64,000 bases of DNA, from positions 1 through 64,000 of the forward strand of contig CAISTS010000010.1 in assembly GCA_903888485.1 (NCBI GenBank), written 5' to 3'. Made by a program: the position numbers and the translations under genes. Shown in pieces: positions 1-64,000 of the stretch. A model generated the notes under the pieces. That model saw only the letters and a program-made list of their open reading frames with translations. It did not search any database and was not told where the DNA came from. The stretch is from an uncultured bacterium. GTDB lineage: Bacteria; Pseudomonadota; Alphaproteobacteria; Rhodospirillales; Rhodospirillaceae. Each line of letters starts with the position of its first letter. Position 1 is the first letter of the stretch.

Positions 1-1
1 A

Positions 2-75
2 TGGAGCGGGTGAAGGGAATCGAACCCTCGTCGTAAGCTTGGAAGGCTTCTGCTCTACCATTGAGCTACACCCGC
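2..75 (-). tRNA. tRNA-Gly (anticodon UCC)
   Basis: The reverse complement folds as a full cloverleaf with a 7-bp acceptor stem (GCGGGTG), a GGTTCGATTCC T arm, an encoded 3' CCA and a CTTCCAA anticodon loop, giving anticodon UCC for GGA codons. It lies just downstream of the sugar operon and is read in the same direction. Confidence 0.95.
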
Positions 76-140
76 GCCGGCACGTCAGTGCGTGCCGCAG
101 TTTTACGCACCCGCCGGTCCCACCGGCAAGCGCTTTGTCG

Positions 141-767
141 TTAAAAAACGGTGCTACCTGCGGCCACATCCTTGACGATGACCGCGCCGGCGGCCACGAC
201 GGCCCCTGCGCCGACCTTGATATTTTCGATAATCACAGCGCCCGCGCCGATATGGGCGCCCTCGCCCACCGTGACGTTGCCGCACAGCGCCGCGCCCGGC
301 GCGATATGGACATGGGCGCCAATGCGGCAGTCGTGATCGACCTGAGCGCCGGTGTTGACGATGGTGTTGGCGCCGATCTCCGCGCCGGGATGCACGACCG
401 CGCGGGTGATGATGTGGCAGCCCTCGCCCAGCCTCGCATACTTCGACACCGTCGCGGCGGGGCTGATGACTTGGGCGAAAGTGTAGCCTTTGGCTTTGAA
501 GGCCTCGAACAGCGCGCGGCGCGCCTTGAGTCCGCTGTCGCCCTGCTTGGCGACGTTGCCGAGCGCGTTGACCAGCAGCACGCTCGCGGGCGCATGTTTA
601 GCTATGACATCGTCATCGCCCAACACCGGGACGCCATCAACCTCGGTGTTGTGAAGGGTGGGATCGCGGTCCAGCAGACCGAGCAGCGGCGCGGAACCAG
701 TACGCACGATGTCAACCACCACGCGCGCATGTCCGCCGGCGCCGAGAATGAGCAAGGGCCGGCTCAT
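141..767 (-). CDS. NeuD/PglD-family sugar O- or N-acetyltransferase
   Basis: The 208-aa protein starts with a PglD-like nucleotide-sugar-binding motif (LLILGAGGHARVVVDIV). From about residue 110 it has left-handed beta-helix hexapeptide repeats, with the expected catalytic His in the VDHD motif. Family members acetylate sialic acids or UDP-amino sugars using acetyl-CoA in the cytoplasm. Its ATG overlaps the TGA of the upstream isomerase gene (ATGA). It is the last gene of the seven-gene sugar operon, so it probably decorates or builds the same nonulosonic acid. Whether it acts on O or N, and on which sugar, cannot be told from sequence. Confidence 0.85.
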   Translation of the reverse strand: MSRPLLILGAGGHARVVVDIVRTGSAPLLGLLDRDPTLHNTEVDGVPVLGDDDVIAKHAPASVLLVNALGNVAKQGDSGLKARRALFEAFKAKGYTFAQVISPAATVSKYARLGEGCHIITRAVVHPGAEIGANTIVNTGAQVDHDCRIGAHVHIAPGAALCGNVTVGEGAHIGAGAVIIENIKVGAGAVVAAGAVIVKDVAAGSTVF

Positions 768-1639
768 GCCCGCACCTCGCGCAGGACGTCGAGCTGGCGG
801 CGCATGGCGTCGTCACTGAGCTCGTAGGCTTCGATCACCCACGGTATGCCGCGGAATTCCTTGAGGCGCGGGAAGAACCACGCCTCGCGCCCAAAGGGCA
901 GGTTCTGATCTTCCTGGCCGTCGTTATCGCTGAGGTGCAGCGCGCGCACGTGCGGCGCGACGCGGGTGAGAAACGCATTGGGATCGAACCCTAGCGCCGT
1001 CGCCGAGACCTTGGCGTGGCCCATATCGATGAGGAAGCCGACATTGGGCCGGTCGACATCGGCCATGAAACGTACGATCTCGTCGGCGTCGGTCATCAGC
1101 AGCGGGTTGGCCGGAGAACGCGCGAGATAAACCGGCGATATGACATTGTTTTCCAGCACCAGCGCTTTGCCGCGCTGCGCGGCGTAGTCGGCGACAACGC
1201 GCACCGAGCGCAGCATAAGTTCAGTCGCGCCCTTGCGATCCGTGTGCGAATTCTTGAAGGCTTCGGCCTGTTCGGCGGGCTTGCCGAGCTGATGGGCCTT
1301 GAGCGCTACGGCATAACCACTATGCAGACTATAGAACGCGCCTCCCACCATCACCGACAGATCGAGTGCGCGGCGGCAATGTTCGAGGCTCCAACGCAGG
1401 CCCTCATCGTCGCTCGATGTAAGATTGAGCACGCGGGGCTCGGCGGGCGCTGGAAAGTAGTTGTGCACGAGGAAAGTCAGCCCCGCCTTCATGCCGGCGC
1501 GCACGACATCATCCAGCGCCGGTTCATGTTCGAGGCCCGAGCTGAGTTCGACGTGGGTGACGCCCAGACGTAACGATTCGTCGATGACGCCGCGCAAGGA
1601 GCGCGTGCGGAACGCGCCGGAGGACATGTAGATGGTCAT
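764..1639 (-). CDS. TIM-barrel sugar phosphate isomerase/epimerase family protein
   Basis: The 291-aa protein is of the xylose-isomerase-like (AP endonuclease 2) fold. Metal-site motifs are visible: LENNV near residue 163, LIDMGHAK near 204, HLSDNDG near 236 and a terminal VIEAYE. Members isomerise or epimerise sugars. The substrate is unknown, but its place between a NeuB-type synthase (ATGA overlap) and a NeuD-type acetyltransferase (ATGA overlap) argues for a role in making or altering the same acidic sugar. This enzyme type is not part of the textbook Neu, Leg or Pse pathways. Confidence 0.75.
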   Translation of the reverse strand: MTIYMSSGAFRTRSLRGVIDESLRLGVTHVELSSGLEHEPALDDVVRAGMKAGLTFLVHNYFPAPAEPRVLNLTSSDDEGLRWSLEHCRRALDLSVMVGGAFYSLHSGYAVALKAHQLGKPAEQAEAFKNSHTDRKGATELMLRSVRVVADYAAQRGKALVLENNVISPVYLARSPANPLLMTDADEIVRFMADVDRPNVGFLIDMGHAKVSATALGFDPNAFLTRVAPHVRALHLSDNDGQEDQNLPFGREAWFFPRLKEFRGIPWVIEAYELSDDAMRRQLDVLREVRA

Positions 1640-2703
1640 GCCCGCCCTCCGACGATATCGGTCCAGGCGAGCGCGCTGTCGGCGGGAATATCACGGGCGG
1701 CGGTCGCGCCCACGACCTTGTCCCACGCCGTTGGCGGCACGTCGGACAAGGGCCGCTTGAGGATCAGGTCGGCAGTGGAGATCACGCTGCCTTTGGCGAT
1801 AGCGCGGCGCGCGACGATACCGCGGCGCATGTTGGAAATGTTGCGCACCTCGTTGGCGGCCGGGCGTTTGATCCCATCGCCGAGAGCGGATTCAGTTTCG
1901 CGGATAGCCTGCACCAAACGCCGCATCTCGGCGGGTTCCAAAGACGTGGGCTGATCGGGGCCGGCCATGGTTTTGTCGAGCGTGAGGTGCTTCTCGATGA
2001 CGCAAGCGCCCATGGCAATCGACGCGATGCAGGCGCTATCGGTTTGAGTATGGTCGGAGTAGCCGACTAGCACGCCGAGCTGCTCCCGCAGCGTCACCAT
2101 GGCGCGCAAGTTCGAGTCCGAGATCGGCGACGGATAGTTGGTCGTGCACTGGAGAAGAATGAGTTGGCGGTTGCCGGCAGCGTGCACCACCTGAACCGCA
2201 GCCTTCACTTCTTCCATCGTGCACATGCCGGTGGATAGGATCACCGGTTTGCCGGTCGCGGCAGTGTAGCGGAGCAACGAAGGTTCGGCGGCGTGGATGG
2301 ACGCGAGCTTGAACGCCGGCACGCCGATGCTCATGAGGAAATCGACGTCCTCCTCGTTGTAGGGCGTGGACATGAACGCAAGGCCCGCCTTGTCGCAAGC
2401 CGCGATCAAGCCGGGATAAGCCGAAGGCGTGAGTTCCAACGCGCGCAACATGTCGATTTGCGATTCCGTGCGGTCGGTGACTTCCAATTGGTAAGGCGCT
2501 TTGGGTGCGTTGGCGGTCGCGACGCGTTCAGCCTTGAAGGTCTGGAACTTGACGCAATCGACGCCGCTGGCCGCGCCCGCGGCCACAAGCTTGTGCGCGA
2601 GATCGACCGCCCCGTTATGATTGACGCCGGCTTCGGCGATGATGAAGGCCGGATACCCCTCGCCGATCGTACGGTTACCGATCTTGACGGACGCGAGCGT
2701 CAC
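1636..2703 (-). CDS. NeuB-family nonulosonic acid synthase (first copy)
   Basis: The protein of about 355 aa has an N-terminal NeuB TIM barrel (AEAGVNHNG near residue 20, VKFQTFK, FMSTPYN, LASIHAAEPSLL, STGMCTMEE, GYSDHT, EKHLTLD) and a C-terminal SAF/antifreeze-like domain (RRGIVARRAIAKG onward). Such enzymes condense phosphoenolpyruvate with a 6-carbon amino sugar. A GTG start at 2703 is chosen because it forms a GTGA overlap with the preceding stop; a longer frame reaches 2742 but runs into the upstream gene. The usual DPDH-type motif after EKHLTLD reads GPDQPTSLEP here, so His is replaced by Gln. Confidence 0.85.
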   Translation of the reverse strand: MTLASVKIGNRTIGEGYPAFIIAEAGVNHNGAVDLAHKLVAAGAASGVDCVKFQTFKAERVATANAPKAPYQLEVTDRTESQIDMLRALELTPSAYPGLIAACDKAGLAFMSTPYNEEDVDFLMSIGVPAFKLASIHAAEPSLLRYTAATGKPVILSTGMCTMEEVKAAVQVVHAAGNRQLILLQCTTNYPSPISDSNLRAMVTLREQLGVLVGYSDHTQTDSACIASIAMGACVIEKHLTLDKTMAGPDQPTSLEPAEMRRLVQAIRETESALGDGIKRPAANEVRNISNMRRGIVARRAIAKGSVISTADLILKRPLSDVPPTAWDKVVGATAARDIPADSALAWTDIVGGRA

Positions 2704-3755
2704 GACGCGGCCTCCAGATCGGCGAGCGTGATCTGCTGCCATTTTGGAATGGCGTGGCGCGTGTGGCGCCCGTCGATGCTTGCATATTTCATGGGCGACA
2801 GACCGGCTTCGCTGCCTTGCGTGCGCAGGAATGAAACATCGGCGCGCGTGAGCGCAGAGCCCGCCGGAATGTCGCGCGCGGCGACGATGCTCTTCTTCTG
2901 GAAGCGGCGGTATTTCTCATCGCCTTCAGTCGGCGGTGGAAAGAACGCCGGACCCAGCGCACGCGAGCCCGCGCGCACGGTGCGTACATAATTTGCGAAT
3001 TCTTCGGGCTCAAGCGCCGCCTGCCAGTCCACGCCCTTGGCCGCACGGTCGAGCACCACATGCTTTTCAACCATGCACGCGCCCATGCCGACGGCAGCGA
3101 GGTCGAGGTAAGGCGCCAAAGGCAAGCTCGCGTCGGTATGATCGGCATACATGACGAGGCCCTTGAAGGCCTCCTTCAAGAGCGTAATGCGGCGGATGTG
3201 CGCGTTGTCGGACGGGGTCGGGAAGTTCTGCACGCCGTGCTGCAGGATCATCTGCACGCCGCCATGCTTCAGCGAAAGCGCAACCGCCTCGCCAACTTCT
3301 TCCCGCGTGGAAGCCCCCGTGCCGACCGTAAAGGGCAACCCCGACTTCGCCGCGCCGATGATCAAGTCGGGGTTGGAGATGTCGGAAGAATTGAGCTTCA
3401 ACATGTCGGGCTTCATGGCCAGCGCCCAATCGAGGCTGACATCGTCGTAAACAAAGGCCGACACGGCGATGTCGTGAGTACGTGCGTAGGCCATCAAATC
3501 GGCCCACTGCTCGCGCGTGAAGGCGAGATCCTCGATGAGTTTGTAGAATTCGAGCGAGCCCACCATATTGGCCGGCGGATAGAAGAATTCGAGCTGTACC
3601 GCGTCGGCCCCGGCCGCTACGACGCTGTCGATCAAGCGCTTGCACTTCTCGATGCTGCCCTGATGGCCGCAGGCTATCTCGCCAATGATGTAAACTGGAT
3701 CGGCGTCGCTGACGCGTTTCCCGCGTATCGTGACGCTGGTGGAGAGCGCTGTCAT
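2700..3755 (-). CDS. NeuB-family synthase (second, divergent copy)
   Basis: The 351-aa protein has the same layout as its neighbour: a NeuB barrel (GEIACGHQGS near residue 25, VQLEFF, LKLNSSDISNPDLI, GTGASTREEV, YADHTDAS, VEKHVVLDR) and a C-terminal SAF domain (KKSIVAARDIPAGSAL). It differs at many positions, for example Cys-Gly-His-Gln in place of Val-Asn-His-Asn. ATG at 3755 is chosen because it makes an ATGA overlap with the neuA stop. Two non-identical NeuB proteins in one operon suggest two different condensations, or that one copy has taken another substrate. Confidence 0.8.
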   Translation of the reverse strand: MTALSTSVTIRGKRVSDADPVYIIGEIACGHQGSIEKCKRLIDSVVAAGADAVQLEFFYPPANMVGSLEFYKLIEDLAFTREQWADLMAYARTHDIAVSAFVYDDVSLDWALAMKPDMLKLNSSDISNPDLIIGAAKSGLPFTVGTGASTREEVGEAVALSLKHGGVQMILQHGVQNFPTPSDNAHIRRITLLKEAFKGLVMYADHTDASLPLAPYLDLAAVGMGACMVEKHVVLDRAAKGVDWQAALEPEEFANYVRTVRAGSRALGPAFFPPPTEGDEKYRRFQKKSIVAARDIPAGSALTRADVSFLRTQGSEAGLSPMKYASIDGRHTRHAIPKWQQITLADLEAAS

Positions 3756-4462
3756 AGGATGCTCACGTAACCGCGTTCGATCAAGAACTGGGCGTAATCG
3801 AAGTCTTGCGCGTTGTCGATGTCGATGGCGGGCGGCATCGTCACGCCGCGCACGCGCCCGGTGAAAAAGCTGCGCAGACGGCGGAAAGAATCGATCCACG
3901 AGAAGTAGAATGCGCCGCTGGGACGGTACGTCGGCGCCTGATCCTGCGAGCGGGTGTTGCCCGTGATGAGCGGCGAAGGATTGTAGAGCGTCTGCATGGC
4001 CCCAGCGGCATCGAACGTCACCGCGGACTGCGGCGAGAAGTCGTAGGGCATGAAGCTGAGCGCCGCGTCGAAATCACGGCTCAACCCTTCGAAGCCTTCC
4101 CGTACGTGGGCGGGCGTGCGGAACGGGAACGTCGGCAGCATCATACCGATGACGTCGAAGTCGGCGCGCACGTCGTCACGATCGACCAACTCGCCGATGA
4201 CATCGACCACCTTCACCTTGTCGCCGGCGAGAATATCGGCGCGGTCGTCGACGCTCACACCTTTGCGAGTGAGGGCGACGGTCTTGATCTCGGGGTCCTC
4301 GGTGGACACCATCACACGCCCGAACGGCGCGGCGGCGAGCGCCACATCGACGGCATGCAGGATCAGCGGCTTGCCACCCAGCGGCAGCACGTTCTTGCGC
4401 GGCAGGCGCTTGGAGCCGCCGCGCGCCGGAATAACGACAAGTGTGCGTTTCGGATCGGGCAT
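3752..4462 (-). CDS. neuA: CMP-nonulosonic acid cytidylyltransferase (NeuA family)
   Basis: The 236-aa protein starts with the CTP-binding signature VVIPARGGSKRLPRKN, followed by PLGGKPLILHAVD, VSTEDPEI, and DIDNAQDFDYA near the C terminus. These are typical of acylneuraminate cytidylyltransferases, which activate the finished sugar acid as its CMP derivative before transfer to polysaccharide or protein. The start overlaps the stop of the upstream aldolase gene (TAATG) and its own stop overlaps the second neuB (ATGA). The symbol is given for the family; the sugar could be a neuraminic, legionaminic, pseudaminic or novel acid. Confidence 0.85.
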   Translation of the reverse strand: MPDPKRTLVVIPARGGSKRLPRKNVLPLGGKPLILHAVDVALAAAPFGRVMVSTEDPEIKTVALTRKGVSVDDRADILAGDKVKVVDVIGELVDRDDVRADFDVIGMMLPTFPFRTPAHVREGFEGLSRDFDAALSFMPYDFSPQSAVTFDAAGAMQTLYNPSPLITGNTRSQDQAPTYRPSGAFYFSWIDSFRRLRSFFTGRVRGVTMPPAIDIDNAQDFDYAQFLIERGYVSIL

Positions 4463-5418
4463 TACACCTGAGCCGCGTGATTGGGCGCGCGCTGGCGCCA
4501 GCCGAGCTTATCGACGCAGTCGCGCAGCTTCGTCTGTTGCGCGTCATTGAGGCGCGGCAGCGGCGCGCGCTCGAAAGCCGGCATGAGGCCCAGGAGATGC
4601 ATGGTCTCCTTCAAGGCAAGATGCCAGCCGAGCGAAACCGCCACGTCGAAGTAGGGATCTTCATAGGCGCGCACGATGGCGTGGGCGCGGTCGTTCTGCC
4701 CCGCGCGCATGGCGGCGTAGAAGTCCTTGGCCACCTGCGGAAAGAAGTTACCAAGGCCGACGAGGTAGGCTTTGGCGCCGGCGTGGAAGTCGCGCATGAA
4801 CAGCCTCTTGCTGCCCGCGCCGATGATGCCGCACTTCGCGGACAGGCGGCGATGCAGGAGATAGGCGTAACCGCCGTCCATGCATTCTTCCTTCATGCCG
4901 ACGAGACCCGGCATGTCGGTCAGCTTGTCGAGCAGGTCGAGGCTGTACTGCTGATTGCCGCCGTAGCCGCTACGCATCGGCATTTCATGGATCATGACGC
5001 CGATGGAGACGGCGTCCGTCAGCGCCTTGAAGAAGTCGAGCACTGCGGCTTCGCCGTAATAGCGCTCGGGGAAATAAGCGATGTAGGCATCCGCGCCGAC
5101 CTTTTCCGCGTGGCGTGCGAAGTCGACATTGACGCCCGTTGTACCCACCAAGGGGCCCGCGAGAATGACAACGCAGCGGCCCTTAGCGGCTTTGGCGATC
5201 GTCGCATTGACGTCCTTGATTTCATCGTTGGTGAGCAAGTTGAAGCGGCTGGTGCCGATGGTCGACATGATCGCCGGCACGCCCACGCCCGCGAGGAAGT
5301 CGACATAGCGCTCCAGCGCGGCGAGATCGACGGCGCCGCTTTCCGTGAACGGCGTCGGCAACGGAAAAACCGGGCCTTCGAGTTTGAAGCGCAGATGGTC
5401 GCGCGAGAAATTTGCCAT
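4462..5418 (-). CDS. DHDPS/NanA-family class I aldolase
   Basis: The protein of about 318 aa belongs to the dihydrodipicolinate synthase/N-acetylneuraminate lyase family: PVFPLPTPF at the N terminus, and the Schiff-base lysine in VGMKEE. The usual YNxPxR motif reads HEMPMRSG, so the family Tyr is replaced, and the GTTGE region reads GTSRFN, which suggests a non-standard substrate. ATG at 5418 is chosen by the conserved N terminus; the frame is open to 5496 but would overlap the aminotransferase gene, which ends 22 bp upstream of this start. Family enzymes make or cleave 2-keto acids with pyruvate. Confidence 0.8.
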   Translation of the reverse strand: MANFSRDHLRFKLEGPVFPLPTPFTESGAVDLAALERYVDFLAGVGVPAIMSTIGTSRFNLLTNDEIKDVNATIAKAAKGRCVVILAGPLVGTTGVNVDFARHAEKVGADAYIAYFPERYYGEAAVLDFFKALTDAVSIGVMIHEMPMRSGYGGNQQYSLDLLDKLTDMPGLVGMKEECMDGGYAYLLHRRLSAKCGIIGAGSKRLFMRDFHAGAKAYLVGLGNFFPQVAKDFYAAMRAGQNDRAHAIVRAYEDPYFDVAVSLGWHLALKETMHLLGLMPAFERAPLPRLNDAQQTKLRDCVDKLGWRQRAPNHAAQV

Positions 5419-5440
5419 GAGGTCCTCGGGTGATGCGGCG

Positions 5441-6916
5441 TCAAGCGCGGCGGACTTGGAACACCAGTTGTGTGCGCACCACGTGCAGGAAGGCATCGCA
5501 GACGCGGTCGACTTCGGCGACGGTCAGATCGCTGGCGGTCGGCAGGCTGACGCCGCGCTGCGCGACATCGTCGGCCACGGGGCACGGTTTGGCGATGCCC
5601 GCGCGGTAGGCCGGTTGCGGGTGCAAGGGATAGAACACGCGGCGGGTTTCGATGCCCTTCTCGTTGAGCTTCTCGAGCAAGAGGTCGCGGCTCATGCCGA
5701 GCGCGTTCTCGTCGATGGAGATGGTGTAAAGCCAGTGCACGTTCGTCGCCCAGGCTGCGCGCGGCGGCAGCGTGATGCCTTGGATGTTGCCGAGGCGCTT
5801 GTCGTAGCGCGCGACGAGCTCGCGCCGGCGCGCAAGGAACGTCTCGACACGCTCCATTTGCGCAACGCCCAGGGCCGCCTGCAGGTTGGTCATGCGGTAG
5901 TTGAAGCCGGCATACTCGTGCCAATAGCGGCGTTCCTTGGTCATGCCGTGATCGCGCAGCACGGCCATGCGCGCCATCAGCGCGGGATCGCCGGTGAGGA
6001 CCATGCCGCCCTCGCCCGTGGTGATCATCTTGTTGGCAAAGAAGCTGTAGCAGCCGACGTCGCCGATACGGCCGGTCTTGCGGCCTTTGTATTCCGCGCC
6101 CAAGGATTCGGCGCAATCTTCGACCACCCGCAAGTTCGCTTTGCGCGCGATCTCCATAATTGGGTCCATATCGCACGGATGCCCGTAAAGGTGCACCGGG
6201 ATCACGGCCTTGGTGCGCGGCGAAAGCGCGGCTTCCATCGCTACGGGATCGAGCGTCCAAGTGACCGGATCGATGTCGACAAACACCGGTGTCGCGCCGG
6301 CATGGATGACTGCGTTGGCGGTAGCGCCGAAGGTCAGGTCGGGAACGATGACTTCATCGCCCGGACCAATGCCGAGCGCCGCGAGCGCGAGATGCAGCGC
6401 TGTGGTGCCCGAAGATGTGCACAGCGCGTGGCCGCCGCCCATGTAGGTCTGGAACGCGTTCTGGAATTTCTCGATGTAGGGCCCTTGCGAGGACACCCAA
6501 CCGGTGGCGAGGCAGTCGTTGACGTACTTCGCTTCGTTACCGCCGAGCGCCGGCTGCGCCAGTGAGACGCGCCAGAGGTCGGCCCAGCTGAGCAAATCGA
6601 CCGGCCGGCCGGCCTCATCGACGACGGGCAGATGACGGATTCTGTCACTGAGCAGGGCGAGGTTCGCTGTGTGTTCGGCGTCCGCGCGTCCAACGGTGAT
6701 GTTTGAATTGATCAGCGCCGCGGCGGCCGTATCGAGGCCGCTCGCCCCAACGATGGCGCGGCGAATGTCACCGTCGGTCAGCACGCCCTGGAGGATGCCG
6801 CTGTCGTTGACGATCAGGACGATGCCGCCCACGCCCTCGTTCAGCCGTTCCATGACCTGGCGCAAGGTCGCGGTGGTCGGCATCAGGTTGCGCGCGATGT
6901 TGGTCCGGCGGGTCAC
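5441..6916 (-). CDS. CBS-domain pair fused to DegT/DnrJ/EryC1 aminotransferase
   Basis: The 491-aa protein has two domains. Residues about 15-118 form two CBS repeats (VLTDGDIRRAIV, and HLPVVDEAGRPVDLLS). Residues about 125-480 form a PLP sugar aminotransferase with SSGTTALHLALAALG, PVHLYGHPCDM, and the PLP lysine in FFANKMITTGEGG near residue 296. Such enzymes put an amino group on a keto sugar, for example the LegC or PseC step. In legionaminate clusters CBS pairs are more usually attached to a nucleotidyltransferase, so this fusion is uncommon. It is the first gene of the operon. Confidence 0.88.
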   Translation of the reverse strand: MTRRTNIARNLMPTTATLRQVMERLNEGVGGIVLIVNDSGILQGVLTDGDIRRAIVGASGLDTAAAALINSNITVGRADAEHTANLALLSDRIRHLPVVDEAGRPVDLLSWADLWRVSLAQPALGGNEAKYVNDCLATGWVSSQGPYIEKFQNAFQTYMGGGHALCTSSGTTALHLALAALGIGPGDEVIVPDLTFGATANAVIHAGATPVFVDIDPVTWTLDPVAMEAALSPRTKAVIPVHLYGHPCDMDPIMEIARKANLRVVEDCAESLGAEYKGRKTGRIGDVGCYSFFANKMITTGEGGMVLTGDPALMARMAVLRDHGMTKERRYWHEYAGFNYRMTNLQAALGVAQMERVETFLARRRELVARYDKRLGNIQGITLPPRAAWATNVHWLYTISIDENALGMSRDLLLEKLNEKGIETRRVFYPLHPQPAYRAGIAKPCPVADDVAQRGVSLPTASDLTVAEVDRVCDAFLHVVRTQLVFQVRRA

Positions 6917-7007
6917 TGCTAAATCACTGAAAATGAAAGAAAAAGCTTGTCAGAATACAAGCCTAGCGCACGCTTGTTAATAAAGCGCCAAGTATGGGTG
7001 AAATTTT

Positions 7008-7032
7008 GGAGGGGGTCTATGTCCCCCAAGGA
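7008..7032 (-). terminator. Probable intrinsic terminator after the DUF3297 gene
   Basis: On the minus strand GGGGG, a 7-nt loop and CCCCC are followed by TCCAAAATTT, about 15 bp past the stop of the 7043-7294 gene. The U tract is imperfect. Confidence 0.5.
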
Positions 7033-7042
7033 CGCGGGGCGC

Positions 7043-7294
7043 CTATGCGCCGGGGGCCGGGAACTTCAGGTAGGGCTCGACCTTGCCTTTGAGCAGGATG
7101 GTCATGGGGTTGCCCTTGCGGTCGAGGCTGCGGCCCGCCGCGACGCGGATCCAGCCCTCGCTGACGCAGTATTCCTCGACCGTGGTCTTCTCGACACCGT
7201 TGAAACGCACGCCCACGCCCTGCTCCAGCAACGCCTGATTGAAGTGCGGGCTGCGCGGATTGGTGGAGAGCCGGTCGGGAAGCATCTCGGTCAT
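7043..7294 (-). CDS. DUF3297 family protein
   Basis: This 83-aa protein matches the small proteobacterial DUF3297 family: an N-terminal PDRLSTNPRSPH motif, GVGVRFNG, and GWIRVAAGRSLDRKGNP in the second half, at the usual length of about 80-85 residues. It is cytoplasmic, with no signal or membrane segment. The function is unknown. It is a single gene lying between the sugar operon and the left end of the tRNA-Tyr element. Confidence 0.8.
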   Translation of the reverse strand: MTEMLPDRLSTNPRSPHFNQALLEQGVGVRFNGVEKTTVEEYCVSEGWIRVAAGRSLDRKGNPMTILLKGKVEPYLKFPAPGA

Positions 7295-7316
7295 AGGTGG
7301 TTCTCGTTCTGGTAAC

Positions 7317-7389
7317 GCCCGCCTTCGCTGGAGCTTCGGCGGGCACCAGCTTTCTTAGGCTCGCTACGCTCGCCAACGAAAGCTAGGTG
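7317..7389. repeat. Two adjacent palindromes abutting the left attachment site
   Basis: The first hairpin pairs GCCCGCC (7317-7323) with GGCGGGC (7338-7344). The second is an imperfect stem pairing CACC-AGCTTTC (7344-7354) with GAAAGCT-A-GGTG (7378-7389) around a TCGCTACGCTCG core. The pattern resembles the palindromic extragenic repeats of alphaproteobacteria. The second stem runs into the att repeat. Confidence 0.5.
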
Positions 7390-7401
7390 GTGGAGGGAGA
7401 A
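7388..7401. repeat. Left attachment site (att half of the tRNA-Tyr element)
   Basis: TGGTGGAGGGAGAA is identical to 18853-18866, the 3' end of tRNA-Tyr. There is no tRNA body here, so this is the remnant copy. The integrase starts about 120 bp inside it. Confidence 0.8.
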
Positions 7402-7523
7402 TCCTCCGCACCAGTTTCTAGCATCGTCTGGCTGCGTCGGAAAAGGGTTCATTTTAGGCGCTTAAACACTACACAAGTGTATGGTGTCGTCTAGCTGCGT
7501 ATGGCACAATCCAATCCGTTATT

Positions 7524-8807
7524 GTGGGTATCGTTGAGGGTAAGCCTCTGAAACTCCGAACCACCGTCACCGGCAAACTTACCGCCCTGGACGTGAAGAA
7601 CGCCAAGGAGCCTGGCCTGTACGGCGACGGCGGCGGCCTGTGGCTCCGGGTCCAAGCCAACGGGACCAAAACCTGGGCATTCAGATACAAGCTCGGCAAG
7701 GCCAGGGAAATGGGTTTGGGGCCTCTCCACACATTTTCTTTGGCGGAGGCTCGCGACCGCGCCAGAAACGCCCGCCAACTGCTTAAGGACGGGAAAGACC
7801 CTATCGAGGTCAACCGGGACATCCTGGCTGCCGCGAAAGCCGATAAAGCCAAGGCCATCACCTTCAAGGAATGCGCCGAGCGGTACATCGAAACCCATAA
7901 AAGCGGCTGGAAGAACGCCAAGCACCTGTACCAATGGAAGGCGACGCTTAAGACCTACGCCTACCCGGTCCTGGGCGATGAGCCAGTTAACAAGGTTAAT
8001 ACGGCTCTGGTCCTGAAGGTGATCGAGCCGCTGTGGTCGTCAAAGACCGAGACCGCTTCGCGCCTTCGGGGCCGAATCGAAAAGATTTTGGATTGGGCGC
8101 GGGTTCGTGGGCATCGCCAAGGCGAAAACCCGGCGCGCTTGAAGGGGCACATTGAGAACGCCCTCCCCAAGCTCTCCGACGTGCGCAAGATCGAACATCA
8201 CCCGGCCCTGCCCTACGCCAAGGCCGGCGCATTTATGGCGGATCTTCGCAAACAGAGCGGTATCGCCTCCCGTGCCCTAGAGTTCACCGTACTGACGACG
8301 GTTCGGACCAATGAAGCCCTTGGGGCCAAGTGGCCGGAGATCGATCTGGAAAAAGCCCTCTGGATCATTCCGCCTGAGCGCATGAAGGGGCGCAAGTCCA
8401 AGGCGGTTGAACATCGCGTGCCGCTGTCAAAGCAGGCGGTGGCTGTGCTCAAGGGTCTCAAGAAGTTGGGCGACGATGCTTTCGTGTTCCCGGGTGCTTC
8501 CGAAGGTAAGCCGCTGTCGAACATGGCCATGCTGGAGGTACTGCGGCGCATGGGCCACGGCGAATTCTCCGTTCATGGTTTTCGCAGCACGTTCCGCGAT
8601 TGGGCGTCGGAACAAACGGCGTTTCCTCGCGAGGTCTGCGAGATGGCGCTAGCGCACACCATCAAAAACAAGGCGGAAGCTGCGTACCGCCGCGGCGATC
8701 TGCTCGACAAGCGCGCGAAGTTGATGGGTGCATGGGCCGATTACCTCGATAAGGTCCAGAAGGTCACCGGCAACAACGTTCTGCAATTGGCGATGGCTCT
8801 CGCTTAA
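7524..8807 (+). CDS. int: Tyrosine site-specific integrase (P4-like, DUF4102 N-terminus)
   Basis: The 427-aa protein has an N-terminal arm-binding DUF4102 domain (GLYGDGGGLWLRV near residue 32, FRYKLGKAREMGLG), a SAM-like core-binding domain (about 110-210) and a C-terminal catalytic domain. Catalytic candidates are Arg in TTVRTNEAL near 260, HGFR near 351-354, LAHTI near 377 and the nucleophile Tyr in AYRRGD near 386. Such enzymes insert elements into the 3' ends of tRNA genes, consistent with the tRNA-Tyr repeat. The start is GTG. It seems intact, so the element may still be able to move. Confidence 0.92.
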   Translation: MGIVEGKPLKLRTTVTGKLTALDVKNAKEPGLYGDGGGLWLRVQANGTKTWAFRYKLGKAREMGLGPLHTFSLAEARDRARNARQLLKDGKDPIEVNRDILAAAKADKAKAITFKECAERYIETHKSGWKNAKHLYQWKATLKTYAYPVLGDEPVNKVNTALVLKVIEPLWSSKTETASRLRGRIEKILDWARVRGHRQGENPARLKGHIENALPKLSDVRKIEHHPALPYAKAGAFMADLRKQSGIASRALEFTVLTTVRTNEALGAKWPEIDLEKALWIIPPERMKGRKSKAVEHRVPLSKQAVAVLKGLKKLGDDAFVFPGASEGKPLSNMAMLEVLRRMGHGEFSVHGFRSTFRDWASEQTAFPREVCEMALAHTIKNKAEAAYRRGDLLDKRAKLMGAWADYLDKVQKVTGNNVLQLAMALA

Positions 8808-8814
8808 CTTCTAA

Positions 8815-8869
8815 TTGGCGCGGCTAGGGTAGCTCCCGAACATCCGTCCCGCACGGATTGCCGCGCCAA
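8815..8869 (+). other. Predicted three-way-junction structured RNA or terminator after int
   Basis: A perfect 10-bp outer helix (TTGGCGCGGC 8815-8824 with GCCGCGCCAA 8860-8869) encloses two small hairpins: GGG/CCC (8827-8829 and 8835-8837) and ATCCGT/ACGGAT (8842-8847 and 8853-8858). It lies 7 bp after the integrase stop and 29 bp before the next gene, with no T tract. It may be a structured RNA or a recombination-protein site. Confidence 0.45.
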
Positions 8870-8898
8870 CCACACTGCGGAGCGCTTGCGGAGGCGCA

Positions 8899-9675
8899 AT
8901 GTATACAATACCGGTCGGATTTCTTGGCGTGGATGATGCTCTGACGCTCGCGACTAACAAGCGTTACGGCGAGCGGTTGCCGAATGGCAATAGACATTCA
9001 GCCAAGGACAAGGAGGCCTATCGGTGGGCCGAAGCACACTTGATCCTCCAAGCGCTCCGTAACGGTACGTTTTATGGTTACCTCAATCCCGGAACGCCGG
9101 AGCAATGTCGAGTTGGGCTAGAATACTGGAACGATGATTCGCAGGTTGCGGCCTTAGCGGCCAATCGGCCCGCGGACCTTGGCGGCGAATACGCATTGAT
9201 CTACTTCGATGAGTCAGAATTCAAATCGTGGCTACAAGTCCAAGACGCGGTAGAGCCGGGCATGGTCAGAATAGATCAGTACACCATGGATCCCGCGCAC
9301 GCTTCCGCCGAGATTAAGGCTCTCCTTGCCAAGCACAGCGCGGAGCAAACGCCTAAATCGCCAACGGCTGTTGACAACTCAGAGGGTTCCCCTTCAGTCG
9401 ATGGGGTCAGTCCGCCATCTCCCGAGATGCGGCGCAAACCCGCACTGAAAGCGGATGCGGAAAGCGAAGCGAAGAATATTGTGGTTGCCGAATGTGACAA
9501 GGGCATCTCGGCGGGAATCGCGCCGCGGGCGGATAGAATTGTGTCCCTCCTGACAACCGCTATGCCAAATTTTGGAAGGCGGCGAGCGCGCATAGCTGTG
9601 CGCGAAGTGTTCCAAGAGCGTGGGTTCACCGTCCGACGAGGACGCCCGCTTGCTGAGAATAATTCGCCGGAATAA
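8899..9675 (+). CDS. Hypothetical protein of the mobile element
   Basis: This 258-aa protein was not recognised. The N-terminal part (1-140) is acidic and globular with no membrane segments. The middle (about 150-185) is Ser/Pro-rich and looks like a linker. The last 70 residues (AECDKGISAGIAPRADRIVSLL onward in part) are basic and helical, ending in RRGRPLAENN, and might bind DNA. A GGAGGCGCA sequence precedes the ATG. The last codons lie inside the first copy of the iteron cluster, which hints at a link between this protein and that site. Confidence 0.65.
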   Translation: MYTIPVGFLGVDDALTLATNKRYGERLPNGNRHSAKDKEAYRWAEAHLILQALRNGTFYGYLNPGTPEQCRVGLEYWNDDSQVAALAANRPADLGGEYALIYFDESEFKSWLQVQDAVEPGMVRIDQYTMDPAHASAEIKALLAKHSAEQTPKSPTAVDNSEGSPSVDGVSPPSPEMRRKPALKADAESEAKNIVVAECDKGISAGIAPRADRIVSLLTTAMPNFGRRRARIAVREVFQERGFTVRRGRPLAENNSPE

Positions 9676-9723
9676 TTCGCCAGCATAAATTCGCCGCACG
9701 CTGGCGAATTTAGACGGCGAATT
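9661..9723. repeat. Five-copy iteron cluster (AATTCGCC / GGCGAATT)
   Basis: AATTCGCC occurs at 9661-9668, 9674-9681 and 9688-9695, and its reverse complement at 9703-9710 and 9716-9723. The spacing is 5-7 bp. AAATTCGCC (9687-9695) and GGCGAATTT (9703-9711) form a 9-bp inverted repeat, and TTCGCCAGC (9676) and GCTGGCGAA (9700) form another. It lies ahead of the AlpA-like regulator and replication genes. An origin, an operator or an excisionase site are all possible. Confidence 0.75.
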
Positions 9724-9788
9724 TTACGCCTGCCATCTTGACCTCCGTCAGTCCGGCGACGTTTCCGGACGTTTTAGCGGAGACTCCG

Positions 9789-9971
9789 ATGGAGCACGAT
9801 TCCGATGCCGACTTAAAGAGACTTCGCCCGTGGTGCGAAGCCAACGACATCCCCGTTTCAACGCTATATGAGAAACTGAAGCTGCACGGCCTGAAGCCGA
9901 TCAAGATTGGCCGAGGGTCTTACCTTGACCGCCAAACCCGCCAACTGTTCGTCACCGGACAGGTGGCGTAA
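9789..9971 (+). CDS. AlpA/excisionase-like small HTH protein
   Basis: The 60-aa protein has a single helix-turn-helix (WCEANDIPVSTLYEKLKLHG) followed by PIKIGRGSYLDRQ, the beta-wing typical of HTH_17/AlpA/Xis proteins. ATG at 9789 is preferred over an upstream TTG because GCGGAG lies a few bases before it. Family members activate int or bend DNA during excision. It sits 65 bp after the iteron cluster, which could be its binding site. The next gene starts at its stop (TAATG). Confidence 0.7.
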   Translation: MEHDSDADLKRLRPWCEANDIPVSTLYEKLKLHGLKPIKIGRGSYLDRQTRQLFVTGQVA

Positions 9972-10303
9972 TGACCTACATCAAAGCAAACGGCGCGACT
10001 CTTGGGAGCCGCGCCGCAGATGATATGGCCTTGCCGGGTCATACCGAAGATCAACACCAAGAAAATACCACCGTAGCGGCACCTGGGCAATCCAACTTTG
10101 TCCGCGTCGATGGCGGCCACTATCGCAAGGCTGACTTTGCCGAAGCGATGCGCCGTGAATCCATGCGTGGGCGGGATTGGGCCGATAGGTTCACAGACAT
10201 TCCCGCCGCAAAAAACCGCGCGAGGATCGCGGCGCTGCAGGCGCGCGAGAGCGGCACGCGCGACCCGTTCGCCCTCGTTCTGGGGGTGCCGGCCGATGAG
10301 TAA
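9971..10303 (+). CDS. Hypothetical protein of the mobile element
   Basis: This 110-aa protein is hydrophilic with no membrane segment. The second half (FAEAMRRESMRGRDWADRF, AKNRARIAALQARE) is helical and charged. It is translationally coupled to the preceding HTH gene (TAATG) and overlaps the next gene by 8 bp. The family was not recognised. Confidence 0.65.
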   Translation: MTYIKANGATLGSRAADDMALPGHTEDQHQENTTVAAPGQSNFVRVDGGHYRKADFAEAMRRESMRGRDWADRFTDIPAAKNRARIAALQARESGTRDPFALVLGVPADE

Positions 10304-10589
10304 GCGCCTCGCTGTAACTTTCACCTTAGACGACCGCCCCGACGACCTGACCGCGATAGGTCGCGACGGCTGGGCATTGTGCGAGCTTGTGAAGGCTGGC
10401 GATGCCGGCCTTACGACGCTGCAAAACCCAGCTCCGAGGTGGAGTCACTACATTTGGAAACTTCGCGGTCTCGGCGTCAACATCGAGACCGTTGACGAAT
10501 CGCACGGCGGACCGTTTGCCGGCACTCACGCGCGCTACAAGCTCAAGTCACGCGTGCGCGTCGTGGATCTTGCCGGGGGTGCCGTATGA
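10296..10589 (+). CDS. Winged-helix domain protein of the mobile element
   Basis: The 97-aa protein has a compact helix-turn-helix (GWALCELVKAGDAGLTTLQN, WSHYIWKLRGLGVNIET) followed by a strand-rich wing ending in ARYKLKSRVRVVDL. Similar small winged-helix proteins are common in alphaproteobacterial prophages. It overlaps the genes before and after it (8 and 4 bp), which places it in the replication operon. It is probably DNA-binding; the target is unknown. Confidence 0.65.
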   Translation: MSKRLAVTFTLDDRPDDLTAIGRDGWALCELVKAGDAGLTTLQNPAPRWSHYIWKLRGLGVNIETVDESHGGPFAGTHARYKLKSRVRVVDLAGGAV

Positions 10590-10825
10590 CCTGGCACAAA
10601 TTATCCGACCTGACCGCGGCTATCGTCTCCCGTCATGCCTTCCAACGGGTGATAGAGCGCCTGCCAAATGACGCGCGCGTTGAGTGGCTCTTTGATGCTG
10701 TTCACCGGCTCGAACCCTCCAAGGCCAAGCGCCTTATCCTCCAGGCGCGAAACCCCGAGGTCGCATTCCTCGATGACGGCCAAGCCGATCTTATGCTCGA
10801 TGCCCTCGGCATCCGGGAGGCGTGA
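10586..10825 (+). CDS. Hypothetical protein of the mobile element
   Basis: The 79-aa protein is mostly helical (HAFQRVIERLPNDARVEWLF, SKAKRLILQARNPEVAFLDD). There is no recognised domain, signal or membrane segment. Its ATG overlaps the previous stop (ATGA). Confidence 0.6.
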   Translation: MTWHKLSDLTAAIVSRHAFQRVIERLPNDARVEWLFDAVHRLEPSKAKRLILQARNPEVAFLDDGQADLMLDALGIREA

Positions 10826-10827
10826 GC

Positions 10828-11610
10828 ATGGCAAAGGTAAGAAAGATCGACTTCAGCCCAGACGAATTCCTGATCGGCGTTACCGGCATGAAGCCTATGG
10901 ATATTGCGGTGTACTGGGTCGCGTGCTCCCTGATGTATTCGAGCGGAGACGCGATCCAGGCCGATGACGAGCGCCTGTTCTCCATCATCAAGGCCCGCAA
11001 GTCCGACATCATCGCGACCCTCAATAGGCTGGTGGCTCGTGGCAAGTTGCAGCGAAACGGTAGCGAACTTGCACAGAAACGGTGTCGAACTGAGCTTGAA
11101 CGTGCTGCGGAGCGGATACAAAACGCAACCGATGCTGCATCGAAGCGGTGGCGAAACGAAGGTGATATTGCTTCTAAGCAAGGGGTTACAGATGCGACCG
11201 CAGAAAATGGCGCATTGCTATCACTAACTACCACTACCACCACCACCAACTCTATATCCCCGGATTCTCCGGGCGATAGTGCTGCCGTTGTTAATTTCCC
11301 CGGCGGTGAAACACCGAAGGCCGGCAGGCGTCGAAAGAACCAGCATCTTGAGCCCGAAGGGTTTGCGCCGGTCTATGACGCGTTCCCGCTGAAAGCCGAT
11401 CCCGACGACGCCGCGCGCGCCTTCCGCAAGGTTGTCGAGGCGGGCAAGGCAACGCCGGAGGAGCTGTTATTTGCGGCCAAAGCCTATGCGCGTGAGCGCG
11501 CTGGGCAGGATCCGAAGTTCACGAAGCACATGGCGACGTGGCTCAATAAGGGCAGCTACCGGAACCAGTCTCAACCCAGCCAAGCGCGTAGTGGGGGGTG
11601 TCCGCTATGA
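10828..11610 (+). CDS. DUF1376-like phage replication protein
   Basis: The protein of about 260 aa starts with DFSPDEFLIGVTGMKPMDIAVYW-type sequence and a winged-helix region up to about residue 75, as in DUF1376/YdaU replication-initiation proteins. A low-complexity linker with eight Thr follows (codons at about 11224-11250). The C-terminal domain (FAPVYDAFPLKADPDDAARAF, FTKHMATWLNKGSY) resembles the tail of phage replication and helicase-loader proteins. ATG at 10828 is chosen because GGGAGG lies 7 bp upstream; GTG at 10822 would overlap the preceding stop. Its stop overlaps the primase-helicase start. Confidence 0.7.
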   Translation: MAKVRKIDFSPDEFLIGVTGMKPMDIAVYWVACSLMYSSGDAIQADDERLFSIIKARKSDIIATLNRLVARGKLQRNGSELAQKRCRTELERAAERIQNATDAASKRWRNEGDIASKQGVTDATAENGALLSLTTTTTTTNSISPDSPGDSAAVVNFPGGETPKAGRRRKNQHLEPEGFAPVYDAFPLKADPDDAARAFRKVVEAGKATPEELLFAAKAYARERAGQDPKFTKHMATWLNKGSYRNQSQPSQARSGGCPL

Positions 11611-13346
11611 GCCTGCAAGCAAACCTGCTCGATAACGGCATCCGGCTCCGGGGCTATGGCGAAGGCTCAAGCAAAGTTCTGTGTCCGCGATGCTCGCACA
11701 CCAGGAAAAACAAGACTGAGCCGTGCCTGTCGGTAACGGTCGATGACAAGGGCGCGACTTGGCTTTGCCATAACTGCGGCTGGAGCGGCGCGGCCAATGA
11801 GCGCGAGCGCAACGTCGTCCCGATGCGTCGGCCCGTGAAGGTCGAGCACAAGCCCGGCGGCTTGCCGGCGAACATCGTTGAATGGTTCGCAAAGCGCGGT
11901 ATCCCGGCAACCGTGCTGGAGCGCAACCGCATAGGCCACGAGCATGTGTGGATGCCCGGCTGCGAGAGCGGCGCAACGGAACCCGCGATAACATTCCCCT
12001 ACGTGCGCGGCGGCGAGGTCGTGAATGTGAAGTATCGCGGCCAGGGCAAACGGTTCAGACAGGTGAAGGACGCCGAAAAGATCTATTTCGGCCTGGATGA
12101 CATCACCGGGCAATCGACGGTGATTATCTGCGAGGGCGAGCTAGACAAGCTGGCGCTCGAAGTGGCCGGTTATCTCAACGTCGTATCCGTGCCCGATGGC
12201 GCGCCGAAGCTGGTGAAGGATCAAACCCCGGACCCTGAAGAGGACAAGAAATTCTCCTATGTCTGGAACTGTCGCGAGGCGTTCGAGAATGTCACCAAGA
12301 TCATATTGGCGGTCGATGGCGACGGGCCCGGCGAAGCCCTGGCCGAAGAGTTGGCGCGGCGCTATGGCAAGGTTCGCTGCTGGCGCGTGACTTGGCCCAG
12401 CGCGGGCGATGTCGCGTGCAAGGATGCAAACGAGGTCTTGGTCGATCACGGGCTCGAAGTTCTGCGCGAGGTGATCGAAGGCGCGCAACCGTATCCCATC
12501 AAGTCGCTGTATGACGCTGGTGTGTATGAGTCCGACGTTCTGCGGCTCTATCGCGGCGAGACGGCAAAAAGCTATTCCACGGGCTGGCCGGCAGTCGATG
12601 AGCTGTATCGCGTGCGCCCTGGCGAGTTGACCGTCGTAACCGGCGTCCCGAATAGCGGCAAGTCTCAGTGGGTGGACGCCTTGAGCGTAAACCTGATGAC
12701 CGCAAGCGGCTGGCGGGTGGCCTATTGCTCGTTTGAGAATCCCCCGGCGCAACATCTCGCCAAGCTGGCGGAGTTGTATCTGCGCGCGCCGTTCTGGGAG
12801 GGGCCACACTTCACGCGCATGAGCGAAGCCGAATTGCGGTCGGCAGTCGCTTGGCTAAGGGAACGGGCTTACCTGATCCGGGCAGAGGATGAATCCCCAA
12901 CGATTGATTGGGTCCTGGAAACCGCGGCGGCGGCTGTCATGCGTCACGGCATCAAGGGGCTGGTCATAGACCCGTTCAATGAACTTGAGTCCCAGCGGCC
13001 TCCGCATCAAACAGAAACCGAATACGTGAGCGGTCTCCTATCCAAGGTCAAACGCTTCGCCCAGTCGCATGGCGTCCACGTCTGGTTCGTCGCGCATCCG
13101 GCGAAGATGTACCGGGGCCAGGACGGCAAGCTGCCTATTCCGTCGCTCTACGACATCGCCGGCTCGGCTCATTGGGTCAACAAGGCAGATGTCGGCATCG
13201 TTGTCGCGCGCGATTGGGATACCGGCGTTGTCACGGTTCACGTCAAAAAGGTCCGCTTCAAGGAAATCGGCACGGTTGGCGCTGTGACGCTCGATTACGA
13301 GAAATCGTCGGGCCGGTACAAAAACGCGCAACGGGTGGGGGCGTAG
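11607..13346 (+). CDS. T7 gp4/Twinkle-like primase-helicase
   Basis: The 579-aa protein has a zinc-ribbon primase head (CPRC near residue 26 and CHNC near 53), a TOPRIM domain (IICEGELDKLAL near 173, AVDGDGPG near 238) and a C-terminal RecA/DnaB-type helicase with Walker A GVPNSGKSQ near 345, Walker B LVIDPFNELE near 452 and a HVWFVAHP strand. One chain can thus prime and unwind, as in T7 gp4. ATG at 11607 overlaps the upstream stop (ATGA). The DxD-type TOPRIM motif is present. It argues that the element directs its own replication. Confidence 0.9.
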   Translation: MSLQANLLDNGIRLRGYGEGSSKVLCPRCSHTRKNKTEPCLSVTVDDKGATWLCHNCGWSGAANERERNVVPMRRPVKVEHKPGGLPANIVEWFAKRGIPATVLERNRIGHEHVWMPGCESGATEPAITFPYVRGGEVVNVKYRGQGKRFRQVKDAEKIYFGLDDITGQSTVIICEGELDKLALEVAGYLNVVSVPDGAPKLVKDQTPDPEEDKKFSYVWNCREAFENVTKIILAVDGDGPGEALAEELARRYGKVRCWRVTWPSAGDVACKDANEVLVDHGLEVLREVIEGAQPYPIKSLYDAGVYESDVLRLYRGETAKSYSTGWPAVDELYRVRPGELTVVTGVPNSGKSQWVDALSVNLMTASGWRVAYCSFENPPAQHLAKLAELYLRAPFWEGPHFTRMSEAELRSAVAWLRERAYLIRAEDESPTIDWVLETAAAAVMRHGIKGLVIDPFNELESQRPPHQTETEYVSGLLSKVKRFAQSHGVHVWFVAHPAKMYRGQDGKLPIPSLYDIAGSAHWVNKADVGIVVARDWDTGVVTVHVKKVRFKEIGTVGAVTLDYEKSSGRYKNAQRVGA

Positions 13347-13348
13347 GC

Positions 13349-13645
13349 ATGAGCGAGCATCTTGCAACCCAACCCGAGACACCCGCGCCGGCATTCGAGC
13401 CGGAAGAAATCGACGCCGAAGAGGTCGCAGAGTGCGCCCGGCGGCTAATGGTTTGGCTCCTGCAATACAGGGGCTCCGTCGTGGTTTTGCGACATATCTG
13501 CCGGTTCGGGCCCTACCGCGTGCGGCGCGTCGATGTAGCGCGGCGGTCAATGAACCTGCTGGCGGCTAGAGGGCTGGTTACGCCGGTTCCGAATATCCGC
13601 ATTAAGCATCGTTTGAACAAAGAAGCGTGGGTGATTCAAGTATGA
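13349..13645 (+). CDS. Small winged-helix-like hypothetical protein
   Basis: The 98-aa protein has an acidic start (residues 1-30) followed by a likely DNA-binding fold (RRLMVWLLQYRGSVVVLRHI, RRVDVARRSMNLLAARGLV) and a basic end. It begins 2 bp after the helicase stop and overlaps the next gene by 4 bp. The family was not recognised. Confidence 0.6.
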   Translation: MSEHLATQPETPAPAFEPEEIDAEEVAECARRLMVWLLQYRGSVVVLRHICRFGPYRVRRVDVARRSMNLLAARGLVTPVPNIRIKHRLNKEAWVIQV

Positions 13646-14163
13646 GCATGACATGCACAATTTGCCGACATCCCGACCGAACCGAAATTGAATTGGAGGC
13701 GGTGCGCGGCGTTTCATACCGCAACATAGCGGAACACCGTGATATTTCTGCAACGGCGGTATTCCGGCACGTCAAAGAGCATTTGCCGGCGATGCTTGCG
13801 GCATCCGAAGAGGCGCGCGAGTTCGCCTGCGCTGAAACCATCATGGGCCAGATTGAAGGGCTGCGGGATTCGGCGCTGCGGATTCTGCATAAGGCCGAAC
13901 AGTCCTGGGAGGACACGCCCGAGGCTTACGATCCCGAAACGGCGCTGAAGGCTATTCGCGAGGCGCGCGGCTGCGTCGAGCTAATGGCGAAGGTGGCCGG
14001 CGAGATAAAGGACGGTCCGACGTTCAACGTCACGCTGTCGGCGGAATGGGTACAGGTGCAAAGCATCATCCTAGGGGCCCTGAGCGCCCATCCCGAGGCG
14101 CGCGTCGCTGTCGCTGGGGCACTCAAGCAACTGGAGGCACCTGTCGATGCTGATGCGGCGTAA
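13642..14163 (+). CDS. HTH protein upstream of terminase; candidate small terminase subunit
   Basis: The 173-aa protein begins with a CTIC zinc-like motif and a helix-turn-helix (VRGVSYRNIAEHRDISATAV, then FRHVKEHL), followed by a long helical region (about 60-130) that could drive oligomerisation. Small terminase subunits have this layout and lie directly before the large subunit; here it overlaps the terminase ATPase gene by 17 bp. ATG at 13642 forms ATGA with the previous stop. It could instead be a transcriptional regulator. Confidence 0.6.
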   Translation: MSMTCTICRHPDRTEIELEAVRGVSYRNIAEHRDISATAVFRHVKEHLPAMLAASEEAREFACAETIMGQIEGLRDSALRILHKAEQSWEDTPEAYDPETALKAIREARGCVELMAKVAGEIKDGPTFNVTLSAEWVQVQSIILGALSAHPEARVAVAGALKQLEAPVDADAA

Positions 14164-14971
14164 GGTGCGGGGCCCGGCTATTCACGTTCGCGGGGCGATG
14201 GCGTCGGATCTGGCGGCGGCGCTGGACCCGGTTGTGTTCGCGCAAGACAAACTCGCATTTGACCCTGATGGCTGGCAGGGGGACTTTTTGCGCGAAACCA
14301 AGAACAGCTTGCTCAATTGCTCGCGGCAGTCCGGGAAGTCTACGACCACGAGCGTTAAGGGGCTGCACGTCGCTACCTATCAGCCGGGCGCGCTCGTGCT
14401 GCTCGTGTCGAAGGCATTTCGGCAGTCGCAAGAGCTCTTCGGCAAGGTGACAGACTTCCGCAAGCGTCTTGAACCCGGCCCGGTGCTGATCGAGGACAAC
14501 AAACTCTCCGCCACCTTCAAGAGCGGCAGCCGCATCGTTTGTCTGCCGGGCTCGGGCGATACCATTCGCGGATTTAGTGGGCCCAGGCTCATTATCGAGG
14601 ACGAGGCCGCATTCGTTGACGACGGCGTTTATACCGCGGTGCGTCCCATGCTCGCGGTTTCGGGTGGGCAGCTCGTAATGATGTCCACGCCGCACGGTAA
14701 GCGGGGGCACTTCTACGAGGCGCACAAATCAAACGAGTTCCGCGTATTCACCGTGACCGCGGACCAATGCCCGCGCATCTCGAAGGAATTCTTGGAGAGC
14801 GAGCGTAAAGCGCTGGGCGACGCGGCCTACAGGCAGGAATATTTTTGCGAATTTCTCGATACGACGGATCAGGTTTTCAAGTCCGAGCATATCGAGCGCG
14901 CCATCACTGACGACGTGAAGCCCCTATTCGGACCGGCGGGCCAATTCGTCGTCCAACCCCTCAAGTTCTAG
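14147..14971 (+). CDS. Terminase large subunit, ATPase domain only
   Basis: The 274-aa protein has the packaging-motor ATPase signatures: Walker A-like CSRQSGKST near residue 57, VLLVSKAFRQSQE, Walker B LIIEDEAAF near 149 and the coupling motif MMSTPHGKRGHF. It ends at QFVVQPLKF, exactly where a normal TerL of about 450-500 aa would begin its RNase-H-like nuclease domain. That domain is encoded separately by the next two genes. The stop is followed within 8 bp by a Shine-Dalgarno (GGAGTAACC) and a new ATG, so the break is an orderly gene boundary and not an obvious frameshift. Confidence 0.85.
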   Translation: MLMRRKVRGPAIHVRGAMASDLAAALDPVVFAQDKLAFDPDGWQGDFLRETKNSLLNCSRQSGKSTTTSVKGLHVATYQPGALVLLVSKAFRQSQELFGKVTDFRKRLEPGPVLIEDNKLSATFKSGSRIVCLPGSGDTIRGFSGPRLIIEDEAAFVDDGVYTAVRPMLAVSGGQLVMMSTPHGKRGHFYEAHKSNEFRVFTVTADQCPRISKEFLESERKALGDAAYRQEYFCEFLDTTDQVFKSEHIERAITDDVKPLFGPAGQFVVQPLKF

Positions 14972-14979
14972 GAGTAACC

Positions 14980-15660
14980 ATGCGATACCTGAAACACTAC
15001 CTCGTTGGCGTCTCGGTCGGCATTGCCTCGCAACCCTCGGCTATCGCAATTGTCGAAGCGGAGTCAGTGACGGCGCACGGTGAGCTAACGGGCAAAATAA
15101 AAACCATGCGCCTTCGGCACCTGCAACGGCTGCCTCTCAGCGCCACCTATCCCAACCTTGCGGAACAGTTGCGCTCGCTGCGCGACGGATTGAAAGCGCA
15201 TGAAGAGGGCCCGTCGTCCGCGCTGATTGTGGACGTAACCGGCACCGGGCGCAGCGTCACCAAGTTCCTACGCGATGACACTTTGGAACCGATAGAGGTC
15301 TGCATCACCGCCGGCATGGGCCAAGCAGAAGTCGAGCCGGGATATTGGCGCGTTTCCAAGAAAGAGTTGGTCGGCCAACTCCAGGTCCTTATGCAGTCCG
15401 ATAGCTTCCAGGTTTCCAGTGGGCTCGATCTCGTGCCTGAGTTCACGGAAGAAATGCGGAATTTCCGGATGCGCGCGAGCGCCGCGGCTGGCGACGATAT
15501 CGACTCTTGGCGCGATAGCACGGCAGATGACTTGGTATTTGCGACCGCTCTCGCGACGTGGCGGGGGCAAACAGACATCCCGCCCTCAAAGGCCGCATTG
15601 GCAGATCTATATAAGAAGTTGGATGAACACTCCAAGATGATGGCGCAATGCGTCGCCTAA
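14980..15660 (+). CDS. Terminase-nuclease-like protein, motif I altered
   Basis: The 226-aa protein resembles a free-standing TerL C-terminal (RNase-H fold) domain. The first strand reads LVGVSVGIASQPSAIAIVE, where the usual catalytic Asp (GVDxG) is Ser. The second Asp is kept in LIVDVTGTGRSV near residue 83, and the third site is kept as ADDLVFATALATW near 182. Loss of the first acidic residue suggests weak or no nuclease activity, so it may be a structural or regulatory partner. It overlaps the following, catalytically complete homologue by 13 bp. Confidence 0.7.
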   Translation: MRYLKHYLVGVSVGIASQPSAIAIVEAESVTAHGELTGKIKTMRLRHLQRLPLSATYPNLAEQLRSLRDGLKAHEEGPSSALIVDVTGTGRSVTKFLRDDTLEPIEVCITAGMGQAEVEPGYWRVSKKELVGQLQVLMQSDSFQVSSGLDLVPEFTEEMRNFRMRASAAAGDDIDSWRDSTADDLVFATALATWRGQTDIPPSKAALADLYKKLDEHSKMMAQCVA

Positions 15661-16157
15661 CCATTGGCGTCGATCTTGGGCAGGCAAACGATCCGACGGC
15701 CATCGCGATTGCAGAGGACGGGAGGCATATCCGGCACCTTGAGCGCGTCGCGTTAGGCACTCCATATCCGCAGGTAATCAATCGCGTTCGCGTGCTGCAC
15801 GACGCCTTGCCCGGGTGCCGGCTCGTGGTCGATCGAACCGGCGTCGGTCGTGCCGTGGTCGATGCAATGGAAGAGTCAGGGCTTGCACCTATCGTCGTTA
15901 CCATAACATCGGGGAAGAGCATTCGGCGCGAAGGCAATCGGATATGGATGCCAAAGCGGCTGTTGATTAGCCCGGTGGTGTCGGCGCTGGAAGCGGGGAC
16001 GTTGCGGATCGCGGCGGGGCTGAGTGAGGGGCCGGCGCTGCTGCGAGAACTGCAAGCCTTCAAAGTCAAGCGGGGCGAAGGCGGGCACTTGGGCTATGAG
16101 GGCAAGGGCGAGCATGATGACTTTGTGATAGCGGTAGCGCTGTCTTTGGGAGTTTGA
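15648..16157 (+). CDS. Terminase-nuclease-like protein, catalytic motifs intact
   Basis: The 169-aa protein is a compact RNase-H-fold TerL nuclease: IGVDLGQANDPTAIAIAED (Asp near residue 9), LVVDRTGVGRAVVDAM (Asp near 62) and GEHDDFVIAVALSLG (Asp pair near 156). All three acidic sites expected for two-metal DNA cleavage are present. It shares layout and motif order with the preceding gene, so the two look like duplicated modules. With the ATPase gene at 14147 it could rebuild a terminase from separate chains. Confidence 0.75.
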   Translation: MRRLTIGVDLGQANDPTAIAIAEDGRHIRHLERVALGTPYPQVINRVRVLHDALPGCRLVVDRTGVGRAVVDAMEESGLAPIVVTITSGKSIRREGNRIWMPKRLLISPVVSALEAGTLRIAAGLSEGPALLRELQAFKVKRGEGGHLGYEGKGEHDDFVIAVALSLGV

Positions 16158-16161
16158 AGTA

Positions 16162-16380
16162 ATGAAACGGTCGGAGGCGGAGCCTTTAATCATTCGTCAG
16201 TGGGAAATTTGGGTGTTTGAGAATGTCCCTGACGGTAAACCAGCGACGGGCAGGCATGGCCTTCAATTCTTCTCTTATCTACAGGAGAAACACTCCGCCT
16301 TGTTGAGCTTCAAAAGTCACGGCGACAAATGGCAGACCGTTCACTCCATCCTGGTGAATCATGGGAGAGTGGCCGACTAG
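16162..16380 (+). CDS. Small hypothetical protein
   Basis: The 72-aa soluble protein (EIWVFENVPDGKPATGRHG, VHSILVNHGRVAD) has no recognised family. It starts 4 bp after the nuclease gene and is read in the same direction, so it probably ends the operon. About 260 bp with no clear gene follow it before the methyltransferase. Confidence 0.55.
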   Translation: MKRSEAEPLIIRQWEIWVFENVPDGKPATGRHGLQFFSYLQEKHSALLSFKSHGDKWQTVHSILVNHGRVAD

Positions 16381-16639
16381 CCATTGCCCCGGTATTTTGC
16401 GGCTTCGGCCCAGCGCTTAAGTGCCGTAGCTGCGCAGATTAACTATCATCGGGTCTGACTCGACCCGACCAAAGCCGAAGATATAGACTGTCCCTACTCG
16501 AATGGGGACGGTTGCACATCTGAGTGGCAGCATGGTGCATCTGGGCTGCTCAATCTGCCTCAAGCCACTGGCGTCAGACCAAGTTGACTTTTTTTGGCAA
16601 TAGCAGTGCGAAGCCATTGCTCGTTTTCGGAGGTTGTTG

Positions 16640-17227
16640 ATGGGAGATGTGAACCAGCTCATTTACCTCAAAAGTGTCATGCCCTCCGTATCAGGGCCGA
16701 TACTTGAGGTGGGAAGCAAGGATTACGGAAGCACATCTAGTTTCCGTGAATTCTATACGGGACAAGACTACACCGGCATAGACATGGAAGCCGGCAGGAA
16801 TGTGGACCACGTTGTGGATTTAACTCAGGGCACTACGGGGCTGCAACCGCGCCACTTTGCGCTTGGCATCTGCTGTTCCGTACTTGAACACGTGAAGAAG
16901 CCATGGTTATTCGCGGAGCATCTTTCAAGCGTGTTGAGGCCAGGTGGTGCATTGTACATGTCCGTTCCGTGGGTTTGGCGCTACCACGCCTATCCGGACG
17001 ACTATTTTCGGTTCTCCTGGCGAGGCGTCATGGAGCTGTTTCCGGCCTTCACGTGGAGCAAAATCTGCTATTCGACCACCGTGCCGAATGAGTTCATTGA
17101 AATAGGCCCAGATAGTTTGGGCGCCGACAACGCTATGGCGGCCATCGCAGAAACGCCCCAAGGAAAGAGAAAGTACTTGCCGTACTTGATGGTCAATATG
17201 CTCGGTCACAAGAGCGCAGCCGACTAG
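16640..17227 (+). CDS. Class I SAM-dependent methyltransferase
   Basis: The 195-aa protein has motif I ILEVGSKDYG near residue 22, an acidic GIDMEAG after the second strand, a CCSVLEHVKKPW post-motif and LRPGGALYMSVPW, all typical of small-molecule or sugar methyltransferases. CGGAGG lies before the ATG. The base composition looks lower in GC than the chromosome around the element. It is tail-to-tail, 2 bp apart, with the SGNH-like gene. As element cargo, the pair could modify a surface glycan; the substrate is unknown. Confidence 0.8.
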   Translation: MGDVNQLIYLKSVMPSVSGPILEVGSKDYGSTSSFREFYTGQDYTGIDMEAGRNVDHVVDLTQGTTGLQPRHFALGICCSVLEHVKKPWLFAEHLSSVLRPGGALYMSVPWVWRYHAYPDDYFRFSWRGVMELFPAFTWSKICYSTTVPNEFIEIGPDSLGADNAMAAIAETPQGKRKYLPYLMVNMLGHKSAAD

Positions 17228-17229
17228 AG

Positions 17230-18102
17230 CTACGATTTACCGCTCCAAATTTTCTCTTCAAGCGCACGCGCGATATGTTTCCCATATTCGGACGATCCGT
17301 GTGTCAGTCCGCCAGACAGAGACGATTTCAAAAATCCTTCTCTCGTGACTGTATTAGCGGGAGGCGGAAGCACTTCGCATCCATTTGCTTCAAGAACCAT
17401 AGACAGCAAGCGGCAATACCGGCGATACCATTTCAACCGGATCGGGTCAGGCGCGAACCCGTACTCGAGGACAAATGCCTCGAGCTTTTCGAGGTAGCTG
17501 GAGGATTGGGGATTTTCCACGGGTGCCGGCGGCAATACATGTATTACTCGGGACCCTGTAATCGCCTTAATTGCCGTGAGCGTTGGCGCAACGACTGCGA
17601 GCCATGCGTCGATCACTTGATCTATGAACATTGTATCGATGGGGACCGCATCGCTGGACGGATTGATGTCGGCAACTTCGGGGTCAATAAAGTCATAGGG
17701 CGGCAGATGGCCTAACATCATTCTTGCGTGTTCGTTACCGTGCATGAAGGAGACAATGGGAGTATTCGCCGGCAGTTCCCTCAGAACGTCCAGGAATTGC
17801 GGTTGGATTTGCAGTTTGGTGCGACCATCTCGTTCCACAAACTCAACGCCGGTTTTGAAGGAGCTCGTCCGCGAAATAAGCCGTGCGAGTAAACGACGCG
17901 ACCGCAGACCGGGCTCAGTAACATTGACCGCTAAGACTTCGGCTGGGAACGCACCCGAACGCCAACCTTGGTAGGCTTCGCTATATCTCGGATCCTTGGG
18001 AGTAGAAGTATTTGGCGCGCTGTGTTGGCGCCAGTCGGTTACTCCGTCGAGAAAAGCAATAGCGTGGCTATGGCCTAACACTACGAAATCATATTCCGGC
18101 AT
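17230..18102 (-). CDS. SGNH-hydrolase-like protein
   Basis: The protein of about 290 aa starts with FVVLGHSHAIAFLDG, which has the position and shape of the SGNH block I with His in place of Asp. It has VSFMHGNEH in the middle and GLTHGSSEYGKHI near the C terminus, where block V would supply the catalytic His. There is no signal peptide. GGAGGT directly before the ATG at 18102 decides the start. Related proteins occur in glycan gene clusters. Function as an esterase or acyltransferase is inferred, not shown. Confidence 0.6.
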   Translation of the reverse strand: MPEYDFVVLGHSHAIAFLDGVTDWRQHSAPNTSTPKDPRYSEAYQGWRSGAFPAEVLAVNVTEPGLRSRRLLARLISRTSSFKTGVEFVERDGRTKLQIQPQFLDVLRELPANTPIVSFMHGNEHARMMLGHLPPYDFIDPEVADINPSSDAVPIDTMFIDQVIDAWLAVVAPTLTAIKAITGSRVIHVLPPAPVENPQSSSYLEKLEAFVLEYGFAPDPIRLKWYRRYCRLLSMVLEANGCEVLPPPANTVTREGFLKSSLSGGLTHGSSEYGKHIARALEEKIWSGKS

Positions 18103-18156
18103 AGCACCTCCCACGACGATGGCAATACCTGTAAACCAAGCAGGGAGAGTGCAATT

Positions 18157-18297
18157 TCATACAAACTCCTCGCCGCGGTCCGGCGAATGGTAGACAGTGC
18201 AAGGGCCTTCTATAGATGCCATTGATAGCAGGTCGCTACGGCTCTCGTAACGCTTTGTCGTGTGGGTCAGAACGTAGGTTGTTCTCCCCTCGTCCAT
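18157..18297 (-). CDS. Possible small protein (46 aa)
   Basis: An open frame starts MDEGRTTYVLTHTTKRYES and ends DRGEEFV, with protein-like composition, 54 bp upstream of the SGNH-like gene on the same strand. No strong ribosome-binding site is visible and no family was recognised. Confidence 0.35.
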   Translation of the reverse strand: MDEGRTTYVLTHTTKRYESRSDLLSMASIEGPCTVYHSPDRGEEFV

Positions 18298-18349
18298 TCT
18301 AACAGACTCATTTTCCACGCGATTTTACGCTTGCGTACAGGAAGCGCTG

Positions 18350-18760
18350 GTGGGATCGCCTGCCGTGGTCGATGGCGACACTCTGCGGTTTGATAAGGAT
18401 CGGGTAAGGCTGTTCGGCATCGACGCTCCCGAGGGCAAACAATCCTGCCAACGTGACGGGGTGGCGTGGCTGTGCGGGCAGGAGGCGGCGAAGTACCTGC
18501 GCGAGATGGTGGCCGGTGAATACCTGTCATGCGCCGAGCGGAACCGGGACCGTTACGGGCGGATTGTCGGCGTCTGCTCTCTGGCCGATGGGCGCGACCT
18601 GGGCGCGCTGATGGTCGAAGCGGGGTACGCCCTCGCCTATCGTCGCTACGGCGGCAAGATGTACGACGCAGCGGAGACATCCGCAAAAGTGGCCCGTCGA
18701 GGGCTCTGGGCCGGAGAATTTGTGGCCCCGTGGGAATGGCGCCGAAAAGGCAGCCATTAA
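18350..18760 (+). CDS. Thermonuclease (SNase-like) family protein
   Basis: The 136-aa protein is a complete SNase fold: VVDGDTLRF at the start, the Arg-containing VRLFGIDAPEGKQ, RDRYGRIVGVC, and a C-terminal RRGLWAG motif. Conserved Asp and Arg active-site residues are present. The annotated start is GTG. The upstream in-frame sequence does not give a convincing signal peptide, although most relatives are secreted. It is the last gene inside the element and lies about 90 bp from the right att. It may degrade DNA or be an old chromosomal gene trapped in the island. Confidence 0.8.
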   Translation: MGSPAVVDGDTLRFDKDRVRLFGIDAPEGKQSCQRDGVAWLCGQEAAKYLREMVAGEYLSCAERNRDRYGRIVGVCSLADGRDLGALMVEAGYALAYRRYGGKMYDAAETSAKVARRGLWAGEFVAPWEWRRKGSH

Positions 18761-18808
18761 CCAAATCAATTAGTTATTAATGTGGGTATGGGCGTGGGTT
18801 ACCCAATG

Positions 18809-18848
18809 CCCAATATTTAACTCATTGATAAATAAGTCAAATATTGGG
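18809..18848. repeat. 10-bp inverted repeat beside the right attachment site
   Basis: CCCAATATTT (18809-18818) and AAATATTGGG (18839-18848) are perfect complements separated by 20 AT-rich bases, ending 4 bp before the att core. It could be an integrase or Xis arm site, or a terminator for the thermonuclease gene. Confidence 0.5.
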
Positions 18849-18852
18849 GAAT

Positions 18853-18866
18853 TGGTGGAGGGAGAA
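18853..18866. repeat. Right attachment site within tRNA-Tyr
   Basis: This is the second copy of the 14-bp direct repeat, identical to 7388-7401. It forms the acceptor 3' strand and CCA of the intact tRNA-Tyr. Confidence 0.8.
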
Positions 18867-18938
18867 GGATTCGAACCTTCGTAGACATAAGTCGGCAGAT
18901 TTACAGTCTGCTGCCATTGACCGCTCGGCCATCCCTCC
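18853..18938 (-). tRNA. tRNA-Tyr (anticodon GUA), integration target
   Basis: The reverse complement is an 86-nt class II tRNA. It has acceptor GGAGGGA, a long variable arm, anticodon loop CTGTAAA, T arm GGTTCGAATCC and encoded CCA. The gene is kept whole by the element's att sequence. Confidence 0.95.
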
Positions 18939-19060
18939 GTAACCCAAGGAATTTCCTAGGAGAACGGGCCTCTTCAGGAGGGGCTTCCAGTAGGGTTTTG
19001 GCCATTGCTTGTCAATGTGAAAGAAGCAGCGTAGGCCAGGGGTTTATAAGGAAGAATTAC

Positions 19061-19987
19061 ATGTCCAAACAGAAACCCCGGCACCGCCCTCAGGGCGCGC
19101 CCCGCGCCGGGGGCCATTCCAGCAAACCAAACCCGCCGGCGTCGGCGCCCCAGCGCCATGCCCCCCGCGAGGCGCCGCGCCCCGCCGGCAAGCCAAACCC
19201 GGTGCCGCCAGCCCAGCGGGACGCACCGCGTGAGGCCCCGCGCCATGGGCAGGAACTTTGGATTTATGGCCATCACCCCGTAGCGGCGGCACTCGCCAAT
19301 CCGCTGCGCAAGGTCCTGCGGCTGGTCGCCACCACGGAAGCTGCCGCAAAACTGAGCGCAGAGCGCGGCGTTCCCGAGCGCGCGGTGGGCCAATTGCGCA
19401 CCCAATCGCGGCGCGAGATCGACCAACTCGTCGGCGAGGACACCGTGCACCAAGGTGTCGCCGTGCTCGTGCGCCCGCTGGAACAGGATCTCGCCGACGT
19501 GCTTGCGGCGATCACGGCGGAAAACGCCTGCATCGTCGTCCTCGATCAGGTCACCGATCCTCATAACGTGGGCGCCATTTTGCGTTCCGCTGCCGCTTTT
19601 GGCGCGGTCGCCGTCGTCGCGCCCGACCGCCACGCGCCCGACGAAAGCGGCGCCATGGCGAAGTCGGCCTCCGGCGCGCTCGACAAAATTCCTTATGTAA
19701 AAGCCGGCAACCTCGTGCGCGCTCTGGAAGTCATCAAGGAACACCGGTTCTGGCTGGTGGGCCTCGATGCGGACACGTCTAAGAACCTGGCAGAGGTGGA
19801 CCTCAAGGGACGCATCGCTCTCGTGCTCGGCGCCGAGGGCGAAGGCCTGCGCCGCTTGGTGCGCGAGACCTGCGATCACATCGCCGCGCTGCCCATGGCC
19901 GGCGATATGGAAAGCTTGAATGTTTCCAACGCCGCCGCGGTTGCCTTGTATGAGCGCGCCCGGCAAGTGCCGCGCGGGAAGCCCTAA
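19061..19987 (+). CDS. rlmB: 23S rRNA 2'-O-methyltransferase, RlmB/TrmH family
   Basis: The 308-aa protein has a basic, Pro/Arg-rich N-terminal tail (about 1-60), a substrate-binding domain (YGHHPVAAALANP, VHQGVAVLV) and the SPOUT knot: DPHNVGAILRSAAAFG, LVLGAEGEGL and SLNVSNAAAVALYE. It would methylate guanosine 2251 (E. coli numbering) of 23S rRNA or another structured RNA. ATG at 19061 is chosen; upstream codons run into tRNA-Tyr. The disordered tail is longer than in E. coli RlmB, which is common in alphaproteobacteria. Confidence 0.88.
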   Translation: MSKQKPRHRPQGAPRAGGHSSKPNPPASAPQRHAPREAPRPAGKPNPVPPAQRDAPREAPRHGQELWIYGHHPVAAALANPLRKVLRLVATTEAAAKLSAERGVPERAVGQLRTQSRREIDQLVGEDTVHQGVAVLVRPLEQDLADVLAAITAENACIVVLDQVTDPHNVGAILRSAAAFGAVAVVAPDRHAPDESGAMAKSASGALDKIPYVKAGNLVRALEVIKEHRFWLVGLDADTSKNLAEVDLKGRIALVLGAEGEGLRRLVRETCDHIAALPMAGDMESLNVSNAAAVALYERARQVPRGKP

Positions 19988-20036
19988 ACGTCGATTATTG
20001 CCCTTTTAAGGTCGGGGCCCTATTTTCCGCCCCGTC

Positions 20037-20111
20037 GCCGGCGTAGCACAGCGGTAGTGCAGCGGTTTTGTAAACCGAAGGTCGGGAGTTCAATCCTCTC
20101 CGCCGGCACCA
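20037..20111 (+). tRNA. tRNA-Thr (anticodon UGU)
   Basis: The sequence GCCGGCG...CGCCGGC forms the acceptor stem, with discriminator A and encoded CCA, a GGGAGTTCAATCCTCTC T arm and anticodon loop TTTGTAA. It follows rlmB by 49 bp. Confidence 0.95.
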
Positions 20112-20199
20112 TTTCCCTTACGGACTACTATTATGTGTGGGGCGCGCCGAGTTCTACTTCGGCGCGCTATGATGCCGCCCCCCTCAAAAGGCCTTCCCC

Positions 20200-20391
20200 A
20201 TTTATACCATCCAGAAGCTCACGCCCGCCGGCGCGATTTGGCTCAAACGCTCCATGCCCACGCTGGAATGGGGCCCTGAAGAGCACGCGCTCATCTTTCC
20301 GGCGCAGAGCGAGGCCACGCGGATTGCGGCCCGTCTCAGCGCCAAACACGCTTCGGCAGTAGTCACCAAGGCAAACCTCGTCATCGCCTAA
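20200..20391 (+). pseudogene. Small protein-coding frame without a normal start
   Basis: The frame reads IYTIQKLTPAGAIWLKRSMP and runs coherently to LVIA before a TAA at 20389, 63 residues in all. An in-frame TGA lies at 20170 and no ATG, GTG or TTG lies between it and the coherent part. Either translation starts at the ATT at 20200, or the true start was lost by a small indel. An ATG pair at 20168 is in another frame. The family was not recognised. Confidence 0.4.
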
Positions 20392-20505
20392 AACCGGTCT
20401 TTCCGGGCGTATGGAACTCTCGAACGTATTCGCCGTTGTGAATAAGCCGGGTCCGTCAACCCAGGCATAACTCACCGGGACGGCCCCCTTCCATCCCGGG
20501 ACGCT

Positions 20506-20547
20506 AGCCCGCAGCGTCGGCTCACCCCGGCTGCGGGCTCGCTTTTT
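20506..20547 (+). terminator. Rho-independent terminator-like hairpin
   Basis: AGCCCGCAG (20506-20514) pairs with CTGCGGGCT (20531-20539), followed by CGCTTTTT. It lies 115 bp after the small frame ending at 20391. The 115 bp before it are G+C-rich and have internal pairing, so a small non-coding RNA ending here is possible. Confidence 0.6.
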
Positions 20548-20621
20548 GTTCCGAATCCGTCTGAACAACAAACCAGCGCGACAGCCGCAGGCCACCGCGC
20601 TGGGATGCAGGAACAGATGCG

Positions 20622-20789
20622 TTAGTTCTCGATGGTGACGTCGCTGCCCGGGGGCACGATAACCGTCGAAGACGCCGGCGCTTGGCGTTCCACGACCACC
20701 GGACGCTCTATGATCGTGCGGTGAGTGGTGCACGCAGCCAGGGTGCAGCCGACCGCCATCAAAGCGAGTGCGAGTTTTGTACCAGTCAT
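20622..20789 (-). CDS. Small predicted lipoprotein
   Basis: The 55-aa frame begins MTGTKLALALMAVGCTLAAC, a short lipoprotein signal with lipobox LAAC (Cys near residue 20), followed by THRTIIERPVVVERQAPASS and a short VIVPPGSDVTIEN end. GAGGAG lies 9 bp before the ATG. The mature part, of only about 35 residues, resembles the small outer-membrane lipoproteins of unknown role that are common in proteobacteria. Confidence 0.7.
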   Translation of the reverse strand: MTGTKLALALMAVGCTLAACTTHRTIIERPVVVERQAPASSTVIVPPGSDVTIEN

Positions 20790-21092
20790 TTTGGTCTCCT
20801 CATTGAATGAGAGCCGTTGAGGGGGCTCGTAGGGAAAACGCCGCCGCTTCGCCTTCTGTTTCGCAATCGACGTGATTAAGCGCGTGCGGAGCGCCGCTTG
20901 GTTGGGTTAGGGTTGCGGAATGCGCGCGCTTCTCGGAGACACAACAAATCCCGCGCGAAATCATCTGTGGGAATACAAGTGACGGGCGAGGACGCCTGCA
21001 CCGTGAGGTACGATCCCGAGCGGTTGTCGCTTTCATACTTCGGGGACATCGCCAGCGCCCGCGCATGGCTGACATCGCGGTAGGAGGATCAG

Positions 21093-21824
21093 ATGCGCAC
21101 CTTCCTCGCTTTCGTTCTTATTTTTTGCATGAGTTCCATCAGCGCCGCCGCCGAAATCGAAGGTCGCGAGATGCGCCTGCCGGCCAAGGAGCGTGAGGTC
21201 AAGGTCATCCAGTTCCGCGCCGCTGGAGATGCACCGCGCCCCGCCGCGCTCATCCTGCACGGCGCCGGCGGCCTTGATCGGCGCATCGACCGCTACAAGG
21301 GATACGCGGCCGCCATTGCTGCATCGGGCATCGACGCCTACCTCGTCTATTACTACAGCAGCCGCGACAATGAATCCGGCGGTGGTATGTTCGAGCAGCG
21401 CTATCCCGCCTGGGCGCGTTTGGTCGGCGATATCGCCACGTACCTCACCGCCCAAAAGGACTCCAACGGCCGCGTCGGGCTGATCGGGTTTTCCAACGGC
21501 GGCATCCTTGCACCCGGCGCAGCCGGGCTCGAGCCCAAGATCAATGCCGCCGTCGTCTATTACGGCGGCGAGCCCTGGCCGCTCAATCCCATGCCGACGC
21601 GCTATCCGCCGCTTCTAATCTTGCACGGCGACGCCGATGCGGTGATCCCGGTCGAGGCCGGCCAGGAGTTGGCCGCGCGGGCACGCAAGATGGGCGGCGC
21701 CGTCGATCTCGTCATTTATCCTAAGGAAGTCCACGGCTTCGGCTTCAATCTCGATGAGCCCAACAGCGCCGACGCCCTCGCCCGCACTGTGACGTTCTTG
21801 AAGAAAGAGCTACTGGCGCCCTGA
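21093..21824 (+). CDS. Secreted dienelactone-hydrolase-family alpha/beta hydrolase
   Basis: The 243-aa protein has a signal peptide (MRTFLAFVLIFCMSSISAAA) and a dienelactone hydrolase fold: ALILHGAGG near residue 50, nucleophile Ser in IGFSNGG near 133, Asp in LHGDADAVIP near 178 and His in EVHGFGFN near 213. The family nucleophile is often Cys; here it is Ser, which suggests esterase or peptidase-like activity. RBS AGGAGG is 5 bp upstream. It lies in the same direction as the tannase-family gene 50 bp downstream. Confidence 0.82.
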   Translation: MRTFLAFVLIFCMSSISAAAEIEGREMRLPAKEREVKVIQFRAAGDAPRPAALILHGAGGLDRRIDRYKGYAAAIAASGIDAYLVYYYSSRDNESGGGMFEQRYPAWARLVGDIATYLTAQKDSNGRVGLIGFSNGGILAPGAAGLEPKINAAVVYYGGEPWPLNPMPTRYPPLLILHGDADAVIPVEAGQELAARARKMGGAVDLVIYPKEVHGFGFNLDEPNSADALARTVTFLKKELLAP

Positions 21825-21874
21825 TTTGCGCTGCCCCTATGATGGCGGGTGCAACCGCTCGGGAGGGGCCTGCC

Positions 21875-23617
21875 ATGCGAGTTCTCAAGTCACTGCTGCT
21901 GACCACATGTTTTGCGCTTGGCGCGCATGAGGCGAATGCCGCGCAGGCCACCGCCGGCAACTGCCCCAGCCTCGTCAACGTCGCCTTCGCGTCAACGACC
22001 ATCAGCTCGGCGACGCTGGTGAACAGCGGCACCATCAAAACGCCGGGCGGCGTGGCCAATATCACCAAGCCCTTCTGCCGTGTGCAGGCCGTCTCGCGCC
22101 CCACACCTGATTCGGAGATCCTGTTTGAAGTCTGGCTGCCGCCCACGGCCGAGGCTTGGAACAAGCGCATGAACACCGAAGCCACGGGCGGTTTCCTCGG
22201 CGGCATACCTGTGGCGCGCCTCGCGCAAATGCTCGAGACCGGTTTTGCTGCAGTCGGCACCAACCTCGGCCACGACGGCGGCGAGTCCGCCACCTGGGCC
22301 TTGGGCCATCCGGAGAAAGTGAACGACTACGCCTGGCGTTCGCACTACTACGTCGCGAATACCGCCAAAGCCGTGATCGCCGCTTTTTACGGCCAACCTG
22401 CGAAAAAAGCCTACTTCAACGGTTGTTCGGGCGGCGGCCGCCAAGGCCAGATGATGGCGCAACGCTATCCGGACCTTTACGACGGCATCATCGTCGGCGC
22501 GCCGACGATGTTCTATTCCGACGACATTCTCAGCATCATCTGGCACGGCATCAATCACCGCGACCCCGAAAAATTCGAGATGATCATACCGGAATCAAAA
22601 CTGCCGATGATCACCGCCGACGTGCTTTCGATCTGCGATGCCAAGGACGGGCTCAAGGACGGCGAAATCACCGATCCGCGCGCGTGCACCTATGATGCGA
22701 AGCGGCTGTTGTGCAAAGGCGCCGACGCGCCCAATTGTCTGACGCAACAGCAAGTCGACATTGTGAATGCGACCCACCGTGGGCTGCATCGCGGCGGGTC
22801 TCCGATCACACCCGGCCCTTCGATCGGCTCGGAGTTCCTGTGGCGCCAGACCGCCAGCCTCGGCATGCAGGGCGGCTACGGCGATTTCATCGGTCACTAC
22901 GTCTACAATCAAAAAGATTTCAATTGGCGCAAGATCGACTTCGAAAAGGACTACGACACCATCAAGAACAAACTTGATCCGATCATGGCGGCCTCCAGCC
23001 CGGACTTGCAGCGCTTCAAGGCGCGCGGCGGCAAGATTATCCAGTATCACGGCTGGAACGATCCCGTGAACATGGCGCCGGAATCGCCGAACTTCTACGC
23101 CACTATCGCGCTGTTCGAGAAATACAAGAACGATCCCGCGCGCCTTGATGAGACCAAGGCCAAATTCACGCCGCGTGAGATCGCCGACCTCGTGCTCGGC
23201 GAGAACGGCGTCTCCGACTACTACCGCGTCTTCATGCTGCCTGGCATGGCGCACTGCACGGGCGGATCGGGGCCTATCAACATCAATCAGCAGCCGACGG
23301 CCCAATCGCCCAGCACCAGCCCCGATGTCGATGTCGTCTCGGCGCTCGTGCGCTGGGTGGAGGACGGCGTCGCGCCGGAGCAAATCATCGCCACACAGTA
23401 CAAGGAAGGTGACGCCTCCAAGGGCATCCAACGCCAGCGCCCGCTGTGCGCCTATCCCAAAGCGGCGAAATACAAGGGCTCGGGCGACATCAACGACGCG
23501 AAGAACTTCACCTGCGTCCCGCGCAGCCGCGCGTTTGTGACGCCGGGCGAAGCCGACATGGCGCAGATCCGCAACGCGCTGAAGTGGCGCGGACAGCTGA
23601 CCCCTGCCGCGCCCTAG
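21875..23617 (+). CDS. Secreted tannase/feruloyl esterase family protein
   Basis: The protein of about 580 aa has a signal peptide (MRVLKSLLLTTCFALGAHEANA) and tannase-family motifs: nucleophile Ser in GCSGGGRQGQ near residue 187, the calcium-loop-like DGLKDGEITDPRAC, Asp in YHGWNDP near 392 and His in GMAHCTGG near 462. The Cys residues beside Ser and His fit the family's typical disulfide. Members cleave ester bonds of plant phenolics such as gallate or ferulate in the periplasm or outside. ATG at 21875 is chosen because the signal peptide starts there. Its stop overlaps the end of the convergent OGT gene by 4 bp. Confidence 0.87.
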   Translation: MRVLKSLLLTTCFALGAHEANAAQATAGNCPSLVNVAFASTTISSATLVNSGTIKTPGGVANITKPFCRVQAVSRPTPDSEILFEVWLPPTAEAWNKRMNTEATGGFLGGIPVARLAQMLETGFAAVGTNLGHDGGESATWALGHPEKVNDYAWRSHYYVANTAKAVIAAFYGQPAKKAYFNGCSGGGRQGQMMAQRYPDLYDGIIVGAPTMFYSDDILSIIWHGINHRDPEKFEMIIPESKLPMITADVLSICDAKDGLKDGEITDPRACTYDAKRLLCKGADAPNCLTQQQVDIVNATHRGLHRGGSPITPGPSIGSEFLWRQTASLGMQGGYGDFIGHYVYNQKDFNWRKIDFEKDYDTIKNKLDPIMAASSPDLQRFKARGGKIIQYHGWNDPVNMAPESPNFYATIALFEKYKNDPARLDETKAKFTPREIADLVLGENGVSDYYRVFMLPGMAHCTGGSGPININQQPTAQSPSTSPDVDVVSALVRWVEDGVAPEQIIATQYKEGDASKGIQRQRPLCAYPKAAKYKGSGDINDAKNFTCVPRSRAFVTPGEADMAQIRNALKWRGQLTPAAP

Positions 23618-25815
23618 GGCGCGACCGCGATCGGCGCGGGCGGCAAGCCGGCGCGCTGGCGCGCCACCATCTGGCTGTAAGCCTCTTCGATGTGGCGCGC
23701 AAAACGCGGCGTATCGAACAGCGGTTTCGTCAGCCGGTGCGCGGCGAGTTTGTTCATCAGTGCCGCCAAGCGCGCTGAATCCTGTGCAAGCGCCACCGCA
23801 AGCTCTTCGTATTCGCGTAACGATGTGGTGATGAGCTCCGGCATATCGAGCGCACGCAAAAGGCTCGTACTGACCCGCCCGGCGAAAGTCTGGCCGGTGC
23901 AGGTCAGCACCGGCAGCCCCGCCCACAAGGCGTCGCTGGCGGTGGTGTGTGCATTGTAGGGCAACGTATCGAGGAACAGATCGGCGGCGCGGTGACGCGC
24001 GAGGTGCTCGGCCACTGGCGCCCGTCCCGCGAACACGAGCCGCTTGGGATCGATGCCGCGTCTGGTGGCTTCGGCGCGCATGTTGTTTGAAGCGACCGGT
24101 GCGTTCTCGATGAGCCACAGCACGCTTCCCGGCACGCGCGAGAGAATCCGCATCCAGGCGTCAAAGACGTCCGGGAGAATTTTGTAAGGATTGTTGAAGC
24201 AGCAGAACACCGCTCCTTGATCGGGAAGGCCGAGCTCGGTGCGCGTAAAGATGCGGTCCGCGATCAGGCGTTTGCGGTCGTTGGCCTGGTAGCAATGCGG
24301 AAGGTACGCGATGGCTTCGTTGTAATGCTGCTGGCTCGCCGGCGGAATGACGATGCGGTCGGCAATCAGATAGTCCATGTAGTCGGTTCCCATCGTTCCA
24401 GGAAAACCGAGATAGTTGACCTGGATCGGCGCGGGATGGCACGCGAAGACCGTGTTGCGCTCGCGCCCGAAATAGCCGTTCAAGTTGACCAGAATGTCGA
24501 TACCCATCGCGGCGATCTTTGTGGCCACTTCGGCGTCGCTCGTGGCCGATATGTCGATGATCTCCTTGAATGCGGCATTCAGCCGCGCCCGCATATGGCT
24601 ATGGTCATCCCAACCATTGTCGAAGGCATAGATCTCGAAGCGCTCCGGGTCGTGCAGTTCGAACAGCTCCGCCATCAAGATGCTCGTTGCCTGGTTGCGG
24701 AATTCGCCGCAGAGATAGCCGATGCGGATTTTTCCGCCCTGCGCCGGTCTTGCCACGGGCGCGCCAGCGATGCGCGGATACTTGGCGGCGGCGTAGATCT
24801 CGGCGCAGGCGCGCAGTTCGGCCTCCGAGTCAGACGTGCCCTGGAACCCAAATGGCTCGGCCGACGGCTTGCGCGCGAGCACATCGGCGCCGACGCTGCG
24901 GCGCAGCTCTTCGAAGCCGGACCATTCGCAACACAAAGCTTTGGTGTGCAACAGGTGGCCCTTGGCGAAGGGATGGTCGGGCGCGATCTCGACAACGCGG
25001 CGATAACTCTCGAGCGCATCCTCGGGACGCTTCAGCCAGAGCAGCACCCCGCCGCGGTTAGCGAGCGCGGTCACGTAGCGCGGATGGAGTTCGATGGCGC
25101 GGTCGTAGCTGGCCAACGCATCCTCGGGACGCTTGAGACCGTGTAACGCCGCCGCGCGATTGTTATGGGCATCCGCCGAGCCAGGATTCGCGACAATGGC
25201 TTGATCGGCGCTGGCGAGGGATTCTTCAAAGCGTCCCAGGCCGTGCAGAATGACGGCACGGTTAGCGAGGATGTCCGCTCGGCCCGGCTTCATCGCGAGC
25301 GCCGCATCCATGGACGCAAGCCCCTCTTCCGAGCGCCGCAAGGCGTGAAGTATCAGTGCGCGTTCGTGATAAAACTCGGCCGTCGGCGTGATGGCGAGTG
25401 CCCTGGCATAGCTCTCTTGCGCGCCTTCAAGGTGGCCGAGGTGGTGAAGGATGCGCCCCAGGCTCGTATGGGCTTCGTAAAAGTCCGGATCGCGCCGCAC
25501 CGCCTCGATGAAACTCGCGGCGGCTTCCTCCTGGCGTCCCAGGGCGTTCAGCGCCGCGCCCTTGTTGTAGTGCGCCGGCGCATCTGCTGGATTCTGCAGA
25601 ACGGCATTGCTAAACAGCGCGAGGGCCTCGGCCGCGTCGCCAGCGTTCAGCGCAATCAACCCTGAAGCGTAGAGCGCCCCAAAGTGCGTGGGCGCCGCCG
25701 CCAGCACGCCGCGGTAAATGTCGCGCGCCGCCGCAGTCTGCCCTTGCTGATGAAATTCCAGACCCTCTTGGAAGCGGGTTTCGGCGTCGGCGCCGGCTAG
25801 TGTGTTGTGATCCAT
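23614..25815 (-). CDS. TPR-repeat O-GlcNAc transferase-like protein (SPINDLY/GT41)
   Basis: The 733-aa protein has about nine tetratricopeptide repeats (residues about 5-320, for example AHYNKGAALNALGRQEEA and AHNNRAAALHGLKRPEDA). A GT41 catalytic half follows: IRIGYLCGEF, DILVNLNGYFG, NYLGFPGTMGTDYMDYL, LWLIENAP, and DTLPYNAHTTASDALWAGLP for nucleotide-sugar binding. It should move a sugar from an NDP-sugar to Ser/Thr of proteins in the cytoplasm; flagellin is a common bacterial target. It is a single gene. Confidence 0.88.
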   Translation of the reverse strand: MDHNTLAGADAETRFQEGLEFHQQGQTAAARDIYRGVLAAAPTHFGALYASGLIALNAGDAAEALALFSNAVLQNPADAPAHYNKGAALNALGRQEEAAASFIEAVRRDPDFYEAHTSLGRILHHLGHLEGAQESYARALAITPTAEFYHERALILHALRRSEEGLASMDAALAMKPGRADILANRAVILHGLGRFEESLASADQAIVANPGSADAHNNRAAALHGLKRPEDALASYDRAIELHPRYVTALANRGGVLLWLKRPEDALESYRRVVEIAPDHPFAKGHLLHTKALCCEWSGFEELRRSVGADVLARKPSAEPFGFQGTSDSEAELRACAEIYAAAKYPRIAGAPVARPAQGGKIRIGYLCGEFRNQATSILMAELFELHDPERFEIYAFDNGWDDHSHMRARLNAAFKEIIDISATSDAEVATKIAAMGIDILVNLNGYFGRERNTVFACHPAPIQVNYLGFPGTMGTDYMDYLIADRIVIPPASQQHYNEAIAYLPHCYQANDRKRLIADRIFTRTELGLPDQGAVFCCFNNPYKILPDVFDAWMRILSRVPGSVLWLIENAPVASNNMRAEATRRGIDPKRLVFAGRAPVAEHLARHRAADLFLDTLPYNAHTTASDALWAGLPVLTCTGQTFAGRVSTSLLRALDMPELITTSLREYEELAVALAQDSARLAALMNKLAAHRLTKPLFDTPRFARHIEEAYSQMVARQRAGLPPAPIAVAP

Positions 25816-25905
25816 GAGCGCTGTGTAGCAATGACGCGGTCAGTGTTACAGGGCCGGCGCGCATACCGCACTGCATCAATGGGACACTAACCTAGGTATG
25901 GTCTC

Positions 25906-26109
25906 TTGGCGGTCTCAAAATCCACCAAGCTCACGTTCCGGTTTAGTTCCCGCGGGCTGTGTAAGTCCTTGCATCTTCCCAAGGGGCGGATTATCGATCA
26001 TTTGCGCTTCGAAACCGGCCCGAATTTGCTTATTGTCGGGACGGAGGGAGAGACCCGCGATTTCTCAGAAATCGTAGCAATTCGACACGAATGGGGGGCC
26101 GTTCGCTAA
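25906..26109 (+). CDS. Possible small hypothetical protein
   Basis: A 67-codon frame with a TTG start encodes a basic protein (STKLTFRFSSRGLCKSLHLP, DHLRFETGPNLLIVG). The composition is protein-like but there is no clear ribosome-binding site or known family. The rest of the 440-bp gap between the OGT gene and the transporter shows nothing definite. Confidence 0.35.
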   Translation: MAVSKSTKLTFRFSSRGLCKSLHLPKGRIIDHLRFETGPNLLIVGTEGETRDFSEIVAIRHEWGAVR

Positions 26110-26253
26110 CCTGGTCGAAGCCGAACCAAGCCAGTTCGCTCCGCCGGATTCGGCGGTCGTACTGGCGACAAACGCGTTGTGCAAAATTTTAGCCGCTTGC
26201 GACACTGGGGCTTAGGGCCTCCCTCGCACCGGCCAGCATAGAGAGAGATTTCA

Positions 26254-27927
26254 ATGACCGATCAAACAACTTCTTCAGTAGCCGGCCATTCCGCCGAAGC
26301 GGGGGTGGGGCGCGAAGACGTCAAAGTCATCGCCGCATCGTCCATTGGCACCGTGTTCGAATGGTTCGACTTCTTCCTCTATGGCTCGCTGGCCGTGGTC
26401 ATCAGCCGCCACTTCTTCTCAGCGGTGAATGAATCGACCGCTTTCATTCTCGCCCTCCTCGCCTTCGCCGCCGGCTTCATCGTGCGCCCCTTCGGCGCGC
26501 TGGTGTTCGGCTACATGGGCGACATCTGGGGCCGTAAGAACACCTTCATCTTCACGCTGATGCTGATGGGCGTGGCGACCTTCGGCGTCGGCCTCCTGCC
26601 CACTTACGCTCAGATCGGTGCCGCGGCGCCTTGGATCCTGATCATCCTGCGCATGCTGCAGGGCCTCTCGGTCGGCGGAGTCTACGGCGGCGCGGCGACC
26701 TACGTCGCCGAGCACGCCCCGCACAGCAAGCGCGGCCTCTACACCAGCTGGATCCAGACCACGGCGACCGCCGGCATGGCGCTCAGCCTTTCGGTCGTTT
26801 ACCTCACCCGCGTCAGCGTCGGCCAAGAAGCCTTCGACCAATGGGGCTGGCGCATCCCGTTCCTGCTCTCGGTCTTCCTGCTTGCCATGACCATGTGGAT
26901 CCAACTCAAGCTGAACGAAAGCCCGGTTTATTTGAAAATGAAGGCCGCGGGCAAAGCCACCAAGAGCCCCTTCAAAGAATCTTTCGGCAACTGGGATAAC
27001 CTCAAGATCGTGATCATCGCGCTGTGCGGCGCAGTCATCGGCCAGGCCGTGATCTGGTACGCCTCGCAGTTCTACTTGCTGTTCTTCCTTGAGCGCATCC
27101 TCAAGGTTGACGGCTCGGTGTCCAACATCCTGATGGCTTCCGCGCTGATCATCGCCACGCCGCTCTACATCTTCTTCGGCTGGCTGTCGGACAAGATCGG
27201 CCGCAAGAAAGTCATGATGACCGCCTGTGCGCTCGCCTGCCTCACCTATTTCCCGCTCTTCCACGCCCTCACCGGCGCCGCTAACCCGGCGCTGGCTGCT
27301 GCGGTCGCGAAAGCGCCGGTGATCGTGTACGCCGACGACGCCAAGTGCACGGTCCAGTTCGACCTGGTCGGCGGCAAGCTCTTCGGCACCTCCTGCGACA
27401 TCCCGCGTTCGTTCCTGGCCAATGCCGGCGTCACCTACGACTTCGAGTCCGCTCCGGCCGGCACCATGGGCGAAATGCGCGTCGGCGACCAAGTTCTTCA
27501 GGCCTTCGACGGCGAGAACCTGCCGACCGCGGAACTGCGTACCCGCCGCGCCGAGTGGCAGAAGCAGGCCTCCGACATGCTCGCGGCGGCCGGCTATCCG
27601 CTGAAGGCCGATGTCGAACAGATCAACTATACGATGACCATGCTGATCCTGATAACCATCATGGGCCTCGCTGCGATGATCTATGGCCCGATGGCGGCTT
27701 TGCTGGTCGAACTGTTCCCGGCCCGCATCCGCTACACCTCACTCAGCCTGCCGTACCACATCGGCACGGGTTGGTTTGGCGGTCTTCTGCCGATGACGGC
27801 GTTCGCCATCGTCGCCGAGACCGGCGACATCTACTCCGGCCTGTGGTATCCGGTCGGCTTCTCGGCGTTCACCCTGGTCTGCGGACTCCTGTTCCTGCCC
27901 GAGACCAAGGACCGCCAACTCACCTAA
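26254..27927 (+). CDS. MHS-family MFS transporter with a large soluble insert
   Basis: The 557-aa protein is a 12-TM metabolite:H+ symporter: VFEWFDFFLYGSLAV in TM1, GALVFGYMGDIWGRKN in loop 2-3, VYGGAATYVAEHAP near residue 150 and SDKIGRKK in loop 8-9. Relatives carry shikimate, proline/betaine or alpha-ketoglutarate. Residues about 350-457 form a non-membrane insert (VIVYADDAKCTVQFDLVGG, then a Glu-rich helical part) between TM9 and TM10, making it about 100 residues longer than the norm. A strong terminator follows. The substrate is unknown. Confidence 0.85.
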   Translation: MTDQTTSSVAGHSAEAGVGREDVKVIAASSIGTVFEWFDFFLYGSLAVVISRHFFSAVNESTAFILALLAFAAGFIVRPFGALVFGYMGDIWGRKNTFIFTLMLMGVATFGVGLLPTYAQIGAAAPWILIILRMLQGLSVGGVYGGAATYVAEHAPHSKRGLYTSWIQTTATAGMALSLSVVYLTRVSVGQEAFDQWGWRIPFLLSVFLLAMTMWIQLKLNESPVYLKMKAAGKATKSPFKESFGNWDNLKIVIIALCGAVIGQAVIWYASQFYLLFFLERILKVDGSVSNILMASALIIATPLYIFFGWLSDKIGRKKVMMTACALACLTYFPLFHALTGAANPALAAAVAKAPVIVYADDAKCTVQFDLVGGKLFGTSCDIPRSFLANAGVTYDFESAPAGTMGEMRVGDQVLQAFDGENLPTAELRTRRAEWQKQASDMLAAAGYPLKADVEQINYTMTMLILITIMGLAAMIYGPMAALLVELFPARIRYTSLSLPYHIGTGWFGGLLPMTAFAIVAETGDIYSGLWYPVGFSAFTLVCGLLFLPETKDRQLT

Positions 27928-27945
27928 CAGCGCAAGCGCTTAAAA

Positions 27946-27983
27946 CAAACGGCCGCACCCCACCAGGTGCGGCCGTTTTCTTT
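27946..27983 (+). terminator. Intrinsic terminator of the MHS transporter gene
   Basis: CGGCCGCACC (27950-27959) pairs perfectly with GGTGCGGCCG (27966-27975), with a 6-nt loop and TTTTCTTTT after it. Confidence 0.9.
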
Positions 27984-28109
27984 TGTGCCGATTGCGTTAG
28001 CGCGCGACAGGGAAAAGTGGAGACCGGGTTTCGCGGCTATCGCGCGCTAATTGTGTGAATCAGATCACGATTCACGGGTCAGGTTGAACCAACCTGACCC
28101 GATCGTGCT

Positions 28110-29519
28110 CTAGGTCGCCGGGCGGAAGATCTTGCCCGGGTTCATGATGTTCTGTGGGTCGAGCGCCTGCTTGATCGCCTGCATCACGTGCATGCTGTCG
28201 CCGTGCTCGGCATAGAGGTGTTCGACCTTGCCGAGTCCGATGCCGTGTTCACCAGTGCACGTGCCGCCCGCGGCGAGAGCACGCGCGATCAGCCGATCAT
28301 TGAGCGCATGGATGCGCGCGAGGTATGCCGGATCGTCCGGCTTTACCATCACCAGCATATGAAAATTGCCGTCGCCGACGTGACCGACGATGGGCGCGAC
28401 CAGCCCCGCTTCGGCGGCGTCCTTCTTGCTGCTGAGCACGACTTCGGCGAGGCGTGAGATCGGCACGCAAACGTCCGTCGCCCAGACGTCCCAACCGGGA
28501 TAAGCCTGCTTGTCGACCCAGGTGGCGTCGTGGCGCGCCTGCCACAGCTTCGTGCGCTCCTCGGCCTGCGTGGTCCACGAGAAGTTGCCACCACCATTGT
28601 CCGAAGCGATAGCTTGCACCATCTCGGCCTGCTCGCGCACGCTGGCGTCCGTGCCGTGGAACTCCATGAACAGCGTGTTCCGCACCGGGAAGTCGAACTT
28701 GGCGATGCGGTTGAGAATGTCGATTTGCACATCGTCCAGAAGTTCGATGCGTGCAATAGGAATGCCTGATTGGATCGTGCTGATCACCGTATCCACCGCG
28801 CCTTCGAGCGTGGCGAAACCGCACACCGCCGCGGCGATCTTCTCGGGGATACCGTAAAGCCGCAGCGTCACCTCGGTGATAACGCCGAGCGTACCTTCGG
28901 AGCCGACCAACATGTGAGTAAGGTCGTACCCTGCCGACGATTTACGCGCGCGGCCGCCGGTGCGGATCACACGCCCGTCGGCGGTGACCACTTCCAGCGC
29001 CAGGGTGTTCTCGCGCATGGTACCGTAGCGCACCGCATTGGTGCCCGAGGCGCGTGTCGCCGCCATGCCGCCGAGCGAAGCGTCGGCGCCAGGATCGATC
29101 GGAAAGAAAAGCCCGGTGTCGCGGATGTGGGTGTTGAGCGCTTTACGCGTGACCCCCGGCTGCACCACGACATCAAGGTCTTCGGTGTGGACGGCCAGGA
29201 TGCGGTCCATCTGGCTGACGTCGAGCGAAACACCGCCGAGCGGCGCGGCGATGTGGCCCTCGACCGACGTGCCCGTACCGAAAGGGATGATCGGAATGCC
29301 GTGACCGGCACAGATTTTTACGATTTCCACCACTTCCCCGGTGGAGCGGGCGAACGCAACAACATCGGGTGGATCGTTGGAGGAATAGAAGACGCCGGTG
29401 CTGTGCTGCTCGCGCACGGCCTGCGCCGTCGAGATGCGCTCGCCGAGCAGCGCGCGCAGCTTCGAGACTGCGTCATCCAGATGCGGCAATGGCGCGCGTG
29501 CCGAAACCGCTTTGACCAT
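28110..29519 (-). CDS. FAD-linked oxidase, D-lactate dehydrogenase (cytochrome)-like
   Basis: The 469-aa protein is a VAO/PCMH flavoprotein: PFGTGTSVEGH near residue 80 binds FAD, DPGADASLGGMAATRASGTNAV follows in part, then LVGSEGTLGVITEVTL. The C-terminal half has the VGHVGDGNFH metal/lactate motif and ends in GEHGIGLGK and MNPGKIF. It should oxidise D-lactate or another 2-hydroxy acid and pass electrons to cytochrome c or quinone. ATG at 29519 is chosen by the family N terminus. It is soluble, a single gene, and converges with the transporter upstream. Confidence 0.85.
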   Translation of the reverse strand: MVKAVSARAPLPHLDDAVSKLRALLGERISTAQAVREQHSTGVFYSSNDPPDVVAFARSTGEVVEIVKICAGHGIPIIPFGTGTSVEGHIAAPLGGVSLDVSQMDRILAVHTEDLDVVVQPGVTRKALNTHIRDTGLFFPIDPGADASLGGMAATRASGTNAVRYGTMRENTLALEVVTADGRVIRTGGRARKSSAGYDLTHMLVGSEGTLGVITEVTLRLYGIPEKIAAAVCGFATLEGAVDTVISTIQSGIPIARIELLDDVQIDILNRIAKFDFPVRNTLFMEFHGTDASVREQAEMVQAIASDNGGGNFSWTTQAEERTKLWQARHDATWVDKQAYPGWDVWATDVCVPISRLAEVVLSSKKDAAEAGLVAPIVGHVGDGNFHMLVMVKPDDPAYLARIHALNDRLIARALAAGGTCTGEHGIGLGKVEHLYAEHGDSMHVMQAIKQALDPQNIMNPGKIFRPAT

Positions 29520-29567
29520 GATGGTGAACTCCCGCCGGTTTTTATGCGGGCAGCGTAGCACGGCCCC

Positions 29568-30323
29568 TTAGCCGGAGCGACAGGCCGCAAGGAGCGCCGC
29601 CACCGCGCGGTGGAGGGTCTGCATCTGCCGCGGGTCGGGCACGCGATCGAGCCTGAGGTAGTTGAGCAGAAGCCCCTCGACGTCGCTGGCGGCGGTCCCC
29701 AAGCCATGACGCGCGAACAGTCCCGCGGAGCCCGCAAGACTATGGGCTTTGGCGAGCACCGCTTCGGCGATCGTCCGCTGCCATCCCGTGGTATCCAGCA
29801 CAAAGCCGAGGCGCTCGATCTCATCGGCCGTCGATGGCAACGCGCGCGAAAAGGCCGAGGCAACCGCTTTCAGGCGCGCCGACGACGACGTCGGCGCATC
29901 GGTGCCTGCCCCGCCCAAGCGCGCGGCGAGATCGTCGGCAAGTGTCGCAGGATTGAAGGGCTTAGCCAGCACGCCGGCAACGTCGGGGATACCTTCGAAG
30001 GCGCCGGGCTCGTGGCGCGCCGTGAGGAAAACTACACGCGGAAGCGGCACACCCGCCGCAGTAAGGCGCTCGCGCAGCGCGCTCCACGTCGCAATGCCGT
30101 CCATGCCGGGCATCATGAAGTCGAGTAGCACCAGGGCGGGCCGCACATCGGCTACCATCGCGAGCGCCTCGGCGCCCGAGGCGCAGGCTTTGACAGCCGT
30201 GATTCCGGCGCCGGCCAATGCGGCCATGACAACTTCGCGGACAAACGGATCGTCTTCCACGACCAAGATTGGACTGGGCAATTTGGCGGTGGAGGTCTGT
30301 GGGTTGGAAAAGGAGGAGTGCAT
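29568..30323 (-). CDS. Response regulator receiver-HPt protein
   Basis: The 251-aa protein has a receiver domain (ILVVEDDPFVREVV near residue 19, phospho-Asp in LVLLDFMMPGMDG near 67, Thr in FLTARHE, Lys in AKPFNP). It continues into an HPt-like domain with phospho-His in AHSLAGSAGLFARHG near 205. There is no output domain. It would shuttle phosphate between kinases and regulators. It diverges from the OmpR-type regulator at 30487, and the two share a nearly identical VVEDDPFVREV start, so both may serve the hybrid kinase at 31221. Confidence 0.85.
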   Translation of the reverse strand: MHSSFSNPQTSTAKLPSPILVVEDDPFVREVVMAALAGAGITAVKACASGAEALAMVADVRPALVLLDFMMPGMDGIATWSALRERLTAAGVPLPRVVFLTARHEPGAFEGIPDVAGVLAKPFNPATLADDLAARLGGAGTDAPTSSSARLKAVASAFSRALPSTADEIERLGFVLDTTGWQRTIAEAVLAKAHSLAGSAGLFARHGLGTAASDVEGLLLNYLRLDRVPDPRQMQTLHRAVAALLAACRSG

Positions 30324-30486
30324 CTGGCGATGCTATCTTAGGTCCTAAATTTCTCGCAATAGTAGAATAATAGCGCTATTGTGATAAATGCCACGGCCCC
30401 TTTCGACCGGGGATAGAAACGGGTATCGTATTTTAACATAGCCAAGGTAGGGATTTAACTTTGGCGACCTGCGGCGAAGCCTTGTT

Positions 30487-31263
30487 ATGTCTGACACACC
30501 TGCCATCTCTGCGCTCCCCGCCAAGCAACCCCACATCCTGGTGGTTGAGGACGACCCGTTCGTTCGGGAGGTCTTAGACATCTATCTGCGCGGTGAAGGC
30601 TATCGCGTCACCCTCGCCCGCGACGGCAACGAGATGCGCGCCGTGCTTGCCTCCGAACCCGTGGACCTGGCCATCATGGATCTGCGGCTACCCGGCGAAG
30701 ACGGCTTTGCCCTCACGCGTTTCCTGCGTGCGCAATACTCCGTCGGCATCATCATCCTGACGACGCGCAACGAAACGGTTGACCGCGTTGTCGGACTCGA
30801 ATGCGGCGCCGACGATTATGTGACTAAACCGTTCGAAGAACGCGAACTGCTCGCACGCATCCGCAGCGTGTTGCGCCGCACGGGCGCTCTGCCCGACGTC
30901 GGTCAGCCGCGGCAAAATGGTTCAGCGGCCGGCCCGCAGAAGCTCGTCTTCCATGGCTGCACGCTCGATGAGAGCGCGGGGCTGTTCCGCGCGAGAGACG
31001 GCCATGAAACCTTGCTCACCGGCAATGAGTGCCGGCTGCTGGCATACCTCGTGCGCTGCGCCGGCAAGGTGCAGAGCCGCGAAGGCCTGATGGCCAGCGT
31101 ACTGCAGAAGAATTGGGACCCGCTCGACCGCAGCATCGACGTGCTGATCACGCGGCTGCGTCACAAGATCGAGGTCGATCCCAAACGCCCCGCGATCATC
31201 AAGACGATTCGCGGGACCGGCTACTTGGTCACGCCCGAAGCCGCCGCGGAAAACGCGGCCTGA
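30487..31263 (+). CDS. OmpR/TorR-type response regulator
   Basis: The 258-aa protein has a receiver domain (LVVEDDPFVREVLDIYL, phospho-Asp in LAIMDLRLPGEDG near residue 61, TTRNE, TKPFEERELLARI) and a C-terminal winged helix (SREGLMASVLQKNW, RSIDVLITRLRHKIE, IRGTGYLV). It binds DNA as a dimer when phosphorylated. It is convergent with the hybrid kinase and their 3' ends overlap by 43 bp, an arrangement that suggests they act together. Confidence 0.87.
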   Translation: MSDTPAISALPAKQPHILVVEDDPFVREVLDIYLRGEGYRVTLARDGNEMRAVLASEPVDLAIMDLRLPGEDGFALTRFLRAQYSVGIIILTTRNETVDRVVGLECGADDYVTKPFEERELLARIRSVLRRTGALPDVGQPRQNGSAAGPQKLVFHGCTLDESAGLFRARDGHETLLTGNECRLLAYLVRCAGKVQSREGLMASVLQKNWDPLDRSIDVLITRLRHKIEVDPKRPAIIKTIRGTGYLVTPEAAAENAA

Positions 31264-33299
31264 TCGGCGCGGCGCGTTACGGCCGCCGTATCCTGCCATG
31301 CCTGCACCTCGCTGATGGCCTGAGCGAGGCAATCAAGCACGCGTGTGCAGGCTTGCGGCGCGCCCGCGACTTCATTCTCGCGCAGCATATTCTCGAGTCG
31401 CGCTGCCGCCGCTGAAAGCTCATGCGCGCCCGCGATGCCGGCGCTGCCCTTGACGCGGTGAACGGCCGACGTCATTTCCATCCATTGCCGCTGCGCCAGC
31501 GACCGGCGGAGTTCCTCGCGCGCGTCAAGCATGACCGATGTCCACTGATCCAAGACTGGTGTGAGTCGGCTGGTATCATTGCCGAACACCGCACGCAGGT
31601 TCTTGAGGTCGATGGCCGCGCTGCCCGGCCGTGGGGAGATTTTCTCGACCATCGCCGGTACCGGCTGCAGGTCGGGCGTCAGCCAGCGCGCAAGCATCCC
31701 CTGCAGCCCGCTAATCTCGATGGGCTTGGCGAGGTAGTCGTCCATGCCTGCCGCCCGGCAGCGTTCGGCTTCACCCGGCATAGCGTTGGCCGTGATGGCG
31801 ATGATCGGCAGACGCGTCTGGCCCGGCCGCTCGCTCTCGCGGATCAGGCGCGTGAGCTCGAAGCCATCGAGGCCCGGCATGTGGCAATCGCAGAGCAGCA
31901 GCAGGTAGGAGCCCTCGCGCAGAGCTTGGAGCGCGGCGTGGCCGTTGGCGGCCATATCGCAATCGAAGCCGAGGATGGCGAGCTGCTGACGCAGCACTTG
32001 CTGGTTCACCACGTTGTCTTCCGCAACCAGGATCACACGGCCATCGGCGCGCGCTGCAGCCGTGGCGTCTTCGTCGCCCGTACCGCTCGCGGGCAGCGTG
32101 CGCGTCAGCAGGAGCCCTTCGTGTTCGGAAACAAGGGGCCGCGCCTCGGCGACGGCGTGGTATAGTGCTTCGCGCCGCAGCGGATGCGCGCGCACGGCGC
32201 GTACGCCGCGGCGCGCCATCACCTGCGCGCCACCAACCGCACGCGGATGCAACCACAGCACCGCGGGCTTGGTCTTGCTGCTGGCGTGACTCAGCGTCAG
32301 CGTCGCCGCCTGCACATCCTCGGGTTCGGCATCGGGCCCGATGATAACGACCACTCGCTTTTCTCCGGACGCGCGCCCGCCGAGCTGCAACTCGGCCAAA
32401 CCCGCAGCGCCGAGATGACTGAGTGGACCGACTCGGCGCATCTCGGCGCCTGCGGCTTCCAGATAGCGCACGGCGATGGCGAGCGCCGGTTCGCCGGCAT
32501 CGACCGCGAGGACCGAAAAGGCATCCAGTCGCGGCGGCGCGGCGCGCGCCGCCGCGACGGCTGCAATCGGGAATACAAGTTCGATCGTGAATCGTGTGCC
32601 GCGCCCGGCGGTACTTTCGACGGTGATGGCGCCGCCCATGGCCTCGACGAGGTTGCGGCAAATCGCAAGACCAAGGCCCACGCCGCCGTGCCCACGCCCG
32701 GCGGATATGGTGAGCTGGGAAAAAGGTTTGAACAGGAAGGCATGCAACTCGTCCGGAATGCCTATGCCGGAGTCCGAGATGCCGAAGCGCACGCCCAATT
32801 TGCCCTCGGACACGCCGGTGCTTTGTACCTGTAGCGCCACATGCCCCGCGTCGGTGAACTTGATCGCGTTGACGCCGATGTTGAGCAGCACCTGGCGCAG
32901 GCGCACCGCGTCGCACATCACCGGCGGCAGATCGAAGCCGGCTTCACAGGTGATCGCCAAACCCTTGGGCTCGGCCTGGTTGGCGAGGGTCTCGGTGCAG
33001 CCCTCGATCAGATCGACAAGGTCGGTCGCGACTGGCACGAGGGTCAGTTTGGCCGATTCCATCTTCGCGAAATCGAGTACGTCATCGACGATGCGCATCA
33101 GCGCAACGGACGACTCGCCAGCGGTGGCGATCACGCGCCGCTGCTCATCGGTCAGTGGTGTGCGCGCAAGAATTTCCAACATCCCCACTACGCCCATCAG
33201 CGGCGTGCGGATCTCATGACTCATGGCCGCCCATACCCCGGCATCGAGGCCCGGCAGTGGCTCCTTGCTCGTCGGCTTGTGATCGGCGGCGTCCGGCAT
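31221..33299 (-). CDS. Soluble hybrid histidine kinase (HisKA-HATPase-REC-REC-HPt)
   Basis: The 692-aa protein has no membrane segment or obvious sensor. Domains in order: HisKA with MSHEIRTPLMG near residue 27; HATPase with GRGHGGVGLGLAICRN near 205; a degenerate receiver (about 275-400) lacking the phospho-Asp motif; a complete receiver (VILVAEDNVVNQQ, LLLCDCHMPGLDG, AKPIE, about 430-550); and an HPt domain with VHRVKGSAGIAG near 640. It is a phosphorelay kinase of ArcB/TorS type with the sensor lost or supplied in trans. Its stop codon lies 43 bp inside the regulator gene on the other strand. Confidence 0.88.
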   Translation of the reverse strand: MPDAADHKPTSKEPLPGLDAGVWAAMSHEIRTPLMGVVGMLEILARTPLTDEQRRVIATAGESSVALMRIVDDVLDFAKMESAKLTLVPVATDLVDLIEGCTETLANQAEPKGLAITCEAGFDLPPVMCDAVRLRQVLLNIGVNAIKFTDAGHVALQVQSTGVSEGKLGVRFGISDSGIGIPDELHAFLFKPFSQLTISAGRGHGGVGLGLAICRNLVEAMGGAITVESTAGRGTRFTIELVFPIAAVAAARAAPPRLDAFSVLAVDAGEPALAIAVRYLEAAGAEMRRVGPLSHLGAAGLAELQLGGRASGEKRVVVIIGPDAEPEDVQAATLTLSHASSKTKPAVLWLHPRAVGGAQVMARRGVRAVRAHPLRREALYHAVAEARPLVSEHEGLLLTRTLPASGTGDEDATAAARADGRVILVAEDNVVNQQVLRQQLAILGFDCDMAANGHAALQALREGSYLLLLCDCHMPGLDGFELTRLIRESERPGQTRLPIIAITANAMPGEAERCRAAGMDDYLAKPIEISGLQGMLARWLTPDLQPVPAMVEKISPRPGSAAIDLKNLRAVFGNDTSRLTPVLDQWTSVMLDAREELRRSLAQRQWMEMTSAVHRVKGSAGIAGAHELSAAAARLENMLRENEVAGAPQACTRVLDCLAQAISEVQAWQDTAAVTRRADQAAFSAAASGVTK

Positions 33300-33340
33300 G
33301 CCTGGAAGGATAAGCCGGGCGCGCGCCGCCCGCCAGCGGG

Positions 33341-33565
33341 CTAAAGGCGTGCCAGGACTAGGGAAAGGGCGTTTGAGGACATCGGCGCGGGCGCGATTTC
33401 GTCAAGCAGCGTGCCGCCGACAATCTCCAAAGCAGCCACCGCCGACCGGCAGCGCGCGCACCCCGGCAGGTGAGCGGCGACCGCGACCGCAGGCGCCTCT
33501 GCCAACATGCCGGCGGCGTAGGAAAGCAAAGTTTCTTCGGTGATGTGATAGGCCGCGTGCGTCAT
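33341..33565 (-). CDS. ChrR-type zinc anti-sigma domain protein, lacking the cupin half
   Basis: The 74-aa protein matches only the N-terminal anti-sigma domain of ChrR: a His near residue 7, LLSYAAGMLAEAPAVAVAAH and the zinc motif HLPGCARC near 33-40, then VGGTLLDE. Full ChrR proteins are about 210 aa, with a C-terminal cupin needed for the singlet-oxygen response; here a stop follows NALSLVLARL. It lies 16 bp after the ECF sigma gene on the same strand and so is the likely regulator of that sigma factor. Confidence 0.75.
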   Translation of the reverse strand: MTHAAYHITEETLLSYAAGMLAEAPAVAVAAHLPGCARCRSAVAALEIVGGTLLDEIAPAPMSSNALSLVLARL

Positions 33566-33581
33566 GGCGCACGCGCGAAAT

Positions 33582-34187
33582 CTACTCGGTTTCGCCGAGC
33601 TGGGGCGCGAGCCGGCGCATGGCCAGGCGCAGCCGCGATTTCACCGTGCCCAAAGGAAGCGACAACGCTGCGGCGATCTCGCCGTGGGGCTTGTCTTCGA
33701 AGAACGACAGCCGCACGACGGTCGCTTGCTCCGCGGGCAGTTGCGCCAAAGCTTCGCGCACACGCCGCTCGCGCTGCTCGCCCAGCAGGAATTCGTCGGG
33801 CCGAAGCGGCGGTGTGGGCGCAAGCGCCGGATCCCCGGCATCGAACATCGGGCGCCTTTGTTTGCGCAGCGCATCGATCCGCAGATTGCGGACGATCGTG
33901 TAGATCCACGTACTCGCCGAAGCTTTCTCTGGATCGAATGTCTCGCAGCGCCGCCATACGATCAGCATCGCCTCCTGCGCCAGCTCCTCCGCCCCAGCGG
34001 CGTCGACGCCTTGGCGCATCAGATAGGCTTTCACGCGCGGCGCGTAGTAGACGAACAGCCGCACGAACATCTGTTTGTCGTGCTGGATCGCAATCGCCAC
34101 GAGCAGCGCCGACATTTCGTTGGGTGAAGCATTTGTGATGGGGATTGCTGGAAACGTCATCGGCGCGCGTCCGATGCTGTTTGCCAA
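33582..34187 (-). CDS. ECF sigma factor, RpoE/ECF11-like
   Basis: The 201-aa protein has sigma region 2 (FVRLFVYYAPRVKAYLMRQG, AEELAQEAMLIVWRRCETFD, STWIYTIVRNLRID) and region 4 (LPAEQATVVRLSFFEDKPHGE, LSLPLGTVKSRLRLAMRRL). The pairing with a ChrR-type zinc protein and the neighbouring cfa gene fit the group that controls singlet-oxygen and membrane-stress responses in Rhodobacter (established for that genus, inferred here). The start may be at 34187 or at a Met 10 codons later. Confidence 0.88.
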   Translation of the reverse strand: MANSIGRAPMTFPAIPITNASPNEMSALLVAIAIQHDKQMFVRLFVYYAPRVKAYLMRQGVDAAGAEELAQEAMLIVWRRCETFDPEKASASTWIYTIVRNLRIDALRKQRRPMFDAGDPALAPTPPLRPDEFLLGEQRERRVREALAQLPAEQATVVRLSFFEDKPHGEIAAALSLPLGTVKSRLRLAMRRLAPQLGETE

Positions 34188-34401
34188 GCGATGCCCACGA
34201 CGGTTGCAGCGCGCGCAGTGCCCTTCTGGGTCTTATGCGCCTGTCCGCAAGCACGGGACGTCTCCCGTCTCAATTCCACCCGTCTCTTCATACGCATCGC
34301 GCGGCTCTCTGGATTACCGTTCTGGTTCCTGGAGCCGAGTCTGTCATTAACCTGTGTTTACAAAGTTAATGTCCCTTAACGGCGTAAGACTAATTAACAA
34401 A

Positions 34402-34431
34402 TGATTCTTGAGGGCCAAATCAGTGTAAAAT
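34402..34431 (+). promoter_or_regulatory. Candidate ECF-sigma promoter of cfa
   Basis: TGATTC (34402-34407), an 18-bp spacer and TAAAAT (34426-34431) lie 23 bp before the cfa start. This resembles the TGATC/18 bp/TAAGA-like spacing recalled for Rhodobacter RpoE targets. The match is inexact and rests on memory of that consensus. Confidence 0.35.
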
Positions 34432-34454
34432 CATAAGGTTATTGGGAAACGCAA

Positions 34455-35651
34455 ATGGTCACCAACGCCGGCGTCGGCAGTCGTGTCATCCAGAAGTTCT
34501 TGGACGTCGTCGGTCGTCTTACCGCGGGCGCCATCGATCTCATCCTGCCGGACGGGGCGCGCTACACTCTGACCAGCAATGGTGCGCCTGGACCACGCGT
34601 GACCATGCGCATCAACCGCTGGCGCGCCGTGCGCAAATTCCTGACGCAAGGCGAGCTTGGCTTCGTTGAGTCCTACATGGACGGCGACTGGGAATGCTCG
34701 GACCTCGCCGGCATCATCCAGCTCGGCATCCTCAATTCGGCAAGCTGGAATTCGCGCAAGGTGCGCAGCGCCGCGCATCGGCTTTGGAATCGCCTGGCGC
34801 ATATGATGCGCGGCAATACCAAACGCGGCGCGAAGCGCAACATCGCTGCGCATTACGACCTCGGCAATGCGTTCTACGAACAGTGGCTCGATCCGACGAT
34901 GACCTACTCGTCGGCTTACTTCGACAAACCGGATCAGACCCTGACGGCCGGCCAGATCCAGAAGTACCGGCGCATCGCCCAGCTGCTGGACCTCAAACCC
35001 GAGCACCACATCCTTGAAGTCGGATTCGGCTGGGGCGGCTTCGCCGAGTTCGCGGTGAAGGAATACGGCTGCCGGCTCACGGGCCTTACGCTCTCCAAGG
35101 AGCAACTGAGGTTCGCCAGTGAGCGGCTGCAGAAGCAGGGCCTCGCGGACAGAGTCGATTTCCGTCTGCAGGACTACCGCGACGTCGGCGGCACCTTCGA
35201 CCGGATCGCCTCCATTGAAATGTTCGAAGCCGTCGGCGAGGCGCACTGGGCGCGCTACTTCGACATGGTGCGCGAGCGTCTCGCGCGCGGCGGCGCGGCC
35301 GCCTTGCAGATCATCACCATCGCCGAGGAACGCTTCGACTACTATCGGCGCAACCCCGACTTCATCCAGCGCTACATTTTCCCGGGTGGCATGCTGCCGT
35401 CGATCGAACGGCTAAAGAGCCACGTGGAGCACGCACAGCTGCGCTGCGACGATGCGCTGATGTTCGGCGACAGCTACGCCGCGACACTGCGCCTCTGGCG
35501 CGACCGCTTCCTCGGCGCCTGGCAAACCATCGAGCCTCTGGGCTTCGACGAGCGCTTCCGGCGCATGTGGGAGATGTACCTGGCCTACTGCGAAGGCGGC
35601 TTCCGCACGCGCGCTATCGACGTCGGCCAGTTCAAATTGGTCAGGCCATAA
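34455..35651 (+). CDS. cfa: Cyclopropane-fatty-acyl-phospholipid synthase
   Basis: The 398-aa protein has the family layout: an N-terminal lipid-binding part (GELGFVESYMDGDWE), then HYDLGNAFYEQWLDPTMTYS, the SAM site ILEVGFGWGGFAEFA near residue 193, GLTLSKEQL, IEMFEAVGEAHW, and FIQRYIFPGGMLPS. It adds a methylene from SAM to double bonds of membrane phospholipids. It is divergent from the ECF sigma gene. In Rhodobacter a cfa gene is a known target of the ChrR-controlled sigma factor. A terminator follows. Confidence 0.9.
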   Translation: MVTNAGVGSRVIQKFLDVVGRLTAGAIDLILPDGARYTLTSNGAPGPRVTMRINRWRAVRKFLTQGELGFVESYMDGDWECSDLAGIIQLGILNSASWNSRKVRSAAHRLWNRLAHMMRGNTKRGAKRNIAAHYDLGNAFYEQWLDPTMTYSSAYFDKPDQTLTAGQIQKYRRIAQLLDLKPEHHILEVGFGWGGFAEFAVKEYGCRLTGLTLSKEQLRFASERLQKQGLADRVDFRLQDYRDVGGTFDRIASIEMFEAVGEAHWARYFDMVRERLARGGAAALQIITIAEERFDYYRRNPDFIQRYIFPGGMLPSIERLKSHVEHAQLRCDDALMFGDSYAATLRLWRDRFLGAWQTIEPLGFDERFRRMWEMYLAYCEGGFRTRAIDVGQFKLVRP

Positions 35652-35654
35652 AAG

Positions 35655-35690
35655 AAAAGCCCGCCACCGTTTCCGGTGACGGGCTTCCTT
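35655..35690 (+). terminator. Terminator after cfa, possibly bidirectional
   Basis: AGCCCG-C-CACCG (35658-35669) pairs with CGGTG-A-CGGGCT (35674-35685), with one mismatch, flanked by AAAAGAAA on the left and TTCCTT on the right. The convergent gene ends at 35702. Confidence 0.75.
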
Positions 35691-35701
35691 CATCTCAGCT
35701 C

Positions 35702-37960
35702 TTAGAACGCGAGCGGGTCCGGGCGCACCTGGAACTTTACCAGGGTCGGGCCGAGGCCCTCATCGCCGCCTTCCTGGTGCCAGACCGGGATGTGGCTGAA
35801 GGAACTCCACAGCCCCCTACCCTTCCAGCCCGCCTTCGGGTCGTCGATGCGGCCTTCGACATTCCTCGTGTAGAACGCCGCCGGATAGGGCACACGCATG
35901 ATCGAGAACTTCTCGGTCTGTTGGTTGAAGGCCAATAGCGAGTCCGAGTTCGAGCCCGGCAGGATGATCGTGTCCTTGCCAAGACCCGAGGTGTCGTAGA
36001 GGTCGGCCCAAACGACGTAGTGGAAGTCCGCGGTGCCGATGGAGCCGTCGGCCAGCTTCGGACCGGGTGCGTCGAAGAACTTCCAGCCTTCGGGGCATTG
36101 CTGACCCGTGGCCGTCGGACCCTTGGTGACCTTGCACTTGCTGCGGTCGAACTTGCCCATCTGGCCGGTCGAGAACGACACCCAGGCGACGCCTTTGCTG
36201 TCGACGGTGATGCCGCGCGCGCCCAGCGCCGGATACTTGCCGTTGGCCTGCATCGGCGGCTCATAGAGCTCGTTCATGCAGGTTTCCGGCGGATTGGCGC
36301 CGCGATCGAAGCGCACGATGCCGCTCGGCGTGGTGGGCGTGTACTTAGCGAGCCAGACCGCCGTGCTCGATGGATCGGTCTCGATACCGTACATGAAGCC
36401 CTGAATGCGCGTGTCCTTGCCGGGATCCATCTTGGCCGTACCGGCCTTGGCCGCGCCGCCGTCCTCACCGCCGCTCACCTGACCGCCCTGCTCGTTCCAC
36501 GTCGTGCGGTCCTGGGTGATTTTGCCGTCGCCGCTGGTGTCGAGCACCATCGGGCACCAACCGGTCGATTTTTGGGTGTCACGTTTGGTGGCGTCGTAAG
36601 TCTTGGTATCGACCCAGCCGATCACCTTGCTGTCGCCGCTGAAGTAAAGCGTGTCGTCAGAATTGTGGGCGAAGTTGAGGTGGTGGGTCTGGAAACAGAT
36701 CAGATGCTGATAGACCTTCTTGTCCGCCGGATCGTACATGATGATCGTGCCGGTGCGGTCGCTGGGACCCGTACCCCAGGTCTTCTGCTCGCGGCCGCCC
36801 GTTCCCATGGGGATCGGGAACAGCTTGGCGTACTTATTCGACGGATCGGCGCAATAGGCCGGCTGCGTCGCCAGCGTGCCGTCTTCGAGTTTCGTCAGCG
36901 GATCGAGCTTGCCGCCGCCGTTCCACACGCGGCCCTTCTGATCGATCATGGGCGTATGCGGGAAAGCGTCGGTGTCGTGCGCTTCCTGGTAACCCGGGAT
37001 GCGCACTTCGTTCTGCTCGTTGGTCTTGGGGTCAAGCCAACCCAGCGTGCCGGTGAACACGCCCGCGCCGTAAATCTTGGTCTCGGGCAGGAGCACCGGG
37101 TTGCGACGGTCGGTCATGGTGATGTCGTGCATGAAGCGGCCCATCTCGCCCGGGATGCCGCCCCAATCCCATTCCGTCAGCACGATATTGCGCTCGACGC
37201 CGGAGGGACGCGGCGGCGTTTGGGCCGGCAGATCGCCGTCCTGCACGCGCTTGGTCCAGTCCGCGAGGATCGTCAGGGTGCGCGAGATGCCCATCTGCGT
37301 GACTTGGTTGAGCATGCGGCGCGAGCCGTAGTTGTGATAGCCCGCGAGCACCGGGTCACCCTCGGGCCGCGTCTTCTGGATGCGCTGCAGCCAGCCTTCG
37401 ACGGTCGGGATCGGCGTGTCGCGCGTGATCTTCGAGCCGAGCGAATGGCAGGTGATGCAAATGCGGAACTCGCCGATGTACTGCTGCTGCGTCTTGATGT
37501 AGGGCGCGATGCCGTTGCCCTTGGGACCCGTGCCCGGGAACTCGTTCTCGGCCGGCATTCTCATTAATGAGAGCCAGTAGTTGGGCGGATAGTACTCGGC
37601 CGCCGCCTTCTTGGTCGGCGCGATGGTGGCGGTGAGATTGAGCTTCTTGCCGATGCCCGATTCAACCGGAGTTGAGTCGACGAGGCCGTAGCCGCGCACG
37701 AAAATCTTGTAGTTGGCTTTGGGCAGTTCGGGCAGCACATAGCGCCCTTGGTCATCGGTGACCACGACCTTCATGAAACGGGTCGATAGGTCGAGCGTTT
37801 CGGCGACCACCCATACGCCCGCTTCCGGGCCGGCGGTGCTGGTGACGACGCCCGAGATGCCGTTCGGCACCGTTGGGACACTTGCATCGCCCGCGAAGGC
37901 GGAGCCGGCGCCGACCAAAAATGTGGATGCGAATAGCGCGCGCGTGAGGTGCTTCTTCAT
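35702..37960 (-). CDS. Secreted protein: carboxypeptidase-regulatory-like domain, haem-c motif, beta-propeller
   Basis: The protein of about 752 aa has a signal peptide (MKKHLTRALFASTFLVGAGS) and a beta-sandwich regulatory domain (GISGVVTSTAGPEAGVWVVAE, DDQGRYVLPELP, residues about 35-110). One c-type haem motif CITCH lies near 170. Beta-propeller-like repeats (IQGFMYGIETDPSSTAVWLA, ARGITVDSKGVAWVSF) follow to the end, recalling Vgb/SMP-30 propellers. It should be periplasmic and may oxidise a substrate or carry one electron. ATG at 37960 is chosen because the signal peptide starts there. The exact function is unknown. Confidence 0.7.
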   Translation of the reverse strand: MKKHLTRALFASTFLVGAGSAFAGDASVPTVPNGISGVVTSTAGPEAGVWVVAETLDLSTRFMKVVVTDDQGRYVLPELPKANYKIFVRGYGLVDSTPVESGIGKKLNLTATIAPTKKAAAEYYPPNYWLSLMRMPAENEFPGTGPKGNGIAPYIKTQQQYIGEFRICITCHSLGSKITRDTPIPTVEGWLQRIQKTRPEGDPVLAGYHNYGSRRMLNQVTQMGISRTLTILADWTKRVQDGDLPAQTPPRPSGVERNIVLTEWDWGGIPGEMGRFMHDITMTDRRNPVLLPETKIYGAGVFTGTLGWLDPKTNEQNEVRIPGYQEAHDTDAFPHTPMIDQKGRVWNGGGKLDPLTKLEDGTLATQPAYCADPSNKYAKLFPIPMGTGGREQKTWGTGPSDRTGTIIMYDPADKKVYQHLICFQTHHLNFAHNSDDTLYFSGDSKVIGWVDTKTYDATKRDTQKSTGWCPMVLDTSGDGKITQDRTTWNEQGGQVSGGEDGGAAKAGTAKMDPGKDTRIQGFMYGIETDPSSTAVWLAKYTPTTPSGIVRFDRGANPPETCMNELYEPPMQANGKYPALGARGITVDSKGVAWVSFSTGQMGKFDRSKCKVTKGPTATGQQCPEGWKFFDAPGPKLADGSIGTADFHYVVWADLYDTSGLGKDTIILPGSNSDSLLAFNQQTEKFSIMRVPYPAAFYTRNVEGRIDDPKAGWKGRGLWSSFSHIPVWHQEGGDEGLGPTLVKFQVRPDPLAF

Positions 37961-38077
37961 ACTCGTTCTCCCTTCCCGAAACCGAGATGCGACTGCTGAT
38001 CGCCGGGGATTCTCAAGCACGGACAATTGGCGGTCAATACACGAAGTCCGCAATGCGGCCCTTGGAGCGACAGGGCT

Positions 38078-38872
38078 CTAATTTATCTGGCCTTTGAGAC
38101 GCTTTTTGACGCCGATGATGCGCCGCGTCATGGCGAAGAACAGGGCGTAAGGCGCCATGCGCAAGCCCTTGAAGATGGCCACCATCGGAAACGGAAAGGC
38201 GATTTCGAATTTTCCCTTGGTCATGCCGCGATAAATGATGCGCGCGGCTTCTTCGGCTTCGAGCAGGAATGGCATGTTGAACTTATTCTTCGAGGTCAGC
38301 GGTGTGCGCACGAAACCGGGATTGATGATGCTGATGCCGACACCTTCGACTTCGAGCTCCGGTTTCAATGCTTCGCACATATTGATCAGCGCCGCTTTGC
38401 TCGCGCCGTAGGCCGCCGACAACGGCAGGCCGTTGTAACCCGCGACCGATCCCATGACGCCGATGTGGCCCGCGCGGCGCGACATGAAGGTCGGCAGCAC
38501 CGCCGCGATACAATTCACGACGCCCAGGAAGTTGATCTCCATCAACGTGCGGAAAGGCGCGACGTTGAACGTCGTCGCATCGCTGGGGACGGACGTTCCC
38601 GCATTGAAGATCACGTGGTCGAGCGGCCCCATGTCGAACTCGATCGCCTTGAAAGTCTGCTTCATGGCGTCGTGGTGGGTGACGTTGGCGGGGAACGCGA
38701 AGACCTTGCCGGCAAGGCCCTCGGCGGCGGCCTCTTGCGCCAACGTTTCGAGGTCGGATGCGGTGCGTGCGCTCGCCGCCACGCTCCAACCGCGGGTGGC
38801 GTATTCAAGCGCGAGGGCCCGGCCAATGCCTTTGCCCGCACCTGTGATCCAAACGTTGCCCGGCTTCGTCAT
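38078..38872 (-). CDS. SDR family oxidoreductase
   Basis: The protein of about 264 aa is a classical short-chain dehydrogenase: cofactor motif TGAGKGIGRALALEY near residue 10, NAGTSVPSD near 91, the catalytic Ser in GVMGSVAGYNG near 143 and YGASK near 157, INPGFVRTPLT near 186. The C-terminal tail (FPFPMVAIFKGLRMAPYALF) is hydrophobic and may touch a membrane. ATG at 38872 best fits the cofactor motif; a Met 12 codons upstream is also possible. It diverges from the DUF2237 gene. The substrate is unknown. Confidence 0.85.
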   Translation of the reverse strand: MTKPGNVWITGAGKGIGRALALEYATRGWSVAASARTASDLETLAQEAAAEGLAGKVFAFPANVTHHDAMKQTFKAIEFDMGPLDHVIFNAGTSVPSDATTFNVAPFRTLMEINFLGVVNCIAAVLPTFMSRRAGHIGVMGSVAGYNGLPLSAAYGASKAALINMCEALKPELEVEGVGISIINPGFVRTPLTSKNKFNMPFLLEAEEAARIIYRGMTKGKFEIAFPFPMVAIFKGLRMAPYALFFAMTRRIIGVKKRLKGQIN

Positions 38873-38948
38873 GGAGTTCCGGTAATTGGAAGTCGCTTCG
38901 GCTATCATTACATAATATGAGACGGCGGCGACACCTTCGGAGAGTGCC

Positions 38949-39341
38949 ATGCGCGATATGAGTGAACCCCAACGGCCTGCGCGGAACGTGCTCGGCGGCA
39001 CGCTGCAGATTTGTTCGACGCGCCCCATGACCGGCTTCTTCCGCGACGGCTGCTGCAACACCGGCCCACAGGACCGGGGATCGCACACGGTCTGCGTGGT
39101 CACTACGGAAGAGTTCCTGGCTTACAGCAAGCGCGCCGGCAACGACCTCTCGACGCCGATGCCCGAATACGGCTTTCCGGGCCTCACACCCGGCGATAGC
39201 TGGTGCCTGTGCGCACCGCGCTGGCAGCAGGCCTTCGAAGCCGGCGCAGCACCGAAGGTCGTGCTCGCCGCAACGCACGAAGGCGCGCTCGAACACACGG
39301 CGCTCGCCGATCTCAAGAAGTTCGCTGTGGATCTGATGTGA
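38949..39341 (+). CDS. DUF2237 family protein
   Basis: The 130-aa cytoplasmic protein matches DUF2237: NVLGGTLQICSTRPMTGFFRDG in part, CCNTGPQDRGSHTVCVVTTEEF and GDSWCLCAPRW, with conserved Cys pairs that could bind a metal. GGAGAG lies 5 bp before the ATG. Family function is unknown. It ends 1 bp from the convergent ctaB stop. Confidence 0.85.
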   Translation: MRDMSEPQRPARNVLGGTLQICSTRPMTGFFRDGCCNTGPQDRGSHTVCVVTTEEFLAYSKRAGNDLSTPMPEYGFPGLTPGDSWCLCAPRWQQAFEAGAAPKVVLAATHEGALEHTALADLKKFAVDLM

Positions 39342-39342
39342 G

Positions 39343-40233
39343 CTAGAAGCCGAGTCCGCTAAGGTCGACGTGTTTGTCGACCACCACGGCGAGGAACACG
39401 CCCGCCAGGTACTGCATCGAGAACAAGAAGTTGCGCTTGGCAAGCTCGCGCGAGGGATCTCGCACCAAGAGCCAGTTTAGCCACAGGAAGCGCAGACCGA
39501 AGCCGGTCGAGACCACGGCATACAGCACACCGAGGTTACCGGTCAGCACCGGCAAGAGGGCCGAGCCCACCAATGCGATGGTGTTGGCGAAAATCCATTT
39601 GGCGCAGGCGGCGTCACCTAGCACCACAGGCAGCATCGGCACGCCGGCCTTGGCGTAATCGTCTTTGATCAAGATCGCGAGCGACCAGAAGTGCGACGGC
39701 GTCCACAGGAACAGGGTGATCGCCATCAGCGCGGGCAGCAGCCACTGCGTCGCATCGACCGCCGCCGCGCCCGCGAGCACGGCGAAGCTGCCGGCGGCGC
39801 CGCCGATGATGATGTTGGTCCAGTGCAGACGCTTCAGCCACACGGTGTAGACGATGCCGTAGACGAAGGCGCCGAGGAACAGGTGTATCGCCACGACCCA
39901 GTTGAAGGCCAGCAGCGCGATCAGGCAGCCGGTGAGCAGCAGCGCGCCGGCGAACCACAGCGCGCGTGTCGCATCTAAGGTGCCGGCCGCGAGCGGGCGG
40001 CGCGCCGTGCGCGGCATCAGCCTGTCGAGGTCGCGGTCATAGAACTGGTTGAACACCGCCGAACCCGACGAGCCCAGCAGCATGGCGATGAACAGTACGA
40101 GAAGTTGGCGGCCGTCGACGTGCGTCGCCACCGCCGCATAGCCGGCCATGGCCGACAACGCGATCAGGAAGCCGATGCGCAATTTCATCAGCTCAAGGTA
40201 GCCGCGGATGGTCGTGCCTACGGACGCGCTCAT
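39343..40233 (-). CDS. ctaB: Protoheme IX farnesyltransferase (haem O synthase)
   Basis: The 296-aa protein has about nine membrane segments and the UbiA-type prenyl-diphosphate sites NQFYDRDLDRLMPRTARRPL near residue 62 and LWTPSHFWSLAI near 175. It converts haem B to haem O, the first step toward haem A for the aa3 oxidase encoded just to the right. It is the last gene of the minus-strand operon that diverges from coxB-coxA-ctaG-coxC. No haem A synthase (ctaA) lies in this window. Confidence 0.92.
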   Translation of the reverse strand: MSASVGTTIRGYLELMKLRIGFLIALSAMAGYAAVATHVDGRQLLVLFIAMLLGSSGSAVFNQFYDRDLDRLMPRTARRPLAAGTLDATRALWFAGALLLTGCLIALLAFNWVVAIHLFLGAFVYGIVYTVWLKRLHWTNIIIGGAAGSFAVLAGAAAVDATQWLLPALMAITLFLWTPSHFWSLAILIKDDYAKAGVPMLPVVLGDAACAKWIFANTIALVGSALLPVLTGNLGVLYAVVSTGFGLRFLWLNWLLVRDPSRELAKRNFLFSMQYLAGVFLAVVVDKHVDLSGLGF

Positions 40234-40263
40234 GGCCGTTTTCTAACCGCTTGATAAGTCGAG

Positions 40264-41751
40264 TTATTCTGTCCCCGCCCGGGACGCGCCCGGGTGAGCT
40301 GTTGCCGTAACATCATGCTCGGCCTTTGCCAACAGCAATTTCCCGGCCAGAACGATGAATATGATGCCGCCCGCCACCGCGATGACGCCGCCGACGCCCT
40401 GCACAATCAGGAAGGTCAGCTTTGTAACGGTGTCGATCTCCTGGGCCGCGCCCGCGGTCTTGCGCGCGACTCCTTCCAGACCGGCGACATAAAGTCCCAG
40501 CGAGTGGATGAATTGTCCGCCGCCCAGCAGCAGATACATCGCCGTACGCAGGCGCCGGCGGGGCGTGCGCTTGCCGAGGAGCGGCAAGAACAATCCGAAA
40601 TAAAGCGCGATGAAACCGAGCGTCACCGCGATCAGCATGGCGTGGTAGTGGCTGGGCGTGCGCGTATCGACCGAGCCTTCAAAGAAGCCGATGGCGCCGC
40701 CGAAAGCGAACAGAAGCAACGCGGCCACCACCGCTTTGACTTCGGGCGCGCCATGCCAGATGTCGCGACGGCGGCGCACCGCCAGGGCGGCGACGCTGCC
40801 GAGCACCACGGTTGCCGGGATGGGGAGCGCGAACCAATAAAGGTGCGTGAAGGTCAGGCGCATCGCCGGGCTGCCGCCATCATAAGTGAGATAGAGCAGC
40901 GGTCCCGCAGCAGCGCCTGCCACCAGAAGCAGCATCATCGCCTTGAACAACGGCGGCGGTAGCGGCGTCTCGCCCAGCGCGACGCGTGAGAGAAAGTAGA
41001 AGCCGCACAACATCAGCGCGGTGTTGGCGAACTGCAGGATATGGCCGCCGCCCCAGGTCACATACTCCGCTGCGCCAACAGTACCGAGGTTCTCCGGCAG
41101 CGTGAGATAAGCCGCGCCGAAGCACACCATGGCGATGAGCGTGATGACGCCGGCGCAGGCGACACCAAACGCGCCCGCTTCGACGAAACGCTGGCGCGAG
41201 AGCAGCACCAGCAGGCGCAGGATCGGCAGCGCGAGACTCGCCAGCAGCAGCACAAGACCGCCGACGTACAAGGGATGCACGAGGATCGGCACGTAGTTGT
41301 TGATCGACGGCTCGCCGAGATCGGCCAGCGCCGGGATCAACAGCAGAATGAAACTGAGGCCGAAACCATAAACAGCGGCGCGTCCGACAACAATACCGAG
41401 CGGACTGGGCGCAACGCCGCTGTCGGCGGCCGATTGCGCCGTCACCGCCACGGTCATGGCGCCTTGCACCCCGAGGTACCACACGACGAAGGCAAAACTG
41501 ACATGAACGACAATCAGCTTGTGAAAGAAGGTCTGGCCCGTCCAGGGCAGCAGCACCTCGGAGCCCGGCACGCGGCTGAGCGCGAGCAACAATGCGAGCA
41601 AGCCCGCGAGAGCCAGCGCCGCCAGGGGCAGCACGGTCCAGCCTTTGAGTTCGATGCGTAAATCTTTGGTCAGCTTGCCGGCGAAGTGTCCGTCGACCGG
41701 CACATCTATCGGCGGCGGCAGCGATCGGGCGATGACGTCTTTATCGTCCAT
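40264..41751 (-). CDS. Lone haem-copper oxidase subunit I-like membrane protein
   Basis: The 495-aa protein has about 12 membrane segments and His positions that recall NorB/cbb3-type subunit I: FHKLIVVHVSF near residue 92, WGGGHILQFANT near 235, THLYWFALP near 295, and SHYHAMLIAVTLGF near 366 in the place of the paired haem ligands. No matching cytochrome c subunit is nearby. Overall similarity to coxA is low. It may be a true small oxidase, a nitric-oxide-reductase relative or an assembly factor. It sits between ctaB and DUF420. Confidence 0.7.
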   Translation of the reverse strand: MDDKDVIARSLPPPIDVPVDGHFAGKLTKDLRIELKGWTVLPLAALALAGLLALLLALSRVPGSEVLLPWTGQTFFHKLIVVHVSFAFVVWYLGVQGAMTVAVTAQSAADSGVAPSPLGIVVGRAAVYGFGLSFILLLIPALADLGEPSINNYVPILVHPLYVGGLVLLLASLALPILRLLVLLSRQRFVEAGAFGVACAGVITLIAMVCFGAAYLTLPENLGTVGAAEYVTWGGGHILQFANTALMLCGFYFLSRVALGETPLPPPLFKAMMLLLVAGAAAGPLLYLTYDGGSPAMRLTFTHLYWFALPIPATVVLGSVAALAVRRRRDIWHGAPEVKAVVAALLLFAFGGAIGFFEGSVDTRTPSHYHAMLIAVTLGFIALYFGLFLPLLGKRTPRRRLRTAMYLLLGGGQFIHSLGLYVAGLEGVARKTAGAAQEIDTVTKLTFLIVQGVGGVIAVAGGIIFIVLAGKLLLAKAEHDVTATAHPGASRAGTE

Positions 41752-41781
41752 GCGTGTCGTCCATGCCCGGTACCCCGCGCA

Positions 41782-42213
41782 TCAGGCCGGCGGCGGATAA
41801 ACGTGATACAGAATCGCATAGATCACCACGCCGGTCACCGTGACGTACAACCAGATCGGCAAGGTCCAGCGTGCAAGCGCGCGATGGCGATCGAAATTCC
41901 CGTGCAGCGAATGCCAGGCCGTCACGGCGATCATGGGGGTCGCGATGGTCGCGAGAATTACGTGGCTGATCAGGAGCGCGTAGTAGACAGGCACGGTCCA
42001 GCCGGTGCCGGGGAACTTAAAGATCGGTGCCGTGAAGTGATAGGCAAGGTAGCTGGCCAAAAAGACAGCCGACACGATAATGGCCGCCAGCATGAACTTC
42101 TTGTGCATCTCGCGGTTGCCGGAACGGATGAACGCGAACGCGATCACTAGGAGCACGGTTGATAGCGCGTTCAGCACGGCGTTGACGTGCGGCAAGACGC
42201 TCGCGGTGGTCAT
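41782..42213 (-). CDS. DUF420 family membrane protein (oxidase-associated)
   Basis: The protein of about 143 aa has four membrane segments (LNALSTVLLVIAFAFI, KFMLAAIIVSAVFLASYLAY, VPVYYALLISHVILA, LPIWLYVTVTGVVIYAIL) with the conserved His and Lys of DUF420 (GNREMHKKFM, YHFT, SHVILA). Members, such as CtaM, aid assembly of cytochrome c oxidase. ATG at 42213 is used; a TTG at 42225 overlapping the preceding stop (TTGA) is an alternative start. Confidence 0.82.
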   Translation of the reverse strand: MTTASVLPHVNAVLNALSTVLLVIAFAFIRSGNREMHKKFMLAAIIVSAVFLASYLAYHFTAPIFKFPGTGWTVPVYYALLISHVILATIATPMIAVTAWHSLHGNFDRHRALARWTLPIWLYVTVTGVVIYAILYHVYPPPA

Positions 42214-42221
42214 GGCCTCGC

Positions 42222-42356
42222 TCAAGGCCCCTTTACCGCCGTCTTGATGATGAAGCTGAGGTACATGACCAGCGAAATGCCCACGGCCACGACCGCAATG
42301 ATGATGTTTCTGCGGCGCGCTTCTTTGTCGAGGGGGGGCTGTGGTTCAGGATTCAC
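42222..42356 (-). CDS. Small single-span membrane protein of the oxidase operon
   Basis: The 44-aa frame starts with GTG and reads NPEPQPPLDKEARRRNIIIA, then one membrane helix (VVAVGISLVMYLSFIIK) and TAVKGP. A positively charged patch before the helix predicts the N terminus inside. Its TGA overlaps the alternative TTG start of the DUF420 gene, so it is the first gene of that operon. It may be an oxidase assembly or stability peptide. Confidence 0.6.
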   Translation of the reverse strand: MNPEPQPPLDKEARRRNIIIAVVAVGISLVMYLSFIIKTAVKGP

Positions 42357-42686
42357 ATCTTGCCTTTCGGTACTTTAAATCGCGCCCCTTCGTAACCGAC
42401 GCGGACGCGCGGGGAAACCCCCTTACAGAGCGGGCCATGTTACAAAGCGGACCTTCACTCAGGCCTCATACGTGCCGTGTCGCAGACCGAAAAAGAGCAA
42501 GGTTCTCGCGACTTTACGGGGCGTGTGTGTTCGGCTAGTCTGCCCGCCGTGGGCGAGAGGTCGGGGATCGGGCTCTCGGTTAACCCTCGGGGAAATAACG
42601 ATAAAATAAATACCTCGATTTTGAGTCGAACCGCCTGGCGGGGGCGATTGGGTCGCGACCGTCACGGATTATAATGGAGACCGAGC
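42357..42686. promoter_or_regulatory. Divergent intergenic region between the two respiratory operons
   Basis: This 330-bp stretch lies between the small membrane protein gene (minus) and coxB (plus), so it must hold both promoters. It has an AT-rich segment (about 42596-42620, GATAAAATAAATACC) and no convincing ORF, operator palindrome or terminator. Confidence 0.5.
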
Positions 42687-43520
42687 GTGACTCGTTTTGT
42701 CTGGGCGGCCGCGGCCGCCGTATCAAGCGTCCTTCTCAGCTTTCAAGCATCCGCGCAGGAGATGCCGACACCCTCATTCCCGCATCCGTGGCAGCTTGGC
42801 CTGCAGACGCCAGCCACCACCGGCGCCGAGATGCTCGTCAGCTTTCACACTTTGCTGATGTGGGTGATCACGGCGATCTCGCTGTTCGTCCTGGTGCTGC
42901 TGCTGGTCTGCATCTTCAAATTCAACGAGAAGGCCAACCCGATCCCGGCCAAGTGGTCGCACAACACTTTGCTTGAGATCGTCTGGACCGCCATTCCCGT
43001 CCTGATCCTCGTGGTCATCGCGGTGCCCTCGTACCGCCTCCTGTATTACCTCGATCAGACCACCGAAGCCGAGATGACGATCAAGGTCACCGGCAACCAA
43101 TGGTACTGGAGCTATGAGTATCCCGACAGCGAAGTGTCCTTCGACGCGCTCGCGCTCCTGCCCGAGGAAATCGACGTCACGAAGGGCCAGTATCGCCTGC
43201 TCGAGACCGACGAACATGTCGTCCTGCCGGTCGATACCAACATTCGCCTCTTGTTCACCGCCACCGATGTCATCCACGCTTGGACGATCCCCGCCTTCGC
43301 CGTGAAGCTCGACGCCATGCCGGGCCGCACCAACGAGACCTGGGTGAACGTAAAGGTCCCGGGCCGCTACTATGGCCAATGCTCGGAATTGTGCGGTCCC
43401 GATCACTCGAACATGCCGATCGTCGTCGATGCGGTCAGCAAGGAAGAGTACCAAAAGTGGATCGAGAGCAAGAAGCAGGCCAATGCGGCCAAATCCACCG
43501 TCAAGCTTGCCGCGCAGTAA
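42687..43520 (+). CDS. coxB: Cytochrome c oxidase subunit II
   Basis: The 277-aa protein has a signal peptide (to about residue 23, SFQASAQE), two membrane helices (about 50-75 and 92-115) and a periplasmic cupredoxin domain. CuA ligands are visible: VIHAW near 196, the pair in CSELCG near 232-236, His in PDHSNM and Met in NMPIVV. The aromatic GNQWYWSYEYP motif accepts electrons from cytochrome c. The start is GTG with GGAGA upstream. It is the first gene of the coxBA-ctaG-coxC operon. Confidence 0.95.
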   Translation: MTRFVWAAAAAVSSVLLSFQASAQEMPTPSFPHPWQLGLQTPATTGAEMLVSFHTLLMWVITAISLFVLVLLLVCIFKFNEKANPIPAKWSHNTLLEIVWTAIPVLILVVIAVPSYRLLYYLDQTTEAEMTIKVTGNQWYWSYEYPDSEVSFDALALLPEEIDVTKGQYRLLETDEHVVLPVDTNIRLLFTATDVIHAWTIPAFAVKLDAMPGRTNETWVNVKVPGRYYGQCSELCGPDHSNMPIVVDAVSKEEYQKWIESKKQANAAKSTVKLAAQ

Positions 43521-43548
43521 GCGGCACTTTCAAAGAAGTCCGGAGTAA

Positions 43549-45186
<1,638 letters not shown>

Positions 45187-45207
45187 GACCTGGGGTTCGG
45201 CAGCGCC

Positions 45208-45822
45208 ATGGATCAAAAGAAGCTAAACCGGCGCAATGCGCTCCTGGGGACGGCCACACTTGCCGTCGCCGGAGGCATGATCGGTTTCGCTTTCGCCATG
45301 GTGCCGCTGTACTCGATCATCTGCGAGAAGCTGGGCTGGGAAGGCACACCGCAGCGCGCGTCTGCGGCGTCCTCCGTGATCTCGGATACGATCGTAACCG
45401 TGCGCTTCGATGCCAATTCCGAAAAACAGCTCAAGTGGAAATTCCAGCCGGTCGAGCGTGCGGTAACGATGAAGCTTGGCGAGACCAAGACCGTCTTCTA
45501 CCGCGCCACCAACATGTCCGACGAGATCGTCACCGGGAACGCAACGTTCAACGTGACGCCCGAGAAGACCGCGCAATATTTCAACAAGCTCGAGTGCTTC
45601 TGCTTTCAAGAGCAAACCCTCGCCCCGGGCCAAACCGTCGACATGGGCGTGACCTTCTTTGTCGACCCGGCTCTGCTGAAAAACACGACTGCCAACGAAG
45701 TGCGTACGATCACGCTGTCTTACACGTTCTTCAAATCCGACAAGGCCGACGCGGCCGATGCGGACATCACCAAGCTAACGCTGGCGCCGAAAGATGGCGC
45801 CGGTGCTGCCAAACTGAACTAG
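45208..45822 (+). CDS. ctaG: Cytochrome c oxidase assembly protein CtaG/Cox11
   Basis: The 204-aa protein has one N-terminal membrane anchor ([20 protein letters not shown]) and a periplasmic Cox11 domain with the copper-binding pair in ECFCFQEQ near residue 130 and [11 protein letters not shown]. It delivers copper to CuB of subunit I. It lies 21 bp after coxA and 22 bp before coxC. Confidence 0.95.
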
Positions 45823-45844
45823 AAGCTCATAAAGGACTTTGCCG

Positions 45845-46678
45845 ATGAGTTCACACGCCACCAAACATCCCTTCCACATGGTCAACCCGAGCCCATGGCC
45901 CGCGCTTGGCTCTTTCGGTGCCCTGGTACTAGCCATCGGTGCGGTCTTGTTCTTCCACAAGACGCCAGTATTCGGCATGGAGCCGGGCATCTTCAAAATC
46001 GTGCCCGGTTTAGCCATCGTCGTCTTCACGATGGTCATGTGGTGGCGCGATGTCGTCCATGAGTCGGTCGTCGAGCACGCCCACAGCGAGCAAACGAGCC
46101 ATGGCCTGCGCCTCGGCATGGCCCTGTTCATCACCTCGGAAGTGATGTTCTTCGTCGCCTTCTTCTGGGCCTTCTTCCATAACGCGCTGGGCTTCTCGAC
46201 CAACGTGCTGCAATGGCCGCCGGAAGGCATCACGCCGCTGGAAGCTTGGGACCTGCCCTTCTACAACACCGTCATCCTGCTCACCTCGGGCGGCACGCTG
46301 ACCCGCGCCCACATCTTCATCGAGAAGGGCGACAACAAGACCGCGGCGCGCTGGATCTTCATCACCGCCGCGCTGGGCACCCTCTTCCTCGGGCTTCAGG
46401 CCTACGAATACGTGCATGCCTCCTTCAAACTTACCGAAGGCGTGTTCCCGTCGACCTTCTACCTGGCCACGGGCTTCCACGGCTTCCACGTGTTCGTCGG
46501 CACCGTGTTCCTGACTGTCTGCGGCTTCCGCGCCGCGAAGGGCCACTTCACGGCCCACAAGCACATCGGCTTCCAGGCCGCCGCCTGGTATTGGCACTTC
46601 GTCGACGTGGTCTGGTTGTTCCTGTTCGTCTGGGTCTACTGGCTGCTTGGCCCCCCGGTCCGCGCGTTCGGCGGCTAA
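45845..46678 (+). CDS. coxC: Cytochrome c oxidase subunit III
   Basis: The 277-aa protein has seven membrane segments and family motifs PSPWPALGSFGAL, MWWRDVVHESVVEHAHS, GFHGFHVFVGT and a terminal WHFVDVVWLFLFVWVYW. It stabilises subunit I during turnover. ATG at 45845, preceded by AAAGGA, is the start. A strong hairpin terminator 22 bp after the stop ends the operon. Confidence 0.96.
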   Translation: MSSHATKHPFHMVNPSPWPALGSFGALVLAIGAVLFFHKTPVFGMEPGIFKIVPGLAIVVFTMVMWWRDVVHESVVEHAHSEQTSHGLRLGMALFITSEVMFFVAFFWAFFHNALGFSTNVLQWPPEGITPLEAWDLPFYNTVILLTSGGTLTRAHIFIEKGDNKTAARWIFITAALGTLFLGLQAYEYVHASFKLTEGVFPSTFYLATGFHGFHVFVGTVFLTVCGFRAAKGHFTAHKHIGFQAAAWYWHFVDVVWLFLFVWVYWLLGPPVRAFGG

Positions 46679-46699
46679 GACCGAAAGACACCCAATATA

Positions 46700-46728
46700 A
46701 AAGGGCCGGCCCACAGCCGGCCCTTTTC
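46700..46728 (+). terminator. Intrinsic terminator after coxC
   Basis: AAAGGGCCGGC (46700-46710), a 5-nt loop and GCCGGCCCTTTT (46716-46727) form a strong hairpin with a T run. Confidence 0.9.
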
Positions 46729-46764
46729 ATTTATGATCGTAGCGTTGGTTACTGTGAGGATGTC

Positions 46765-47148
46765 ATGACGACAGCTCCCCGTACGAGCGCTCCGTTGCTG
46801 GTCGCGGCCCTGGGCTGCCGCTGTCCGCGCTGCGGCCGGGGACGCCTCTTCGACGGCTACCTCAAAATCGCACCCGGCTGCGAGGTGTGCGGCTTGTCGT
46901 TTGGCGGCAGCGACACTGGCGACGGCCCGGCCTACTTCATCATGCTGCCGCTGTGCATCATTACGTCGGTGTCCGCGCTGCTCTTCGAGCTGAAGTTCGC
47001 GCCGCCCATGTGGGTGCACATGGTCATCTGGCCGCTGTTCATCGCAGCCGCGGTAGGCTTTTCGCTGCGGCCGGTGAAGGCGACTATGGTCGCCCTCCAG
47101 TACCGCTACCGCGACGTCGAGAGCGACGACGGAAACACAAATTTTTAG
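46765..47148 (+). CDS. DUF983 family membrane protein
   Basis: The 127-aa protein has a zinc-ribbon-like head (CRCPRCGRG near residue 18, CEVCGLSFGG near 37) and two membrane segments (YFIMLPLCIITSVSALLF, MVIWPLFIAAAVGFSL). DUF983 genes usually follow coxC in alphaproteobacteria and may aid oxidase assembly. Here the usual next gene, surf1, is absent and a HAD gene follows instead. A terminator lies between coxC and this gene, so it has its own promoter or depends on read-through. Confidence 0.87.
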   Translation: MTTAPRTSAPLLVAALGCRCPRCGRGRLFDGYLKIAPGCEVCGLSFGGSDTGDGPAYFIMLPLCIITSVSALLFELKFAPPMWVHMVIWPLFIAAAVGFSLRPVKATMVALQYRYRDVESDDGNTNF

Positions 47149-47171
47149 TTCAGCGACCGGATACCAAGACA

Positions 47172-47891
47172 ATGAGAAGCTCGATCGAGGCCGTTCTCTT
47201 CGATCTGGGCAATACCCTCGTCTCCTACTATCAACCGGTCGATTTTCCGCCGATTTTGGAACGTTCCATATCCGCCGTCGGCGATACGTTGCACGCTATG
47301 GGACATAACATCGATCGGAAAGGAGTTAACGAGCGTGCACTTCGATTCAACCGTGAACGCGATGACTTGAGGGTGTGGCCGCTGCATGAGCGGCTGGTGG
47401 ATATATTCGGCCTTAAGGCTGACCTATTGGCCCCTAACGACCTTGCCCTCATCATGGAGCGATTCCTCGGTCCGATATTTGCTGTTGCTAAGGTTGATCT
47501 CGATGCAGTGCCGGTGTTGACAAGCATCAGGGCTCTCGGACTGAAGAGTGCAATCGTCTCTAACACGCCGTGGGGCAGCCCGGCTAAACCGTGGCGTAGA
47601 GAGCTGGATAGGTGGGGACTGTTAGCGATGGTTGACGAAGCTGTTTTCTGTGTTGATGCCGGATGGAGGAAGCCCGCTGCCGAGATCTTCAGCCATGCCC
47701 TCTCACTCCTAGATATCGCCCCCAATCAAGCGGTGTTCGTGGGGGACGACATGCGCTGGGACGTGGAAGGCGCGCGCAATGCCGGCATGAAGGCGATACT
47801 CTTGTCTCAAACTGACGAGTGTTCAGGTTCCCCTACAATTCGATGCTTGAAGGACCTGGTGCCGCTCCTGCAAACGCTCGCAAATAACTAA
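47172..47891 (+). CDS. HAD-superfamily hydrolase
   Basis: The 239-aa protein has HAD motif I as LFDLGNTLVSY near residue 9, where the second Asp of DxD is Gly, a known variant. Motif II is IVSNTPWG near 121, motif III Lys in GWRKPAAEIF near 155 and motif IV VFVGDDMRWDVEGARNAG near 180. The cap is helical. Phosphatase or dehalogenase-type activity is likely; the substrate is unknown. Codon use is richer in A and T than in the cox genes next to it, which hints at transfer. Confidence 0.82.
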   Translation: MRSSIEAVLFDLGNTLVSYYQPVDFPPILERSISAVGDTLHAMGHNIDRKGVNERALRFNRERDDLRVWPLHERLVDIFGLKADLLAPNDLALIMERFLGPIFAVAKVDLDAVPVLTSIRALGLKSAIVSNTPWGSPAKPWRRELDRWGLLAMVDEAVFCVDAGWRKPAAEIFSHALSLLDIAPNQAVFVGDDMRWDVEGARNAGMKAILLSQTDECSGSPTIRCLKDLVPLLQTLANN

Positions 47892-47935
47892 GGGCGGAGG
47901 CTCTTCGCCCCCGCCCTTCCGTAGGAGATTCACTC

Positions 47936-49159
47936 TTAGAAGCTCTTGCGGCCCACGATGTCTTCGTCGGGGGTCGACGAGATCTTATGGATCGCGAGGT
48001 CGGCGCCGACGTATTCCTGCTCTTCAGTAAGCCGGATGCCGACGCTCTTCTTGAGTACACCGTAGACAACAAAGCCGGCGATCGCGGCGATGACGATGCC
48101 GATCAGCGTGCCCATAAGCTGAGACATGAAGGTCACCCCGCCCATGCCGCCAAGGGCCTCGAGGCCGAATACCCCGCACAGGATGCCGCCCAGGGTGCCG
48201 CAGAGGCCGTGCAGCGGCCACACACCGAGCACGTCGTCGATCTTCAGCTTGTTCTGCTGCCAATTGAAGGCGAACACGAACAGGATGCCGGCGGCGGCGC
48301 CCGTGATCAGCGCACCCACCGGATGCATGACATCCGAGCCCGCGCAGACGGCGACGAGGCCGGCGAGCGCGCCGTTATGGATGAAGCCTGGGTCATTGCG
48401 GCTGACGAACAGCGAGGCCAGGATGCCCCCGACCATGGCGAGCAGCGAGTTGACCGCCACGAGGCCCGAGACCGCCTCCAGCTTCTGCGCGCTCATGACG
48501 TTGAAGCCGAACCAGCCCACCGACAGCACCCAAGCGCCGAGGGCGAGCCAGACGATGTTCGAAGGCGGCATACCGACCGATTGGCCATCCTTGCCGTAAC
48601 GGCCCTTGCGCGCGCCCAGCATCAGGACAGCCCCTAGTGCGATCCATCCGCCCATGGCGTGCACGACCACCGAGCCCGCGAAGTCATGGAACTTGGCGCC
48701 AAAGGCGCCCTCCATGAAGTCCTGGAAGCCGTAGTTGTTGTTCCAGGCGAGCCCTTCAAAGAAAGGATAGACCAGCGCCACCAGCACGAAGGTCGCCACG
48801 AGTTGGGGGTAGAACTTGGCGCGCTCGGCAATACCGCCGGAGATGATCGCCGGGATCGCAGCCGCGAAGGTCAGGAGGAAGAAGAACTTCACCAGGTCGT
48901 AGCCCTGAGGCGCAAAGCTGCTGCCTTCCCTGACGCCCGAGATCATCTGTGCGCCCTGCAGGAAGCTCACGCCGTAAGCGATGCTGTAGCCGATGAAAAA
49001 ATACGCGACGGTGGAGGCCGCGAAATCGACCAGGATCTTCACCAGCGCGTTGACCTGCGCGCGCTTGCGCACCGTGCCCACTTCAAGAAACGCGAAGCCC
49101 GCGTGCATGGCGAGCACCATGACCGCGCCGATCAGAATGAAAAAGACATCAGAACCCAT
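47936..49159 (-). CDS. amt: Ammonium transporter (Amt family)
   Basis: The 407-aa protein has 11 membrane segments with family motifs: MHAGFAFLEVGTVRKR near residue 18, the conserved DFAGSVVVHAMGGW near 150, the twin-His pore, and AALVGVCAG-type sequence (ALAGLVAVCAGSDVM) near 280. It moves ammonium into the cell. There is no adjacent glnK, which often accompanies amt. ATG at 49159 is chosen because upstream codons are not Amt-like; a GGGGAGGATCC-like site precedes it. Confidence 0.92.
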   Translation of the reverse strand: MGSDVFFILIGAVMVLAMHAGFAFLEVGTVRKRAQVNALVKILVDFAASTVAYFFIGYSIAYGVSFLQGAQMISGVREGSSFAPQGYDLVKFFFLLTFAAAIPAIISGGIAERAKFYPQLVATFVLVALVYPFFEGLAWNNNYGFQDFMEGAFGAKFHDFAGSVVVHAMGGWIALGAVLMLGARKGRYGKDGQSVGMPPSNIVWLALGAWVLSVGWFGFNVMSAQKLEAVSGLVAVNSLLAMVGGILASLFVSRNDPGFIHNGALAGLVAVCAGSDVMHPVGALITGAAAGILFVFAFNWQQNKLKIDDVLGVWPLHGLCGTLGGILCGVFGLEALGGMGGVTFMSQLMGTLIGIVIAAIAGFVVYGVLKKSVGIRLTEEQEYVGADLAIHKISSTPDEDIVGRKSF

Positions 49160-49413
49160 CGTTGGATCCTCCCCTTCGCTACGGCGGCGCTCCCTCCCAG
49201 GGACACCGCCTGATTCCCGAAGTCCGTCGTTGAACCTCAGGCAACACAAGGCGGCGGCCGGATTGCTTCCGCGCCGCCACTTCATGACACCCCTCGCAAG
49301 AACCGTGCCGCCGCACGTTTTTCAAGGAAATCAGGGGCTTGTATTTTGGTGCAGTGCACACCATGCGGTATATTGCCTAAGGCGGCAGCACCATATCCTG
49401 TAGTGGTTAATTG

Positions 49414-49677
49414 TTAGGCAAAGCTGACGCCCGCTTTGACGACGCGAAAGCGCAGGGTGCCTTTGGGCTCCTCACATGAGGACACCAGTGTGTGCCCCTG
49501 GGCCTCGCAGAAGGCCGGTACGTCGCGCAACGCCGCGCGGTCGCTGGCCAGGAGATCGACAGTGCCGCCGGCCGGAATGTCCATGAGGCGCTTGCGCAGA
49601 CGCAACACCGGCAGCGGACAATTGAGCCCCCGCGCGTCGATGACGGCCAAAACTGAAAGCGAGTGGTCTTGCGACAT
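49414..49677 (-). CDS. TusA-family sulfur carrier protein
   Basis: The 87-aa protein has the family signature IDARGLNCPLPVLRLRKRL near residue 13, with the sulfur-carrying Cys in CPLP, and the VDLLASDRAALRDVPAFCEAQGH fold in part. It would hand persulfide sulfur to partners. It is divergent from, and 30 bp away from, a YeeE/YedE gene, a common pairing in sulfur or selenium handling. Confidence 0.88.
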   Translation of the reverse strand: MSQDHSLSVLAVIDARGLNCPLPVLRLRKRLMDIPAGGTVDLLASDRAALRDVPAFCEAQGHTLVSSCEEPKGTLRFRVVKAGVSFA

Positions 49678-49707
49678 GGGCGCGATATTGTGTGCGCGCG
49701 GTTTGAT

Positions 49708-50769
49708 ATGGGGAGAAGGTTGGAGACAGCGAGCACTTTAACGGCCCTCGCGGGCTTTGGCATCGGCGTTGTCGTAGGCGCGGCCGCCCTTGTCAGCAAT
49801 TTTTGCGCCCTGGGCGGCGTGGCTGACATCCTGTTCGCCAAGGACTGGCGGCGCATGCGCTGCTGGATGCTGGCGGCCGGCATTGCCGTGATCGGCACCC
49901 AGGCGCTGGATTCCGCCGGCATACTGCACGTCGATCATATCCTCTTGCCTTACATGCTTTGGCTGCCATGCATCATCGGCGGCATGCTCTTCGGTTTCGG
50001 CATGGCGATCGCGGGCGGCTGTATCAACCGCGCGCTGGTTCGCCTTGGCGCCGGATCGCTCAAGTCCCTGGTGATCGTACTCGTAGCGGGAGCGGTTTCG
50101 GCGCTGACGCTGGCCGGACCGCTTACACCTGGCGCCGATGCCCTCGCCCGCGTCGGGCGTCTCGACCTGATGGTTGCACCCGAGGCTTTGCACCGCATCT
50201 TCGGCATGTTGCCGATGCTGGATGCCGAGATGGTGCGATGGGTCTTCACCGCGCTGATCGGCGGCGGCCTTGTATATCACGCCCTGAAGGACTCATGGTT
50301 CCGTGCGACCCGCGATCAGCTCGTCGCGGGTTTTGTGATCGGCGCCATGATTCCGCTGGCCTGGCTCGCCTCGGACAGCACGACGGCGATCAACTTCGCC
50401 GCGCCGCTCGGCAGCCTTTTCCTGATCTTCAGTGAACGAGCCGTACCCCTGTTCGCGCTGGCCATCGTGGCCGGGGTGCCGGTCGGCGCATTCATCGCCG
50501 GGCTAGTGACAAACAACCTTGCGCTCGAGACCTTCACCGACCGCGGCGAAATCCCGCGCAATCTTGTCGGCGCGGCGCTGATGGGCTTTGGCGGTACCAT
50601 TGCCCTCGGTTGCACCTTCGGTCAGGGGCTCTCGGGAATTTCGCTTCTGTCGCCGAACGCGATGCTGACTGTCGCCGGCATCGTTTTCGGCTGCATCTGG
50701 GGCATTCGTTACTTCGAAGCCGGCGGTGTCTGGTCCGGCCTCAAGCTCGCCGTCAGGACTTGCGTCTGA
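49708..50769 (+). CDS. YeeE/YedE-family sulfur compound transporter
   Basis: The protein of about 353 aa has about ten membrane segments and two YeeE-type half motifs: GGMLFGFGMAIAGGCINRALVRLG near residue 90 in part, and GFGGTIALGCTFGQGLSG near 293, each with the central Cys of the thiosulfate channel. It probably imports thiosulfate or a related sulfur species. ATG at 49708 is favoured; the frame is open to 49663 but that would overlap tusA. The stop overlaps the convergent ModE-like gene by 17 bp. Confidence 0.87.
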   Translation: MGRRLETASTLTALAGFGIGVVVGAAALVSNFCALGGVADILFAKDWRRMRCWMLAAGIAVIGTQALDSAGILHVDHILLPYMLWLPCIIGGMLFGFGMAIAGGCINRALVRLGAGSLKSLVIVLVAGAVSALTLAGPLTPGADALARVGRLDLMVAPEALHRIFGMLPMLDAEMVRWVFTALIGGGLVYHALKDSWFRATRDQLVAGFVIGAMIPLAWLASDSTTAINFAAPLGSLFLIFSERAVPLFALAIVAGVPVGAFIAGLVTNNLALETFTDRGEIPRNLVGAALMGFGGTIALGCTFGQGLSGISLLSPNAMLTVAGIVFGCIWGIRYFEAGGVWSGLKLAVRTCV

Positions 50770-51121
50770 GCGCGCCGCGTAACGCTTTAAGGTCGCTCGC
50801 AACAGCTTTGCCGGTCTTTTCCTGCATGTTGCGGAAACGGGCCAGCACCTCGTGGCCGAAGTCGGTGAGCACCGCACCCCCGCCGCCGCCTTTGCCGCCC
50901 TTGGCGGTGGTGACCACCGGCGCCTTGAATATCTGGTTCATCTCGTCGATCAGCAGCCAGGCACGGCGGTAACTCATAGCCATGCGGCGCCCTGCCGCGG
51001 CGATGGAGCCGGTATCAATGATGTGCTGCAGGAGGTCGGCCTTGCCTGGACCGATGGCGGTCTGCGCCCCCAGTACGATCTTAAGTTTTGGGCCGATGGC
51101 CGGGGCTTTGCTGCGTGTCAT
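50753..51121 (-). CDS. ModE/LysR-type winged-helix regulator (N-terminal domain only)
   Basis: The 122-aa protein has the ModE N-terminal fold: GPGKADLLQHIIDTGSIAAAG near residue 25 in part, then MSYRRAWLLIDEMNQ, and a Gly-rich wing (GGKGGGGGAVLTD). It lacks the molybdate-binding TOBE domains of full ModE, so it may act as a redox or metal-independent regulator. It is placed tail-to-tail with the YeeE gene. Confidence 0.8.
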   Translation of the reverse strand: MTRSKAPAIGPKLKIVLGAQTAIGPGKADLLQHIIDTGSIAAAGRRMAMSYRRAWLLIDEMNQIFKAPVVTTAKGGKGGGGGAVLTDFGHEVLARFRNMQEKTGKAVASDLKALRGALRRKS

Positions 51122-51229
51122 GCGGAGAATTTCCTTTTCCGAAGGGCACTATACACGCCGCATGCCTTCTCGGGCTATTCTCAGAACATCCGCACGGCCC
51201 TAAGCTGAGGCCCGTGCAAGGAGTATGTA

Positions 51230-51565
51230 ATGCCGTTACCCCCGAACCAAGTTTTTTACGTCAGCCCGGCGCAGATCGAAGAGTGGCGGAACGCAGGCCA
51301 GGCCGTGCTCGTCGACGTGCGCGAGCAGAACGAATGGGATGAAGCCCACATCCCCGGCGCCATCCTGATGCCGCTATCGACCTTCGACCCCGCGCAGATC
51401 CCCGATCCGCAAGGCAAGCACCTGGTGTTCCACTGCCGCAGCGGACGGCGCTGTGGCCTCGCCGCGGAAAAAGCGGTCGCGGCCGGCTACAAGGGAGTGA
51501 TCAAGCGCATGGAAGGCGGCTTCATCGCCTGGAGCGCTGCCGGCTATGAGTCCGAGACCGACTGA
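51230..51565 (+). CDS. Rhodanese-like sulfurtransferase
   Basis: The 111-aa protein is a single rhodanese domain with VLVDVREQNEWDEAHIPGA near residue 26 and the active-site Cys in FHCRSGRRC near 65, followed by GGFIAW. It transfers sulfane sulfur, which fits with TusA and YeeE nearby. It overlaps the next gene by 20 bp. Confidence 0.9.
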   Translation: MPLPPNQVFYVSPAQIEEWRNAGQAVLVDVREQNEWDEAHIPGAILMPLSTFDPAQIPDPQGKHLVFHCRSGRRCGLAAEKAVAAGYKGVIKRMEGGFIAWSAAGYESETD

Positions 51566-52112
51566 CGTGAGCGCGACCGGGGCCGCGCCGACCACCTCAC
51601 CTGCCGCCAGCGGACCCGGCAAGGAAGCCCATCGCCTCTTCCTGATCGTCGTCGACGATTCCGAGGAACTGCCCGCCGCCATTCACTACGCCTGCATACG
51701 CGCGCGCCAAACCGGCGGACGCGTGGCACTTCTGTACGTTTACCAAACCGACATCGACTTCCATCACTGGAAGTTCGTCAGTGAACTGGTGGAGCAGGAG
51801 AGCCAGCAGGACGCCGAGAATATTCTGAAGCTGCATGCCTTGCGCGTCGTGCAAGAGACCGGACGTCGTCCCGAGACTTACGTGCGCAAAGGCAATCGCC
51901 GCGAAGAGCTATTCAAGCTCATCAAAGAGCATCCCGAGATTTCGATCCTCGTGCTGAGCGCCGCCGCGGGGCGCAAACCCGGCCCGCTCGTCGAAGCGGT
52001 CACCGGAAAGTTCGCTGGAAAAATCGGCATTCCCGTCACCGTCGTGCCGGCCAAACTACGCTCTGGCGCAGCCACGCACCAAGGCGACTCCGGCACATCC
52101 GGCGGCGCGTAA
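51546..52112 (+). CDS. Universal stress protein family (UspA)
   Basis: The protein is up to 188 aa with a single Usp domain: FLIVVDDSEELPAAIHYACI near residue 32 in part, VALLYVYQ, LVLSAAAGRKPGPLVEAV and IPVTVVPA. The nucleotide motif G-2x-G-9x-G is only partly kept. It is coupled to the rhodanese gene by overlap. GTG at 51567, seven codons later, is an alternative start just after the rhodanese stop. Confidence 0.83.
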   Translation: MSPRPTDVSATGAAPTTSPAASGPGKEAHRLFLIVVDDSEELPAAIHYACIRARQTGGRVALLYVYQTDIDFHHWKFVSELVEQESQQDAENILKLHALRVVQETGRRPETYVRKGNRREELFKLIKEHPEISILVLSAAAGRKPGPLVEAVTGKFAGKIGIPVTVVPAKLRSGAATHQGDSGTSGGA

Positions 52113-52348
52113 TAGTTTCGACTCCAAGACATTCTGCGCTGCGCCGGAACCCCCGATTGGTCCTGTGGCCCCTGTCATAAAAACGCCCAGTAGAAGAACG
52201 CACTAATAGCAGGCGCTGCGGAGCTGCACGCCAGCTCTGTGGAAAACTGCGTTGCATTACAGAGACATTGCCCCTAACCGTTGATGTGGGCGCGCTCCCG
52301 ACAATGGGGTCGAAAACACTAAAGAGGGCGCGTTCGGGGAAGTCGACG

Positions 52349-53590
52349 ATGACTGACACGCCGCAAAAGGTGGTGGCGCATCCGCGCGCCGCGTTGGCCA
52401 AGCCGCACGATCTGCGCTCGCTCGTCCACGACATGAGTCAGTGGCGCCACTCGCCGGTCGATGGCGTGCAGCTCATCGTCATCAGCCTCGGCGGCGCCGT
52501 GCCGCAAGCCAAGCACACGCCCGAGATGCTGGCCCAGATCGGCAACGGCCTGTGCAATCTCGCCGGTCAACGGGGCCTGCGCCTGTATCAGGTGGCGCCC
52601 GCCGACTTCGCCATCCTCGTGCGCCTGCAGGGCCAGCTCATGATGGACCTGATCCGCGACGTGAAGGTCGAGCTGCTCAAAGTCGTCGAGCGCTTCAGCC
52701 CCGAGAACTTCGGCGCCATCAACCAGAACCGTTTTGTGATGGTGTTCAACCTGACCGAACACTATCGCGTCGCCGCCGAGCGCATCGCCAAGTACGCCGC
52801 CGACGCCCAGAAGGTCAACGACCCCGAAGCGCAAGCGCAGCCGCAACGCCAACTACGCCCGTTGTGCGCGGAAGACTTGGACAACGTCCTGCATGCCTTC
52901 CGCAAATTCGGTTCGGATAAGTTCCTCAAAGCCTTCATGCGCGACCAGATCGTGGTCAACAATATCGGCGGACAGCTCGCGCCGTTCATGCATGAATATT
53001 TCATCAGCATGGACAGCCTGCGCAAGCCGCTGTTCATCGATGTCGAGATGCGCGCCTCCGGGCAGCTGTTCAACGACTTCACGCGCGTGCTCGACCAGAT
53101 CGTGCTGCGCGCGTTCAAGCACCTCACCACGACCGCGATGCCGTTCTCGATCAACGTTAACGTCGTGACGGTGTTCACCGCTGCCTTCGCCGATTTCATG
53201 GATGAGACGCCGCGCGAAACGCTCCAGCGCCTCACCTTCGAATTCCGCCAGGCCGACATCGTCGAGCATTTTGATGAATTCGAAGTCGCGCGCGGCATGA
53301 TCGAAGCCATGGGCGGCTCCATCGGCGTCGATAAGATCTTCCCGCAGACCTTGGGTCTCGTCGACCTCGACTACATCGGCGCGAAGTACGCCAAGGTGCT
53401 GTGGCGTGACGGGGCCGAAGAAATCCTGCGCGAGCGCAGCAAGACCTTCAAATACATGAAGGAGTGCGGCGTACAGCCGATCCTCATCCGCGTCGATAGC
53501 CAGAAGGCCCTCGCCGTTGCCGCCGAACTCGGCGTCGAGTCCTTCCAGGGCTTCTTGATCGACGGCACGCTGACGAAGAGCGCCGCCTAA
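52349..53590 (+). CDS. Degenerate EAL-domain-like protein
   Basis: The 413-aa protein has an N-terminal half (1-220) without a known fold and a C-terminal half with EAL topology: INVNVVTVFTAAFADF near residue 274, LTFEFRQADIVEHFDEFE, GGSIGVDKIFPQTLGLVDLDY, and LGVESFQGFLID near 400. The EAL motif and the DDFG motif are both missing, so c-di-GMP hydrolysis is unlikely. It may bind c-di-GMP or act as a scaffold. ATG at 52349 follows GGGGAAG. Confidence 0.65.
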   Translation: MTDTPQKVVAHPRAALAKPHDLRSLVHDMSQWRHSPVDGVQLIVISLGGAVPQAKHTPEMLAQIGNGLCNLAGQRGLRLYQVAPADFAILVRLQGQLMMDLIRDVKVELLKVVERFSPENFGAINQNRFVMVFNLTEHYRVAAERIAKYAADAQKVNDPEAQAQPQRQLRPLCAEDLDNVLHAFRKFGSDKFLKAFMRDQIVVNNIGGQLAPFMHEYFISMDSLRKPLFIDVEMRASGQLFNDFTRVLDQIVLRAFKHLTTTAMPFSINVNVVTVFTAAFADFMDETPRETLQRLTFEFRQADIVEHFDEFEVARGMIEAMGGSIGVDKIFPQTLGLVDLDYIGAKYAKVLWRDGAEEILRERSKTFKYMKECGVQPILIRVDSQKALAVAAELGVESFQGFLIDGTLTKSAA

Positions 53591-53596
53591 TAAATT

Positions 53597-53624
53597 AATA
53601 CGTACCTGGTACCTATTATTTTAT
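53597..53624. terminator. Small hairpin between convergent genes
   Basis: AATACGTACC (53597-53606) and GGTACCTATT (53608-53617) are nearly complementary and are followed by ATTTTATTT. They lie between the EAL-like gene and the convergent isomerase gene. Confidence 0.4.
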
Positions 53625-54427
53625 TTCCGCTTCGCGGCCGGCACTTCGGCCTTGGCGCCAATGCCCCAATCTTTGGCCCAACCGAGGCCGGCGACGGTGC
53701 CGTTGCGCGGATTGTATTCAGCGCCGACCCAACCGTCGTAGCCGTTGGCGTCGAGCATATCGAAAATGAAGGTCCAGTTGATCTCGCCCAGCTTGTCGGG
53801 CTCGTGACGGCCGGGGACGCCGGCCACCTGGATGTGGCCGATCAGCGCCATGTTGTTCTCGAAGAATTCGGCGAGGTTGCCCTGCATGCGCTGGGCGTGA
53901 TGGAAGTCGTACTGCAGCGCGATGTTCTTGTGTCCGAGATGGCGGATGATCTCGACCGCCTGATCGGGCCGGCTGAGGAAATAGCCCGGCATCGACAACG
54001 GCTCGATCAGAATTTGCACGCCAGCCGCCTGCGCTAGATCGGCGGCGGCCACGAGATTGTCGAGATACGTGTCTATGGCGGCGTCGCGCTGGTCCTCGCT
54101 GAGGCAGCCGGCCATGACGTGCATGCGTGTGCACTCGGTCATGTCGGCGTAGCCGAGCGCGACCTCGATCGAGTCACGGAATTCCTGTTCCCGTCCCGGC
54201 ATCGCCGCCAATCCACGCTCGCCGGCGGCAAAGTCCCCGGGGGGCGCGTTGAACAACACCAGCGACACGCCGGCCATGGCGATGCGATCGGCGACGTCGT
54301 TGGCGTCACAATGGTAAGGGAACTGGCACTCGACGCCCTGGAAACCGACTTCGGCCGCCGCTGCGAAGCGCTCGAGGAACGGCACTTCGGTGAACAGCAT
54401 GGAAACGTTGGCGGAGAAACGCGGCAT
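53621..54427 (-). CDS. Hydroxypyruvate isomerase-like TIM-barrel protein
   Basis: The 268-aa protein is of the Hyi/xylose-isomerase-like family: PRFSANVSMLFTEVPFLERF at the start in part, FNAPPGDFAAGERGLAAMPG near residue 75, ILIEPLSMPGYFL near 142, QYDFHHAQRM near 180, HIQVAGVPGRHEPD near 205 and VGAEYNP near 240, with the expected Glu, Asp, His and Glu metal ligands. It probably interconverts hydroxypyruvate and tartronate semialdehyde. It is followed upstream by the ELM1-like gene on the same strand. Confidence 0.87.
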   Translation of the reverse strand: MPRFSANVSMLFTEVPFLERFAAAAEVGFQGVECQFPYHCDANDVADRIAMAGVSLVLFNAPPGDFAAGERGLAAMPGREQEFRDSIEVALGYADMTECTRMHVMAGCLSEDQRDAAIDTYLDNLVAAADLAQAAGVQILIEPLSMPGYFLSRPDQAVEIIRHLGHKNIALQYDFHHAQRMQGNLAEFFENNMALIGHIQVAGVPGRHEPDKLGEINWTFIFDMLDANGYDGWVGAEYNPRNGTVAGLGWAKDWGIGAKAEVPAAKRK

Positions 54428-54435
54428 GGGGGACC

Positions 54436-55431
54436 CTAGGAGGCGACTTGGAGGCGTTGGTGTATCAGATCGTCCACGGCGCGCGCCACATCGCCGGCGG
54501 CGTTCAGCGCCGGATGGGTCCAATCCTCAAAGCGGCCTTTGAAAGGCCGCGCGAGGCCAAGGCCATAAAGCTCGTGGTGTAGGCGCGCGTGTTTGGCGGC
54601 GACCATGCCCTCGGGCGCGAAAATGTACACCGGCGCCGGGGTGGCGCAGGCTTCCGAGCACATCGAAACCGAGTCCCCTGTAACAACAAGCGCATCGGCC
54701 AGAGCCAGGAACCCGAAATAGGGATTGTCCCCGCCTGCGCTCCACAGGAACGTCCGGCGCGGTTCCGGGATCGCAGCCAGCAGCGCCAGTTCGGCATCCC
54801 GCCCCGTGCGCCGCGAGGTTGCCAGCAGGACCGTGCCACCCACCTCCTCCGCCATGCGGTGAACGCGCCGTCCGAGATCGGCAGCTAGCGCCGGGGGGAA
54901 CGGCTTGCTGTGGGTCGCACCGCCGACGATCAGCGTAACGAAGGGTCGCGGCAATCCGGTCAAGCGTCCCGCCCAGACATCGGCGGCGCTGGCGAGGCGC
55001 GCGGGCGTCAGGCGATGGGGCGCGCCGGTGATGCGCATCACGTTGGCAGCATCACCCGAGGGTACAACACAGTCGTGGCGCGGCGCGGCGATCAGATCGA
55101 ACTCAGTGGCGCCGGCGCGTCCGGGATTCATCAAGTGAACCAAGACCGGCGCTGGTGTGCGCTGGCGCTTGATCCAGCGTGCGACGGGCGCAGTGCGCCG
55201 GCCGGCGGAGATCACGACGTCGGGCCACGGCGGCGTAAGTCCCATCCGGGTCTCGGGCGTGAGACCCAGCAACCGCGCACCGGTCACGATGTTCGGTAAA
55301 CGCGCCAGCGGCGTGTAGCGCACATCCTTGATCACGAACGGACGCTGCAGTGCTTCGGCGACGCCGAGCGCTTGCGCGACGTTACCGGCGCGGTCGTCAG
55401 CCAGAACCCAGATAAGCGGTTGATGCACCAT
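54436..55431 (-). CDS. ELM1/GtrOC1 family protein
   Basis: The protein of about 331 aa resembles the mitochondrial-fission ELM1 family found across alphaproteobacteria: PLIWVLADDRAGNVAQALGVAEAL near the N terminus in part, PDVVISAGRRTAPVARWIK near residue 68, TLIVGGATHSKPF near 165 and LVVTGDSVSMCSEACATPAPVYIF near 265 in part. The fold is glycosyltransferase-B-like, so a nucleotide-sugar role is possible. ATG at 55431 matches the family start. It lies 8 bp before the isomerase gene. Confidence 0.83.
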   Translation of the reverse strand: MVHQPLIWVLADDRAGNVAQALGVAEALQRPFVIKDVRYTPLARLPNIVTGARLLGLTPETRMGLTPPWPDVVISAGRRTAPVARWIKRQRTPAPVLVHLMNPGRAGATEFDLIAAPRHDCVVPSGDAANVMRITGAPHRLTPARLASAADVWAGRLTGLPRPFVTLIVGGATHSKPFPPALAADLGRRVHRMAEEVGGTVLLATSRRTGRDAELALLAAIPEPRRTFLWSAGGDNPYFGFLALADALVVTGDSVSMCSEACATPAPVYIFAPEGMVAAKHARLHHELYGLGLARPFKGRFEDWTHPALNAAGDVARAVDDLIHQRLQVAS

Positions 55432-55663
55432 GCATGCTCCAGACAGAGCCCATCGTTTTACATCCAGCCTGCGCAAGCGGCCATGAGCATCATGCCCGCA
55501 CCACAAAAAATATGGATTTGCTACAGGGAACCCACGGCACGATCCCCGTGTTCCTGCTGCGTCCTTCTCAACTTTTTCACACCATCTTCTCGTGCCTTCC
55601 CCGCTGGAGGGCGGATAATGCACCGGTGGGGAATGGGGATGAAGTCGATCGCGGAGGCGTCCC

Positions 55664-55870
55664 ATGTTTGAGCTTTCAGAACTGCGCGACGTGCAATTGC
55701 GCGCCGCCGATACCTTGACCCAATCGCCCAAGCCCGGGACGACCTGGCATAACCTGTCAGGCCACTGGCTCCAGTCCCCCCTTGCCGCCGAACTTGAGCT
55801 TGAAGCCCAGACCCGCCGTCTGGCGGCGGTCGAGCGTTGGCGCGGCCTGCGGCAGGGCGCGACGCCCTAA
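55664..55870 (+). CDS. Small hypothetical protein upstream of pyrE
   Basis: The 68-aa frame begins MFELSELRDVQLRAADTL, with GGAGG 8 bp before the ATG and a mostly helical, soluble composition (LAAELELEAQTRRLAAVERW). It ends 90 bp before pyrE, ahead of a set of hairpins. It might be an independent protein or a leader whose translation affects pyrE. The family was not recognised. Confidence 0.55.
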   Translation: MFELSELRDVQLRAADTLTQSPKPGTTWHNLSGHWLQSPLAAELELEAQTRRLAAVERWRGLRQGATP

Positions 55871-55904
55871 GCCTTTTGTCTCTGGTTGTCTGTCTGCGTC
55901 GGGG

Positions 55905-55959
55905 CCGGTAAATAGACCGGAGCGGTCCCGCATCGGGACCTATTTGCGCGGGACCTTTT
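55905..55959 (+). promoter_or_regulatory. Hairpin-rich pyrE leader, possible attenuator
   Basis: GGTCCCG (55924-55930) can pair with CGGGACC (55934-55940). The same strand, as GGTCCCGC, can pair instead with GCGGGACC (55948-55955), which is followed at once by TTTTC and the pyrE ATG. A third hairpin pairs CCGGT (55905-55909) with ACCGG (55916-55920). Two exclusive folds just before the start suggest control of termination or of ribosome access. Confidence 0.5.
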
Positions 55960-55960
55960 C

Positions 55961-56653
55961 ATGCCGACAGCCCCTTCACGTAACGCCCGCCAACAGACGG
56001 CGGGCCAAACCGTTGCCAAGATCCTCCTCGACATCAAGGCGGTGAACTTCCGCCCGGAGGAGCCCTATCGGCTGACGGCCGGCTGGGCGAGCCCGGTTTA
56101 CATCGATTGCCGAAAGCTGATCTCCTTCCCGGCAGCGCGCCAAACGGTCACAAAGCTCGCGCGCGAGGAACTCCTGGAACAGGTCGGGGCCGGCAAGATC
56201 GACGCAGTGGCGGGCGGTGAGACCGCCGGAATCCCATACGCGGCGTGGATCTCGGATGCGCTGAACGTGCCCATGCAGTACGTGCGCAAGAAGCCCAAGG
56301 GTTTCGGCCGCATGGCGCAGATCGAAGGCGAACTGCTCGAAGGGCAGAAGGTCGTTCTCGTCGAAGACCTCGCCAGCGACGGCGGCTCGAAGATCCTGTT
56401 CGTCAAAGCGCTTCGTGACGCTGGCGCGGTGTGTGAACACTGTCTCGTCGTGTTCTTCTACGGTGCCTTCCCCGGCGCTATCGAAAGCCTGGCGCAGGAT
56501 AACATCGGGCTCCACTACCTCTGCACCTGGGCCGATGTCATCACGGCGGCGGAGGCCGGTGGTTATTTCCCGGCCAAATCCATCGAAGGCGTGCGCACGT
56601 TCCTGAAAGACCCCGTGGCCTGGTCCGTGGCCCACGGCGGCAAAGGCGCATAA
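55961..56653 (+). CDS. pyrE: Orotate phosphoribosyltransferase
   Basis: The 230-aa protein has an AVNFRPEEPYRLTAGWASPVY-type start, the catalytic loop VRKKPKGFG near residue 107 and the PRPP-binding motif VVLVEDLASDGGSK near 130. It joins orotate to PRPP, giving OMP in pyrimidine synthesis. The usual PRPP motif TxTGGS/TxG reads LASDGGSK, as in the subgroup to which many alphaproteobacterial PyrE belong. It is preceded by the hairpin leader. No pyrF is adjacent. Confidence 0.93.
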   Translation: MPTAPSRNARQQTAGQTVAKILLDIKAVNFRPEEPYRLTAGWASPVYIDCRKLISFPAARQTVTKLAREELLEQVGAGKIDAVAGGETAGIPYAAWISDALNVPMQYVRKKPKGFGRMAQIEGELLEGQKVVLVEDLASDGGSKILFVKALRDAGAVCEHCLVVFFYGAFPGAIESLAQDNIGLHYLCTWADVITAAEAGGYFPAKSIEGVRTFLKDPVAWSVAHGGKGA

Positions 56654-56820
56654 CTAACCACGTTGGACCGTGATTGCCTTGCATATCAGGGCTAAGCCGG
56701 TGCGGGGAGCGCGCGCGCCTTGATCTGAGAATTGAAAAGTTCATGACAAACCGACAGACTTTCGAGGCGCTGCGCGCCTCAAAGACCAGTATGAAGAGGA
56801 TTGAAAACAAGGCAACGATC

Positions 56821-57213
56821 ATGCGGCGCGAGCATTTTCTGGGTATCCGGCGGTTTTTCTGTTTTGCCGCTTAAACGGCCTTAGCGGCGTCAGTACCGTT
56901 CGCACATGGCGACGCCGGCGCAACGGCTGAATCACCTCTAGATAGTCCTGCTGAACTACGGGCTCGTATTGCAGCCGTGGCTCAGTGCGACTGGCACCGT
57001 ACAAATAAAAACACGCATTTTTGCAAGGGCAAATCGGACGCGAACGACCCCGGAATACTCATCACGTTCACTCCGGATGGCAATAGCGTTCAATACATCC
57101 GCTTGAGTCCGCAACGCGGGATCGCTTCGCCTCAAGGACGGATTGAGACACCGGATGCCCGAATTCAGCAAAAAATTGCTATCGACACAGTTGCATCTCT
57201 TTTTCCGGAATAG
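56821..57213 (+). pseudogene. Secreted-protein gene interrupted by an in-frame stop
   Basis: Translation from ATG at 56821 gives MRREHFLGIRRFFCFAA, then TAA at 56872-56874, then continues in the same frame as TALAASVPFAHGDAGATAE and on to VASLFPE before TAG at 57211. Reading one residue through the stop rebuilds a good signal peptide (FFCFAA-x-TALAASVPFAHG). A single change, such as TTA to TAA, would explain it. The mature part (ILITFTPDGNSVQYIRLSP) is not a known family. Confidence 0.6.
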
Positions 57214-57231
57214 TCGGAAAGTCATGAGTGG

Positions 57232-57432
57232 TTGGCTACCGCATTTCGCTCGACGAGTTCAACGACCGCTCCGAAATTTGAAGCTGGCATACGAGTCAAT
57301 GACACTTCCGTTTACGTATCTACCGGATTACCAGCAGACAGGGACGAGGATTTCGCGCTCGCATTTTTGACGCGCGGCAAAAATATGCGAGAGTTGCGGC
57401 GCGATCCTTGGTGGTATCAAGAAGAAGCCTAG
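57232..57432 (+). CDS. Possible small hypothetical protein or gene fragment
   Basis: A 66-codon frame with a TTG start reads coherently in its last 50 residues (FEAGIRVNDTSVYVSTGLPA, then MRELRRDPWWYQEEA). Another frame just upstream (GYRISLDEFNDRSEI) also looks coded and stops where this one becomes convincing, so a frameshifted gene is possible. It is AT-richer than its surroundings. The rest of 56654-57494 shows no other clear gene. Confidence 0.35.
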   Translation: MATAFRSTSSTTAPKFEAGIRVNDTSVYVSTGLPADRDEDFALAFLTRGKNMRELRRDPWWYQEEA

Positions 57433-57494
57433 CAGGAGAATGGATGTCCCGATTTCACTATTAAAAACGGACCTTCGCGCAAATAATCAGGTGT

Positions 57495-58964
57495 CTATTC
57501 TGCAGCGACCAACAGTTCTTCCTGCGCCACGGGCAGGGTCACCCTTACACGAAGGCCACCCTCCGCGCGGTTGATGAGTTCGACGTCGCCGCCCATACTG
57601 CGCACGGCGTTGCGGGCGATGGTGAGGCCGAGCCCTGCCCCGCCGGTCTCGCGTGAGCGCGAACTTTCCAAACGGATGAATGGCGCGAAGACGCGTTCCT
57701 TGTCGGCGATGGGAATGCCGGGGCCGTCGTCGTCGATGCAGATGGTCAGTTCGTGGCTGCCCATATCGAGACTGACGCGGGCACTCTTGCCGTATTTGAC
57801 GGCGTTCTCGACGAAATTGTTGATGGCGCGTTTGAAGGCCAGCGGGCGGGCGATCAACGCCATGGTATCCGGGCCGTTGTAAGTGACGTCGCGCCCATCG
57901 GCGCGGTGGTCGCTGCACAGCGCCGCGACGATGGCCGCCACATCCACGGACTCAAGCTGTTCGGTGGCGACATCGTCGCGCGCGAAGGTCAGCGTCGCGC
58001 CAATCATGGCTTCCATTTCGTCCAGATCGGTCAGCATCTTGCGGCGCTGGAGGTCGTCCTCGACGAACTCGGCGCGAAGTCTCAATCTCGTAATCGGCGT
58101 GCGCAGATCGTGGCTGATGGCCGCCAGCATCTGCGTGCGATCCTGGATGAAGCGCTTGATGCGCATCTGCATGGTGTTGAAAGCGTGCGCGGCGCGCTCG
58201 ACCTCCGAGGGACCCACTTCCGGCAGCGGCTCGGCGTTCACGTCCATGCCCAGGCGCTCGGCAGCGGACGCAAAGACCGACAGCGGCCGCGTTGCCTTGT
58301 GCACGCCCCACCAGGCCACACAGCCGATGATGATCGACAGCGCGGTGAGCAGGAAGAACGGCATATATTCGCCCTTGGGCGCGCCGAGATTGAGCACGAC
58401 GCGGGCGTTGAACCAGGTATCCTCCATCATCGGTGTTTTGACCGAGACGTTGAACAGCGCTTCGTCCAAAGTCGGCAGCGCGCCGTGCAGGGCGATCATC
58501 TTCTCGCTCTGTGGCTGGGACGTATCGGGCGCCGTCACCTTGAGGTTGGAGCGCAGCGCTGGATCGAAGGGCCACGCACCCGACTTGAACTCGCGCAGCT
58601 CAATCCTGCTGTCGACGCGGATGTCGGTGCCTTCCGGGAACTCGCGGCTCAGTTTGTCGAACACGACTTGCGAGGCGAACAGATCGTCAGATTTTTCGAC
58701 GATCGGCTCGCGCGTCATGCGCAGATTCATGAGGGGTGAGCTCAGGCGCTCGACCAGTTGCGGCTGCTCTTCTGGCGGCGCCTGATCGACCAGGCGCTTG
58801 ATGGCGACGATTTGCTCACCCGCCTGCGAGGCAGCGGCCGCAACCGCCGTCTCGTCATGGAACACGAAGTAGAAAAAAACCGAAGCGAAATTGATGAGGA
58901 CGATCGCCAGGGTCAGGGCAACGAAGACGCGGCCGATGACGCTCCTGGGAAAGATCTGCCTCAA
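57495..58964 (-). CDS. EnvZ-like sensor histidine kinase
   Basis: The 489-aa protein has two membrane helices (VFVALTLAIVLINFASVFFYF near residue 13 in part, and PFFLLTALSIIIGCVAWW near 208) enclosing a periplasmic sensor of about 170 residues. HAMP (about 225-280), HisKA with AISHDLRTPITRLRLR near 289, and HATPase with NFVENAVKYG, DDDGPGIP and GGAGLGLTIARN follow. It autophosphorylates and feeds the OmpR-type regulator with which it overlaps by 4 bp. The signal is unknown. Confidence 0.9.
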   Translation of the reverse strand: MRQIFPRSVIGRVFVALTLAIVLINFASVFFYFVFHDETAVAAAASQAGEQIVAIKRLVDQAPPEEQPQLVERLSSPLMNLRMTREPIVEKSDDLFASQVVFDKLSREFPEGTDIRVDSRIELREFKSGAWPFDPALRSNLKVTAPDTSQPQSEKMIALHGALPTLDEALFNVSVKTPMMEDTWFNARVVLNLGAPKGEYMPFFLLTALSIIIGCVAWWGVHKATRPLSVFASAAERLGMDVNAEPLPEVGPSEVERAAHAFNTMQMRIKRFIQDRTQMLAAISHDLRTPITRLRLRAEFVEDDLQRRKMLTDLDEMEAMIGATLTFARDDVATEQLESVDVAAIVAALCSDHRADGRDVTYNGPDTMALIARPLAFKRAINNFVENAVKYGKSARVSLDMGSHELTICIDDDGPGIPIADKERVFAPFIRLESSRSRETGGAGLGLTIARNAVRSMGGDVELINRAEGGLRVRVTLPVAQEELLVAAE

Positions 58965-59710
58965 GCCGCCTCCACCTCGGGCGTGAACATGTAGCCGCCG
59001 CCACGCACGGTTTTGATCAGAATCGGATTCTTCGGGTCCGGCTCGATCTTGCGGCGCAGGCGTCCGACTTGCACGTCGATCGAGCGGTCGAAAGGAATGG
59101 CCGCGCGGCCGCGCGCCATATCGAGAAGCTGGTCGCGGTTGAGCACACGGCGCGGATGATCGACGAAGGCAATCAACAAGTCGTACTCCCCTGCCGTCAG
59201 AGCAATACTGAGGTCACCCTGCTGCAGGTTGCGTGTCACGGGGTCGAGGACAAAACCTGCGAACATCATTTTCTCCGGCCTTGCCTCGTCCGCCTCTGCA
59301 GCGACCGACGAGGATGAACGGCGCAGAACGGCTTTGATGCGCGCCGCCAGCTCCCGCGGATTGAACGGCTTGGCCATGTAATCGTCGGCGCCGACCTCGA
59401 GGCCGATGATCCTGTCCACGTCCCCGCCCATGGCGGTGAGCATGATGATCGGAATGGACGATTCGCTCCGCACATGGCGGCACAGGGTCAGGCCGTCCTC
59501 GCCCGGCATCATAAGGTCTAAGACCAGGAGGTCGAAAGACCAATCGGCCAGGGCTTGGCGCATCTCCTTGCCGTCCTTGGCGGTGGTGACCCGGAACTCG
59601 TGCTTGGAGAGGAACCGGCTAAGGAGGTCACGGATTTCGGCATCGTCGTCGACGATGAGGATATGGGGCTTGGGGGTCTCGCTGGCGTTGCTCACGGGGC
59701 GCTCCCTCAT
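58961..59710 (-). CDS. OmpR-type response regulator
   Basis: The 249-aa protein has a receiver domain (ILIVDDDAEIRDLLSRFL near residue 16, phospho-Asp in LLVLDLMMPGEDG near 64, LTAMGG, AKPFNPRELAARI) and a winged helix (LNRDQLLDMARGRAA, RSIDVQVGRLRRKIE, TVRGGGYMF). It is the first gene of the pair; the kinase start overlaps its stop. Confidence 0.92.
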   Translation of the reverse strand: MRERPVSNASETPKPHILIVDDDAEIRDLLSRFLSKHEFRVTTAKDGKEMRQALADWSFDLLVLDLMMPGEDGLTLCRHVRSESSIPIIMLTAMGGDVDRIIGLEVGADDYMAKPFNPRELAARIKAVLRRSSSSVAAEADEARPEKMMFAGFVLDPVTRNLQQGDLSIALTAGEYDLLIAFVDHPRRVLNRDQLLDMARGRAAIPFDRSIDVQVGRLRRKIEPDPKNPILIKTVRGGGYMFTPEVEAA

Positions 59711-59958
59711 GACATGAAGACGCAGACTTTACACGCCGAGAGCCGCTTTCTCTATGAATCTATTGCATAATTTGGAAACAGAGCGTAAGCGGCGGCAGCT
59801 CTGTTACAAATCTAGTGCATGCGTTCGCGGACTCAAGAGCTTAGCCCGCGGACCGGCGCGACCGTCTGTTACAATTGGCTCAGGGCCGCCTCCCCGGCCC
59901 GCCTCTCTTGCCCTATTCTGCGCCTGCACATTCACCCGCCCAGCCTGGGGAGTCTCCC

Positions 59959-60837
59959 ATGAAGCATCACGATCACCCCAAGCACGACCTTGCCATCCGC
60001 GACGTCACCTTGCGCGACGGCTTGCAGAACCTGCCAGAGGTGCTGTCCACCCCGGACAAGCTCACCATCCTCGATGCGTTGATCGACGCCGGCATCAAGG
60101 ACTTCCAGCTCACCTCCTTCGTCAATCCGGCGCGTGTGCCGAACATGGCCGACGCCGAGATCATGTATGCCGAGGGCATCAAGCGCGGGCTCAACCCCAA
60201 TGTGCTGGTGGCGAACCTGAAGGGCTTCGAGCGCGCGGTTGAAGCCGGCGTGAAATCCGTCGATGCCGTCCTGTCGGTCAGTAACGCCTACAACAAGAAG
60301 AACGCCAACCGCTCGACCCTCGACAGCGCCAATGAAATCACGCTGATGCTCAGCCGCGCGGCGCACGCCGGGTTCACGGTAGGCATCAGCATGGCCAACT
60401 GCTTTCACTGTTTCACCGAGGGCAAGATCGACCCCGAAGCCGTGCTGGCGCTTACGCGCGGCTTCCACGATGCGGGCGCGCGTATCGTCTGGCTTTCCGA
60501 TACCACCGGTCACGCCGAGCCCGACGATGTTGCGCGCCTCTCCGAGCGCGCCATGAAGGTCGGCGTCGAGGTCGGCATTCACTTGCACGACACGCAAGGG
60601 CGCGCCGGCGAGAACGCCATCGCCGCCTACAAAGCCGGCGTGCGCCGCTTCGATGCGGTGCTGAGCGGGCTCGGCGGTTCGCCCTTCACACCGGGTGTCG
60701 GCGGCAATCTGTCGCTGGAGACGGCGCAGGTGGTGTTCACGGGCGCCGGGATCGCGACCGGCCTCGATCCCGCGAAACTCGACGCCGCGCGCGGCAAGCT
60801 TTCCGCGGGCATCGCCGCGGCCGGGAAAGCCGCGTGA
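59959..60837 (+). CDS. Hydroxymethylglutaryl-CoA lyase family protein
   Basis: The 292-aa protein is of the HMGL-like TIM-barrel family: IRDVTLRDGLQNLP near residue 12 holds the Arg-Asp catalytic pair, TSFVNPARVPNMAD, VSNAYNKKNANRS, and the HLHDTQGRA metal site near 206, ending with GLGGSPFTPGVGGN. The SFVxP and GGSP motifs fit HMG-CoA lyase of leucine breakdown or a close relative. It is coupled to the enoyl-CoA hydratase (TGATG). ATG at 59959 follows GGGGAG. Confidence 0.87.
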   Translation: MKHHDHPKHDLAIRDVTLRDGLQNLPEVLSTPDKLTILDALIDAGIKDFQLTSFVNPARVPNMADAEIMYAEGIKRGLNPNVLVANLKGFERAVEAGVKSVDAVLSVSNAYNKKNANRSTLDSANEITLMLSRAAHAGFTVGISMANCFHCFTEGKIDPEAVLALTRGFHDAGARIVWLSDTTGHAEPDDVARLSERAMKVGVEVGIHLHDTQGRAGENAIAAYKAGVRRFDAVLSGLGGSPFTPGVGGNLSLETAQVVFTGAGIATGLDPAKLDAARGKLSAGIAAAGKAA

Positions 60838-61634
60838 TGCTTCCTCCCACGTTCGAGACCATCACCACCGCGCTGCTGGCCGATCACATCCTTCTCGTCA
60901 CACTCAACCGGCCTGACGTCGGAAATGCGCTCAACACCAAGATGGGTGAAGAACTACGCGATCTCTTCACCCATTACGCCACGCATCCGAACGATCTGCG
61001 CTGTGTGATCTTCACGGGCGCGGGACCGAAGATCTTCTGCGGCGGCGGAGATCTCAAACAGCGCCACGGCATGGACACCGACACGTGGCTCGCCCAGCAC
61101 CGTATTTTCGAGCAGTTCTATTGGGCAATGATCGAATTCCCGATCCCGATCATCGCCGCCGTCAACGGCCATGCTTTCGGCGGCGGTCTTGAAATGATCC
61201 TCGCCACCGACTTCGCCTATGCGGTGCCGGCGGCGAAGTTCGCGCTTACGGAAACCAAGATCGGCATCATGCCCGGCGGTGGCGGCACGCAAACCCTCGC
61301 CCGCGCCATCGGCCCGCGCCGCGCCAAGGAGATCATCTTCACGGCCAAGCCCTTCACGGCAGCCGAAGCGCACGAGTGGGGCATCATCAACCGCATCGTC
61401 GCGCCCGAGGCGCTAATGAGCGAGTGTTTGGAAACCGCCAAGGCCATCGCCGCCAATGCGCCGCTGGCCATCAAGCAAGTGAAGAAGGCCATCCACCATG
61501 GCCTGCAGACCGACCTCACGCGCGGCCTGTGGCTGGAGATCGAGGCCTATAACCGGCTGGTGTTCACGGAAGACCGCATCGAAGGCGTCGCCGCCTTCAA
61601 CGAGAAACGCACGCCGGACTTCAAGGGGCGTTAG
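60837..61634 (+). CDS. Enoyl-CoA hydratase/isomerase family protein
   Basis: The 265-aa crotonase-fold protein has the oxyanion-hole Gly stretch CGGGDLKQRHG near residue 65, NGHAFGGGLEMILATDFAYA near 108 and ALTETKIGIMPGGGGTQTLAR near 139 in part. Both Glu positions used for hydration (GLEM and TETK) are kept, so it is likely a hydratase, perhaps for methylglutaconyl-CoA given the lyase next to it. GTG at 60834 is an alternative start. Confidence 0.87.
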   Translation: MLPPTFETITTALLADHILLVTLNRPDVGNALNTKMGEELRDLFTHYATHPNDLRCVIFTGAGPKIFCGGGDLKQRHGMDTDTWLAQHRIFEQFYWAMIEFPIPIIAAVNGHAFGGGLEMILATDFAYAVPAAKFALTETKIGIMPGGGGTQTLARAIGPRRAKEIIFTAKPFTAAEAHEWGIINRIVAPEALMSECLETAKAIAANAPLAIKQVKKAIHHGLQTDLTRGLWLEIEAYNRLVFTEDRIEGVAAFNEKRTPDFKGR

Positions 61635-62065
61635 CCGGCGGCTTGCGCCTGAAAGCAAGCCGGCGCGCGTTCGGCGGCAAGTGTCCTGACCTCGGCGAAA
61701 TTCTCGAAGCGTTTTGAATCGTAGAACACGTAGACCGGCTGGCCGGCGATCTGAAAGTCCGCGACGGTCAAGCTTCCGCCGGTATAGCCGGCTGTACGCA
61801 CGCGCTTTTCCAGGTCGTGCAACACATCCACGATCGGCAGATCGTGCTTGCGGCAGTGCTCGAGAATCTCGAGGCCGTCGCAGGCGTCGATGATGAGGCC
61901 GTTGGCGCTCAATATCCCGGCAAGGTGCGCGTAAAAATCCGCAACCGCACTGGTTCGCGTGCCGTGATGCCTCCACTGCTCCTCGATGGCCGTCAGTACC
62001 GAAGAGGATTCATCGCAATGAAGACGCGGTGCTGCGCGACCGCTGCTGAGATCTTGCACGTGCAA
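61631..62065 (-). CDS. Hypothetical protein
   Basis: The 144-aa soluble protein has no recognised family. The second half (DVLHDLEKRVRTAGYTGGSL, VADFQIAGQPVYVFYDSKRF) is well structured and could bind a ligand; the first half is helical. Its stop overlaps the end of the convergent enoyl-CoA hydratase gene by 4 bp. Confidence 0.6.
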   Translation of the reverse strand: MHVQDLSSGRAAPRLHCDESSSVLTAIEEQWRHHGTRTSAVADFYAHLAGILSANGLIIDACDGLEILEHCRKHDLPIVDVLHDLEKRVRTAGYTGGSLTVADFQIAGQPVYVFYDSKRFENFAEVRTLAAERAPACFQAQAAG

Positions 62066-62261
62066 TCCTATGAGTGAAAACGATGGGTGATGGGCTCACT
62101 CATACAGTTGAATGCCGGCCAAACAGAAAGGGGCCCTCCGTAGATTTCACTTTCTTCATGCCGACTCTGCTCCTGCGCGAACGTTGCGGGACTTCGCGCC
62201 GGTAGTTTATCTGGCGGTAAAGGTTCTTGTTTTGTTCTTTTGGCGAGGCTAGACTCGCCGG

Positions 62262-63419
62262 ATGGGTAAAACCAGCAGCCAAGGGGCGCCAAACCCCAAT
62301 CCGCGTGGCGAGGAACGCTATCTGGGCGGCCCCCTCGCCGACACCACCGGCGTCCACCCGGACGCGCGCCGGGGACGTGGGGCCGTCAGCAATGCCGCCG
62401 GGCGCTATGAGAGCACCAGCCGCCACGCCCTGGACGACGGCTGGGACAACCTCGATGAGCCACCCCCGCCGCTCCGGACCATGATGATCCGCGACAGCAC
62501 GCGCACCGTCATCGCCCGCAACGATTCCCCCGATGTCGGCTTCGACCGCTCGATCAATCCCTATCGCGGCTGCGAGCACGGCTGCACCTATTGCTTCGCC
62601 CGGCCCACGCATACGTATTTGGGGATGTCGGCGGGCCTCGATTTCGAGAGCCGCATTCTCTACAAGCCCGACGCCGCCGCGCTGCTGGAGAGGGAACTGC
62701 GCGCGCCCAAGTACCGTTGCGCGCCCATCATGATGGGCACCAACACCGACCCCTATCAACCGGCGGAACGGCACTACAAGTTGACGCGCGGAATCCTCGG
62801 GGTGTTGCAGCGCTTCAACCACCCTATCGGATTTCTCACCAAGTCGGCGCTGATCACGCGCGACATCGATATCCTGGCACCCATGGCGACCGAGAACCTC
62901 GCACGCGCGGCTGTCTCGGTGACCACGCTCGATCCGCATCTCGCACGTCAGATGGAGCCGCGCGCCTCGACGCCGGCGCGGCGCATCGAGGCCATTCGCC
63001 TGCTCAGCGCCGCCGGCATCCCGACGACGGTGATGTTTGCGCCGGTGATTCCGGGTCTCAACGATCATGAGATGGAATCCGTGCTGGAGGCCGCGCGCGC
63101 AGCCGGCGCCGTCGCAGCGGGCTATGTGCTGCTGCGCTTGCCGCTCGAGGTCAAAGATCTATTCCAGGAGTGGCTGGCGGCGGAAGTGCCCGACCGCGCG
63201 CGCCGCGTGATGTCCCTGCTGCGCTCGGCGCGGAACGGCAAGGACTACGATGCGAAATGGCGCGAGCGTCAGTTGGGCAACGGACCCATCGCCGAGGCCA
63301 CGGCGGCGCGTTTCCAACTCGCGGTCCGGCGCTTTGGCTTCAACCGCGAGCGCCGCGCGCTCGATGTCACAAAGTTCCGCCCACCGCAGCAAGCGGGCGA
63401 TCAGCTCGCGCTGTTTTAA
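62262..63419 (+). CDS. PA0069-family radical SAM protein
   Basis: The 385-aa protein has an iron-sulfur cluster motif CEHGCTYCFARPTH near residue 106 (CxxxCxxC), MMGTNTDPYQPAER near 154, LTKSALITRD near 190, VSVTTLDP near 215 and FAPVIPGLNDHE near 260. The family resembles spore photoproduct lyase-like radical SAM enzymes; its reaction is not settled. The first 65 residues are Gly/Arg-rich and probably disordered. A strong terminator follows the stop. Confidence 0.88.
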   Translation: MGKTSSQGAPNPNPRGEERYLGGPLADTTGVHPDARRGRGAVSNAAGRYESTSRHALDDGWDNLDEPPPPLRTMMIRDSTRTVIARNDSPDVGFDRSINPYRGCEHGCTYCFARPTHTYLGMSAGLDFESRILYKPDAAALLERELRAPKYRCAPIMMGTNTDPYQPAERHYKLTRGILGVLQRFNHPIGFLTKSALITRDIDILAPMATENLARAAVSVTTLDPHLARQMEPRASTPARRIEAIRLLSAAGIPTTVMFAPVIPGLNDHEMESVLEAARAAGAVAAGYVLLRLPLEVKDLFQEWLAAEVPDRARRVMSLLRSARNGKDYDAKWRERQLGNGPIAEATAARFQLAVRRFGFNRERRALDVTKFRPPQQAGDQLALF

Positions 63420-63445
63420 GTTCGGATTTAAGACGCCCAAAAAAG

Positions 63446-63482
63446 AACCGGGCGGTTCCCAAAATGAAACCGCCCGGCCTCC
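63446..63482 (+). terminator. Terminator after the radical SAM gene
   Basis: CCGGGCGGTT (63448-63457) pairs perfectly with AACCGCCCGG (63468-63477), with a 10-nt loop. It is followed by CCTCCCCCT in place of a T run; an A-rich stretch lies on the left, so it may work better for the minus strand. Confidence 0.65.
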
Positions 63483-63676
63483 CCCTCCGGCGGGTGTCGC
63501 GCCGGTAATCCCGCAGTCTCGTCGCTTGAAAGCCTCTCCCCGCTTCAGCGCCGCATGGTACGAGAACCGCAGCTTACGCAGGACATTGTGGGGCCTTGAA
63601 GCCTGTTCAGCCTCATGGACAAGTCCGTACATTCTTTTTCCAGGCACTGTTGCAAAAATGGCCCGCTCACAGTGGC

Positions 63677-63703
63677 GCATCGCACAAATATTTTGTGCGA
63701 TGC
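63677..63703. repeat. Perfect 12-bp palindrome upstream of nothing annotated on either side
   Basis: GCATCGCACAAA (63677-63688) and TTTGTGCGATGC (63692-63703) are exact complements around TAT. TGTGC-GAT-GCACA overlaps the right arm. It lies 27 bp past the stop of the Usp gene and could be its terminator hairpin or a regulator site. The rest of 63483-63730 shows no gene. Confidence 0.55.
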
Positions 63704-63730
63704 ACAATTGCCCACAATGTGGATAAACAC

Positions 63731-64000
63731 TCAGTGAGAGAGGAGAACAGGCAGCGTCGCGTGCTGCATGACGTGGCCGGTGACGCTGCCAAGCACGAGT
63801 TGGCGCAATTTCGAGCGCGTGTAGGCGCCCATGACCATCAAGTCGGCGCCGGCTTCGGCCGTGGCGGCGAGGAGGGCTTGGCCGGTGCGGGTTTGACCGG
63901 GCGGCACCTTGGCCAAGTTCATCGTGATGCCGTGATGACCGAGATAGGCTTCGAGGTCCTCGATTGGAGCGAACCACTCCTCCTCCTCGACGCGCAGTAC
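63731..64000 (-). CDS. Universal stress protein family, C-terminal part (cut by window edge)
   Basis: An open frame runs in from the right edge, where the sequence reads VLRVEEEEWFAPIEDLEAYL, to LLSH and a TGA at 63731. The visible 89 residues hold the UspA nucleotide-binding end: ADLMVMGAYTRSKLRQLVLG and SVTGHVMQHATLPVLL, matching G-2x-G-9x-G(S/T). The N terminus lies outside the window, so length and start are unknown. Confidence 0.82.
   Translation of the reverse strand, partial: VLRVEEEEWFAPIEDLEAYLGHHGITMNLAKVPPGQTRTGQALLAATAEAGADLMVMGAYTRSKLRQLVLGSVTGHVMQHATLPVLLSH

Follow-up and report, generated by a model that had tools for sequence, protein, structure and literature searches.

An island at a tRNA-Tyr gene carries its own DNA-packaging motor without detectable particle genes and may be a phage satellite

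What would an integrated element do with a DNA-packaging motor if it carries no recognisable particle for that motor to fill? The window (the whole stretch of DNA analysed, 64,000 nucleotides) raises this question at a tRNA-Tyr gene, where the first-pass annotation had placed an island ending at 7388 and 18866 and had read it as a phage satellite or a self-replicating island. Classical satellites use the TerL of their helper.

The att repeats and an empty-site comparison bear out both ends of the island. The 11,465-bp element abuts the 3' end of tRNA-Tyr exactly, and same-genus genomes show the empty site. The att repeat TGGTGGAGGGAGAA, 14 bp of tRNA-Tyr 3' end sequence, is found at 7388 and at 18853; simple arithmetic gives a chance expectation of about 5e-5 copies in 12.8 kb. 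At one empty site (L032, genome G018) a window-like left flank is joined directly to the tRNA, and because this flank reaches the tRNA without interruption, the insertion in the window is exact. Within the flank examined, tRNA-Tyr is near DUF3297 in 11 of 15 other same-genus DUF3297 loci; three of the remaining loci have one host gene in between and one meets a contig end. In two loci examined (L073, and L074 combined with L033), the tRNA-Tyr site comes directly between DUF3297 and RlmB. A relative with the same gene set and, in addition, a structural module at tRNA-Tyr would have made the island a deletion remnant; there is none among the 15 other loci. The GC content is 53-56% at 16-19 kb vs mostly about 60% at 7-16 kb, and the lower-GC part looks like cargo. 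The features are as follows:

7388..7401, no strand: att repeat, displaced copy of the tRNA-Tyr 3' end (14-bp exact repeat and empty-site comparison)
7524..8807, +: tyrosine integrase, 427 aa (PF22022, PF13356, PF00589; phrog_1, E 3.5e-52)
8899..9675, +: unknown protein, 258 aa, without family match
9738..9971, +: small protein, HTH-looking by eye, without family match
9971..10303, +: unknown protein, 110 aa, without family match
10296..10589, +: winged-helix protein (HTH_91), 97 aa (PF22324, E 8e-33)
10586..10825, +: unknown protein, 79 aa, without significant family
10822..11610, +: replication initiator or primosomal-like protein (DUF1376-like), 262 aa (phrog_9327, E 4e-31; DUF1376 below the Pfam cut-off)
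11598..13346, +: primase-helicase (Toprim and DnaB-like), 582 aa (phrog_239, E 5e-97; Toprim_4, AAA_25, DnaB_C)
13349..13645, +: unknown protein, 98 aa, without family match
13627..14163, +: TerS-like protein, 178 aa (no family match of its own; homology and synteny with the ORF preceding TerL in relatives)
14147..14971, +: free-standing TerL ATPase domain, 274 aa (PF03237; phrog_7579, E 5.5e-62)
14980..15660, +: nucA, free-standing protein of TerL-nuclease fold (phrog_27743, E 1.5e-26; motifs)
15648..16157, +: nucB, free-standing TerL nuclease, 169 aa (phrog_27743, E 4.7e-32; acidic motifs kept)
16162..16380, +: unknown protein, 72 aa, without family match
16634..17227, +: cargo, SAM methyltransferase-like protein (weak Methyltransf_11/12/23, below cut-off)
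17230..18114, -: cargo, unknown protein, 294 aa, without family match
18350..18760, +: cargo, staphylococcal-nuclease-like protein (PF00565, E 1e-17)
18853..18938, -: tRNA-Tyr, integration target (ARAGORN; its 3' end, 18853-18866, is the second att repeat)

The integrase, replication protein and primase-helicase named in the first-pass annotation were all recovered by the profiles given above, the replication protein as DUF1376-like, and the core genes, which it had described as neatly overlapping and unbroken in look, are open and mostly overlapping from 9.7 kb on. It had also named an AlpA-like regulator at 9738-9971; this identity lacks profile support, with zero matches in Pfam, PHROGs or NCBIfam. 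The staphylococcal-nuclease-like cargo protein shows 32% identity to the thermonuclease of the Salinibacter plasmid pSR14.

The window's TerS-like protein is 45% identical (E 2e-41) to the ORF preceding TerL in a relative (L019); in the phage Riverbug its homologue is annotated as hypothetical, and that record calls another ORF TerS. The TerL ATPase family profile matches PDB 4zni (E 5e-20), and residues that we take to be Walker-type motifs are invariant across the aligned ATPases. The nucB family profile matches the TerL nuclease 5m1f/5m1q (E 6e-17). In nucA two catalytic Asp are missing (GVSVGxxxQ instead of GVDLGxxxD); its relatives, which share the loss, form one clade with it (98/94 in the tree), and the nucA/nucB pair is retained in separate lineages. 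A structure model of nucA (pLDDT 87) has the nuclease domain of herpes pUL15 as its best PDB match, and from its sequence nucA is predicted to be a pseudo-nuclease. The split terminase reported earlier is not a broken gene: the domain border separates an ATPase protein from nuclease proteins, and the nuclease is duplicated. A single broken TerL gene was rejected because the ATPase ends at this border in all eight aligned split relatives. In most split loci surveyed it ends within about 25 aa of the border; in about a dozen viral ones the ATPase protein runs 46-178 aa further.

The claimed absence of portal, capsid and tail genes stood up for recognisable families. Terminase matches aside, none of the element's 17 proteins reached E 0.001 in PHROGs with a family for portal, capsid, head assembly or tail, and the portal, capsid and tail module of a Caudoviricetes prophage was not detected; eight of the 17 proteins have no family at all, so an unrecognised particle gene is not excluded. 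PHROGs scans of 64, 44 and 46 neighbouring ORFs gave integrases, primases, regulators, anti-repressors and TerS, and portal, capsid and tail families are absent among the matches listed (the first 25 of 84, 82 and 64 families). These ORFs came from a greedy finder and include some spurious antisense ones; those encoding TerL and nuclease were excluded, and one set (A6) had most recognised ORFs removed beforehand. Portal and major capsid sequences taken from L004, L006, L053, L120 and Riverbug (five phage loci) served as phmmer queries. None of 24 genome or plasmid loci was matched; this set includes two duplicates (L016 equals L065; L025 and L026 belong to one contig) and omits decayed or unresolved cases. 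The same queries matched 21 of 55 viral loci, or 17 of 51 without the four self-matching ones. No helper is known: in the window's own genome (a MAG, 91% complete) PF04860, PF05065 and PF05136 are all unmatched. In the carrier genomes these families gave matches in 2/16 (one below cut-off), 2/16 and 6/16, respectively, none of them on an element contig and none claimed as a helper.

The architecture recurs in other genomes. The nuclease profile matches 22 distinct genomes (5/385, 10/317 and 11/398 in three overlapping draws), which by map reading comprise ten complete-looking capsid-less islands, four cut by contig ends, five decayed or remnant copies (G020, G419, G602, G055, G685), two unresolved cases and one terminase trio alone (G480, where no mobility gene was seen nearby). 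The ten, the window counted, share integrase, primase, TerS, TerL ATPase and nuclease, with portal and capsid undetected, and differ in their primases and tRNA sites; a tRNA gene lies in the examined stretch of all but one (G601). Apart from the window, two islands are bounded by clear att repeats (51 and 54 bp), which enclose 10,444 and 10,796 bp; a convincing repeat is missing in 7 of 11 tRNA-adjacent cases tested. Among the primases, a 648-aa ORF of G006, missed by the phmmer primase queries, matches solved primases (PDB 6k9e, E 1e-18) and the primase of pSR11, and the G601 candidate matches PDB 7ola (E 1e-6). G303 (L067) is a divergent member, with TerL at 33% identity and an integrase ORF truncated by the edge of the examined stretch.

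By a rough estimate, purifying selection acts on TerL in two pairs of capsid-less elements (dN/dS 0.08 and 0.09), contrary to decay. The ratios are rough because dS is 1.0-2.4 wherever one is given; no ratio was possible where dS is saturated (window nucA against L102 nucA; the G006/G601 nucleases), and the pSR14/pSR31 nuclease gave 0.45, a weaker constraint. On the TerL tree the capsid-less label is scattered, with 6 changes, at least 3 of them forced; label shuffles needed 7.6 changes on average, and 70 of 500 were as low as 6. A single family by descent is therefore not shown, and one origin for the capsid-less elements is unsupported. The tree left out rows weaker than E 1e-40, shorter than 200 residues or listed as duplicates or fragments; 42 of its 68 rows are unlabelled, the long branches L067 and L194 leave parts unsure, and L116 and L194 are labelled SAT, though L116 is a contig fragment.

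We propose that the island is a tRNA-Tyr-integrated, phage-satellite-like element which brings its own motor and borrows the proheads of a helper, a reading that we consider probable but well short of settled. In this proposal, the integrase would insert and excise the island, the initiator and the primase-helicase would replicate its DNA, and the element's TerS would select that DNA for the free-standing ATPase to pump and the free-standing nuclease to cut. Since no portal, capsid or tail gene is detectable, the motor would dock on another phage's proheads, those of a co-infecting or resident tailed phage; nucA may partner nucB or the ATPase, structurally or as a regulator. What the element does in the cell is inferred throughout: its excision and replication, its packaging, its dependence on a helper and the sequence of these steps. 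The core in ten genomes, nine with a tRNA gene, and the TerL selection in two pairs support the earlier reading of a satellite or self-replicating island. Counting against the satellite reading are the lack of a known helper, the familyless proteins, the tRNA-adjacent cases without a convincing att repeat, the scattered capsid-less label on the TerL tree and the fact that we have no explanation for why such an element would bring a whole motor.

It is also possible, though unlikely, that the island is a decayed prophage, namely a split-TerL phage that lost everything downstream of the terminase. Homologous TerL ATPase (39-54% identity where compared) and nuclease occur in Meiothermus MMP7 and MMP17, Thermus Riverbug and the viral contigs L004, L006, L053 and L120. 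MMP17 and Riverbug differ from the window in having TerL as one 415-417-aa protein, with head and tail genes annotated; the four contigs have TerL split as in the window but encode a major head protein and a portal or connector (PHROGs), and L117 and L139 likewise combine split TerL with portal and capsid (phmmer). In such phages the genes downstream of terL form the structural module, at the place that cargo takes in the window, and decayed or remnant copies do occur. However, the split-TerL phages have only the terminase in common with window-type elements, and decay would have to stop at the identical point in all ten elements, although their primases and tRNA sites differ. The selection on TerL, the open and overlapping core genes of the window and the retained nucA/nucB pair also speak against it; decay as the main reading is weakened by the recurrence and the TerL selection.

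Two further readings were weighed. A self-sufficient plasmid-like or virus-like replicon with its own unrecognised particle would fit the Salinibacter ruber plasmids pSR11, pSR14 and pSR31, which resemble the window in that a separate nuclease comes after an ATPase-only TerL and no capsid is annotated, and differ from it in being circular and carrying ParA. pSR11 and pSR14 also have an annotated primase, as in the window, and, in contrast to it, tape-measure-like proteins; a contig with 87-bp terminal repeats (L127) has TerL, nuclease and a ParA-looking ORF. A 2018 genome paper mentions terminases on small plasmids, without interpretation in the portion available to us. Nevertheless, the tape-measure matches are weak and to coiled coils, the integrated elements have little space left for further genes once replication, terminase and cargo are accounted for, and an unsystematic look noticed no common candidate structural gene across them; we regard this replicon as improbable. 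Alternatively, the island may serve competition or protection against phages with a domesticated terminase, its motor occupying helper portals or cutting phage DNA for defence rather than transfer. Indeed, CBASS cargo adjoins the terminase in two relatives and a CBASS-type effector does so in a third (G006, G303, G601), and nucA appears inactive. The integrase, replication module and att repeats nevertheless indicate a mobile life, and the motifs of nucB and the ATPase are preserved; we find this reading improbable, and it is not exclusive, as a satellite could serve both defence and transfer.

The satellite-like reading can be set against the known classes. The element meets the satellite criteria of integrase and att-bounded integration, of its own replication module (on sequence grounds) and of an incomplete particle gene set, with the caveat of the eight familyless proteins. 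It resembles PICIs, including SaPI, in size, integrase, replication genes and, in some, TerS, and PICIs use phage virion proteins (PMC6092414, as far as its available text goes). That text has TerS at most with helper packaging, and 'terL' does not occur in it, whereas the window encodes a complete TerL, spread over separate proteins. The PICI trait of reliance on helper TerL is thus not met, the use of the element's own ATPase and nuclease genes being inferred, and a PICI-type Stl/AlpA master switch is unconfirmed. cfPICI and Mulch/Flayer carry TerS and TerL like the window but also encode portal and capsid, neither detected here (PMC10690885, partial text). PICMI is likewise small, with integrase and primase and without capsid-remodelling genes, and the part of its main text available to us lacks the word terminase (PMC10803314), whereas the motor is the hallmark of the window; its site is next to fis and its core is int-alpA-prim, in contrast to the tRNA-Tyr site and the absence of an AlpA profile match. 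No published description of such motor-carrying capsid-less islands was found in the literature searched, which did not cover VEIMEs; as far as the sources available to us go, satellites either use helper TerL or have portal and capsid alongside their own.

More broadly, we suggest, as a tentative idea that we rate slightly less likely than not, that polyphyletic, recurrent 'motor-only' satellites, tRNA-integrated or plasmid-borne in several bacterial groups, replace the helper's whole motor and not only its DNA-recognition subunit. Their motor would be a separate ATPase and nuclease, plus a conserved dead nuclease in one lineage, and with a separable cutter a satellite would be able to impose a cleavage rule of its own on a foreign portal. 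With plasmid relatives in a cultured bacterium (Salinibacter), parts of the proposal are testable. These elements encode the terminase ATPase and nuclease as separate proteins, alongside a conserved and probably inactive partner, and provide a natural setting in which to study how translocation is coupled to cutting. If the proposal is true, terminases would be swappable between unrelated procapsids, and motor-portal specificity would be looser than assumed, or adapted by the elements.

The window's element at tRNA-Tyr is most likely a phage satellite, a reading in which excision, replication, the helper and packaging are all inferences. We propose that the integrase would drive excision, that the element would be copied by its own replication genes, and that its own motor of TerS, ATPase and nuclease would pack the DNA into the proheads of a tailed helper phage. 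No helper was found in the window's genome, an incomplete MAG of 3.49 Mb in 89 contigs, by the only three family searches made. The available parts of the literature consulted, namely the 2024 review (PMC11389934), the work on Mulch/Flayer (PMC10690885), PICI (PMC6092414) and PICMI (PMC10803314), the Charybdis preprint (PMC12324425) and the Salinibacter genomes (PMC6060240), describe no satellite that combines a full terminase split by domain with the absence of portal and capsid; VEIMEs were not covered, which is the main gap.

The first-pass annotation had placed an 11.5-kb element at tRNA-Tyr and had proposed looking at the same site in related genomes. Positions 7388 and 18853 each carry the same 14 bp from the 3' end of tRNA-Tyr. 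The flanking DUF3297 gene is present in 16 of the 19 same-genus genomes searched (own genome included), and at 11 of the 15 other DUF3297 loci tRNA-Tyr falls within the fetched flank; at three (G004, G005 and G013) DUF3297 and the tRNA/RlmB side stand apart by a single host gene of ~460-550 aa, and at one (G015) the contig stops. At the same-genus locus L032 a window-like left flank continues unbroken into the tRNA, so the insertion is exact, at 11,465 bp.

The core genes all point rightward, in the order integrase, 258-aa unknown, small HTH-looking protein, 110-aa unknown, winged-helix protein, 79-aa unknown, replication initiator-like protein, primase-helicase, 98-aa unknown, TerS, TerL ATPase, two nucleases and 72-aa unknown. 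The neat overlap attributed earlier to these genes holds, mostly as short overlaps, from 9.7 kb onward. No family matches TerS itself, which is named by homology and by position in relatives. A lower-GC tail carries a methyltransferase-like gene, an opposite-strand unknown gene and a staphylococcal-nuclease-like gene (18350-18760); the last also occurs, by annotation, on the split-terminase plasmids pSR14 (L193, 11919-12437) and pSR31 (L195, 15931-16599), with sequence comparison for pSR14 only.

The reported lack of particle genes is borne out: in PHROGs, the 17 element proteins match no portal, capsid, head-assembly or tail family at E 0.001, terminase hits aside, with 8 of the 17 lacking any family. 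Further scans covered 64 ORFs of six loci, 44 ORFs of six more and 46 leftover ORFs (six from the window). The matches listed, the best 25 of 84, 82 and 64 families, name integrase, primase, repressor, anti-repressor, excisionase, TerS, late-activator, toxin-antitoxin and unnamed families, and among them no portal, capsid or tail family. As a positive control, the split-TerL phages L053, L004, L006 and L120 do receive portal or connector and major head annotations from PHROGs. With portal- and capsid-type proteins as phmmer queries, 0 of 24 genome and plasmid loci matched, versus 21 of 55 viral loci; the 24 include two duplicates and exclude decayed and unresolved cases, and the viral count drops to 17 of 51 once the four loci that supplied queries are removed.

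The terminase had been called split, and split it is; it is divided by domain rather than broken, the cut falling between ATPase and nuclease. In alignment, the 274-aa TerL stops where the fused Meiothermus/Thermus phage TerL continues into its nuclease. Among solved structures, the TerL family profile finds the TerL ATPase 4zni (E 5e-20) and the profile of the ORFs that follow finds the TerL nuclease 5m1q/5m1f (E 6e-17); the corresponding PHROGs families are phrog_7579 for the ATPase and, for the nuclease, phrog_27743, whose function PHROGs gives as unknown. The nuclease is present twice:
14980-15660, plus strand: nucA, first two Asp replaced by Ser and Gln
15648-16157, plus strand: nucB, acidic motifs retained

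That the substituted residues are catalytic is inferred from their alignment to 5m1q and from background knowledge of that structure. The same substitution is common to nuclease copies of locus L016, genome G467 (L101) and, more distantly, viral contig L116; the copy of genome G020 (L102) ends before the motif. All five nucA rows fall into a single clade (98/94; 98% of bootstraps), for which the long L116 branch calls for caution, and the nucB copies of the window, L016 and G467 also cluster (97/87). The AlphaFold model of nucA (pLDDT 87) has only one PDB match below E 0.001, the pUL15 nuclease domain of the herpes terminase (TM 0.5). On the substituted Asp, the shared clade and the model fold, nucA is predicted to be an old, retained and probably inactive partner.

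The nuclease profile, searched at E 1e-5 in three overlapping draws, matched 5 of 385 class genomes, 10 of 317 order genomes and 11 of 398 phylum genomes, 22 distinct genomes in total, sorted by reading of locus maps:
Complete-looking, capsid-less (10): G000 (window), G006, G253, G303, G601, G853, G710, G842, G764, G704
Interrupted by contig ends (4): G770, G813, G467, G471
Terminase trio without mobility gene (1): G480
Decayed or remnant (5): G419, G020, G602, G055, G685
Unresolved (2): G291, G1024

A tRNA gene (Tyr, Lys, Arg, Gly, Val, Phe, Asn, Glu or Ser) lies in the fetched stretch of 9 of the 10 complete-looking elements, with none found in that of G601; the contig-cut elements of G813 and G467 lie near tRNA Ser and Pro. 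Exact repeats of 51 bp enclose 10,444 bp in G853 and of 54 bp enclose 10,796 bp in G006; a convincing att-type repeat was absent in 7 of 11 cases tested. In G006 and G601 the primase assignment was checked by PDB matches (6k9e, E 1e-18, and 7ola, E 1e-6, respectively). CBASS (cyclase and phospholipase) occurs in G006 and G303, the latter with CapP in addition, and G601 has a CBASS-type phospholipase. The decayed G020 relative (L102, 8592-16135), in a different genus of the same family, sits at tRNA-Thr with its nucA copy, a truncated nucB and more nuclease scraps, a 13-bp tRNA repeat spanning 7.5 kb. Rhodospirillaceae BH24 (L019, 9440-11467) carries TerS, TerL ATPase and nuclease alone amid host-looking genes, with no integrase or primase seen near them. 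An Acetobacter sacchari contig (L021, 15,129 bp) has a split terminase and stops after the nuclease; the coverage of 437 in its assembly name may mean that it is multicopy.

Relatives also occur on plasmids: pSR11 (L192), pSR14 and pSR31 of Salinibacter ruber have the ATPase-only TerL followed by nuclease, plus ParA, with an annotated primase upstream in pSR11 and pSR14. These two also encode a 600-residue tape-measure-like protein each (matches weak, coiled-coil-prone), and pSR31 has two nuclease copies. The IMG/VR contig L127 (17,738 bp) has 87-bp terminal repeats, a TerS-like ORF, split TerL and a ParA-looking ORF; phmmer found no portal or capsid there. L116, an IMG/VR fragment of 10,760 bp, has a tape-measure-like gene closely upstream of TerS, split TerL and two nucleases, one active-looking and one a pseudo-nuclease; an integrase and a serine-recombinase-looking ORF are also present.

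Whether such elements are decay was addressed by dN/dS (NG86) between capsid-less pairs, in eight comparisons, two of them saturated. TerL gave 0.08 (G006/G601) and 0.09 (G853/G770), TerS 0.15 (G006/G601) and the nuclease 0.18 (G853/G770); pSR14/pSR31 gave 0.24 for TerL and 0.45 for the nuclease. The values are rough because dS is high, but TerL has been maintained, which speaks against decay. The TerL tree (68 rows) pairs the window with L016, with support (96/83), and capsid-less and phage rows are intermixed on it, with 6 label changes, at least 3 of them forced. As inferred from this tree, the TerL split is either older than the border between phage and satellite or crosses it, and the motor-only state may have been gained or lost several times.
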